A stretch of 38,239 nucleotides of DNA from an uncultured Leptolyngbyaceae cyanobacterium (lineage in GTDB: Bacteria > Cyanobacteriota > Cyanobacteriia > Leptolyngbyales > Leptolyngbyaceae), in assembly GCA_938023035.1 (NCBI GenBank), contig CALIDI010000039.1, positions 1 to 38,239 of the forward strand, read 5' to 3'. Position numbers and translations under genes: made by a program. Shown here in pieces: positions 1 through 38,239 of this stretch. Numbering within the stretch: position 1 is the first letter of the stretch; every line of letters starts with the position of its first letter. The notes beneath the pieces are model-generated. The model saw only the letters and a program-made list of their open reading frames with translations, was not told the origin of the DNA and made no database searches.

Positions 1-2
1 GG

Positions 3-1133
3 GATGATACCTTGCCCCTCCTCCAGGTTCCGGATACACTCAGGGCTTACCAGGCGATCGCCCGCTGGTGGCGTCAACAATTCTCAATTCCAGTGGTGGG
101 GGTGACTGGTTCAGTGGGTAAAACCACAACCAAAGAGCTGATTGCTGCTGTGCTAGAAAAAGGGGGCAAAGTCCTCAAAAGTCAGGCCAATTTTAATAAC
201 GAAATTGGGGTGCCCAAAACCCTGTTAGAGTTAGGCCCCGATCATGACTTTGCAGTCATTGAAATGGCGATGCGCGGCAAAGGCCAAATTGCCGAATTAG
301 CACAAATTGCCCGCCCTGATATTGGGGTGATTACCAATGTGGGTACGGCCCATATTGGCTTGCTTGGCTCAGAATTGGCGATCGCCCAGGCAAAATGTGA
401 GCTACTGACTGAGTTACCCGCAACGGGGATTGCCATTCTCAATCAAGAGAATGCCTTGCTACTGGAAACTGCTGCTAGCGTCTGGCAGGGTAAAACCATT
501 CGCTATGGGCTAACGGGAGGCGACCTACAGGGCCAACTGATTGGTACAGAGCAGTTGCAGGTGGGGGCAACCCGGTTCCCTTTACCTCTACCAGGGGAGC
601 ATAACGCCTTGAACTACCTGGCAGCCCTGGCCGTAGCCCAGGTTTTGGGAATTGACTGGACGCTGTTTAGTCAGGGTTTGCCGGTGGATTTGCCTGGCGG
701 CAGGGCTAAGCGCTACGAGTTAGAAAATGATGTGGTCATCCTCGATGAAACCTATAACGCTGGGCTAGAGTCGATGCTCGCCGCCCTCAAGCTCTTGGCT
801 CAAACTCCGGCACAACGGCGAATTGCGGTGCTAGGAACGATGAAGGAATTGGGCGATCGCTCTCCTGAGTTTCACCAGCGGGTTGGGGCTGCTGTGCGAG
901 AGCTGAATTTAGATGGGTTATTGATCCTAGCGGAGCCAGCAGAGGCCGCAGCAATGCAGCATGGGGCGGCTCCGCTTGCCGCTGAGACTTTTTCTGACCA
1001 GGCCGCTCTGGTGAGGCGGTTAAAAGCATTGATCCAGCCTGGCGATCGCTTACTTTTCAAAGCCTCTCGTGCCGTTGGGCTTGATCAAGTTGTTGAACAG
1101 TTGCGAGTAGAAACACCCACAGCAACTCATTAA
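3..1133 (+). CDS. murF: UDP-N-acetylmuramoyl-tripeptide--D-alanyl-D-alanine ligase, 5'-truncated by window edge
   Basis: Cytoplasmic Mur ligase that adds D-Ala-D-Ala to the UDP-MurNAc-tripeptide, the last cytoplasmic step of the peptidoglycan precursor. Visible motifs are the ATP-binding loop GVTGSVGKTTTK, the FNNEIGVPKT segment, the EMAMRGKGQI stretch, the central-domain NVGTAHIGLLGS and HNALNYLAALAV, and the C-terminal DETYNAGLESM. About 376 codons are present, while family members are usually about 450 residues, so the N-terminal substrate domain is mostly missing. The frame is open to the left edge (codons GAT GAT ACC before the TTG at 12), so the TTG is not the real start. The call is MurF rather than another Mur ligase because of the NNEIGVP and MRGKGQI signatures. 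Confidence 0.95.
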   Translation, partial: DDTLPLLQVPDTLRAYQAIARWWRQQFSIPVVGVTGSVGKTTTKELIAAVLEKGGKVLKSQANFNNEIGVPKTLLELGPDHDFAVIEMAMRGKGQIAELAQIARPDIGVITNVGTAHIGLLGSELAIAQAKCELLTELPATGIAILNQENALLLETAASVWQGKTIRYGLTGGDLQGQLIGTEQLQVGATRFPLPLPGEHNALNYLAALAVAQVLGIDWTLFSQGLPVDLPGGRAKRYELENDVVILDETYNAGLESMLAALKLLAQTPAQRRIAVLGTMKELGDRSPEFHQRVGAAVRELNLDGLLILAEPAEAAAMQHGAAPLAAETFSDQAALVRRLKALIQPGDRLLFKASRAVGLDQVVEQLRVETPTATH

Positions 1134-1218
1134 ACCCAATCCAGATCGAAACCTAGTAATCCCCAGTGAATCTAGCAATCCCCAATTAATTAAGTACTGA
1201 GAGGGATCGTTTCGCAGA

Positions 1219-1242
1219 GCGACTGCAACAGCGACTGCAACA
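1219..1242. repeat. 12-bp tandem duplication
   Basis: The unit GCGACTGCAACA occurs twice head to tail (1219-1230 and 1231-1242). It is flanked by AAGTACT at about 1193 and AAGTACTA at about 1243. It resembles the short tandemly repeated repetitive sequences common between cyanobacterial genes. Confidence 0.75.
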
Positions 1243-1330
1243 AAGTACTAAGCATAAAGATCATCGGGGAGTTGCTTGCGGTTCTGTCTTTAGCCTTATG
1301 CATTCAATAGACTGAAAACCTGAGCGCTTT

Positions 1331-1415
1331 ACCACAAAGACACGGAGGACACCGAGAGCTGGCTCTATGTTCTCTGTGCCTCTGTAGCCAGCTTTCAGAC
1401 TGTAGAATTCTTATG
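1331..1415. repeat. dispersed repeat family 1, copy 1
   Basis: An imperfect palindromic element with an arm like ACCACAAAGACACGGAGG and a facing arm like TTCTCTGTGCCTCTGTAG, ending near GTAGAATTCTTA. Related degenerate copies lie at about 23171-23240 and 37013-37065. All three are intergenic. Confidence 0.6.
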
Positions 1416-1545
1416 TCCAAAGGGTCAACCGGGCGATGATTTTACCGGGCGGTCGCTATCTATATTCGTGTGATGAAGCGGCTGCGAAACCGGCGCGCTC
1501 CAGGTTGCTGAATCCATCGGAGATTAAGAGGAAGGGGTGCTGCTG

Positions 1546-1560
1546 CCCCTGGCTCAGGGG
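1546..1560 (-). other. perfect hairpin abutting the SUMF1-like stop codon
   Basis: On the minus strand CCCCTG-AGC-CAGGGG forms a 6-bp stem with a 3-nt loop directly after the stop of the SUMF1-like gene. No T-tract follows, so it is a weak candidate for an intrinsic terminator. An alternative GGGG-TTA-CCCC pairing overlaps the stop codon. A hairpin just after a C-type-lectin target domain is also a known feature of diversity-generating retroelement targets. Confidence 0.5.
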
Positions 1561-2481
1561 TTACCCCCCTGCACTCCCGAAATCATCTTGCGCCCAGCTA
1601 CTTACCACCCGCAAGCCAATATCGTAGAGTCCTCGATCAGGGTTGGCATAGGCCCGAAAGGCCGACCGACAGGTGCGTGGGCCACTATTCCAGGAGCCAC
1701 CGCGGACGACCCGGCGGGCTGTGTCTGCCCCTGCTACCCACACTGAACCATCGGTCGGGGCATTGTCGTAGTTGGGGTGCCAGCCATCAAGACACCACTC
1801 CCGCACATTGCCGTGCATATCGAAGAGGCCAAAGGCATTGGCAACGGCACAGTGGCCAACCACTGTGGTTTCTCGACGGTCAGTGCCCTTTGGCCCGGCC
1901 CCATAGAAGCCATGGCTACAAATCTTGCCCTGATACTCCCAATCGACCCCTGAGTAATTGGCCAAATCAGTTGTGATAGTGGCTCCAAAATGAAACGGGG
2001 TAGTGGTGCCAGCGCGGCAGGCATACTCCCACTCGGCTTCACTGGGTAGGCGATAGGGGCGACCCGTAAAAATCGTTAGGCGATCGCAAAATTCTACTGC
2101 ATCTTGCCATGACACCTGCTCAACTGGGCACTCTGCCTGGTCGCGGTTACTCGGTCGGGGTTCTAGATAGTAATTGACCTTAGGGAGAGCCGCTACGGCT
2201 TCCCACTGGGCCTGGGTAATGGGGAAACGCCCCATCCCAAAGCTGGCAATAAAAACGGTGTGCTGGGGAGATTGGGCCGCCGTCCAACCTTCCTCTGTTG
2301 AGGCTGTTCCCATCACAAAGGTACCCGCTGGGATTGAAACTATCTCCAGAGCGAGGGCATCGGTGAGGGCTTCTCGCCAGCCTGTTACCCATCGGTGGTG
2401 GCGATCGCATACCTGCCCCTGGTCATCGACCGTGACCATATCAAACTCAAACTGGGTTGGCTGGATTCGTGATATCGCCAT
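1561..2481 (-). CDS. SUMF1/formylglycine-generating-enzyme-like C-type-lectin-fold protein, probably non-enzymatic
   Basis: A 306-residue protein. About 40 N-terminal residues precede a SUMF1 (FGE-sulfatase) domain: IPAGTFVMGT, PITQAQWEAV, PVEQVSWQDAVEFC, RLPSEAEWEYACRAG, FDMHGNVREWC, and a C-terminal RGGSWNSGPRTCRSAFR to IGLRVV. Genuine FGE uses two cysteines five residues apart (human C336 and C341, in SYMCHRSYC). Aligned by GGSW, the first is Ser here and only the second position keeps a Cys, so sulfatase-activating chemistry is unlikely. The gene starts 31 bp after the caspase homologue ends, on the same strand, suggesting one transcript. SUMF1-like domains in cyanobacteria often serve as binding modules beside caspase-like proteins and as variable targets of diversity-generating retroelements. 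The ATG start has only a weak upstream Shine-Dalgarno. Confidence 0.88.
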   Translation of the reverse strand: MAISRIQPTQFEFDMVTVDDQGQVCDRHHRWVTGWREALTDALALEIVSIPAGTFVMGTASTEEGWTAAQSPQHTVFIASFGMGRFPITQAQWEAVAALPKVNYYLEPRPSNRDQAECPVEQVSWQDAVEFCDRLTIFTGRPYRLPSEAEWEYACRAGTTTPFHFGATITTDLANYSGVDWEYQGKICSHGFYGAGPKGTDRRETTVVGHCAVANAFGLFDMHGNVREWCLDGWHPNYDNAPTDGSVWVAGADTARRVVRGGSWNSGPRTCRSAFRAYANPDRGLYDIGLRVVSSWAQDDFGSAGG

Positions 2482-2512
2482 ATTCTGCGATGAGATGTCA
2501 CAACTGACCGCA

Positions 2513-4756
2513 TTATCCAGTCACCTGATACAGAAAGCGCAACCCGGCCCAATTGGCTAAATCCAAGGCATAGCTATGATTGGCCGCCAGGGTTTGCAGA
2601 TTTGGACGACTGGCTGCGTGTAAGTCTTGAAGAACCGCCTGGGCTAGCTCTAGGGGATTGGGTAGCGAGGATGTAATGGCACTATTGCCAGAGGCCTTCA
2701 GCAGCGATCGCAGAGTTTCAAAGGTCTGCTGAAACGGCTTGCGGCTACACAGCAAATAGGCTTCGGCAAAGCCAATCGGTTTACGCACCAGCCATTGCAA
2801 CGAAGGGGCATTGGGCAGGTCGTAGGTAGCCCCAGGAGGAATGACGGGCGAAACCGCATCGCCTTCCAGCGTTAAAATCCCCTCTGGAGGTTGCGACCAA
2901 ATCATTAAGTTTCCACCGCTATCAAAATTTAAGAGCAGATAGTAGAGAGGCTCGTCGGCCAGATTTTTTAATCGGTAACATACCTGACTGCCCACCGCGA
3001 TCGCGGGTAACCCATCTGCATTGGTGACACTGTTTGAAGCGCTCGATTTTGCCACTTCATCGGTCTGACCCACACCACTACTGCGTTGCTGTACAACAAC
3101 CGACTCTTGGCCCTGCTGCACAACTAAACGGGCCAGCACAGGTAAGCTCGCCAGACCCTGATTTTCAGCCAGACTTAACAATTTAGCTGCCAGCAAGTTT
3201 TGCAATTTGGGAAGCAGTCGCTTTACCGCGATCTTAACAGCTTCACCCTTTTCTCCAGCGGTGTTTGGCACCACCTCCTGAGCTGGAGAAAACAAACCAT
3301 AACTACTTTGAGTGGTCACCCCCGTGGTCACGCCACTTAAATTACTGGCTGCAATTTGAGCCGGCTGGGTAATCTTGCGAAAGAGATAGTCGCTCGGTTC
3401 TTCGCCAGCAGTTGCCACGGAGATATAGGGAATTCCGGTGAGGGCACTAATGGCATCAACTCGCTCATGGCGCTCCAGTGTATTATCTAGGGCAACGGTC
3501 AAACCGATTCCGCGAGGAACTAAACGAACTTGCTCACGCAGCAGTTGCCCGACTTGGGGCAATACTGCCGAAACCACCTTTGCTTCTGCCGTTAGGCCAG
3601 AGCGATGCAGCAGTTGCACCTGCAAAGTCGCTTCCCGATCAACTCCGACCATGAGCGAATCGGCCTCATACTGTTCCAAAATCGCGGTGGGCAGCCCCCC
3701 TAACCAGAGTTGAACTGTTTTGTTGGCCGTATCCACCGCTGTCACGACCGCATCTGCCACAGGTGTAGACAGATCAGATACGTAGTAGGGCGCTCTATTC
3801 TCCGATCGCCCCGACGTTAAGGGCCGCTCGGATAGTTTCGCCGGTAAAAGTTGGGGTTGCTGTTCCTGGCTGGTGTAGTGCTCAATCTCCTGGCGCACTC
3901 GCCCCATGACAAATTGCAGTGCGACTGGAGGGAGGCTTTGCCATAGGGTCTGCGTTAAGGCTAGCGTAAACAGGCCGGCACTAAACCCCGCCCAACGGGC
4001 TTCAGTGGCTAGGTGTTGAGGGGTGGTTGCTGTCAACAATACCCCTGGAAAGACGGGTAAAGCCTGGTCGGTTGCCAGAGCGGTGACGCGCTGTTGACCC
4101 AGCGATCGCGAATTCAAGAGTTCTTCTCGACTGGCTAGGGCGGATGCACTCATGCGGGCCGGGGCACGAGTGGGGCGCGCCCGCACCCGCAGATTACCCA
4201 CTAAGGATTTGCCAGGGTAGGTATAGCCTGTGTCAAGAATAGTCGTCAGGTTGCTAGTTGGTAGCGATCGCCCCAGTAAACTGAGCGTTTCTAGCAGCAC
4301 ATCTTCAACCACCAGGCCGTCATCAGTCGTAACCACATGATCACTAGTTACGAGAGCAGGTTGAGTTGCCCCATCTGGCAAATGTACCAGACCGCCATAG
4401 CCACTGAAATGAAACACCACCACATCCCCTGCTTGTGCCTGGGCTAGGAGATGCTGCTGATAGGCCGCTGCAATCGCTTGTCGAGTTGCCTGCTGATTCG
4501 TGAGTGTTAGAATGTCTGCCGGTTGAAACCTAAAGCGGTGAATCAATAGCTCCCGCTGCAACTCAACATCCGTCCGACAACCGTACAAGGGCGTATCCTT
4601 ATACTGATCAATGCCAATCAACAACGCTAGCTTTCGCTGAGTCGGTGCTGCTAGCGCTGCATAATAGCTCTGTGCAAACCTGGCTATGCCCACTTCATTC
4701 AAGCCGAGGGCCGCCCAAAATACCCCCGACCGCTGCAAAAAATCCCGCCGCTTCAT
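2513..4756 (-). CDS. Tat-signal caspase-like (peptidase C14/orthocaspase) protein with lost catalytic dyad
   Basis: 747 residues from the chosen ATG; an upstream in-frame start would add 25 residues without obvious signal. The N-terminus MKRRDFLQRSGVFWAALGL fits a twin-arginine (Tat) export signal, favouring this start. A p20 caspase-like domain follows: KLALLIGIDQY (42-52), a Cys/Arg-Asp segment near 60, then VVVFHFSGYGG (112-122) and TTILDTGYTYPG (171-182). In active orthocaspases these read FSGHG and DxC; here the His is Tyr120 and the nucleophile Cys is Gly177, so the protein should be proteolytically dead. A region near residues 600-700 with VCYRLKN, PLYYLLLNFDSGGNLMIW and PPGATYDLP resembles DUF4384. 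The SUMF1-like gene lies 31 bp downstream. A binding, scaffold or sensor role is inferred. Confidence 0.88.
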   Translation of the reverse strand: MKRRDFLQRSGVFWAALGLNEVGIARFAQSYYAALAAPTQRKLALLIGIDQYKDTPLYGCRTDVELQRELLIHRFRFQPADILTLTNQQATRQAIAAAYQQHLLAQAQAGDVVVFHFSGYGGLVHLPDGATQPALVTSDHVVTTDDGLVVEDVLLETLSLLGRSLPTSNLTTILDTGYTYPGKSLVGNLRVRARPTRAPARMSASALASREELLNSRSLGQQRVTALATDQALPVFPGVLLTATTPQHLATEARWAGFSAGLFTLALTQTLWQSLPPVALQFVMGRVRQEIEHYTSQEQQPQLLPAKLSERPLTSGRSENRAPYYVSDLSTPVADAVVTAVDTANKTVQLWLGGLPTAILEQYEADSLMVGVDREATLQVQLLHRSGLTAEAKVVSAVLPQVGQLLREQVRLVPRGIGLTVALDNTLERHERVDAISALTGIPYISVATAGEEPSDYLFRKITQPAQIAASNLSGVTTGVTTQSSYGLFSPAQEVVPNTAGEKGEAVKIAVKRLLPKLQNLLAAKLLSLAENQGLASLPVLARLVVQQGQESVVVQQRSSGVGQTDEVAKSSASNSVTNADGLPAIAVGSQVCYRLKNLADEPLYYLLLNFDSGGNLMIWSQPPEGILTLEGDAVSPVIPPGATYDLPNAPSLQWLVRKPIGFAEAYLLCSRKPFQQTFETLRSLLKASGNSAITSSLPNPLELAQAVLQDLHAASRPNLQTLAANHSYALDLANWAGLRFLYQVTG

Positions 4757-4851
4757 GGCCCCGCTTACCCCGTCGCCTCTAGCTACCAGCGTATCAGGAA
4801 CTCCGCCGTTTGGGTGTTGGCACGGCATCAATTTTATGGGAAAAAATAGCG

Positions 4852-5568
4852 CTACCCAAACGCCTGATTTTGGGCTTGGAGCAGGTAATGAACCCCCTTC
4901 TCAGCCATATCCAAAATTTGGTTGAGTTGCAAGCGGGTGTAGCTACCAGCCTCAGCCGTGCCCTGAATTTCAACTAGCTCCAGCTTTTCATTCATCACTA
5001 CATTGAAATCTATATCGGCAGCTACATCTTCGGGATAGTTGAGATCTAACATCGGTTCCTGATCGATTAAGCCAATCGAAACAGCCGCCACCTGATGAAT
5101 CAGCGGCGATCGCTCCAGATCTCCTATTTTCACCAGGTGTTCTAGGGCATCCCGCAAGGCCACATACCCCCCTGTAATCGATGTCGTGCGCGTGCCGGCA
5201 TCAGCCTGCAACACATCTGCATCCACAATGATGGTGCGTTCACCCAGGGCGCGCATATCCAACACTGCCCGTAAGCTGCGCCCAATCAACCGTTGAATTT
5301 CTTGGGTGCGACCTGACAGCTTAAGGAGTTCCCGTTCCTGCCGTTCGGGTGTTGCACCGGGCAACATACGGTATTCTGCCGTTAGCCAACCCTGCCCTGT
5401 TCCTTCCAAAAAACGGGGCACCTTCGGCTGAATCGATACCGTAATCAGCACCTGTGTATCCCCCGATCTTGCCAACACAGAGGCAGCGGCAAAGCGAGTA
5501 AAGTTACGCTCAAAACTGACCGGACGGAGTTGATCCGGTCGTCGCCCATCCGGACGCTGCCATGCCAT
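4852..5568 (-). CDS. rph: ribonuclease PH
   Basis: Phosphorolytic 3'-5' exoribonuclease that trims tRNA 3' ends, a cytoplasmic homohexamer. It is 238 residues, the usual family length. Diagnostic stretches are [13 protein letters not shown] near the N-terminus, [45 protein letters not shown] with the phosphate-site Arg region, and the C-terminal [19 protein letters not shown] Shine-Dalgarno about 8 nt upstream supports the ATG. It lies 95 bp upstream of the caspase homologue on the same strand, and starts divergently from the AAA ATPase gene. Confidence 0.97.
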
Positions 5569-5735
5569 GGAGTTGCCTCGCTAAAGTTCTCTGAGAAGAA
5601 TAGCAGAAGGAAGAAAAAGGAGAGCAGGGAGAAAGCATACATCTCCCCTGTTGATTTTTGCCCCTACTTTCCAGCTTGCTGGCACAATAGGCATGATAAG
5701 CCTTCCCCATGAACGCTTTGCTTTAAGGTAGTGAC

Positions 5736-7745
5736 GTGGCATCGATTGACTCTATTCTCAGAAAAGCGGCAAACCCGTTTGACCCGGCCAGCTTCAAGCC
5801 GGGTAATTTTTGGCAGGAGCAACCGGGTCGCAATCCAACGGTTGATTCGATTCACGAAGAAGTATTAACGGCGATCGCGACGCTGTTAGATCAGATTAGC
5901 CATGACCACCAGACTCGCACCGTGGTTCTTTTGGGAGATTCTGGTTCTGGTAAGTCGCACCTACTAGGGCGGCTCAAGCAAATGCTGAATCGCCGCGCTT
6001 TTTTTGTTTATGTTGGGCCTTGGGCCGACAACACCTACCTCTGGCGGCACATTCTCCGGCAAACGGTGGATAGTCTGGTACAGGTACCTGCCGGTCAGCA
6101 AGAATCGCAACTGCTCCTCTGGCTCAAAGGTCTTTCGATTTTTCGCAAAAAAAGCTTGTTAGACCGTCTCATGGGCGATCGCAAAGGCTTTATTCGCCAG
6201 CTTCGAGAGACTTATCGGGCAGGGATTTATAACGCCAATGAGTTTTTTGGTGTGCTCTACGACCTGCTGAATCCAGACTTACACTTGACCGCTTGCGACT
6301 GGCTGCGGGGAGATGACCTGGATGAGGAAGCACTGCAATCAATTCGAGTCAAAACCGCGATCAATTCGGAAGATGCGGCCCAAAAAGTCTTAGAAAACTT
6401 TGGCCGAATTGCTGTAGAAACGCAGCCCATTGTTTTGTGCTTTGACAACCTGGATGGGATTCCTCGGCAAGAGGGGTTTATCGACTTGCAAGCTCTGTTT
6501 AATGTGAATTCCACCATCCACAATCAAAAGCTAAAGGGCTTTTTAATTGTCATTAGCCTGATTACAAACACCTGGGTTGAAAACGCAAAGCGCATTCAAC
6601 TTTCCGATAAAGCGAGGGTCGATCAAACGTTGACCCTGCGCCCCATTAACCTGGTGCAGGCAGAGGGGCTGTGGCAAACGCGACTGGCTCCGCTGCACAT
6701 CCAGGCCAATCCACCCCCACCGCCGATGTATCCCTTTGCCAGGGAGATATTAGAGCAATCCTTTCCTGGAGGTAAAGCCCGACCACGCAATGTGCTAGAG
6801 CTAGGTCGGCGGTTGTTTGTGGAATATAAGGCGGGTAAAGCGACCGCCACCGATCCCTATGCCGCTTTTCACCTAATCTGGCTGAAAGAACTGCAAAAAA
6901 ATCAGCAAAAGCTGGTTCGTATCCGTCAATTAGCCTCGCCAGAACTGGCCCAAATGCTGCGGGAGGCATTAACGGCCCTCGGTATGGAAGGGGTGCGATC
7001 GCGCTTTTTACCTAGCCCCAAGTATTTTCTCCATTCCTTCAGCTTTCAACGGCCTGGGGAGGGCGATCGGATTGGCGTCGTCTGGACCGAAGAACCCAAT
7101 GCGACCAGCTTTTTCCACATTATGAAAGCCTGCCAAAAAGCCCTGGATGTCAAGTTGTGTCAGAGCTTAATCCTGATTCGGGCGGAGGCGATGCCCCGGC
7201 AAACCACCAAAGGCTACGCGCTACTTTCTCAGATTTTTAGCCAGCCTCCCCACCGCGCCTTGGTTCCCAGCTTAGACTCGGTGCAACAGTTGGCGACCTA
7301 CTACAACTTGCTCAATGCCGCCCATGCCAGAGATCTAGTGATTGCTGGAAAAACACTCAGTCCAGCAGAGTTGATTGAGCTGGTGCGCGCGGCCCAGGTG
7401 TTCCAAGGGTGTGAGCTACTGCAAGATTTGGCCATTGTACCTACCAAAGCCGAGGCGAAAGCCAAAGTCACCGCTCCCAAGCCCGAGCCTACCATGCCAC
7501 CTGCCGTGGACCGGGAGTCGGTGAGGGGCTTTATTCTCAATTTTGTCAAAGTCAATAGTTTTCTTGGAGTGCAGACCTTAATTCAAAATGGGCTGACCCA
7601 ATACCCCCAAATGACCGCTGCTGAGCTAGAGAAAATTATTGTTAGCCTATGCAAGGAGCGCAAAATTCAACTGCTCGATCCTCACGCGCCCTTTCTAGAG
7701 CAATTGGTTTGCTATGTGCCCGATACCCCATGCTCAAACCATTGA
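5736..7745 (+). CDS. AAA+/ORC-KAP-like P-loop ATPase with C-terminal winged helix
   Basis: 669 residues with a GTG start preceded by AAGG at 5725-5728. Walker A is GDSGSGKS (67-74, Lys73). A Walker B-like strand PIVLCFDNLD ends at Asp240, where canonical members have DE; here it is DN. The order resembles ORC/Cdc6, KAP or STAND-type ATPases. The C-terminal 75 residues, from RESVRGFILNFVK to the end, look like a winged-helix DNA-binding domain. No membrane segment is seen. Its last 16 bases overlap the start of the nuclease-FtsK gene, so the two are almost certainly translationally coupled and act together, presumably as a DNA-loading ATPase and a DNA-pumping nuclease. The exact family is not recognised and the function is inferred. 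Confidence 0.82.
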   Translation: MASIDSILRKAANPFDPASFKPGNFWQEQPGRNPTVDSIHEEVLTAIATLLDQISHDHQTRTVVLLGDSGSGKSHLLGRLKQMLNRRAFFVYVGPWADNTYLWRHILRQTVDSLVQVPAGQQESQLLLWLKGLSIFRKKSLLDRLMGDRKGFIRQLRETYRAGIYNANEFFGVLYDLLNPDLHLTACDWLRGDDLDEEALQSIRVKTAINSEDAAQKVLENFGRIAVETQPIVLCFDNLDGIPRQEGFIDLQALFNVNSTIHNQKLKGFLIVISLITNTWVENAKRIQLSDKARVDQTLTLRPINLVQAEGLWQTRLAPLHIQANPPPPPMYPFAREILEQSFPGGKARPRNVLELGRRLFVEYKAGKATATDPYAAFHLIWLKELQKNQQKLVRIRQLASPELAQMLREALTALGMEGVRSRFLPSPKYFLHSFSFQRPGEGDRIGVVWTEEPNATSFFHIMKACQKALDVKLCQSLILIRAEAMPRQTTKGYALLSQIFSQPPHRALVPSLDSVQQLATYYNLLNAAHARDLVIAGKTLSPAELIELVRAAQVFQGCELLQDLAIVPTKAEAKAKVTAPKPEPTMPPAVDRESVRGFILNFVKVNSFLGVQTLIQNGLTQYPQMTAAELEKIIVSLCKERKIQLLDPHAPFLEQLVCYVPDTPCSNH

Positions 7746-9760
7746 CGGTTACCCAGATTCGCCTTGCGTTTGAATGTCCCCGGTTATTCTACTTAGGGGA
7801 ACGGTTTCAGACTCAAACGCTGTTTGTGCCTAAAGGAGCAGCGCTAGGGCTGGGCAAAGCGTTTCATGACTTAGCGGCGGCGTTTGTTCCCCTGATGCAA
7901 CAGGATGGGCATCTGCGTGCCTTGTTGGCAGCCGAGGCTAACCCGCTAGAGTCAGCAGCGATCGCGCAGGCAATGCAACAACTGTTCTACGAGCAGGTAT
8001 TTTATCCCTATTTGCAGCAGGCGATCGCCCAAAAACCAGCCATGGCCCCTGCCCTACTGCATCTGTGGCAGGGCATCTGCGATCTGATCCAACGCTGGGC
8101 GCAATTGTTGCTGACCAATCGTCGGTATTGCCCAGCCGATGAGTTAGTGCAGAAGACCTTTCTCGCCCAAGAAATGGCCGTAGAGCATTGCTTTACCCTG
8201 GCCAATGGTACTCAGCAACCGGTAAAGGGCCGCTTCGATAGTTTGGTTTATGACTTTGAGCGGCATCGGCTCTGTGTGGTGGAATACAAAACCTACCAGA
8301 TGCAAGATCCTGCGGCTCAAGTCGCCCAAGTGGCCCTCTATGGTTACCTGCTCCATCAACGGGTGGGGGTACCGATTGACTCTGTGGTGTATAGTGTTTT
8401 GCCCGATTGGAAAGAGCAAACCTTTACCTGGCAACAACTCACCGATGCCATTCATCACCTCATCCCCATCTGGTTAGGACGCATGCAGCAATGGCTTACC
8501 TGGGAGCCTTCCCAGCCAGACTCCCCGCCAGCAACGACACAACCAGAGTTACTCTGCCCCATGTGCCCTCAGTATGAGCGCTGTCAGACCTTCTTTCAGA
8601 GTGCGGCCCCGGCTCCCCTAAGGCTGGATGAACAAACGTCTGCCCGTCTGCCGCGCCCAACTCCATCGCCTGCACCACCCCCCAAAGCAACTGTTACGGC
8701 TGCGACCAACGCCGATCAGATGGGGGCTAATCTGGTGCAAATTTTGCAATCCTTTGGGGTGGAAGTAAGTTACATCGGTGCAGCGGTTGGCCCAGCCTTT
8801 GTCCGAGTGCGGTTAAAGCCGCAGCCAGGAGTGAAGGTGAGTTCAATTTTGCGGTTAGCCGATGACCTGCGAGTGCAATTGGGTTTACCTGGGCTACCCC
8901 TGATTGCCCCCCAGGCCGGCCACGTTAGTGTTGATTTGCCACGTACCCAGCGTCAAACCGCCCGCTTTGAGCAATATATCCAGACTACTACTGCCACTGC
9001 TACCGCTACTGACCCGGTGAAAATTGCAATTGGGGTGGATTTAGAGGGCAAGCTGGTGGAGGCTGATTTGTCAGACCCAAACACCTGCCATTTCTTGATC
9101 GGCGGTACAACGGGGAGTGGCAAAAGTGAGTTTTTGCGATCGCTGCTCCTGAGTTTGATTGTGCGCCATAGCCCTGACCACCTCCGCATTGCCCTGGTAG
9201 ACCCCAAGCGGGTCACCTTCCCAGAGTTTGAACAAATGCCCTGGCTATTGGCCCCCGTCGCCAAAGAGAGCGATCGCGCCATTCAGCTTATGGAAAGTCT
9301 CGTGCAACTGATGGAAAGCCGCTACCAGACCTTTGAACGGTTTGGTTGCAACGATCTGCGTAGCTATAACCAGCGGCAACCCGACGCAGTCATGTATCGC
9401 CTAGTTTGCATCTTTGATGAATATGCCGACTTCATGGCCGAAAAAGAAATCCGCAATGCTCTAGAAACCAGCATTAAGCGGCTGGGGGCAATGGCCCGTG
9501 CAGCGGGTATTCATCTCATCATTGCCACCCAACGCCCAGAGGCCAGAGTCATTACTCCTCTGATTCGCTCAAACCTGCCGGGGCGTATTGCTCTAAAAAC
9601 AGCCAGTGCCGCTGATTCAATGATTATCCTAGGGGGTAAAGAAACAGCGGCAGTTGCCCTCTTGGGCAAAGGTGATTTGCTTTATCAACGGGGGGCCGAC
9701 CTGCTGCGGTTGCAAAGCCTGTTTGCGGGTAAAATTCAACCCCCCTGGCCACGGCAATAA
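7730..9760 (+). CDS. PD-(D/E)XK iron-sulfur nuclease fused to FtsK/SpoIIIE-type DNA translocase
   Basis: 676 residues from the ATG chosen because MLKPLTVTQIRLAFECP begins the nuclease fold; a further upstream start would overlap the previous gene by 97 nt. Residues 1 to about 290 are a RecB/AddB/Cas4-type nuclease: His46 (AFHD), Asp170 (KGRFDSLVY), Glu185-x-Lys187 (VVEYKTYQ), then a helix VALYGYL. Cys16 plus C276-x2-C279-x5-C285 match the AddB 4Fe-4S pattern. A Pro-rich linker (about 290-325) leads to an FtsK alpha-like domain (NLVQILQSFGVEV to VDLPR) and the FtsK motor: Walker A GGTTGSGKS (458-466), LRIALVDPKR, Walker B CIFDEYADF, HLIIATQRPEA. The N-terminal membrane domain and C-terminal gamma domain of true FtsK are absent. 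All catalytic residues look intact, implying an active, translocating DNA nuclease. Confidence 0.9.
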   Translation: MLKPLTVTQIRLAFECPRLFYLGERFQTQTLFVPKGAALGLGKAFHDLAAAFVPLMQQDGHLRALLAAEANPLESAAIAQAMQQLFYEQVFYPYLQQAIAQKPAMAPALLHLWQGICDLIQRWAQLLLTNRRYCPADELVQKTFLAQEMAVEHCFTLANGTQQPVKGRFDSLVYDFERHRLCVVEYKTYQMQDPAAQVAQVALYGYLLHQRVGVPIDSVVYSVLPDWKEQTFTWQQLTDAIHHLIPIWLGRMQQWLTWEPSQPDSPPATTQPELLCPMCPQYERCQTFFQSAAPAPLRLDEQTSARLPRPTPSPAPPPKATVTAATNADQMGANLVQILQSFGVEVSYIGAAVGPAFVRVRLKPQPGVKVSSILRLADDLRVQLGLPGLPLIAPQAGHVSVDLPRTQRQTARFEQYIQTTTATATATDPVKIAIGVDLEGKLVEADLSDPNTCHFLIGGTTGSGKSEFLRSLLLSLIVRHSPDHLRIALVDPKRVTFPEFEQMPWLLAPVAKESDRAIQLMESLVQLMESRYQTFERFGCNDLRSYNQRQPDAVMYRLVCIFDEYADFMAEKEIRNALETSIKRLGAMARAAGIHLIIATQRPEARVITPLIRSNLPGRIALKTASAADSMIILGGKETAAVALLGKGDLLYQRGADLLRLQSLFAGKIQPPWPRQ

Positions 9761-10349
9761 GGGCCAGCGCCACGACTCGATAGCACTCTCACCCAATGGG
9801 TTAGGATGCCTCAGCATTCACAAGCCCGTGTCACGCTGTCCTGTTGACCCTGTTTTCTATTCCTTGTCTCTTGTCCTCTTCCCGGCCATTTTGGATTTGC
9901 GATTTTGGCTAGTAGAAACCCTGCGACAGCAAGCATTCAATCAGGTATTGGTCACATTCTTTGTTTGTCGCCGTCACCCTCTTTCTTAGGGCAACGACAA
10001 GTCAGAAAGCCTACCCAGCATTCGCGATTCGGGCCTGGGTTTCGTCCTCAGCTTTTTGACCAAATAGCGATCAATCAGTATTAGGACAATCAGATGTTCT
10101 GAAAGTTTTGATTGCAAGTTTTGATTGCAAGTTTTGATTGCGCTGTCTTTCCGTCCTGGCCCCTAAACCCTGACGCCGGTTCCCTGCTAGATGGTGCTAC
10201 AAAAACATGCTAGGCCATTTGAGTTGGGGATTATGGAAAATGGCTTTCTAGTAAGGGAAATCCCGCACACTTTGTCCCGACCTGGGTGGGGACTGATGCT
10301 AATTTCATGACCGTGCTATGCCCCGACCGAACGGATGGAATCTCTTGGA
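9761..10349. other. intergenic region between convergent genes
   Basis: No supported gene. It contains three perfect tandem copies of a 13-bp unit at 10103-10141 and, at 10002-10018, a 17-bp word TCAGAAAGCCTACCCAG that recurs exactly at 15676-15692. No T-tract terminator was recognised for either flanking gene. Confidence 0.6.
10103..10141. repeat. three tandem copies of a 13-bp unit
   Basis: AAGTTTTGATTGC occurs at 10103-10115, 10116-10128 and 10129-10141 without mismatch, in the convergent intergenic region after the nuclease-FtsK gene. Confidence 0.9.
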
Positions 10350-11177
10350 TTACAGCCGCGAAATGAAAAACAGACAGCCACCAATCGCCTGGGGAATGCC
10401 AGCTTCAATTTGCTCAGGAGTATAGGCGATCGCCTCTTGCAACGCACTCAACTCAATCTGGTCATGGCGTTGCAGCCGGTAGAGCGCTTCATCCAACTGG
10501 TCGCGGCTAAAACTATGGCGTAGCTTCTCCCGCAGGTAAAAGATTGGCAAATAGTTTTCGGTTCCCAATTCATGATCTAGGCGGGTGATAAGCGCCAATA
10601 GATCTTCATCGGAGGGGGTTCCCAAAGGCGGCGGTGCCGGTGTCAGGGGCACGCTTGATGGGGTTGGAGTGGCTGTCAGTTCCAGAGGCTTGCGCAAAAA
10701 TCGCAGGTAATTGTTCAACAGACTCAGGCTAATGGTTGGGGTACCTGTCGGGTTACAGTCGTCTCGCAGGTAGAGCTTGCCCCGATCAGTGAGCCATACT
10801 TCGCGGATTTTTTCACTGGTCGCCTTAATCAAACCGCGATCGCGCAACCCCCTAAGAGTCGGCTGCAATTCGTCTCCCAGGCTTTTTAGCCCAGCGATTG
10901 TACTACTACCCTGCCGACAAGTCTGCAAAATTCTTAGTTCTGCCTCGGTGACGGGTAATTCCACATCTTTGAGACGCAGCAGGGCTTTGCCCGGTGGCTC
11001 AATGCGAAAGCGATGAATCTCAGTGTTATAAGCCACGAGTTCACGAGCGGCCAGCTCTCGACACAGTTTCTCGCGATCGCCAGCCTTCGATGGGGTCTTC
11101 ATCTCAGCCAACGCCATCCGATAGCTCGGGGGATTGCCCAGAAGCTTGAGCACAAACTTAAGTTCACTGGCTTTCAT
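10350..11177 (-). CDS. multi-winged-helix protein of unknown function
   Basis: 275 residues from ATG (MKASELKF); a GTG nine bases further upstream, at 11186, is possible and has a slightly better GGATAGG before it. Residues 1-70 and 70-145 look like two consecutive winged-helix units, the second with LRGLRDRGLIKAT and VWLTDRGKLYL, typical of a wing and recognition region. A Pro/Thr-rich linker (TPTPSSVPLTPAPPP) follows, then a third helical unit rich in charged residues (YLPIFYLREKLRH, DQLDEALYRLQRHDQIEL). No enzymatic motif is visible. It converges on the AAA/nuclease-FtsK pair across about 590 bp, so a shared role is possible but unproven. It is a good candidate for a DNA-binding regulator or adaptor. 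Confidence 0.75.
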   Translation of the reverse strand: MKASELKFVLKLLGNPPSYRMALAEMKTPSKAGDREKLCRELAARELVAYNTEIHRFRIEPPGKALLRLKDVELPVTEAELRILQTCRQGSSTIAGLKSLGDELQPTLRGLRDRGLIKATSEKIREVWLTDRGKLYLRDDCNPTGTPTISLSLLNNYLRFLRKPLELTATPTPSSVPLTPAPPPLGTPSDEDLLALITRLDHELGTENYLPIFYLREKLRHSFSRDQLDEALYRLQRHDQIELSALQEAIAYTPEQIEAGIPQAIGGCLFFISRL

Positions 11178-11360
11178 AGAGTGCACTGACCTATCCAGTT
11201 TTTGAGAAGAAATTGGGGAACGCTGAAACCCTCTGCCTACTGTACACTGACAGTGATTTGTTTAAATCGTTACAGGCCACCGCTAAATTAGTCGATAGGC
11301 TCTGGCTAAGAGCTTGAAAGCACAACCGACTCTTTGACACTGTAGGAATAAAATCTAGCT

Positions 11361-12251
11361 ATGACCATCGAAGCCGAATACATTCAAAAAGCCGAAGCCA
11401 CTCGTGTTCGCGTTCTTAGCGAAGCGCTGCCCTACATTCAGCAATTTGCTGGCAGAACCATCGTGATTAAGTACGGCGGGGCTGCAATGAAAGATGGCAG
11501 TCTCAAAGATCAGGTCATTCGGGATGTGGTGTTTATGGCTTGTGTCGGTTTGCGCCCAGTGGTTGTGCATGGGGGCGGCCCTGAGATCAACATCTGGCTG
11601 AGTAAGCTGAATATTGAACCTCAATTTAAGAATGGTCTGCGGGTAACTGATGCCCCCACCATGGAAGTGGTGGAAATGGTACTAGTGGGCAAGGTCAATA
11701 AGGAACTGGTGGCTCTGATTAATCAGGCGGGAGGGAAGGCGGTCGGTCTTTGTGGTAAAGATGCCAACCTAATTAAGGCGCGCCCTGCCGATGCAGAAGG
11801 CGTCGGCTTTGTGGGTGAAGTCACTAGTATCGACACAGCAATTTTAGAATCCCTGGTTCAAAGTGGCTACATTCCGATCGTTTCGAGTGTGGCCGCCGAT
11901 CACACTGGGCAAGCTTACAACATCAATGCAGACACCGTTGCAGGAGAAATTGCCGCCGCCTTGGGCGCAGAAAAGCTGATTCTCCTCACGGATACTGCCG
12001 GAATCCTGCGAGATTATCAGGATCCCAGTACTTTAATCCCCAAAGTGGATATTGCCGAAGCTCGCAAGCTAATTGATGATGGGATTGTTTCCGGGGGCAT
12101 GATTCCCAAAGTAAACTGCTGCGTGCGATCGCTCGCTCAAGGCGTCAAGGCTGCCCACATTATCGATGGCCGTGTGCCCCACGCCCTACTGTTAGAAATC
12201 TTCACCGATGCCGGAATCGGCTCCATGATTGTGGCATCCGAATTTCTCTGA
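11361..12251 (+). CDS. argB: acetylglutamate kinase
   Basis: Phosphorylates N-acetyl-L-glutamate, the controlled second step of arginine synthesis in the cytoplasm. It is 296 residues. Motifs are VIKYGGAAM (phosphate loop), [11 protein letters not shown] (substrate), the [12 protein letters not shown] stretch, [10 protein letters not shown] and [10 protein letters not shown]. The N-terminal helix before the kinase core (residues 1 to about 25) is the feature of arginine-inhibited hexameric enzymes, which in cyanobacteria are relieved from feedback by the PII signal protein. The ATG follows AGGA at about 11345. It is divergent from the winged-helix gene; no NtcA-type GTA-N8-TAC site was recognised in between. 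Confidence 0.97.
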
Positions 12252-12509
12252 ACGTGCTGGGCGAATCCAACGCCCCCCCAGGAACAAAGTCAACCGCTGC
12301 TGACCCCAGGCCTAAGCAACAGATACCCGCTTGAATCTCTTTGGGTTCATTTCTCGCCCCTTGGCGCAAAATCCTAACCCGGACTTGCCCCATCAGTTCA
12401 CACCATTGATTTCTGCAAGCAGCAGAACAGACGCCAGACAAGCTCTTAGAGCATGATCCTAAAGCCAGGAAGCCAAATCGGCACTGGCAAAGGGTTGATC
12501 ACTATTCGG

Positions 12510-12809
12510 CTAAAGGGGCTTGCCCACAGAACCAGAGCCAGAGACAACCTGCCGCTCCGCCCCACAGTAATACATTGTCAGAACGGCCTTGTAAGCCCAA
12601 TGGTTGGCGGGTAAATCGACAAAGGGGTTAGGCAGTGAATCCGCTCGGTTTTGCTGGCAAGCCGATCGCACAACCTCACGGTTAAGTTGATCCCCAACAG
12701 TTGCGTAAGACGGTAGATTTAGCTCTGCCGATTCTGCCCTGGCATAGCAACCAGAACCCACAGCCACAATGGCCAGAACCACAGCCAAACCCGAAACCAC
12801 ATCTTTCAT
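12510..12809 (-). CDS. small exported protein with an SLH-like half motif
   Basis: 99 residues from the ATG (MKDVVSGLAVVLAIVAVGSGC); GGGGA lies about 8 nt upstream. The N-terminus is a signal peptide or membrane anchor; GSGC is only a poor lipobox, so lipidation is uncertain. After a linker, FVDLPANHWAYKAVLTMYYCG matches the opening of a surface-layer-homology (SLH) repeat, but the protein ends shortly after, so no complete SLH domain exists. The four cysteines after the signal region region include C83, with two possibly in a disulfide. Function unknown; exported to the periplasm by inference. It is isolated, with at least 250 bp on each side. Confidence 0.6.
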   Translation of the reverse strand: MKDVVSGLAVVLAIVAVGSGCYARAESAELNLPSYATVGDQLNREVVRSACQQNRADSLPNPFVDLPANHWAYKAVLTMYYCGAERQVVSGSGSVGKPL

Positions 12810-12812
12810 CAC

Positions 12813-13303
12813 AGAGTCCCCAGAGACGGAGAGGCTTCAAAAAAGACACCGGATAATAAGACCATTGCCCATTAACCTGTAGAACAAAAGGCAGATGGTA
12901 TCTTAGAGTACAGAAAGCAGGCACTGCATTAGGAGAGACTAGAAAAAGTGAAGCAGCATTTACCACCAGATTAGCCTTGTAAGTCTAGTTGTGTTCAGAA
13001 GTTTTGCTCTTACTCTTCTAGTCATGCCCTTCTAGTCGTGGTGATACCCACAGGGAAATGGGGCAACGCATGCTAATAATTTCCTGGTAGTTGGTTAAAT
13101 CTAGTCAAGAACTTGACCTCTCACCAATTGCCAAACTTGACTTTCCAAGCACTCTTATCCGACGAGGCCGCAGGACAGCAGAAAAGTAGTGCCAAGGCGT
13201 CAGTACCTGTGGAACACCATCAGCATCGCCCCAAGTATACCTTACCAGTCATCCTGTATCGCTAAGATATTTTTCTTCAGGGAAGAATTTTGCGAATGCG
13301 GCC
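12813..13303. other. intergenic region, no gene seen
   Basis: An A/T-rich stretch with a short direct repeat CTTCTAGTC[AG]TG near 13015-13040 and no coding signal. It presumably holds the promoter of the small exported protein gene. No known RNA family was recognised. Confidence 0.5.
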
Positions 13304-13498
13304 TTAGTAGCTGTGATCACCAGGAATGAGATCGCCCTCTGCTTCAGCACTGCTTAGAGCCATCGCTCCGTCACGGATGATTTGCCACCAACGAAAGAGT
13401 TCCTGACCAGTCAGATTGCTGGCGCGGTATTCACGAATGATTTGATCCAGTTCTTGAGCGGTTTTGGGAGCGGATATAGATGGAGAAAGCTCTGACAT
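13304..13498 (-). CDS. 64-residue hypothetical protein
   Basis: The ATG is chosen because a strong Shine-Dalgarno GGAGGT (13503-13508) lies four bases before it; a longer in-frame start upstream lacks this. The protein begins MSELSPS, then a helical stretch TAQELDQIIREYRASNLTGQELFRWWQ, and ends acidic (EAEGDLIPGDHSY). No signal peptide or known domain is recognised. It starts 68 bp after the histidine kinase homologue on the same strand, so co-transcription is likely; a partner or output role is speculative. Confidence 0.6.
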   Translation of the reverse strand: MSELSPSISAPKTAQELDQIIREYRASNLTGQELFRWWQIIRDGAMALSSAEAEGDLIPGDHSY

Positions 13499-13566
13499 GG
13501 TTACCTCCGTAAATCTATCAGCTACCCCTATTATGGCCATGGGAATCTGAAAAGGGGTGAGGGAAA

Positions 13567-14970
13567 TCACATAAGTGGGAGCAATATTTCAAATTCACTG
13601 CCGCCAGCATGAAGAGATGATGAGGGCATTCCCCGACAGGGAGAATACACTTCAAATTTGCCTCCATGTTTTGCGGTCACAATCTGATAGCTAACACTGA
13701 GGCTGGTTTCCTTGAGGGCGCGCCGTTTAATCGAAAATGATTCTTTGATTTGTTGATACGCTTCTGGGGTGAGGCTGGGGCCATTATTGGCAATGCACAC
13801 CGAGACCCACCGCTGTTGGCGATCGCCCATCATCACCCGGCAAGTCTGAGTCGTAATCGTAATTGTTGGCTGCAATTCTGGCGCAACACTCGTCAGCCCA
13901 CCTTCGCCTGACACCAAATCTAAATCTAGTTCGCGGCTCACGGCTTGGGTTAGCAATGTATCCACCGTCATGCTGAGCAGGTTCATAAATACCTGACTGA
14001 GCTGCCCCGCATAGCAGGGAACCGGAGGCAAATGCCCATACTGTTTAACGAAGCAAATTTCACTACTTAGCCGACTTTTGAGCAGCAGCAAAATACTATC
14101 CAATAGCTCATGCAGGTTGGCAGGCTTAGGGTAAACGTCGTCGATGTGGCAGAAGTTTTGCAAACTAGTCGCCAGTTTCGACAAACGTTCTGCTCCAGCA
14201 CGAATACTTTCAACCGTTTGGGGTAGGTCTTGCCGCAGGTAGTCAATTTCAATTTGTTGCCGTTTTTGTTGCAGTGCTGCTGGTGGATTCGGCAGCACCT
14301 GTTCATAGCTATTGATCAAGTCCAGTAGATCCTGGCAGTAACCAGACACATGGCTGAGGTTGCCCCAGATAAAACTCACAGGGTCAAGAATTTCGTGGGC
14401 AATGCCATCAACTAACCGACCCAGATTAGCCATCTTGTCGCTTTGAATCATCTCAATTTGAGTGCGCTCATACCGCACCTGGGTTTCTATCCCTCGAATC
14501 TGCCAATAGGCAATGTTAAGTGCCTGGATATCGAGCAGGTACCGACCCTGATCGGCGGTTTGCACCAGGATCGGTTCGAGCTGTAGTTCTGGCGATCGCC
14601 GCAGGGCCTGCTGCGCCGCCACTAAAATTGCCGTGTCACCGGGGAAGTGCAGCATCTCACAGCGAGAATAGCTATAGAGCACACTCAAAGGCCGATTCAA
14701 AAAAAGCTCTACCCCATGGGGATGGAGCAAATATTCCAGCAAACGGCGACGAGAAATGCCCCCTACAAATTGCTGCTGATCTAGCAAAATAGCCCCTGCC
14801 AATCGGGGATGCTGCTCAAACACCTGTGCCAAATCCCAACCCGTTTGACTCAAATCCACCTGAAACTGGCAAAGTGGCAAATCCTGTAAAGTTGACTCTA
14901 GCTGCAATGCCTGCGATTTGCCCTCTGTCCAGACAGGAGGAGCAATCAACGGTTTGAAAAGATCCGGCAC
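13567..14970 (-). CDS. histidine kinase homologue with CBS-like sensor and degenerate ATPase domain
   Basis: 467 residues, GTG start with GAGGA about 9 nt upstream. Residues from about 30 to 160 resemble a CBS-domain pair (LAGAILLDQQQFVGGISRRRLLEY). A linker helix leads to the DHp region with an intact H-box, MANLGRLVDGIAHEILDPVSF (His192). The catalytic domain is unusual: the N-box reads NLLSMTVDTL where NLLSNAIDAL is normal, the G1 box reads ANNGPSL instead of DNGPG, and the G2 glycines (GTGLGL) are replaced by ETSLSV. The overall fold to KHGGKFEVYSP and FEILLPL is kept. ATP binding is therefore doubtful; it may be a pseudokinase that acts as a phosphoacceptor or regulator. No transmembrane segment, so cytoplasmic. 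No response regulator gene is adjacent. Confidence 0.85.
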   Translation of the reverse strand: MPDLFKPLIAPPVWTEGKSQALQLESTLQDLPLCQFQVDLSQTGWDLAQVFEQHPRLAGAILLDQQQFVGGISRRRLLEYLLHPHGVELFLNRPLSVLYSYSRCEMLHFPGDTAILVAAQQALRRSPELQLEPILVQTADQGRYLLDIQALNIAYWQIRGIETQVRYERTQIEMIQSDKMANLGRLVDGIAHEILDPVSFIWGNLSHVSGYCQDLLDLINSYEQVLPNPPAALQQKRQQIEIDYLRQDLPQTVESIRAGAERLSKLATSLQNFCHIDDVYPKPANLHELLDSILLLLKSRLSSEICFVKQYGHLPPVPCYAGQLSQVFMNLLSMTVDTLLTQAVSRELDLDLVSGEGGLTSVAPELQPTITITTQTCRVMMGDRQQRWVSVCIANNGPSLTPEAYQQIKESFSIKRRALKETSLSVSYQIVTAKHGGKFEVYSPCRGMPSSSLHAGGSEFEILLPLM

Positions 14971-15768
14971 AGTCCTATTTCCTCACTAAATGAGAGGGGT
15001 AAATTTTCCCGTGAATATTTTTCCGGTTTCCCCCCTTGCACCGACTGAGTGAATACACTCCCAAGAAACCCTTAGTAGAAATTGACATCAATATAAAGGG
15101 TTGCTGCATAAAAAACTTTAACAGGAAGATAACACTTCATATTTCATCACCTGCTTGATGCAAATTGATTAAAAAAAATATTGCACCACGCCAGCACATT
15201 AGAGCATGGGAGCAAAAGGGAAGGGATAGTGGGGGCTTTGCCCTGCACCTCGTCTTAACGTTACCGATTCCTTCTACCAGTCAAAAAAAAGCCCAGCTCA
15301 AGCATTTTAGCCACTGGCTCTACGAGTCATTGTTCGACCGGAGCAATACCGTACTATCTGCGCCATTGACAAGATAGTGGAGGGGGCGTCGCTTTTGGGT
15401 TTTGGATATGTGGTGAGCTTGTCGAACGAGGTGCGCTTCTGGCTAGCAGCCCTGCCGGGCAAAGCATTCAGTTCGGGTGTTTGCCCTATTCCTGGTTTGG
15501 GGTGCATGTCACTTTTGCCCTCACCCTTTTCTGGTATGCCCAGATTGCTCTAATCCCTCTCCCAATTTGAGAGAGGGACTTTGAGATGGCTCAGCTCCCC
15601 TTCTCCCAACCTGAGAGCAGGGGCGGGGGGATGAGGGCCTGCAAAGGTGACACGCTCTCCTTATTTGAATCAGTATCAGAAAGCCTACCCAGATTCAGGG
15701 TTGATTCAGGGTTTCCTAAGCACTCTGTCCTAAGTTTCGGTTGGCAGCTCGACGGCCTTACGTCAGGG
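14971..15768. other. intergenic region with a dispersed hairpin repeat
   Basis: About 800 bp with no supported gene. A roughly 60-codon open stretch on the plus strand near 15322-15540 (RVIVRPEQYRTICAIDK and onward) has no start codon or recognised relative. It contains a copy of dispersed repeat family 2 at 15503-15660 and the 17-bp word at 15676-15692. Confidence 0.55.
15503..15660. repeat. dispersed repeat family 2, copy A
   Basis: Begins GCATGTCACTTTTGCCCTCACCC and ends with GGGGGATGAGGGCCTG, so the ends are inverted (GCCCTCA/TGAGGGC). Inside are two nested hairpins: TCCCTCTCC with GAGAGAGGGA, and CCCCTTCTC with GAGAGCAGGGG. A second copy sits at 37701-37830; this copy carries about 25 extra bases after CCTCACCCT. 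It is a non-coding element like those widely scattered in bacterial intergenic DNA. Confidence 0.85.
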
Positions 15769-16839
15769 TTAAAGCCTTGCCCCAGAGGCTACATCAAACC
15801 AGTGGGTTTGCTCTAGAGATACTGAGAGTTGTAACTCCCGATGCTGCCAAGGTTGCCCAGGGTCTAGTAACGCTCGAACAATAAACGGTTCGCCCCTAGG
15901 GTTAGAAACACGCAAACTCACTAGGCTATGCATTCCCAAGTTCTCAACTAAAAACACCAGCCCTTGAATGGTAAAGGGTTCACCCGCTTGGGCCAGGCGC
16001 AAATGTTCCGGTCGAATGCCGACCACAATCTCAGGGGGAATCCTAGATAGTTCCGGTAACGGTAATTTGCTATCCCCCAGGCAAGCATATCTCCCTTCAC
16101 AGGGGAGGTTCAGGAGATTCATCTGGGGGCTACCCACAAAACTGGCGACAAACTGGTTGGCTGGATGGGTGTAGATGCGCCCCGGGCTGTCGAGCTGTTG
16201 TAGATGGCCCTGGTTAAGGACAGCTACCTTGCTAGAAAGGGTCATCGCCTCTGTTTGATCATGGGTTACATAAATGACTGGAGCCTGTTGCCCTGCAAAG
16301 ATTTGCTTTAGGTCAGCCCGGACTTGCTCTCGCAGTAGCGCATCTAAGTTACTGAGGGGTTCATCTAACAAGAAAACATCGGATTGCCGCACCAAGGCTC
16401 GCCCCACGGCTACCCGCTGCCGTTGCCCCCCGGATAGCTGGCCCGGTTTACGGTGCATGAGTTCATCTAAACCAAGAATGCGAGAGACTTCTTGCACGCG
16501 CTGTTGAATCTCGGCGGTCGGTATTTTTTTGAGCTTTAGGCCGGCACTTAAGTTTTCATACACACTCATGTGGGGATAGAGGGCATAACTCTGGAATACC
16601 ATGGCGATGTTGCGATCGCCCGGTCGGGCTTGGGTAACATCGCGATCGCCGATTCGGATCTGTCCATGGGTGGGGGCTTCTAGCCCTGCAATCATGCGCA
16701 ACACAGTAGATTTGCCACAGCCGGAGGGCCCCAACAAACTGAGAAATTCTCCATTTTCTACCGTCAGGCTCAAATCTTTGACGGGGATAACTCTGGAACT
16801 ATAGGTTTTGTTGAGGTTGCGAAGTTCGAGTTTTGCCAT
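15769..16839 (-). CDS. ABC transporter ATP-binding protein, MalK/UgpC carbohydrate-import class
   Basis: 356 residues from the ATG at MAKLELRNLNKTY; an ATG 33 bases upstream is also possible. The nucleotide-binding domain has Walker A GPSGCGKST, Q-loop MVFQSYALYPHM, signature LSGGQRQRVA, Walker B VFLLDEPLSNLD and switch His in THDQTEA. The C-terminal part (from about residue 235: NLLNLPCEGRY, VGIRPEHLRLA) is the TOBE/regulatory domain typical of MalK-type importers. Such ATPases energise uptake of sugars or related solutes by permeases encoded elsewhere; no permease or binding-protein gene is nearby, so the protein probably serves several permeases. Confidence 0.92.
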   Translation of the reverse strand: MAKLELRNLNKTYSSRVIPVKDLSLTVENGEFLSLLGPSGCGKSTVLRMIAGLEAPTHGQIRIGDRDVTQARPGDRNIAMVFQSYALYPHMSVYENLSAGLKLKKIPTAEIQQRVQEVSRILGLDELMHRKPGQLSGGQRQRVAVGRALVRQSDVFLLDEPLSNLDALLREQVRADLKQIFAGQQAPVIYVTHDQTEAMTLSSKVAVLNQGHLQQLDSPGRIYTHPANQFVASFVGSPQMNLLNLPCEGRYACLGDSKLPLPELSRIPPEIVVGIRPEHLRLAQAGEPFTIQGLVFLVENLGMHSLVSLRVSNPRGEPFIVRALLDPGQPWQHRELQLSVSLEQTHWFDVASGARL

Positions 16840-17163
16840 GGTTTTACAAAACGAGGTGCGGTCGCTAGCCATCTGCCTAAGATTTTGTCTCCCCTAGGTC
16901 TGACAAAAATCTCAAATCCTTGGTCAGCCTCAGCATCAACCGCCGAAAAAAGTATCCCAATCGCAGTTCTATTCCTAACGATAGCGCTCGCCACGTTGCT
17001 GAGTAAATTGAGGGTTAGGGGGCCGTGTCCCCCACCAGAGGTATACCCCTTGTACCCTATCCTAAATCAGATGGCTAGAGCTATAGGAGCGCACCCACCG
17101 ACTGAAGGGGTACACGAATCCTCTCGGCGATCGCGGCACCGCAATCACCTGGATTATCCCGCT
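16840..17163. other. intergenic region between secA and the ABC ATPase gene
   Basis: About 320 bp, both neighbours on the minus strand. No repeat, hairpin with T-tract or gene was seen. It probably holds the promoter of the ABC ATPase gene. Confidence 0.5.
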
Positions 17164-19995
17164 CTAAATGGCTTCCGTTGGCTCTGTCATCGTCGGCTGT
17201 ACTTGGGGTTGGAACATAAAGAGGGAGTAAACCACATCCCGGCGAATTTCGCCCATCATTTCCAGGAAGAGTTCGTAGCCTTCGCTCTTGTACTCAATCA
17301 GCGGGTCTTTTTGACCATACCCGCGCAGCCCCACCGACTCCCGCAGGGCATCCATTTGTTGCAGGTGTTCGCGCCAAAGGGTGTCGATCCGCTGCAAGAT
17401 AAAGAAGCGTTCTGCCTGTCGCATCAAACCCGGCTGAATTTGGTCGATCTGCGCCTCCTTGAGGTCATAGGCAATCCGCACCTGTTCATGGAGAAAGGTT
17501 TTAATCTCGCCGATACTCATCTCTTGCATTTGCTCTGGCTCCAGATCCGCCAGCAAGTTGACAAATTCTTTCACCTTATCCACCATGCTCTTGAGATCCC
17601 ACTCTTCAGGAGGCAAATCGGGGTTAATTTTGGCATCCACGATGTCATCCATAGTGAGCTCGGCGTACTTAATCACTTGCTCCTTTAAATCCTGCCCTTC
17701 CAGAACCCGCCGCCGCTCGGCATAAATGGCGCGCCGCTGGTTATTCATCACCTCGTCGTACTCAAACACCTGCTTACGGATGTCATAGTAGTAGGTTTCA
17801 ACTTTCTTCTGGGCACCTTCCAACGATCGCGTTAACATGCCCGACTCAATCGGCATGTCTTCCTCTACCCGGAAGGCATTCATTAAACTAGCGACGCGAT
17901 CTCCCCCAAAAATGCGCAGCAGGTTGTCCTGCAAGCTTAAAAAGAACCGGGTCGAACCAGGGTCACCCTGACGGCCTGCCCGCCCCCTCAGTTGGTTGTC
18001 GATGCGGCGGGACTCGTGACGCTCGGTTCCGATCACATGTAAGCCCCCTAGTTGCACTACCTCGTCGTGTTCGCGATGGGTGTAGACTTCGTATTCTTCT
18101 TTAATGCGGTTGTAGACGTCCCGCAGTTTTTGAATCACCGGATCTTCAGTGGGTGCCTTCTCCGAGGCAATCGCCACCTTGTCTTCTGCCTCTAGTTCAG
18201 GCAGCGATCGCTCACCGTACTGCTTGACGGCAAACTCTACGGCTTCCTTAAGCTGCTTCTCAGTGGCTTTCGTTAGCTCTGTAGGAAAGATCTGGGGCGA
18301 GGCCTTCCAGGTCTTGACCTTTTGTCCCGGCGCAAAACCCTGGCCGCCACCGCGACCACTTCTAGCCCCCGGCACTGCCGTAATGCTAAATTCATCATCT
18401 TCTGGTTGCACAATTCGGGGCATAAAGTATTCTCGTACCTTAAGCCGGGCCATATAGTCAGCATTCCCCCCCAAGATAATGTCTGTTCCACGTCCAGCCA
18501 TGTTAGTGGCGATCGTCACTGCCCCCTTGCGCCCTGCCTGAGCCACAATTTCAGACTCCCGCTCCACATTCTCTGGCTTTGCATTCAGCAGCTTATGGGG
18601 TACCCCTAACTGATCCAGCAGGCGGGACAGCAATTCTGACTTTTCCACACTGGTGGTACCCACCAGCACAGGCCGACCCTGCTCATGCATTTCAGCACAC
18701 TCGGTCGCTACAGCCTTCCACTTGGCCTCCTCAGTTTTATAGACGACATCGGCATAGTCTTTTCGAATGTTGGGACGGTTTGTAGGAATCGTCGTCACTT
18801 CCAGATTGTAAATCTTCCCAAATTCGGCTTCTTCAGTTTTGGCAGTACCCGTCATGCCAGCCAGCTTGGGATACAGCAGGAAAAAGTTTTGATAAGTAAT
18901 GGTTGCCAGGGTTTGAGTCTCTGGCTGAATTTCAACCCCTTCCTTCGCTTCGATCGCTTGGTGCAGGCCATCACTCCAACGCCGACCGGGCATCACTCTA
19001 CCCGTAAATTCATCCACAATGATGACCTCACCCCCGCCCACGATGTAGTTCACATCCTTGAGAAAGAGTTCCTTTGCTTTAATCGCGTTAAAAATGTAGT
19101 GTGCCCACGGGTCATTCGGATCGAATAGATCGGTCACGCCTAATAGTTTTTCGGCCTCAATAAAGCCCTCATCGGCCAGAATCACGTTGCGTTGCTTTTC
19201 ATCGACTTCGTAGTGACCATTCGGATCCTCTTCATCCTTCTTTCGGATCAAGGCACGAGCCACCTCAGCCGCACGAATATATTTTTCGCTGGGGCGATCA
19301 ACCTGGCCTGAAATAATCAGCGGGGTTCGGGCTTCATCAATCAGCACAGAGTCCACTTCATCGATGATGCAGTAATTAAACGGGCGTTGAACCACATCCT
19401 TAATATCTGTGGCCATGTTGTCGCGCAGATAATCAAACCCTAGCTCGCTGTTAGTGGCATAGGTAATGTCGCAATCATAGTTCTTCTTCCGCTCTTGCTG
19501 AGTCATGCTCTGCTGAATCAGCCCCACCTTTAACCCCAAAAAGCGGTGGATTTGCCCCATCCATTCAGCATCCCGGCGGGCCAGGTAGTCGTTCACTGTA
19601 ACGACGTGGGTACCCTTCCCGGTGAGGGCATTCAGGTAGGAGGGCAGGGTCGCCACCAGGGTTTTTCCTTCACCTGTTTTCATTTCGGCCAGATGCCCTT
19701 TGACTTTGCCGCCCTCATTGTCATGCAGAATAATTCCCCCCAAAATTTGGACATCAAAGTGGCGCATCCCCAAAACGCGGCGGGCGGCTTCGCGTACGAC
19801 GGCAAAGGCTTCTGGCAGAAGATCGTCAAGGGGTTCCCCCTTCTCTAAACGCTGCCGAAATTCAGCCGTTTTACCGGCCAAGACATCATCAGAGAGCTGT
19901 TGAATCTCTTCTTCGAGCAGTGCGATCTCTGCAACGATGGGTTGATACTTTTTGACTTTCCGCAGGTTGGGATCACCTAACAAGGCTTTTAACAT
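17164..19995 (-). CDS. secA: preprotein translocase ATPase SecA
   Basis: 943 residues. The ATG is chosen at [17 protein letters not shown], the usual cyanobacterial and plastid SecA start; an upstream start would add 25 residues. It drives proteins through SecYEG in the thylakoid and plasma membranes. Motifs: [15 protein letters not shown] (Walker A), [70 protein letters not shown] and [16 protein letters not shown]. It has the expected length and ends [18 protein letters not shown], without the C-terminal zinc-binding tail of E. coli SecA, as is common in this phylum. Confidence 0.98.
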
Positions 19996-20103
19996 GGTAA
20001 AACTCGTGACTTCTGAGTAGGGTTTCTGAGACAACATTGACGGCCTAAATTGCGCAGCGATCGCACCCATGAGATTCAGAGTGCACTGCTCCAGAGATGG
20101 ATA

Positions 20104-20796
20104 TTAGGGGGCGTTTTGCCACTCAGAACTGAGAAGTCGAAAATTATAACTATCCGCACCGGGATGACAGGTAGCACAACTGGTGAGCTTAAGTTGGCGC
20201 GTTGGCATTTCGACCAGAGGATGCAGGGCCTTAAAGTACCGAGACTGGTAGACTCGATAGGGCACCGCTTCCTGCTCGCGCAAATCGCGGGAGTAGGTGC
20301 GCAGATAATTCCAGGTAGCCTGCAATTCTAGCCCTTGCTGCGGCTTAATTTGAACACCGTAATGTTGAGGATCTTGCAGGAGTTGCTGCCAGGTTTGGCT
20401 CGGTAATACCTGGGGAGGAATGCCGATATGGCAAGTAGCACAGGCTTCGAGGTAGAGCCGTTGCCCCAGTTGAAACCGGGGCGGCACACTATCAACAGTG
20501 CCGATCGCCGTCGTGGCTGCCACAGGAAGGGCTGCGATCTCAGGGGTAGCGCGCTCAACTGCCGTGCTTGAGTTTACCGGAGCCAGGGTAGACGCTTGAC
20601 CTGGAGCCGCCTTGTTTTCCGTGGCCTGGGCTAACCCAATCCCCAAACAGACACTCCACAGCAGCAACAAAATCATCAGCACCCAGACCGACCGCCCCCT
20701 GCGAGGAACCACGCCACGATGATACGCGCCTCGGGAGTTCGGTGCCCCTGGCAGCGGGATGGATGATCGATGGGAGGAGGGAAAACGCGGTGCCAT
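20104..20796 (-). CDS. membrane-anchored dihaem cytochrome c
   Basis: 230 residues from ATG (MAPRFPSS); a TTG 27 bases upstream is an alternative. A basic N-terminal segment of about 35 residues precedes a hydrophobic helix VWVLMILLLLWSVCLGIGLA (38-56), then an Ala/Pro/Thr-rich linker and a domain with two haem-binding motifs, CATCH at 119-123 and CATCH at 207-211. This arrangement fits the DHC-type dihaem cytochromes of cyanobacteria, with the haem domain outside the cytoplasm. The long N-terminal tail before the helix is odd and may mean the start is later. The electron donor or acceptor cannot be told from the neighbours. Confidence 0.85.
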   Translation of the reverse strand: MAPRFPSSHRSSIPLPGAPNSRGAYHRGVVPRRGRSVWVLMILLLLWSVCLGIGLAQATENKAAPGQASTLAPVNSSTAVERATPEIAALPVAATTAIGTVDSVPPRFQLGQRLYLEACATCHIGIPPQVLPSQTWQQLLQDPQHYGVQIKPQQGLELQATWNYLRTYSRDLREQEAVPYRVYQSRYFKALHPLVEMPTRQLKLTSCATCHPGADSYNFRLLSSEWQNAP

Positions 20797-20999
20797 GGGT
20801 ATCAACAAAGGGACAGAGGCCAAACCAACCGAAGAGACGAAAAGACTCAGCTGCTATGGCCGTCTAAAAGTTGGTAGCAATTCTAACGATGGCTGCCTAT
20901 TTGTGTATTTTAGCGGTCTGGTTCACTGGTTTTAAGATTTTCTGTAGAAGTTAGACTTTTCAATAGCGTGGGGGAGCGCTACAATTCCTGCAAAATGAG

Positions 21000-21165
21000 T
21001 GGCATTCCTTCAAAACTAAAATCGGCTTCCAGCCGGCACCTTTCCCCAATGAAGGGACTAGCTAGGGTGGGGATGCTGGCTAGCCGGAGTAACTGAGCTG
21101 GCTCGACTCAAGAGTGATGCTGGGGAAGGGGGCAACTTTGTGTTCATGAGTGCCCCACTCTTTTT
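21000..21165 (+). ncRNA. candidate structured leader or small RNA upstream of the GNAT gene
   Basis: Successive short inverted repeats are seen: CGGCT-TCC-AGCCG near 21025, GCTAG with CTAGC around 21060-21083, GAGC-TG-GCTC and GACTC-AA-GAGT near 21095-21118, then the terminator-like stem. No known riboswitch family is recognised. No plus-strand gene lies before it, so it is either the attenuated leader of the GNAT gene or a free small RNA. Speculative. Confidence 0.3.
21129..21165 (+). terminator. terminator-like hairpin before the GNAT gene
   Basis: GGGGCA (21129-21134) pairs with TGCCCC (21151-21156). The stem extends by CT/AG past a one-base bulge and is followed by ACTC and five T (21161-21165). 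It lies about 50 bp before the GNAT start and after no plus-strand gene. Confidence 0.5.
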
Positions 21166-21216
21166 GCTGTCCAAGAAAATCACCCCAAAAATGACCACGA
21201 CCGATTGAGTACACGC

Positions 21217-21708
21217 ATGGATGATCAACAAATTCGGTTTGAGGAAGGGAACGTTGATCTTGACCAGCTCCAAGATTTATTCAATCAAGCTGCCTTTTGG
21301 GCGGTTGATCGCCAGCGGGAAGATTTGGAACACGCCTTGGCTCACAGCCATCCGGTGATTACCGCTTGGGATGGTGAGCGGTTAGTCGGTTTTGCTCGGG
21401 CCACATCCGATGGGGTGTACCGCGCTACCATTTGGGATGTCGTCATCCATCCTGACTACCAGGGTGTTGGGTTGGGACGCAAACTGATACACGCAGTGCT
21501 GGGCCATCCTCACATGTATCGAGTTGAGCGCGTGTACTTAATGACAACGTATAACCAGGCGTTTTATGAACGTATTGGCTTTCAAGTCAACCCAACAACG
21601 ACCATGCTCCTTCAGAATCATCCCCTTGCAGCGCTGTCGGTTGAAGCCTGCGCCACGGCTGAAGCGATCGCCCCCCCTTCACCGGAGGTAACAGCTTCAG
21701 CAGATTAA
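21217..21708 (+). CDS. GNAT-family N-acetyltransferase
   Basis: 163 residues from ATG (MDDQQIRFEEG); a TTG 12 bases upstream is an alternative, and neither has a clear Shine-Dalgarno. The fold order is right for GNAT: beta strands around VITAWDGERLVGFARA, then motif A VVIHPDYQGVGLGRKLIHAVL, which carries the acetyl-CoA pyrophosphate loop Q-G-V-G-L-G, and YNQAFYERIGF near the C-terminus. It transfers acetyl from acetyl-CoA to an amine substrate that cannot be identified. The last 25 residues are an Ala/Pro-rich tail. The structured region upstream may control it. Confidence 0.9.
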   Translation: MDDQQIRFEEGNVDLDQLQDLFNQAAFWAVDRQREDLEHALAHSHPVITAWDGERLVGFARATSDGVYRATIWDVVIHPDYQGVGLGRKLIHAVLGHPHMYRVERVYLMTTYNQAFYERIGFQVNPTTTMLLQNHPLAALSVEACATAEAIAPPSPEVTASAD

Positions 21709-21827
21709 TCCCACCAACCGCTGCCGATATTTGTTTCACTCAGTTCCAATCAAGGGCGCGCCGCTGGCAACGACTGTAAACGCCGTTTTGCAAGGGTGAT
21801 GTGAATGGTGGTGGCCTTACCCTGCTA

Positions 21828-21845
21828 CTGCTGCGATCGCAGCAG
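21828..21845. other. 18-bp perfect palindrome centred on HIP1
   Basis: CTGCTGCGATCGCAGCAG is a perfect palindrome built around the GCGATCGC octamer, 43 bp past the psaK stop. It has no loop or T-tract, so terminator function is doubtful. Confidence 0.6.
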
Positions 21846-21887
21846 CGGGGAAGGAAACGTCTCCGCCGCCGCGATCGTGAGTGCTCG

Positions 21888-22160
21888 CTACAACACCCCC
21901 ATATTGGATAAGCCCAGGATCACCCCTGCCCCCAAGACGTGCCCAAAGCTGGTAACTCCTAGCAGGGCCGGTAACCCAAAACCACCAAACAGGTTAGCGG
22001 AGGGCAGGGCCGGAGCCGCTTTGGGCTGACTGATGGTAAGCTTGCCGATCGCGATCGCCAGAACGTTGCACAAAATCATGATAATTGCCACTGTTGGGCT
22101 CCAATTCGCCATACGAGGGGCGGTGGTCAATAGCAATGATGAAGCAAGCGTGGTAACCAA
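21888..22160 (-). CDS. psaK: photosystem I reaction centre subunit PsaK, TTG start
   Basis: Two-helix peripheral subunit of photosystem I in the thylakoid membrane. The diagnostic run is WSPTVAIIMILCNVLAIAIGK, then APALPSANLFGGFGLPALL and TSFGHVLGAGVILGL, giving the two membrane helices and the conserved loop. A TTG at 22158-22160 is chosen: it gives 90 residues, the normal size, and has GGGAG (22169-22173) eight bases before it. A start further upstream would add 38 residues of unrelated sequence, and the internal ATG (MANWSP) would remove the N-terminal presequence-like part LVTTLASSLLLTTAP. It is preceded by the terminator at 22273-22302, so it should have its own promoter in the 110 bp between. 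Confidence 0.93.
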   Translation of the reverse strand: MVTTLASSLLLTTAPRMANWSPTVAIIMILCNVLAIAIGKLTISQPKAAPALPSANLFGGFGLPALLGVTSFGHVLGAGVILGLSNMGVL

Positions 22161-22168
22161 TGTATTTT

Positions 22169-22173
22169 CTCCC
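22169..22173 (-). promoter_or_regulatory. Shine-Dalgarno deciding the psaK TTG start
   Basis: GGGAG on the minus strand, eight bases before TTG. It is the only well-placed ribosome site for a protein of normal PsaK length. Confidence 0.7.
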
Positions 22174-22272
22174 TTGTATAAAGTAAATTTCAGAATGGCA
22201 TTATGAAACCAGTGGTGCCCCAAAGCTTGCTGTAGCGCCCCAGGCAAAAGCCACTGTAGATCAATACCTACC

Positions 22273-22302
22273 AAAAAAGCGGTCGTCCAAAAACAGACCG
22301 CT
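22273..22302 (-). terminator. intrinsic terminator between the rhomboid gene and psaK
   Basis: On the minus strand AGCGGTC pairs perfectly with GACCGCT across an 11-nt loop (TGTTTTTGGAC) and is followed by five to six T. It lies 140 bp after the rhomboid stop and about 110 bp before the psaK start, so it ends the rhomboid transcript or acts as an attenuator of psaK. Confidence 0.8.
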
Positions 22303-22444
22303 GCAATCGTTAATTTAACTATGGGTTTCGCAAAGTTTCTTAATCAGTGCCAGCGATCGCCCAGAACCTCGAAACATTGAGGGCAGGCCACAACCCTGCG
22401 AAGTTCAACATCTACCACCTGCCCCGCGCACTTATCTATCTTTT

Positions 22445-23032
22445 CTATCTTTTGGGGTGCAGGTCGCTCATCAGCCAAGCCGCTGCGACTCCTCCCACAA
22501 AACCAAACAAATGCCCCTCCCACGAAACCCAGCCATTTACTGGCAAGACGCCCCCAATCATACTGCCGTAAACAACCGCAACAAACAGAGAGAGCGCGAT
22601 CGACAACGGCTTGCGCTCAAACCAGCCACGGGTCAAAAGATAACCCAAAAAACCAAAAATAACACCACTCGCCCCAATATGAATCGAGGGGCGGCCAAAT
22701 AACCAGGTGCCAAAGCCCCCGACCAGAGCTGAGATCAGGCTAACAATCAGAAAATCACTGGTGCGACGTAGCATAATCAGCCAGCCCAGGGTCGCAAAGG
22801 GGACTGTATTGGCCACCAGATGATAAATCCCCCCATGTAAGAATGGGGCAAAAACAATGCCCCTCAGACCAATGAGGGTGCGCGGATAAATGCCAAACAA
22901 ATTCAGTCTTTGTCGAAACACAAAGATATCGACCAGTTCGATCACCCACGCCACCACCACCAAACCACCCAGAATTGTTACCTGGGCCTGTATTTCCTGC
23001 AAGATTCCGCGTTCTTCGTCTTGGATGCTCAT
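22445..23032 (-). CDS. rhomboid-family intramembrane serine protease
   Basis: 195 residues from ATG (MSIQDEERG); a start 105 bases upstream would add a non-hydrophobic extension. About six membrane helices are visible. The active-site parts are HLVANT (His71, Asn75), the nucleophile motif GASG (Ser122) and WEGHLFGFVGG (His174), so the Ser-His dyad is intact. It cleaves membrane proteins within the bilayer; the substrate is unknown. Followed by an intrinsic terminator and psaK. Confidence 0.93.
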   Translation of the reverse strand: MSIQDEERGILQEIQAQVTILGGLVVVAWVIELVDIFVFRQRLNLFGIYPRTLIGLRGIVFAPFLHGGIYHLVANTVPFATLGWLIMLRRTSDFLIVSLISALVGGFGTWLFGRPSIHIGASGVIFGFLGYLLTRGWFERKPLSIALSLFVAVVYGSMIGGVLPVNGWVSWEGHLFGFVGGVAAAWLMSDLHPKR

Positions 23033-23837
23033 GGCTGCTATCGAGGTGAAAGAGGTGATGAAAATGGTTCCCCTTGGTTTTAGCAGATTCAATCCGTGCC
23101 AGACAATTTTCGGAAAATCTGCCACTCTCACCGCCAAGGGATCTGCAACTTCTGCAACTAAATAAATACAGACAACACCAAGACATGGCTCTGTGTTCTC
23201 TGCGCCTCTGTGGTCAAGATTTAGGATATAGAACCCTTATCCGTTGAAAAATATTGAGCAAACCAACGACCAGCTAGCCTTTTCGCTTCGAGAGATCCGA
23301 CAAAAATTACCAAAGTCTCACCCAGTTTTCATGCCGATCTTTCTCTAACACCGGAAAACCTTTGCAGAAACCCTTGCCTTATTTCCAGGTTTCACATTCT
23401 GAAACGCCCAACCAACCCCTCCATTCCTCTGATAGGTTAGAACGATAGCTGGGTACCCTCAGTGCAAGCCTGAACTGGTGCTCCGTCAGGAAAATTTTGA
23501 GGGATTATGGCCCATCAAAGCTTAGCTTTCATCCACTTTCTGGTGATAGTTAACCCGTCAATTTGAGGGCGGCCTGCCCTTGTCTCTGAACGACATCTTT
23601 TCACGAAAGTACGCTCATAGACTTTTCCCCTGTTGGTTGTGATATCCATTACGTTTCCCCAGATTTTAGAGGGTTGCTGTTGGCTATCTCTATCTAGCTA
23701 CGCCCGTTGGATTGAAGCACCGGCTATCTCCGCCTTTTGTTTAGAAAAAGCGTGAATTTTGGTGGTTTTAGCCATAATTCACCTATCAGACTGTCCTATC
23801 GTCCTTACTGCATTTATCGCATCTTCAGGAAACAGTT
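23033..23837. other. long intergenic region upstream of hpsA
   Basis: About 800 bp between the divergent rhomboid and hpsA genes. It contains copy 2 of dispersed repeat family 1 (23171-23240). The rest has no gene, tRNA or recognised RNA and probably holds a long hpsA leader and its promoter. Confidence 0.55.
23171..23240. repeat. dispersed repeat family 1, copy 2
   Basis: Contains ACACCAAGACATGGCTCTG, TTCTCTGCGCCTCTGTGGT and ends near ATAGAACCCTTA. Related to 1331-1415 and 37013-37065. Confidence 0.65.
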
Positions 23838-26800
23838 ATGTCCGACCCCAAACTTGCTAAAGCGGCTCAACACCTGTTTAAGCAGGTTCAGCGTATTGCC
23901 AGACGGCTGACAAAAGCAACAGTTCTTTGGCTGCTGCGGGCGGCCTTGCTGGTCTACCGGCGGGGACGCTATGCCAATGCCGGTTTTGTCTTGCCCACAA
24001 CGGCGATGTTGGTACTGGTGGTAACATTGACAGCCGCCTCTTTAGGTTTTCGGGCCGTGAGCACTAGTACGCGGGCGATCGGTGATTTGCAGAACCGGGT
24101 GATCTACAACGCTGCCACTCCCGCGATCGACCGGGCACGGGCTAAGATCGAGTTTATGTTTGACCCCGCAAAGGATTTTCGCTTTCCCGGCGGGGTGCCT
24201 TCTGAAAGCTTCTTAACCTCCATGATGCTGAATGATGGCAGCACTGTGAATGGGGCAACCGCCTCTCCCCTACGCATTGGCGGTACCGACCCCTACACCT
24301 TAAGTGGAGAGCAACGGATTGACATCAACGGGGATAATCGCCCTGATAACGCCTGGGTTTATCGAGAAGACACTGATAAAGACGGCAAACCCGATGCCAC
24401 AATCGTTTACTCGGTGATTTACAACACTCCGAACGATACGGGGACTGGCAATAGCCGGGTACCCGGTTTCCAGCGATTATTGCAACTGAATGATGAGCAG
24501 AAACTGATCGGAGAAGATCAAGGTCGCCAGGTTTCTTTCACCCGCGGTGGGCCGCTCACCAACGCCAAGGCTAAGAGTTGTGGCAGTGGGGGCAATGCTG
24601 GAGCCGGAGTTGAGCAGGGCTGGTATGAAGACCTAGGGGGTATCAGCACTACTCTGCGTAAAAACTTTCAGGTAGATGCCTTTGTCATTCCTGATGCAGT
24701 GGCCAGCGGCGCTCAGGGCAACTTCACGACCCTAGAGTTTCAGCAGGATCGACAACTGGATCGAGGCAACAAATGGGGTGCCTGGTTCCGGAACGATATG
24801 GAAATCTTCCCAGGGCCTCAATTTAACTGGAATGGAGCCATTCACACGGAAGGGAGTTTCATCGCCACGGGGCGCTTTGCCGCCTATCTGGTGAGTACCC
24901 GCCCCTCCTGCGTTTATAGCCCGGCTCGTTCTTCCGAGCTATCTGTGACTCGGATTGAAGATACAGCGGATAACTCCTTCTATGGGTTATTCTCTGCTGG
25001 CAGTATCCGGGATGGCAACACGAACGCCACAGATGTGGTCATTCACCTTTACAGTGATGATCCCCAGGATGTGGCAAATAACACAGGGGGCAACTTCCGG
25101 ATCAACCTGAACAGTGCCAATCACTGGTTTAATGGCGCTAACCCTCTCAACATCTCTCTCGATCCCGTAGCTGTGCAGACAAAAGCCGGGAATGATAGTT
25201 ATCGGGCACGGGCAGGTACCCCCCCAACCAATGCGGCTGCCCGTAACATGGCCAATATGGGGGCCAATAACCGCTTCCGCAATCGCTTCTTTGCCAACAA
25301 GGAACGTGCCCCCTACGTGGATGATACCTACCGAGCAGATAATCGCTACGGGCCAAAGACTGACTATAAGGGCATCACCATTCCAACTGGGTTAGCTTCT
25401 GGGGACAAGATCACCCCAGCCAATGCGGGCAATAACTTCTCGGCATTGGCTTCCTCAAATGCGATTGGGAATGATGATACCAACGTTGGTTTGGATGGGT
25501 ATTGGGAACGTCGCGCCCGCAATGAGGGGCTGCGTATTTTGGTGGGACAACGGTTAGAGTTGGGCAATAGTAACGGCTGGTCACCCCCAAAGGATCGGCC
25601 TAACAGCGTAGCAGGCGGCGCACCGCTCCAAGACCCCATTGCTACGACAATTACCCCTGGGGATGGTAACTTTAATACCCTGCGGCGCAGTGACGGGGCA
25701 ACCTTACCTCCGGCTGGGGCTGATATTCGTTTGGCGGATGCTGACCTGAGTGATTCTGAGGGCGACCCCCTGTATCAGCCCTATGACTTGCCTGCTACTA
25801 ACCCCATGGAAACTCGCCAACGGCGTGCCCTGCGGGATAACATTGCGGCGGTGCAGTCCACAGCGATTTACCACCATGCCAGTGGTGCGGGTCTCGACTA
25901 TCCGGTGGCTTGTTTAGCCACCACGGCGCACCATGGTTCACCAACGAGCTTACAGCGTTCGATCAACTTTCTTCCTACCATCTTTAAGGATGGGACAACC
26001 AATACCGATATTGCTTTAATTACAGACTTTTTCAATGGGCGCGGCACAAATGGTTGGGAGTTTACCCCTCCCGGAGAAAATGCCGACACCTTTGCGGCAA
26101 CGGTGGCCAACCCTAATAGCCCCCTGCGGATTGCGTTGGATAACTTGGCTCACTTTGCCGGTGACCCCCTGGGAGCGTTTCCGGCGACCCAGGAGGCAGG
26201 GCGCATTCACCCCGATCCTGAGCAGACCATGTGGGGGAATTTTTCTGAGTTGCGCCGCACCCTGCAAGATCTGGATGCTAACGGCTATGCAAACCTCAGC
26301 CCCGCCGATAAAACCTACTTGCAAACGGCAGCCTGTACCGTGGGGATGCTGGCCTACAACATTGAACAGGCCCAAAGGTTTGACCCGACCAACGCGGGCA
26401 ATGATGGCCCGGCTCCGGGAATTCCCCGGTTGATGCAACGCTTGGGACAAGAACTCTGGCAACTGATGGATGGGGTTGATGACCCTGCTAGTGGCAACTA
26501 TGAAGTATTACCTAAGCAGCAGTTATCAACTTACAACTATGGAGAACGTACAACTCCCAACGACCAATGGTACAGTGCCCGCGACTATGATCGGGTGCCC
26601 GCTGAAGCGTTTTTGGGTAAACTTCGAGAAAAATGGGTGGCTCAGGGCAACTCGGTGAACGATCCGATCATTCGCCTGGCGGAGCTGATCTTTACCCACT
26701 TCCAGATTCAACGCGATCGCACCTATGGGTTCCGGCCTTCCCCTGCCGCCAACACCTGGAACTATAACCCCTACGTCGTACCCACCAACGCAGGGCTGCA

Positions 26801-29800
26801 ACCCTTCTCTGCTGCCTGCGACCCCAACCTGTTTCGGTTTGCCACCCTACCGGGAGGAAACGAAGTTGGCCCTCGCTCCATTCTTAATGATGGCCTGTTT
26901 AACACCCTGACTGGCTCAGGGGCCGCCGCTCACCGCTTCCGGTTGGGGCTTTCGCGCCTGTGTGGGTCGGTAACCCCTCCAGGGGCACTGCGAGAAGGGC
27001 CAGGTGATCCCCATATGCCCGCCCATAATGACGACACCAATCAAGGGTTTCTTCCCTTGAAGGATGGCAGCACGCCTGATTTTCGGCAAACGGCCTTGAT
27101 TCTGAAGGAGAAGATTGACCCAGTCAATGCGCCAGAGGCTTCTAACATCGATAGTGCTCCTGGTGGCTATGATGCTCCTACCCGGGGTGCCGCGAAATAC
27201 TTCTGGCAGTATCGTAAGTATTTCGACAAGAAAAGTACTGGCCCTGCGACCCCAAATGGCGTTCGCCTAAACAGTGCGCCCTACGATAGCTCCTACTATC
27301 TGCGGGCAACAGTGGCACCTAAGTGGCCATCCCTCTACTATCTGTTCCCTCAGCTTGAGCATGACCGGGATGGGGCTATTTTTTCGGCCACTGATACTGC
27401 TGGCGATCTGGTTTGTATTGATCATCGTCAACCCAATGGGGCATTGACTGAATTGATTGAGCTGACAAGCAGTTGTACGGCAGGGGATGCCCCAATGGTG
27501 GCAGTCTTTCAGCCTTGGGCAGAGCCTTACGTGACTGATGATGAAGTCAGGGCGGCTATCGGTGCTTATCGATTCCGCCCGGTGGATGGAGGGGCACCAA
27601 CTCTGGTGGATTTCCAGGGGCGGGGAACCACCTACGATGAAGAATACTCCACGATGCCGGATCGGTACAAGTTCAGGTACAAAACGTTTCTCTTCCCATT
27701 ACAGAGCCGCTCTCTGGCAGGGGTAGCGCTACAGCCCCGGCGCTTGCCCACAGGCTTTAGCAACCCGGGGCCGCTGAATGCTCTGGAGCCAATGCAGTTA
27801 CCCGTATTTCCTCTGGCTGCGATTCCCAATCGTCGCCAATACCAGCCCAGTAACCGCATTATTGTGCCCCAGGGAAATAACACCCAAACCACAGCGGTGA
27901 TTCCTTTTCTGGATCGGGTGTTGTTTAATGGCCGGGAGTGGATGCCTGCCCGCGTTCTGGATCTGGATATTGGCATGTTGCGACGCACGGCAGTGAAGCC
28001 CGGCGAACCCTGGTTGCCCGTCAGTGGCATTGTCTATGCCTTTCGGGAGGATGCAGTACGGGAGGATGCTATTGCTCGCCCACCAGCGGGGACGCAAACC
28101 AATGCTAATGCGACTACTCCAGCAGGGCAATCGGATCCACCCTACACGGCTCAGAAAATTTCCCTCAAACCGGTTGATTATGTACCCGACCCCGAACGGC
28201 GTGTGCATGGTTTCCGGTTACGGGATGCAACAATTTTGAAGCGATCGCCCGCTACTGGGATTGATGCCCAAGACAATATCCGCGGGATGTCGTTCTTTAG
28301 CGATGACCCGGTCTACATCATGGGTTATTACAACCTGCATCAAACCGCCGCCAGTGACGACGAGGCTGACAACAACCCTTACATCGAAGATAACAACACC
28401 TCTAACCGTCCTGGCACGGCACCAGTCAACCCGGGCGGTACCCCACCCGCAGCCGGCATTGCGACTCGTTTAGAGGAGTTTACCCAAAAACTACCGACAG
28501 ATCAGGTCTATAACGAAAGGCAGTTTTACACCCAACGCACCACCCTCGATACCCGCTTTGCCAATGTAGAGAAGGATTGGTGGCGACCCTCGGAGATTTT
28601 AGCCGACTCGATTACCGTGCTCTCAGAAACCTTCTGTGACGGTAGTGCGATCGATACCTTTATGACCACTGGGGTGAATACGGACAATGATCTGCGCCTG
28701 CGGGATACCACCTTTTCGGGGCGGCAGCGCACGGCCTCTGGAGAAACCCTGCCATCGGATCTGCTGCCCTACTCCCGCAAGACCGGTTCTTCGGTGGATG
28801 GGGCCGCTATCTACAACGACGCGCGGACAGGCCTGTATGGGGTCGGCTGTGTCAGCGGTAACAACACCAACGCCAAAACCTCTTTTCTCAATCAAAACCG
28901 TCCCCGTTACAACGCCATACTGGGCAATGCGACCGATGCTACCACTCGTAGTGCCGATACGGTTTGGTCTTGGGTACATGAAAACCCCTGGGATCTGCTG
29001 TCGCCTGTAGCTCTCTCCCGTAATGGCAGTGGCCGCGTGGTGCCTTCGTTGCAAGACGTTGGGGCCAGCGTGTATAGCGGGCGGCGTGGTCTTATCAGCA
29101 AAGAAACGGATCTGACAATTCCTGACTCCGTCAAAGATATGGTTGACCGAGCCTTGCAGGTTATGATCTGGCGTGATAACAAACTAGCCGTTGACTATGA
29201 CTTTAAGGCCCAACGGGTTGATAGTCAGACGGTCGACAATACCTATTACCGCATCCAGGCCAACCCTGGCGGTGCTGGTAACGATGTGCAGCGGTGGCCG
29301 CAACGAGCTGAAAACACCCGCGTCAATAGCATTATCATCAGTGGCATTGGGCCTTCCCGCTCGGGTTCGCCCTATGGCGGGTTGCATAATTTCCCCCGGT
29401 TTCTAGAGCGCTGGAATTATCTCTGGTTCTCTGGCTCCTTCTTGCAACTGAGCTTCTCTAACTACGGCACTGCTCCCTTTGATAACGATGCCTGGGAACT
29501 CGCCGAAGTTCCCCGAACAGGAGGCGGTAATAACGAGCGGATTAGCTACTACGCACCACCTCAGCGTCTCTGGGGTTATGATGTGGCCTTGCAGCTAGCG
29601 CCCGCTGGCCCGGCAGCCGCCCGATTTGTTACCGCAAGTAACGTTCGGAATGAGTTCTATAATGAGCCACCCGCTAACGATGCCTACATTCGTGGTCTCT
29701 GTCGGGCACTGCAAAACAACCCGGCAGCACTGGGGAATCTAGATTATACCGAGGCAGAGACAGCTCGTAGCCGGCTCCAAGATCCGACCCAGTTTCGTTG

Positions 29801-29810
29801 TCCTGGCTAG
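23838..29810 (+). CDS. hpsA: hormogonium polysaccharide biosynthesis protein HpsA
   Basis: 1990 residues; ATG with AGGA about 8 nt before it. A basic N-terminus of about 45 residues is followed by NAGFVLPTTAMLVLVV (Gly49, Phe50), a prepilin-like segment and membrane helix. Position +5 after the Gly is Thr, not the usual Glu, so processing by prepilin peptidase is uncertain. Then comes VIYNAATPAIDRARAKIEF, a strong HpsA-family signature. The rest is a very large hydrophilic extracytoplasmic domain rich in Asn, Gly, Asp and Pro. Two Ca-binding-like loops stand out: DINGDNRPD (162-170) and DTDKDGKPD (178-186). In Nostoc punctiforme the hps locus is needed for polysaccharide secretion and gliding of hormogonia. 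The three pseudopilin genes follow directly, as in that locus. Confidence 0.93.
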   Translation: MSDPKLAKAAQHLFKQVQRIARRLTKATVLWLLRAALLVYRRGRYANAGFVLPTTAMLVLVVTLTAASLGFRAVSTSTRAIGDLQNRVIYNAATPAIDRARAKIEFMFDPAKDFRFPGGVPSESFLTSMMLNDGSTVNGATASPLRIGGTDPYTLSGEQRIDINGDNRPDNAWVYREDTDKDGKPDATIVYSVIYNTPNDTGTGNSRVPGFQRLLQLNDEQKLIGEDQGRQVSFTRGGPLTNAKAKSCGSGGNAGAGVEQGWYEDLGGISTTLRKNFQVDAFVIPDAVASGAQGNFTTLEFQQDRQLDRGNKWGAWFRNDMEIFPGPQFNWNGAIHTEGSFIATGRFAAYLVSTRPSCVYSPARSSELSVTRIEDTADNSFYGLFSAGSIRDGNTNATDVVIHLYSDDPQDVANNTGGNFRINLNSANHWFNGANPLNISLDPVAVQTKAGNDSYRARAGTPPTNAAARNMANMGANNRFRNRFFANKERAPYVDDTYRADNRYGPKTDYKGITIPTGLASGDKITPANAGNNFSALASSNAIGNDDTNVGLDGYWERRARNEGLRILVGQRLELGNSNGWSPPKDRPNSVAGGAPLQDPIATTITPGDGNFNTLRRSDGATLPPAGADIRLADADLSDSEGDPLYQPYDLPATNPMETRQRRALRDNIAAVQSTAIYHHASGAGLDYPVACLATTAHHGSPTSLQRSINFLPTIFKDGTTNTDIALITDFFNGRGTNGWEFTPPGENADTFAATVANPNSPLRIALDNLAHFAGDPLGAFPATQEAGRIHPDPEQTMWGNFSELRRTLQDLDANGYANLSPADKTYLQTAACTVGMLAYNIEQAQRFDPTNAGNDGPAPGIPRLMQRLGQELWQLMDGVDDPASGNYEVLPKQQLSTYNYGERTTPNDQWYSARDYDRVPAEAFLGKLREKWVAQGNSVNDPIIRLAELIFTHFQIQRDRTYGFRPSPAANTWNYNPYVVPTNAGLQPFSAACDPNLFRFATLPGGNEVGPRSILNDGLFNTLTGSGAAAHRFRLGLSRLCGSVTPPGALREGPGDPHMPAHNDDTNQGFLPLKDGSTPDFRQTALILKEKIDPVNAPEASNIDSAPGGYDAPTRGAAKYFWQYRKYFDKKSTGPATPNGVRLNSAPYDSSYYLRATVAPKWPSLYYLFPQLEHDRDGAIFSATDTAGDLVCIDHRQPNGALTELIELTSSCTAGDAPMVAVFQPWAEPYVTDDEVRAAIGAYRFRPVDGGAPTLVDFQGRGTTYDEEYSTMPDRYKFRYKTFLFPLQSRSLAGVALQPRRLPTGFSNPGPLNALEPMQLPVFPLAAIPNRRQYQPSNRIIVPQGNNTQTTAVIPFLDRVLFNGREWMPARVLDLDIGMLRRTAVKPGEPWLPVSGIVYAFREDAVREDAIARPPAGTQTNANATTPAGQSDPPYTAQKISLKPVDYVPDPERRVHGFRLRDATILKRSPATGIDAQDNIRGMSFFSDDPVYIMGYYNLHQTAASDDEADNNPYIEDNNTSNRPGTAPVNPGGTPPAAGIATRLEEFTQKLPTDQVYNERQFYTQRTTLDTRFANVEKDWWRPSEILADSITVLSETFCDGSAIDTFMTTGVNTDNDLRLRDTTFSGRQRTASGETLPSDLLPYSRKTGSSVDGAAIYNDARTGLYGVGCVSGNNTNAKTSFLNQNRPRYNAILGNATDATTRSADTVWSWVHENPWDLLSPVALSRNGSGRVVPSLQDVGASVYSGRRGLISKETDLTIPDSVKDMVDRALQVMIWRDNKLAVDYDFKAQRVDSQTVDNTYYRIQANPGGAGNDVQRWPQRAENTRVNSIIISGIGPSRSGSPYGGLHNFPRFLERWNYLWFSGSFLQLSFSNYGTAPFDNDAWELAEVPRTGGGNNERISYYAPPQRLWGYDVALQLAPAGPAAARFVTASNVRNEFYNEPPANDAYIRGLCRALQNNPAALGNLDYTEAETARSRLQDPTQFRCPG

Positions 29811-29822
29811 GGGTATTGAGTT

Positions 29823-29843
29823 GGGGGCTAGGCCATGGCCCCC
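29823..29843 (+). terminator. GC-rich hairpin after hpsA
   Basis: GGGGGC (29823-29828) pairs with GCCCCC (29838-29843), with a 9-nt loop, 12 bp after the hpsA stop. No T-tract follows, so it may slow or partly end transcription, or stabilise the hpsA message relative to hpsBCD. Confidence 0.4.
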
Positions 29844-29974
29844 AGTGCCAGCCCTGCTAAGGGGAATGCAGAATATAAGGTATTGAGTACGTTTGTGTTT
29901 CAAGTTTTCTGAACCCTTCTGCCCTAGGTGGCTATAGTCGTTGGTCTGCTCTTTTGTTTCTGGAGTCGTTCTCT

Positions 29975-30742
29975 ATGTCGCTCTACCCTTGGCTATTCAC
30001 CAATTTTTTGCGTCAGGCGTTGCGTCGCCAGTCAGCCCCCAACGCCGGGTTGTCGCTAACGGAATGTCTGGTGGCGATCGTGGTTTTTTCGCTACTGGGA
30101 CTGTCGATCACTCCTCCCATTTTTCTGGCAGCAGGCACGCGGATACAGGCTCGTCGGGCTGACCAGGCCAACCAGATTGCCCAGAGCGAGATTGATCGGG
30201 TGCGCACGGTGATCGAGCGGGGAAGTAGTACCCTAACAACAGCCGATTTGCCAGCCATTGCGGCGGCTCCCCCTGGCAATCTCAAAGCTGCACCAGTGGC
30301 CGCTGTGGCAACAACTCCTTCGGCAACCAATCCTCTGCTTACAAATGCTAATTGTCCGGCAGTGGGTAGCCTTTACATTCGTGATGTGAAACAGGTTGGA
30401 GCGACAAATCTGGTGCTGGTCGATCAGGATGGGGATTGCCGACCCGATTACATGATGCAGGTTTTTCGTGACCAGGGCAATGCGCCAACAGCGGCCGATG
30501 TGCCTACCAGTTTTAATGTGGGAGTGCGGGTTTATGCGTTGACGGGTAATGCCGCGAATGAAACGCTGATCGCCGATCGCACGGCTTCATTAGTGCTTAC
30601 AACTGGGCCAAGGGATGTGATTGATGGTAATAAGCGCCGTCCCCTGGCGGTATTGTTTTCAACCATTACCCGCTCTGACACCAGTGGCGGCTTGGGTGGG
30701 ATTTGTCGGCAGTTGGGGGGGAACGATACCACCTGTAAGTAG
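29975..30742 (+). CDS. hpsB: hormogonium polysaccharide secretion pseudopilin HpsB
   Basis: 255 residues. The ATG is chosen for GGAG at 29962-29965 with a 9-nt gap; an upstream TTG is less likely. A short basic leader ends at Gly25, followed by LSLTECLVAIVVFSLLGLSI with Glu30 at +5: a type IV prepilin/pseudopilin site and helix. HpsB-like features follow: TPPIFLAAGTRIQARRADQA and AQSEIDRVRTVIERG. The loop DQDGDCRPDY (150-159) echoes the Ca-binding-like loop of HpsA. It belongs to the assembly that secretes hormogonium polysaccharide. Confidence 0.9.
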   Translation: MSLYPWLFTNFLRQALRRQSAPNAGLSLTECLVAIVVFSLLGLSITPPIFLAAGTRIQARRADQANQIAQSEIDRVRTVIERGSSTLTTADLPAIAAAPPGNLKAAPVAAVATTPSATNPLLTNANCPAVGSLYIRDVKQVGATNLVLVDQDGDCRPDYMMQVFRDQGNAPTAADVPTSFNVGVRVYALTGNAANETLIADRTASLVLTTGPRDVIDGNKRRPLAVLFSTITRSDTSGGLGGICRQLGGNDTTCK

Positions 30743-30838
30743 CTGGTTTGAGTCTGTTGCGAGGTCAGTTAAAGCAACTCTGCTAAGAATGCAAGTTTAT
30801 AAGAATGGAAGTTTATTAGGTGCTCTGGGTAGGCGAGA

Positions 30839-32023
30839 ATGCTAAAGCGCAAAATCAAACGATGGCTTCGAGGTCAAATACAGCAACGTCGAGCAAGGCA
30901 ACAGAGTGCAGGCTTTACCCTGTTGGAGTTGCTTATCTCCCTGTTGATTGGCAGCATCATTGTTGTGGCGATGCTTTCTCTGGTGCTTGAGATTACTAGT
31001 AACGACCGTAAGGATGCTGCTCGCACTGAAGTGCAGCGAGACATGCAACTGGCCATGAACTACATTGCTCAGGACTTGCGTGAGGCGGTCTTTGTCTATG
31101 ATGGACGTTGCCTGGGGCCTACCGCTGTAGGGACACTGGCTGATCCTGCTAACTTTTGCCCAGGGCTGATGAACCACCTCCCGGATGGCTGGAATGCCGA
31201 TCTGAGCGTGGCAACAGATCGGGGAACTGGACGCTTTACCCCCCTGCTGGCTCTGTGGAAACCAGAGGATTTGCCCCAATCGGTTTTAGAGGCCTGTGAA
31301 GCGGCTGCCAGAGATACCAGCGGGGTAGATAGCAGTGCCACGTTAATTGCCTTGATTAATGACAAAGGGGTTCCCTGTATTTCGCGTCGTAGCTACACCT
31401 TAATTGTCTACGGGTTGGATACCCGTAACCCTGGAAACATTTGGAAGGGGCGCGCCCGCCTCAGTCGCTATCGTCTCAGCCAGTTTAGCGAATCGGCTGA
31501 CTTGAGTAGTGCGAATCCGGCGAATCCTGGATGGGTCAACCCGAAGGAAACGACCACTTCGCGTTTTTTGCAGTGGCCCTATATCGCTGACGAAGATACA
31601 GGAGCTATTACCAATGCTCAAACGACGCGCCCTGGAGGTGCCCCAGAGGTGTTGGTAGATTTTGTCGATAATGGCCGTCCAACACCGCGCGTGCCGGCCC
31701 CAACGGCTCCAGGTTGTGCTGCTCCCAGTGTACCTACCTTTCCCTACACGAATGCATCTGCTCCGTTTCCGGCAGGGGCTGCGATTCCAGGCTTTTTTGC
31801 CTGTGTGCGGGGTGGCACTGTTGGTGCCGTTGGAGATGAGCAGACGGTGAATCAGGAGGTACAGTTAACCTTAGTTGGAAATGTGGATGGGCGGGGTGGG
31901 TTTCCCCTGAATCGACCCGATAATGACATTCCCACGCCTTACAACATCCAGGGTCGAGTTTTTCCGCTGCAAACGCGGGTTATGACTCGTGGCATTTTAG
32001 ATAAAGGCTCTGGGGAAGATTAA
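30839..32023 (+). CDS. hpsC: hormogonium polysaccharide secretion pseudopilin HpsC
   Basis: 394 residues. The basic leader ends at Gly25 and FTLLELLISLLIGSIIVVAM carries Glu30 at +5, a textbook prepilin peptidase site. A GspJ/PilW-like coiled segment follows (NDRKDAARTEVQRDMQLAMNYIAQDLREAVFVY), then a large extracytoplasmic domain with several Cys. The ATG has AGGCGAG just before it. It follows hpsB by 96 bp and should be co-transcribed. Confidence 0.9.
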   Translation: MLKRKIKRWLRGQIQQRRARQQSAGFTLLELLISLLIGSIIVVAMLSLVLEITSNDRKDAARTEVQRDMQLAMNYIAQDLREAVFVYDGRCLGPTAVGTLADPANFCPGLMNHLPDGWNADLSVATDRGTGRFTPLLALWKPEDLPQSVLEACEAAARDTSGVDSSATLIALINDKGVPCISRRSYTLIVYGLDTRNPGNIWKGRARLSRYRLSQFSESADLSSANPANPGWVNPKETTTSRFLQWPYIADEDTGAITNAQTTRPGGAPEVLVDFVDNGRPTPRVPAPTAPGCAAPSVPTFPYTNASAPFPAGAAIPGFFACVRGGTVGAVGDEQTVNQEVQLTLVGNVDGRGGFPLNRPDNDIPTPYNIQGRVFPLQTRVMTRGILDKGSGED

Positions 32024-32130
32024 ACCCATCTTGTTGAGGTTCAAAATGGTGGGTGACGTTGAGGAAAACCGGCACTGTTAGATAGCTGACCAGTAAGCGT
32101 GGGGCAATTTTAATTTGGGGAACAGCGTAT

Positions 32131-32706
32131 ATGAGGCGAGTTGATCAACATCGGAGCAACCAAACGTCAGCAATGTTGGGGTTTACCCTGTTAGAGCTGC
32201 TTGTTGTGGTGTTTATGGTGGGGGTGATTGCGGCGATCGCAGCCCCCACCTGGGAAAAGTTGCTAGCCCGCCAGCGGGTAACAACCGCCCGAGAGCAAAC
32301 GGTACAGGCACTGCGCGATGCTCAGAGTAAGGCGCGCCGCACCCGTACCCCCCAGGTGGTTTATATTGACCCGGCTCCGGGCGATCGCCCCCGCATTGCG
32401 ACGGCTGCCTATGCTAACCAAGACCCCGTTAACTTTGCCACGATAACAGGCTGGCAAAACATCGGTCAGGAAAATATTCCCCAGGGATCTCTGCAAGTGG
32501 CCCTGCGGCGTGAAGGGGCTGAAGTGACCGATGCGGATCAACGCCGGGTCATTTTTGATGCCGATGGCGCGGTAGATCGGCGTACGGAAGTGCCGTTAGC
32601 AATTGTCTTAAAGGGAAGTGTCAGCGGCCCTGGAGATGCTCGCTGTATTGTGATTGAGACGCGCCTGGGGTCATTGCGTACGGCTGAGGGCAACGATTGC
32701 CCCTAA
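32131..32706 (+). CDS. hpsD: GspH/FimT-type pseudopilin, probably HpsD
   Basis: 191 residues; ATG preceded by GGGGA. The leader ends at Gly17, then FTLLELLVVVFMVGVIAAIA with Glu22 at +5. The segment APTWEKLLARQRVTTAREQTVQALRDAQSKARRT is typical of GspH/FimT minor pseudopilins. It follows hpsC by 107 bp. The product class is clear; the symbol rests on position after hpsC and on the N. punctiforme locus having a third pseudopilin there. Confidence 0.8.
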   Translation: MRRVDQHRSNQTSAMLGFTLLELLVVVFMVGVIAAIAAPTWEKLLARQRVTTAREQTVQALRDAQSKARRTRTPQVVYIDPAPGDRPRIATAAYANQDPVNFATITGWQNIGQENIPQGSLQVALRREGAEVTDADQRRVIFDADGAVDRRTEVPLAIVLKGSVSGPGDARCIVIETRLGSLRTAEGNDCP

Positions 32707-33627
32707 TAAAACAAGGCAAAACTAAAATATAGCCATAGCCACTTTCACCTTATTTCACTTTAGAAGATGTTTAAAGGGCCTCTTTCCTGGTGGCCTTAGC
32801 AACCCAAGTCGCAGCAATACAGACGAAACCTGCTTCTACAGATTACAAAAAGCCTTAGTTGGTTTTAGTCTGCGTCGGCAAACTTGACACATGTCATTGC
32901 GGTTTTAACCGCCGACCCTCCTTTCAAGCACCCTCCGAGTTCATACTGCTGCTAGATAGCTGGGTGCAATTAAATAGAAGCTGATTTATTTCAGGGAGCG
33001 GATGGAGTAGAACCCTTTGCCCAAGGGGATAACCCTCATGCTTTCCTGCTTATAGTTCATTAGAACTACCTACTTATAAGCTAGTTAAGCTCTGTAGAGG
33101 TTCGTTAGCAACATGCATGAACTTGGTGTGAAATTACTATCAGGGAGAGCACTGGTTTGAGAGATGGCCTAAGCGTACCGCTGGTGATCCACCACCACTT
33201 TGAAGGGCTTGGCTCACAAAGAATTCACCCAATCTAAATAAAAAATAAACTTATCTCTATGGATGGAAACGTTGCAATCGTTTCACATAGCAGCCAGATC
33301 AATGTATGAAAATTGTGTAAATCTACCTACAAAACTCGGTCTATCTTTCTTTTAGCTGACTAATATTAGCGCTACAGGTTGAACGCAGTTGTCCAAGCAT
33401 TTTAGATATTAGGATGACTGGGGAAACTTTGGAGGCATCTAAGTAGGTAGATTCACAAGTTCTATCGATAGGTGATAGACAATCTTTAGAGCAGCCTCTT
33501 CATTTGTCATAGGCATCTACCAACGGTACATTGTGCCGGGTTACTGAATAGTTCCATTTCTTGTGAAAGGTGAGGCCTAGTTTAGGAGCTAGCCTTTGAC
33601 GCACTGTTTACTCTAGGTAGATTTGCT
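32707..33627 (+). promoter_or_regulatory. long leader/promoter region with repeated CTACCTAC words
   Basis: 920 bp with no supported gene. CTACCTAC occurs at 33066-33073 and 33323-33330, and its complement GTAGGTAG at 33443-33450. AAATCTACCT (33319-33328) is the exact complement of AGGTAGATTT (33615-33624), which includes the AGG Shine-Dalgarno of the next gene. Either operator sites for a DNA-binding protein or alternative RNA pairings could explain this. No known riboswitch was recognised. Confidence 0.4.
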
Positions 33628-34329
33628 ATGAACTTTAAACCAAATTTAAAGGCACTTAGCTTTAACGCTGCACTTGTGACGGCTCTGGCAACCGCAGGTA
33701 GTACATGGATGGCATCATCTGCTGTTGCCGCTACTATTACCCCTGGTAGCAAGCTAAATCTCTCAGAGATTAGCACTGGCGGCGTTAATTTTGTTTCTTC
33801 TCCGACACCAAAGTTAGATTTCTTTCCCAATGTAAGTTTGTTTGGCACACCATTGGGGCAACCCGTGGGAATTGGTGCTAGTACAGGAACCTTTGCGGGC
33901 GCAACCAGTTTGCCATTGCCACTTGCCCAAATTAAGGATATTGATCTCGTTGCCATGGGCGGCGGAGTTTACAATCTGGCTGCTCCAATTACGAACTTCC
34001 TGAGTGGCATTGATATTGGTGGCATTTTTACGGGGCCACCTGGGGGCGATGATGTGCAATTTGACCTTACGGAGTTTGTGTTCAACTCTACAACGGGCGA
34101 TAGCACGTTGCTAAAGGGGATATTCAAAAGTGGATCGTTTAGCATCGCAGGAATCGGGCGGTTGACTTCTCAAACAAATTTGGGTAGCCCCAGCAGCTAC
34201 TCTCTATCGATTACGGCTGTTCCGACTCCTGCGCTGTTACCCGGTTTACTGGGCTTTGGCGTTGCCGCGTTGCGGAAGCGTAAGTTGGAGGCGGCTGCGG
34301 TAGAGGCTGACGCTGAAGGCTCAGTATAA
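33628..34329 (+). CDS. secreted PTPA-CTERM sorting-domain protein
   Basis: 233 residues. A signal peptide is clear: a basic start MNFKPNLK, a hydrophobic core and cleavage after AVA near residue 35. The mature part is rich in Gly, Ser, Thr and Pro with no catalytic motif. The C-terminal sorting signal is TAVPTPALLPGLLGFGVAAL followed by RKRK, the PTPA-CTERM pattern of cyanobacteria (a PEP-CTERM relative: short Pro motif, helix, basic cluster). A 14-residue acidic tail after the basic cluster is longer than usual. Such proteins are taken to be exported and processed at the envelope by an exosortase-like enzyme, often together with extracellular polysaccharide. A terminator follows at 34433. 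Confidence 0.88.
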   Translation: MNFKPNLKALSFNAALVTALATAGSTWMASSAVAATITPGSKLNLSEISTGGVNFVSSPTPKLDFFPNVSLFGTPLGQPVGIGASTGTFAGATSLPLPLAQIKDIDLVAMGGGVYNLAAPITNFLSGIDIGGIFTGPPGGDDVQFDLTEFVFNSTTGDSTLLKGIFKSGSFSIAGIGRLTSQTNLGSPSSYSLSITAVPTPALLPGLLGFGVAALRKRKLEAAAVEADAEGSV

Positions 34330-34432
34330 ATCCTGAGTTGAATCAACTTTTTTCAGGGCCAGGATAGGGTTTTGATTTTTTAGGAGACTATTGCCGCCTG
34401 CAACTTGGTTGACATCCGAGTTTATGTAGACT

Positions 34433-34486
34433 TAGCTGTACCGATTTCCTCAAGCATCGGTGCAGCTATTTCTTAGCTATTTCTTT
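34433..34486 (+). terminator. strong intrinsic terminator of the PTPA-CTERM gene
   Basis: TAGCTGTACCGAT (34433-34445) pairs with ATCGGTGCAGCTA (34456-34468): a 13-bp stem with one G-U pair and a 10-nt loop, followed by a T-rich tail (TTTCTTAGCTATTTCTTT). It lies about 100 bp after the stop. Confidence 0.85.
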
Positions 34487-34854
34487 AAGTAAGATTTCAC
34501 CGGTCGCGATCGCCATTCATCTCTGCACGATTGCAGGTAATGCAGATGCGGACATTAGCGATTTTGCCAGATCGCGTCAGGTTTTTAGCGCTTGCAAACG
34601 CAGCAAGGCAGGAGAGCGGGTGTAGGGCTTGAGCCGCTCGTTGTTGTTTTGGCAAGGTTATTTTGGCAAGACATGTGGGGAAACATCTGCGTAGGCCGCG
34701 ATCGCGCGTGCATCCATCCGCTTCTGCTGGCAGAACAGTGGTCAAGACAGGCAGTCGAGCATTCAATATTCAATAACTTTCCTGAGATAACGCCGATGCA
34801 TCCGTAGAGAAGGGGAGGAGGATCGATCCGGTATGCGGGTGATGTAGGTTTTTA
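34487..34854. other. intergenic region upstream of the glycosyltransferase gene
   Basis: About 370 bp, with several HIP1-like sites and no supported gene. It should carry the glycosyltransferase promoter; GGGGAGGAGG at 34812-34821 is too far from the ATG to be its ribosome site. Confidence 0.45.
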
Positions 34855-36039
34855 ATGAAGATTTTGTTTCTTGATCAAAGTGGCAAACTCGGTGGGGCCG
34901 AACTGTTTCTGCTGGATTTGGCCACAGCCTATCGCGATCGCAGTTTAGTCGGCCTATTTGCAGATGGTTCTTTTCATACTGCCCTGCAGCAACGGGCCAT
35001 TCCAGTGCAGGTGCTCGCCCAGCAAAATTTAGCAATTCGTAAGGAAAGTGGACTTTGGCAGAGTCTGCGCCAACTAGGGCAGGTGCTGCCCCTAATCCAA
35101 CAAGTGAGCCAAATCAGTCGCAACTATGACGCGATTTATGCCAATACTCAAAAAGCCTTTGTGGTAGGAGCGATCGCCAGCCTTCTAAGTCGCCGCCTAT
35201 TGATCTATCATTTGCACGACATTCTTTCTACAGACCACTTTAGCCCAACCAACCTGCGGCTAGCAGTGACTCTAGCCAATCGCCTGGCCACGTTAGTGAT
35301 CTGCAATTCCCAGGCAACGCTAGAAGCGTTTGTGGCGGCTGGAGGCAACCCTCAACTGGCCCATGTTGTTTACAACGGCTTCGCCCTAGAAAACTATGCT
35401 GACTTACCCTCTAACCGGGAAACCTTACGACAGCAACTGGGCCTCACCAATGATTGGGAGCAGAACGCATCCACCTGTTTTGTGGTGGGTCATTTCAGCC
35501 GCCTTTCTCCCTGGAAAGGACAACATATTTTGATTGAGGCGCTAACCCACTGTCCAGATAATGTGGTTGCACTGTTGGTAGGGGATACGTTATTCGGAGA
35601 AACAGCCTATGTTGAGCAACTCCATCAGCAGATTGAACAACTGGGACTACAACGCCGGGTCAAGTTTTTAGGCTTTCGTCAGGATGTTGCCCCGCTGATG
35701 GCAGCCTGTGACTTGGTAGCCCACACATCCACAGCCCCAGAACCCTTTGGCCGGGTGATTGTTGAAGCCATGCTTTGTGGCACGCCTGTTGTAGCAGCCC
35801 AGGCAGGCGGGGCTATGGAATTAGTCGAACCAGACGTTACAGGCTGGTTGGTGCCACCAGGGCAACCCATGAAGCTGGCAGAGTCTATTAACATCTGTTA
35901 CCACCAGCCAGATGTTGCTGGGGCGATCGCCCAGCGGGCCAAGCAATTCGCCCAGGCCCAATTCAACTGGGCAACAATCCAACAGCAAATCGATCGACTA
36001 CTAAAGAAAGCACTGTTTTGTACCTTAGATAATGGATGA
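34855..36039 (+). CDS. GT4-family glycosyltransferase
   Basis: 394 residues, GT-B fold. The N-terminal domain starts MKILFLDQSGKLGGAELFL, with the glycine-rich acceptor-side loop. The C-terminal donor domain has FVVGHFSRLSPWKGQHILIEA, a strand VKFLGFRQDV, and EPFGRVIVEAMLCGTPVVA, the E-x7-E motif that binds the nucleotide-sugar. No transmembrane segment; it acts at the inner face of the membrane or in the cytosol. It probably adds a sugar to a polysaccharide or lipid-linked intermediate. Closeness to hps genes and the PTPA-CTERM protein fits exopolysaccharide synthesis, but the donor sugar and acceptor are not deducible. Confidence 0.92.
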   Translation: MKILFLDQSGKLGGAELFLLDLATAYRDRSLVGLFADGSFHTALQQRAIPVQVLAQQNLAIRKESGLWQSLRQLGQVLPLIQQVSQISRNYDAIYANTQKAFVVGAIASLLSRRLLIYHLHDILSTDHFSPTNLRLAVTLANRLATLVICNSQATLEAFVAAGGNPQLAHVVYNGFALENYADLPSNRETLRQQLGLTNDWEQNASTCFVVGHFSRLSPWKGQHILIEALTHCPDNVVALLVGDTLFGETAYVEQLHQQIEQLGLQRRVKFLGFRQDVAPLMAACDLVAHTSTAPEPFGRVIVEAMLCGTPVVAAQAGGAMELVEPDVTGWLVPPGQPMKLAESINICYHQPDVAGAIAQRAKQFAQAQFNWATIQQQIDRLLKKALFCTLDNG

Positions 36040-36152
36040 GAGCAGTCATACTCTCTATACAACAGGTTTCTAGCCCCCGCTCATCTGCTGTTCTCCTATT
36101 GCTCCCACCCGCAACCCCGCTTTCATACAACAGCCCCACTGTGAAAACAAAG

Positions 36153-36413
36153 TCAACCCTTGCCCGGTGAATTTGGGTTTTCAGCCACACCACAAACTCG
36201 ATTGGCATAAATCACCAATTGGGAGCGGTTCCGCAGATTGAAGCAATTGAGCAGGTGAGCCACGTGAGTTCTAACAGTGCCCTCTGAAATATAAAGCAAT
36301 TGGACCATATCCCGATTGGTATAGCCCAGATTAACCAGTTGCAAGGCTTCTTGCTCTCGTAGGGTAAGGTTAGAGGGCGTAGAAGGCTCTGGTATTATTA
36401 AGCCGCCAGTCTC
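36153..36413 (-). pseudogene. LuxR/NarL-type HTH remnant, no receiver domain or clear start
   Basis: A complete LuxR-type DNA-binding domain can be read: LTLREQEALQLVNLGYTNRD, SEGTVRTHVAHLL, LRNRSQLVIYA. The frame is blocked by the TGA at 36414-36416, which is the stop codon of the VOC gene, and between that stop and the HTH there is no ATG, GTG or TTG before the TTG at 36344, which would remove the first helix. So the sensing or receiver part is gone and the fragment lies exactly in frame behind the VOC gene. It is most simply a deletion or recombination scar of a response regulator gene. Confidence 0.7.
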
Positions 36414-36899
36414 TCAGCCACAACGTGCCGCATTGATCGCAGCAATGTCAATCTTTTGCATCGTCATCATCGCATTGAACGCACGCTTAGCAGCAGCAGG
36501 GTCGGGATCGGTGAGCGCTTCTGTCAGCGCCAGCGGCGTGATCTGCCATGACAATCCCCACTTGTCCTTACACCAACCACAGGCACTCTCTTGTCCACCA
36601 TTACCGACGATCGCATTCCAGTAGCGATCCGTCTCGGCTTGATCAGCGGTTGCAATCTGAAACGAGAACGCCTCGTTATGCTTAAACGCAGATCCTCCAT
36701 TAAGACCGAGGCAGGGAATGCCCATTAAGGTAAACGAGACAATTAACACATCTCCTTCCTTCCCCGACGGAAAGTCGCCCGGCGCGCATTGCACAGTGTC
36801 AACAGAAGAATCTGGAAAGATAGCGGCGTAAAATCGTGCCGCTTCCTCGGCACCCCCGTCATACCAAAGGCAAACCGTGTTTTTTGCTATCTTTGTCAT
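36414..36899 (-). CDS. VOC-superfamily protein, PhnB/3-dmu-9_3-mt type
   Basis: 161 residues, ATG with GGAG about 7 nt before it. The family signature is NTVCLWYDGGAEEAARFYAAIFPDS at the N-terminus, then FTLMGIPCLGLNGG, FSFQIATADQAETDRYWNAI and CGWCKDKWGLSWQITP; this is the PhnB-like branch of the glyoxalase/bleomycin-resistance (VOC) fold. Metal ligands cannot be assigned by eye, and enzymatic activity is not assured in this branch. The stop codon lies in frame with the LuxR-type remnant downstream. Confidence 0.88.
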   Translation of the reverse strand: MTKIAKNTVCLWYDGGAEEAARFYAAIFPDSSVDTVQCAPGDFPSGKEGDVLIVSFTLMGIPCLGLNGGSAFKHNEAFSFQIATADQAETDRYWNAIVGNGGQESACGWCKDKWGLSWQITPLALTEALTDPDPAAAKRAFNAMMTMQKIDIAAINAARCG

Positions 36900-37012
36900 G
36901 CCGCTTCTCCATTAAGTTTAGAATGAATGACCCTAAAGACTTTAGTGCATCCTACTGGTTAACATCTGCCCTAAGGAATGAGAGTTTTGTAACCTGAAGT
37001 TTCACCAAAAAG

Positions 37013-37065
37013 AAGATAGAGCCATTCCTCGGTTTCCTCTGTATCTCTGTGGTAGAACCCTAAGT
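37013..37065. repeat. dispersed repeat family 1, copy 3
   Basis: Contains AGATAGAGCCATTCCTCGG, TTTCCTCTGTATCTCTGTGG and TAGAACCCTAA. Degenerate relative of 1331-1415 and 23171-23240. Confidence 0.55.
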
Positions 37066-37124
37066 TTTTTCGGTTTATTTAATTCACAATCCTAACCAAA
37101 TGCGAAATAAATTCGCTCTTCAAG

Positions 37125-37505
37125 CTATTTCATTGAGTGCAAGCCAAACATGTTGCCTTCGGAATCTACAGCTAGAGAAATAAAGCCATATTCGCCAATG
37201 GACATCTTAGGCTTTTGGACACGGCCACCAGCTGCTGCGACTTTAGATGCCTCGACTGCACAATCTTCACACGAAAAATAAATCAAAGTACTATTGCCAC
37301 CAGCCTTAAAACCCTCCATTTTGACAAGGGCACCACTCACACCGGGCTTCTCCATATCTGACGGAAATGACAGCATTTCGATACTGGTATCGCCAGGGTC
37401 ACTCAATATATCCAAATTCACACCAAGCACAGATTCGTAAAACTTCTTGGCCCTGGCTAAATCATCTACATAGATTTCAAACCAGACTACAGGATTCTTG
37501 GTCAT
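37125..37505 (-). CDS. VOC-family protein (glyoxalase/bleomycin-resistance fold)
   Basis: 126 residues. The ATG (MTKNPVVWFEIYVDDL) is chosen because AGGAG stands eight bases before it; an alternative start adds five residues. Signatures are EIYVDDLARAKKFYESVLG, VSGALVKM, IYFSCEDCAVEASKVAAAGG, and the closing FISLAVDSEGNMFGLHS. It resembles small VOC proteins of unknown substrate. Same strand as the other VOC gene but about 225 bp upstream of it and separated by a repeat, so probably transcribed separately. Confidence 0.88.
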   Translation of the reverse strand: MTKNPVVWFEIYVDDLARAKKFYESVLGVNLDILSDPGDTSIEMLSFPSDMEKPGVSGALVKMEGFKAGGNSTLIYFSCEDCAVEASKVAAAGGRVQKPKMSIGEYGFISLAVDSEGNMFGLHSMK

Positions 37506-37976
37506 AAAGTTTCTCCTCAATCATTATTAATTTGCCTAAAATTTGTGCGACTGAAGCACAGTTGATCAGCCACGCGTACAGCATTCATCGCTCCAGTAAG
37601 GTGCAAGCGATACCTGTGGCAAAAGCCTTTTCAACGTTTGTTAGATTTCATCAAATTGGTGAGCGTTGTAGTGCGTCAAAACAGCTATGGGACACCGGGC
37701 GCATATCACTTTTGCCCTCACCCTAAACCCCTCTCCCACATTGAGAGAGGAAGTTTGAGATGGCTTGGATCCTTCTCCTAGGCTAGGAGAAGGGGCTGGG
37801 GGATAAGGGCCTGAAAAGATACATGCTCTCTAGTACATCACCGTTCAAGCTAGAACAAGCGTACCATGAATTAAAGTCTGTCTACTGATATCTTTCACCA
37901 ATACAGGCGAATTACTTTTCTTGAGAGCCAATAAATGAGAGAAAAGGGCGTGAAGTAACAAAAATCTCCAAGAACA
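37506..37976. other. intergenic region with dispersed repeat
   Basis: No supported gene in about 470 bp. Copy B of dispersed repeat family 2 fills 37701-37830, just before the decayed transposase. Confidence 0.6.
37701..37830. repeat. dispersed repeat family 2, copy B
   Basis: Starts GCATATCACTTTTGCCCTCACCC, contains the hairpins CCTCTCCCACATTGAGAGAGG and CTTCTCCTAGGCTAGGAGAAG, and ends GGGGATAAGGGCCTG. Same orientation and same order of parts as 15503-15660, without its 25-base insertion. Confidence 0.85.
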
Positions 37977-38239
37977 GTGGCATCTATTCTTGTAAACACC
38001 CAATCGCTAGCCTACACCCTGCTCGGCTTGATGCCGACTACTTACCAATGTGAGAGCCTACAAGCCTTATTGGGGCTGTTTCTCGAAGCTCAAGGGCCCC
38101 CATTGCCCTAGCACCGTTCGATGAAGTCTGCTGGGGCATTAAGTCGGTTTTTGAATCAGTTTTTGAATCAGTATGGCTGGTCAACCCGACAGGTGATACT
38201 TGTGGTTCGACAAGCATTCCTCAAGCAACTGTTGCAGGA
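37977..38239 (+). pseudogene. decayed transposase N-terminus, cut by window edge
   Basis: Reading from a possible GTG at 37977 gives LLGLMPTTYQCESLQALLGL, then FLEAQGPPLP, an in-frame TAG at 38109-38111, then HRSMKSAGALSRFLNQ and YGWSTRQVILVVRQAFLKQL, continuing to the edge. This resembles the N-terminal part of cyanobacterial insertion-sequence transposases. Besides the stop, a 12-bp exact duplication TTTTTGAATCAG (38148-38159 and 38160-38171) repeats FLNQ. The IS family cannot be named with confidence and the rest lies outside the window. Confidence 0.6.

What the first reader, a model, noticed from the sequence alone, without database searches (positions are those of the whole stretch)
5736..9760. 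Coupled AAA ATPase and Fe-S nuclease-FtsK motor fusion: candidate new DNA-processing or defence system
Sequence: the second protein joins an intact RecB/AddB-type nuclease (His46, Asp170, Glu185-x-Lys187, and Cys16 with C276-x2-C279-x5-C285) to an FtsK alpha and motor region without membrane or gamma domains. The gene overlaps an ORC/KAP-like AAA ATPase gene by 16 nt. Knowledge: FtsK and HerA motors are ring translocases, and nuclease-motor pairs (HerA-NurA, AddAB) process DNA ends. Inference: the AAA protein recognises or loads DNA and the fusion pumps and cuts it, for invader degradation, repair or plasmid control. It may instead be a conserved cyanobacterial housekeeping module.
Basis: partly seen in the sequence, partly recalled or inferred. 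Interest (0 to 1): 0.78.

Follow-up and report, generated by a model that had tools for sequence, protein, structure and literature searches.

The report
Cyanobacterial DNA-pumping, DNA-cutting operon with swappable sensor
A three-gene cyanobacterial system joins a ring-type DNA motor to a nuclease and pairs it with DNA-binding partners that related species seem to exchange, which points to defence against invading DNA, though nothing has been tested at the bench.

Summary
The two genes are real and the residues named are there. Most relatives of C (74 of 91) carry an extra N-terminal exonuclease-type domain, absent in the window. The layout fits a class already predicted on paper, the Orc/Cdc6 'HerA/FtsK capture systems' (Rakesh et al. 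2024): known kind, untested. New here: in ten close pairs of loci picked for discordance, a sharply divergent block covers much or all of B and, in nine, the end of A, while C stays similar. This looks like exchange of a recognition cassette, as with HsdS of type I restriction. Best reading: an accessory anti-invader machine in which A and B recognise DNA and C pumps and cuts it. Against: no enrichment of defence families nearby, vertical inheritance at one site in many Nostocales, no bench data. A phylum-wide link to phosphorothioation genes is confounded by ancestry and not seen in the window's family.

The parts
5736..7745 (+). Gene B: ORC/Cdc6-like AAA protein, 669 aa
   Evidence: Pfam AAA_16; AF2 model pLDDT 89.2, pTM 0.90; best folds ORC/Cdc6, Z 14-15
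5853..6845 (+). B, AAA core, residues about 40-370; Walker A GDSGSGKS, Walker B FDNLD without the usual Glu
   Evidence: Lys73 invariant in the 92 rows; the position after the Walker B Asp is N, Q or H in 92 of 92
6918..7415 (+). B, inserted alpha/beta domain, residues about 395-560; REase-like order of helices and strands, no catalytic motif seen
   Evidence: secondary structure of the AF2 model; column composition; no Pfam match to a nuclease; identification inferred
7512..7715 (+). B, C-terminal winged-helix-like unit, residues about 593-660
   Evidence: AF2 model; alignment to Cdc6 7jgr_G reaches model residue 665, at rmsd 14.7 over both domains
7730..9760 (+). Gene C: PD-(D/E)XK nuclease - FtsK alpha - FtsK motor fusion, 676 aa, no exonuclease domain in this copy
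7742..8587 (+). C, RecB/AddB-type PD-(D/E)XK nuclease, residues 5-286, with Cys16, 276, 279, 285
   Evidence: Pfam PDDEXK_1; conservation
8684..8941 (+). C, FtsK alpha domain, residues 319-404
   Evidence: Pfam FtsK_alpha 48 bits, cut-off 22.9
8981..9724 (+). C, FtsK/SpoIIIE motor, residues 418 to about 665; Walker A GTTGSGKS at 459-466, Walker B IFDE
   Evidence: Pfam; motif positions; nearest solved structure by sequence FtsK 2iuu, E 2.8e-50
7730..7745 (+). 16-nt overlap of genes B and C
10350..11186 (-). Gene A: third component, 278 aa, three winged-helix units; in most relatives directly upstream of B, here downstream and inverted
   Evidence: cluster 2 (71 of 90 loci); co-occurrence; AF2 model pLDDT 89.1, pTM 0.58; winged-helix matches

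Best explanation
A, B and C form an accessory anti-invader DNA-degrading machine of the Orc/Cdc6 HerA/FtsK-capture type. Shown by sequence and model: A has three winged-helix units, B is an ORC/Cdc6-like AAA protein, C joins a conserved RecB/AddB-type nuclease with four invariant cysteines to an FtsK alpha and motor region, and the three genes travel together. Inferred: A and B recognise a feature of the target DNA, or a phage-made signal, and load or switch on a ring of C; C then pumps double-stranded DNA while its nuclease, in most species helped by a 3'-5' exonuclease, cuts and trims it. The end of A and much or all of B act as an exchangeable recognition cassette; C is the constant effector.
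For: A, B and C match together in 40 of 386 genomes, Fisher p 1.7e-43 for A with C (not corrected for ancestry). They are consecutive in 17 of 18 closed or nearly closed genomes chosen because they have C. Nuclease residues are conserved; the one degenerate fused nuclease (L115) has an intact stand-alone copy in the same gene cluster. Cassette exchange: in ten pairs of close loci picked for discordance, a block of 1.3-2.6 kb at 61-78% nt identity, in nine pairs starting in the last 39-141 codons of A and in one inside B, ending within B, just after B or in the first codons of C, flanked by 81-97% on the A side and 87-96% on the C side; log-likelihood ratio 87-426 against at most 13 in 20 shuffles of each pair. 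Two Brasilonema C proteins 95% identical have B proteins 48% identical. B tracks IleS poorly (Mantel r 0.48, 18 loci), C closely (r 0.91, 18 loci), A in between (r 0.77, 13 loci). Patchy distribution with decayed or interrupted copies and one copy on a conjugative plasmid. The published prediction for this class is anti-invader (PMC10853773).
Against: No experiment. Neighbouring genes are not enriched in PADLOC families: 43 families among 134 neighbours, 51 among 144 control proteins. In many Nostocales the operon lies at one inherited site near ileS and a parA gene, and C follows IleS, as expected of a resident gene. The six close pairs picked as concordant show no strong block in B (log-likelihood ratio 7-52). 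Exchange of B could reflect partner co-adaptation rather than target choice. No phage-borne form was found: 0 of 207 matching phage records cover 80% or more of C; the 80 kept of 270 viral-contig matches begin at residue 248 or later of C and cover the motor, not the nuclease.
Confidence: 0.6

Rival explanations
1. A lineage-specific DNA end-processing or repair machine, working like HerA-NurA or AddAB: the motor pumps duplex ends and the nuclease and exonuclease resect them.
For: The nuclease is of the AddB/RecB kind; exonuclease motifs are found in 71 of the 74 copies with the N-terminal extension; vertical inheritance beside ileS in a set of Nostocales loci.
Against: Not found in most cyanobacterial genomes searched and decayed in several; block exchange of B is not expected of a general repair enzyme.
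Confidence: 0.17
2. A chromosome or plasmid partition and dimer-resolution module, with the motor acting like FtsK and a nearby ParA as partner.
For: By sequence the alpha and motor region is closest to cellular FtsK among solved structures; a ParA-family gene, of two kinds, lies in 43 of 90 loci, often downstream.
Against: ParA is also present where C is lost or only a remnant (L108-L112); C lacks gamma and membrane domains and carries a nuclease, with an exonuclease-type domain in most copies.
Confidence: 0.08
3. The missing restriction partner of cyanobacterial Dnd phosphorothioation: A-B-C cuts DNA lacking the mark, in place of DndFGH.
For: dndC over the cut-off in 37 of 40 A-B-C genomes against 56 of 346 others. 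A 2021 survey reports dnd genes enriched but the dndFGH cluster absent in Nostocales (PMC8569181, passages); I did not search for dndFGH myself.
Against: Ancestry explains much of it: dndC is in 86 of 89 genomes of family f28. In the window's family 1 of 7 genomes with C and 2 of 35 without have dndC; the window's own genome has none. Family f22: 8 of 10 against 1 of 4. Pooled over these two families p 0.135.
Confidence: 0.1

Closest known systems
Orc/Cdc6-coupled 'HerA/FtsK capture systems' (Rakesh, Aravind and Krishnan 2024, PMC10853773; abstract, passages and sections 19, 22, 26 seen)
   Same: Orc/Cdc6 ATPase with an extra domain before a C-terminal winged helix, nuclease, HerA/FtsK motor with FtsK alpha, further gene with several winged helices, in some a 3'-5' exonuclease fused to the motor
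   Different: The word cyanobacteria does not occur in the main text. A four-cysteine RecB-type nuclease fused to the motor and exchange of the ORC-like gene are not described in the parts I saw. I could not tell whether this nuclease is one of their two REase families. Figures and supplement not seen
DndFGH / SspFGH phosphorothioate restriction modules
   Same: The alpha and motor region of C matches the C-terminal part of SspH, 217 bits; three-gene logic of ATPase, winged-helix protein and nuclease-motor
   Different: C lacks the long N-terminal part: its match covers only positions 1406-1736 of the 1766-position SspH model; the window genome has no dndC match
HerA-NurA
   Same: FtsK/HerA-class motor with a nuclease
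   Different: Nuclease is of PDDEXK_1 type, fused, with four conserved Cys; ORC-like and winged-helix partners
Type I restriction specificity subunit HsdS (recalled, no call)
   Same: Recognition gene exchanged as a block between conserved neighbours
   Different: No relation claimed; B is an ORC-like AAA protein

Membership tests
Orc/Cdc6 HerA/FtsK capture system (PMC10853773) | Orc/Cdc6-family AAA ATPase | tested here: met
   AF2 model of B aligns to ORC/Cdc6 chains at Z 14-15
Orc/Cdc6 HerA/FtsK capture system (PMC10853773) | Inactive REase inserted between AAA core and C-terminal winged helix | tested here: inconclusive
   Model shows helix-strand-strand-strand-helix-strand at 401-481 without a D...ExK motif, but Pfam and profile comparison with the C nuclease give no match, and the domain was not folded and searched alone
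Orc/Cdc6 HerA/FtsK capture system (PMC10853773) | C-terminal winged helix on the Orc/Cdc6 protein | tested here: inconclusive
   Helix-helix-helix-strand-strand at 593-660 in the model; some ORC/Cdc6 alignments reach residue 665 but at rmsd 14-16 over both domains
Orc/Cdc6 HerA/FtsK capture system (PMC10853773) | Active REase domain | tested here: met
   PDDEXK_1 with conserved catalytic residues; activity itself untested, and which of the paper's two REase families it would be is not known
Orc/Cdc6 HerA/FtsK capture system (PMC10853773) | HerA/FtsK motor, one set with FtsK alpha | tested here: met
   Pfam FtsK_alpha and FtsK_SpoIIIE over cut-off
Orc/Cdc6 HerA/FtsK capture system (PMC10853773) | Further gene with 2-4 winged helices (in a subset of operons, not defining) | tested here: met
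   A: three winged-helix units in the model, MarR-like and kleisin/ORC-like matches; relation to DndG itself not shown
Orc/Cdc6 HerA/FtsK capture system (PMC10853773) | 3'-5' exonuclease fused to the motor (in some, not defining) | tested here: not met
   Absent in the window protein. 74 of 91 homologues have an N-terminal extension of at least 150 residues, exonuclease motifs found in 71 of them; Pfam DNA_pol_A_exo1 in both scanned copies, L024 and L089
DndFGH / SspFGH | Large DndH/SspH with multi-domain N-terminal part | tested here: not met
   C is 676 aa; only residues 328-651 match SspH
HerA-NurA | NurA nuclease | tested here: not met
   No NurA among Pfam hits of C up to E 1; PDDEXK_1 instead
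Cellular FtsK | N-terminal membrane segments and C-terminal gamma domain | tested here: not met
AddAB/RecBCD | SF1 helicase motor | tested here: not met
   Motor is FtsK/SpoIIIE; no bacterial SF1 helicase family among Pfam hits of C up to E 1
Iron-sulfur nuclease (AddB/Cas4/Dna2-like) | Bound 4Fe-4S cluster | not testable with these tools
   Four cysteines in 91 of 91; cluster not shown

The most novel reading that the evidence does not exclude
An immune machine whose specificity is changed by exchanging an ORC-like AAA subunit together with the tail of its winged-helix partner, while the ring motor-nuclease stays constant: an HsdS-like switch built on the origin-recognition fold, with no modification enzyme in its conserved operon.
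Probability: 0.35. Interest if true: 0.82.

Novelty: new member of a known kind. Interest (0 to 1): 0.62.

Why it matters
The class was predicted from sequence alone, and my searches (listings of open-licence papers only) showed no experimental report of it. This operon is compact, three genes, and occurs in named strains. The exchange blocks show which part probably carries the specificity, so the prediction becomes testable by cassette swaps. If right, the ORC fold joins the exchangeable recognition subunits, and cyanobacteria gain a concrete anti-invader candidate.

Tried and rejected
Defence-island test: PADLOC scan of up to four genes either side of A-B-C in 18 genomes (134 proteins under 1,500 aa) against 144 proteins from one region elsewhere on the same contig of each, E up to 1e-15: 43 against 51 families, no enrichment. 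The output counts families, not proteins, and lists the first 25 only, so the test is coarse.

Phosphorothioation link: strong phylum-wide, not seen within the window's family, so kept only as a rival.

ParA as a fourth component: rejected, since it persists where C is gone or a remnant (L108-L112).

Spread outside cyanobacteria: all 80 kept loci carry cyanobacterial titles, but 62 further matches of 142 were not shown; plasmids gave one record covering at least 80%. Other phyla were not searched as whole genomes.

Foldseek with A gave no match at E 0.001 or better; winged helices were read from the model's secondary structure and VIA-align (best Z 8.9, most below 8, so modest). No DndG, SspB or FokI chain was listed there. 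The B profile found nothing in the PDB by sequence up to E 0.1. Profile comparison of the B insert with the C nuclease, and of the winged-helix units of A and B with each other, gave nothing.

(sliding identity) had a coding slip that misplaced gene labels for some pairs; one search is the corrected run, and block positions come only from it. The 16 pairs were picked by hand: ten discordant, all of which show the block, and six concordant, none of which shows a strong one in B (two have mild blocks reaching from B into C: 88% against 94%, and 96% against 99%). So 10 of 16 is not a frequency. Across all pairs of 75 loci one search gives it: of 28 pairs with C distance 0.05-0.10, 46% have B distance over 0.3; of 26 pairs at 0.10-0.15, 62%. 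Pairs share species; I estimate about seven separate events. L017 and L101 (duplicates) were dropped, and loci without a full-length B were not.

Searches for print: searches listed, by title and start of abstract, no report of exchange in such a system and none of a cyanobacterial FtsK-nuclease system; subscription journals are mostly not held, and I opened only PMC10853773, PMC12839542 and PMC8569181.

I also recounted dndC and measured how far the blocks reach into A.
Full report
Observation. The two open frames are as described. B runs 5736-7745 and C 7730-9760, overlapping by 16 nt. C is a PD-(D/E)XK nuclease joined to an FtsK alpha and motor region, B an AAA protein. C lacks a gamma domain and any membrane-helix-like stretch. 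Against their same-genus relatives the three genes have dN/dS of 0.06-0.13 (dS partly saturated).

Clustering the neighbourhoods of 90 loci, some short and a few duplicated, showed a gene of about 280 aa in 71 of them, usually just upstream of B. Its window homologue is 10350-11186 on the minus strand, downstream of C and inverted (gene A). In the same genus (G001) A is on another contig than B and C. In 17 of 18 closed or nearly closed genomes chosen because they have C, A, B and C are consecutive; in the other (G103) A and B lie elsewhere on the chromosome.

Distribution. Over the same 386 cyanobacterial genomes, C matched in 43 (E 1e-60), B in 47 (1e-25) and A in 47 (1e-6); all three in 40. 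Fisher p is 1.7e-43 for A with C and 1.3e-50 for A with B, without correction for ancestry. The 40 include copies of C that look broken or partial: G348 (interrupted), G363 and G428 (part only). Of the three C-only genomes, two (G079, G094) gave only a 3'-end match and one (G141) only a motor at 39% identity. Four genomes have A and B without C, three B alone, three A alone (two of these short with a stop). In G244 the exonuclease part of C survives as a remnant. In the window's family A occurs in 6 and C in 7 of 42 genomes, one of the seven broken. All 80 loci kept from the scan of bacterial and archaeal genomes carry cyanobacterial titles; 62 further matches were not shown. One full operon lies on a conjugative plasmid of Pseudanabaena PCC 7367.

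Anatomy. Of 91 C homologues, 74 have at least 150 extra N-terminal residues; in the two copies scanned, L024 and L089, this is a DNA_pol_A_exo1 exonuclease domain, and a pattern search found the three DEDDy motifs (recalled) in 71 of the 74. The window copy and 16 others lack the extension. One copy (L115) has a degenerate nuclease in C, an added stretch that looks like a protein kinase (my reading of the sequence), and in the same cluster an intact stand-alone nuclease gene: the activity seems to be needed. A models as three winged-helix units (pLDDT 89.1, pTM 0.58). B models well (pLDDT 89.2, pTM 0.90) and resembles ORC/Cdc6 (Z 14-15), with an extra alpha/beta domain before a last winged-helix-like unit. 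That extra domain has the helix and strand order of a restriction-endonuclease fold and no catalytic motif, but no tool confirmed the identity. B's Walker B motif lacks the usual glutamate in 92 of 92 rows, so its ATP turnover may be weak.

The exchange of B. dN/dS pairs first showed it: between two Brasilonema loci (L027, L053) C differs by dS 0.25 but B by 0.90. Over close pairs B is often about half identical where C is over 90% identical. A two-breakpoint test on nucleotide alignments was run on 16 hand-picked pairs. All ten picked as discordant show a block of 1.3-2.6 kb with 61-78% identity, flanked by 81-97% on the A side and 87-96% on the C side. In seven the block takes in the last 39-64 codons of A, in two the last 137-141, and in one (L084-L071) it starts inside B. 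It ends inside B (codons 420-447, about 600, or 640-680), between B and C, or in the first codons of C. The six pairs picked as concordant show no strong block in B. At C distance 0.05-0.10, 46% of 28 pairs have B distance above 0.3. Across loci B follows IleS poorly and C closely. I read this as homologous exchange of a recognition cassette between conserved arms. The pattern is shown; its purpose is inferred. The window and its genus mate show no such discordance: A, B and C are all 69-72% identical.

Mechanism. Established knowledge (recalled): FtsK motors form hexameric rings that pump duplex DNA; ORC/Cdc6 proteins bind DNA and load rings; AddB/Cas4/Dna2-type nucleases with four cysteines hold an iron-sulfur cluster. 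Inference: A and B choose the target and load or trigger C; C pumps and cuts. What separates self from foreign is unknown. No modification gene was among the commonly conserved neighbours. A link with Dnd phosphorothioation is striking phylum-wide (37 of 40 against 56 of 346), but dndC is in 86 of 89 genomes of family f28, and in the window's family 1 of 7 genomes with C has it against 2 of 35 without. I keep it as a rival at 0.10.

Known or new. Rakesh et al. 2024 (PMC10853773; abstract, passages and sections 19, 22, 26 seen) predicted this class, including FtsK alpha, the several-winged-helix gene and the 3'-5' exonuclease fusion, and proposed an anti-invader role. Of seven features tested, four are met, two are inconclusive (inactive REase, last winged helix) and one that the paper gives as optional is absent in this copy. 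I therefore file it as a member of a known, untested kind. Not in the parts of that paper I saw: cyanobacteria, a four-cysteine nuclease fused to the motor, or exchange of the ORC-like gene; its figures and supplement were not available to me. The 2026 BREX paper (PMC12839542, passages only) describes a related but different composite.

Against the reading. Neighbours are not enriched in defence families. In many Nostocales the locus is inherited at one site. Phage records and the kept viral-contig matches carry a motor relative without the nuclease. No experiment supports any step.

Noticed in passing
   Followed up: partly
L104, L106, L113, L114: A-B-B modules: one A gene followed by two B paralogues without a C of their own (in L113 an A-B-C operon lies next to it).
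   Followed up: partly
L110:9356-11523 and similar genes in other loci near A-B-C: A ParA-like protein with an N-terminal restriction-endonuclease-like match (HSDR_N_2, below cut-off) beside a ParB_N protein; ParB-like and long ParA genes recur near the operon. Possibly another conflict system.
   Followed up: partly
family of G077 (89 genomes); loci L236-L249: dndC is nearly universal in this family (86 of 89); by my reading of the sequences, dndD-, dndB- and dndE-like genes lie beside it in several loci. dndFGH was not searched for.
   Followed up: partly
window 1561-4831, minus strand: An FGE-sulfatase-domain protein next to a caspase-domain protein, upstream of the operon beyond rph.
   Followed up: no
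L115:10508-13873; L089:8780-12016: C homologue with a kinase-like stretch (my reading) between exonuclease and a degenerate nuclease domain; C of L089 has an N-terminal DUF4145 domain.
   Followed up: partly
L109, L110, L111: B is present as a full-length open frame where no A or C was found, so it may have a use of its own or the decay is recent.
   Followed up: no
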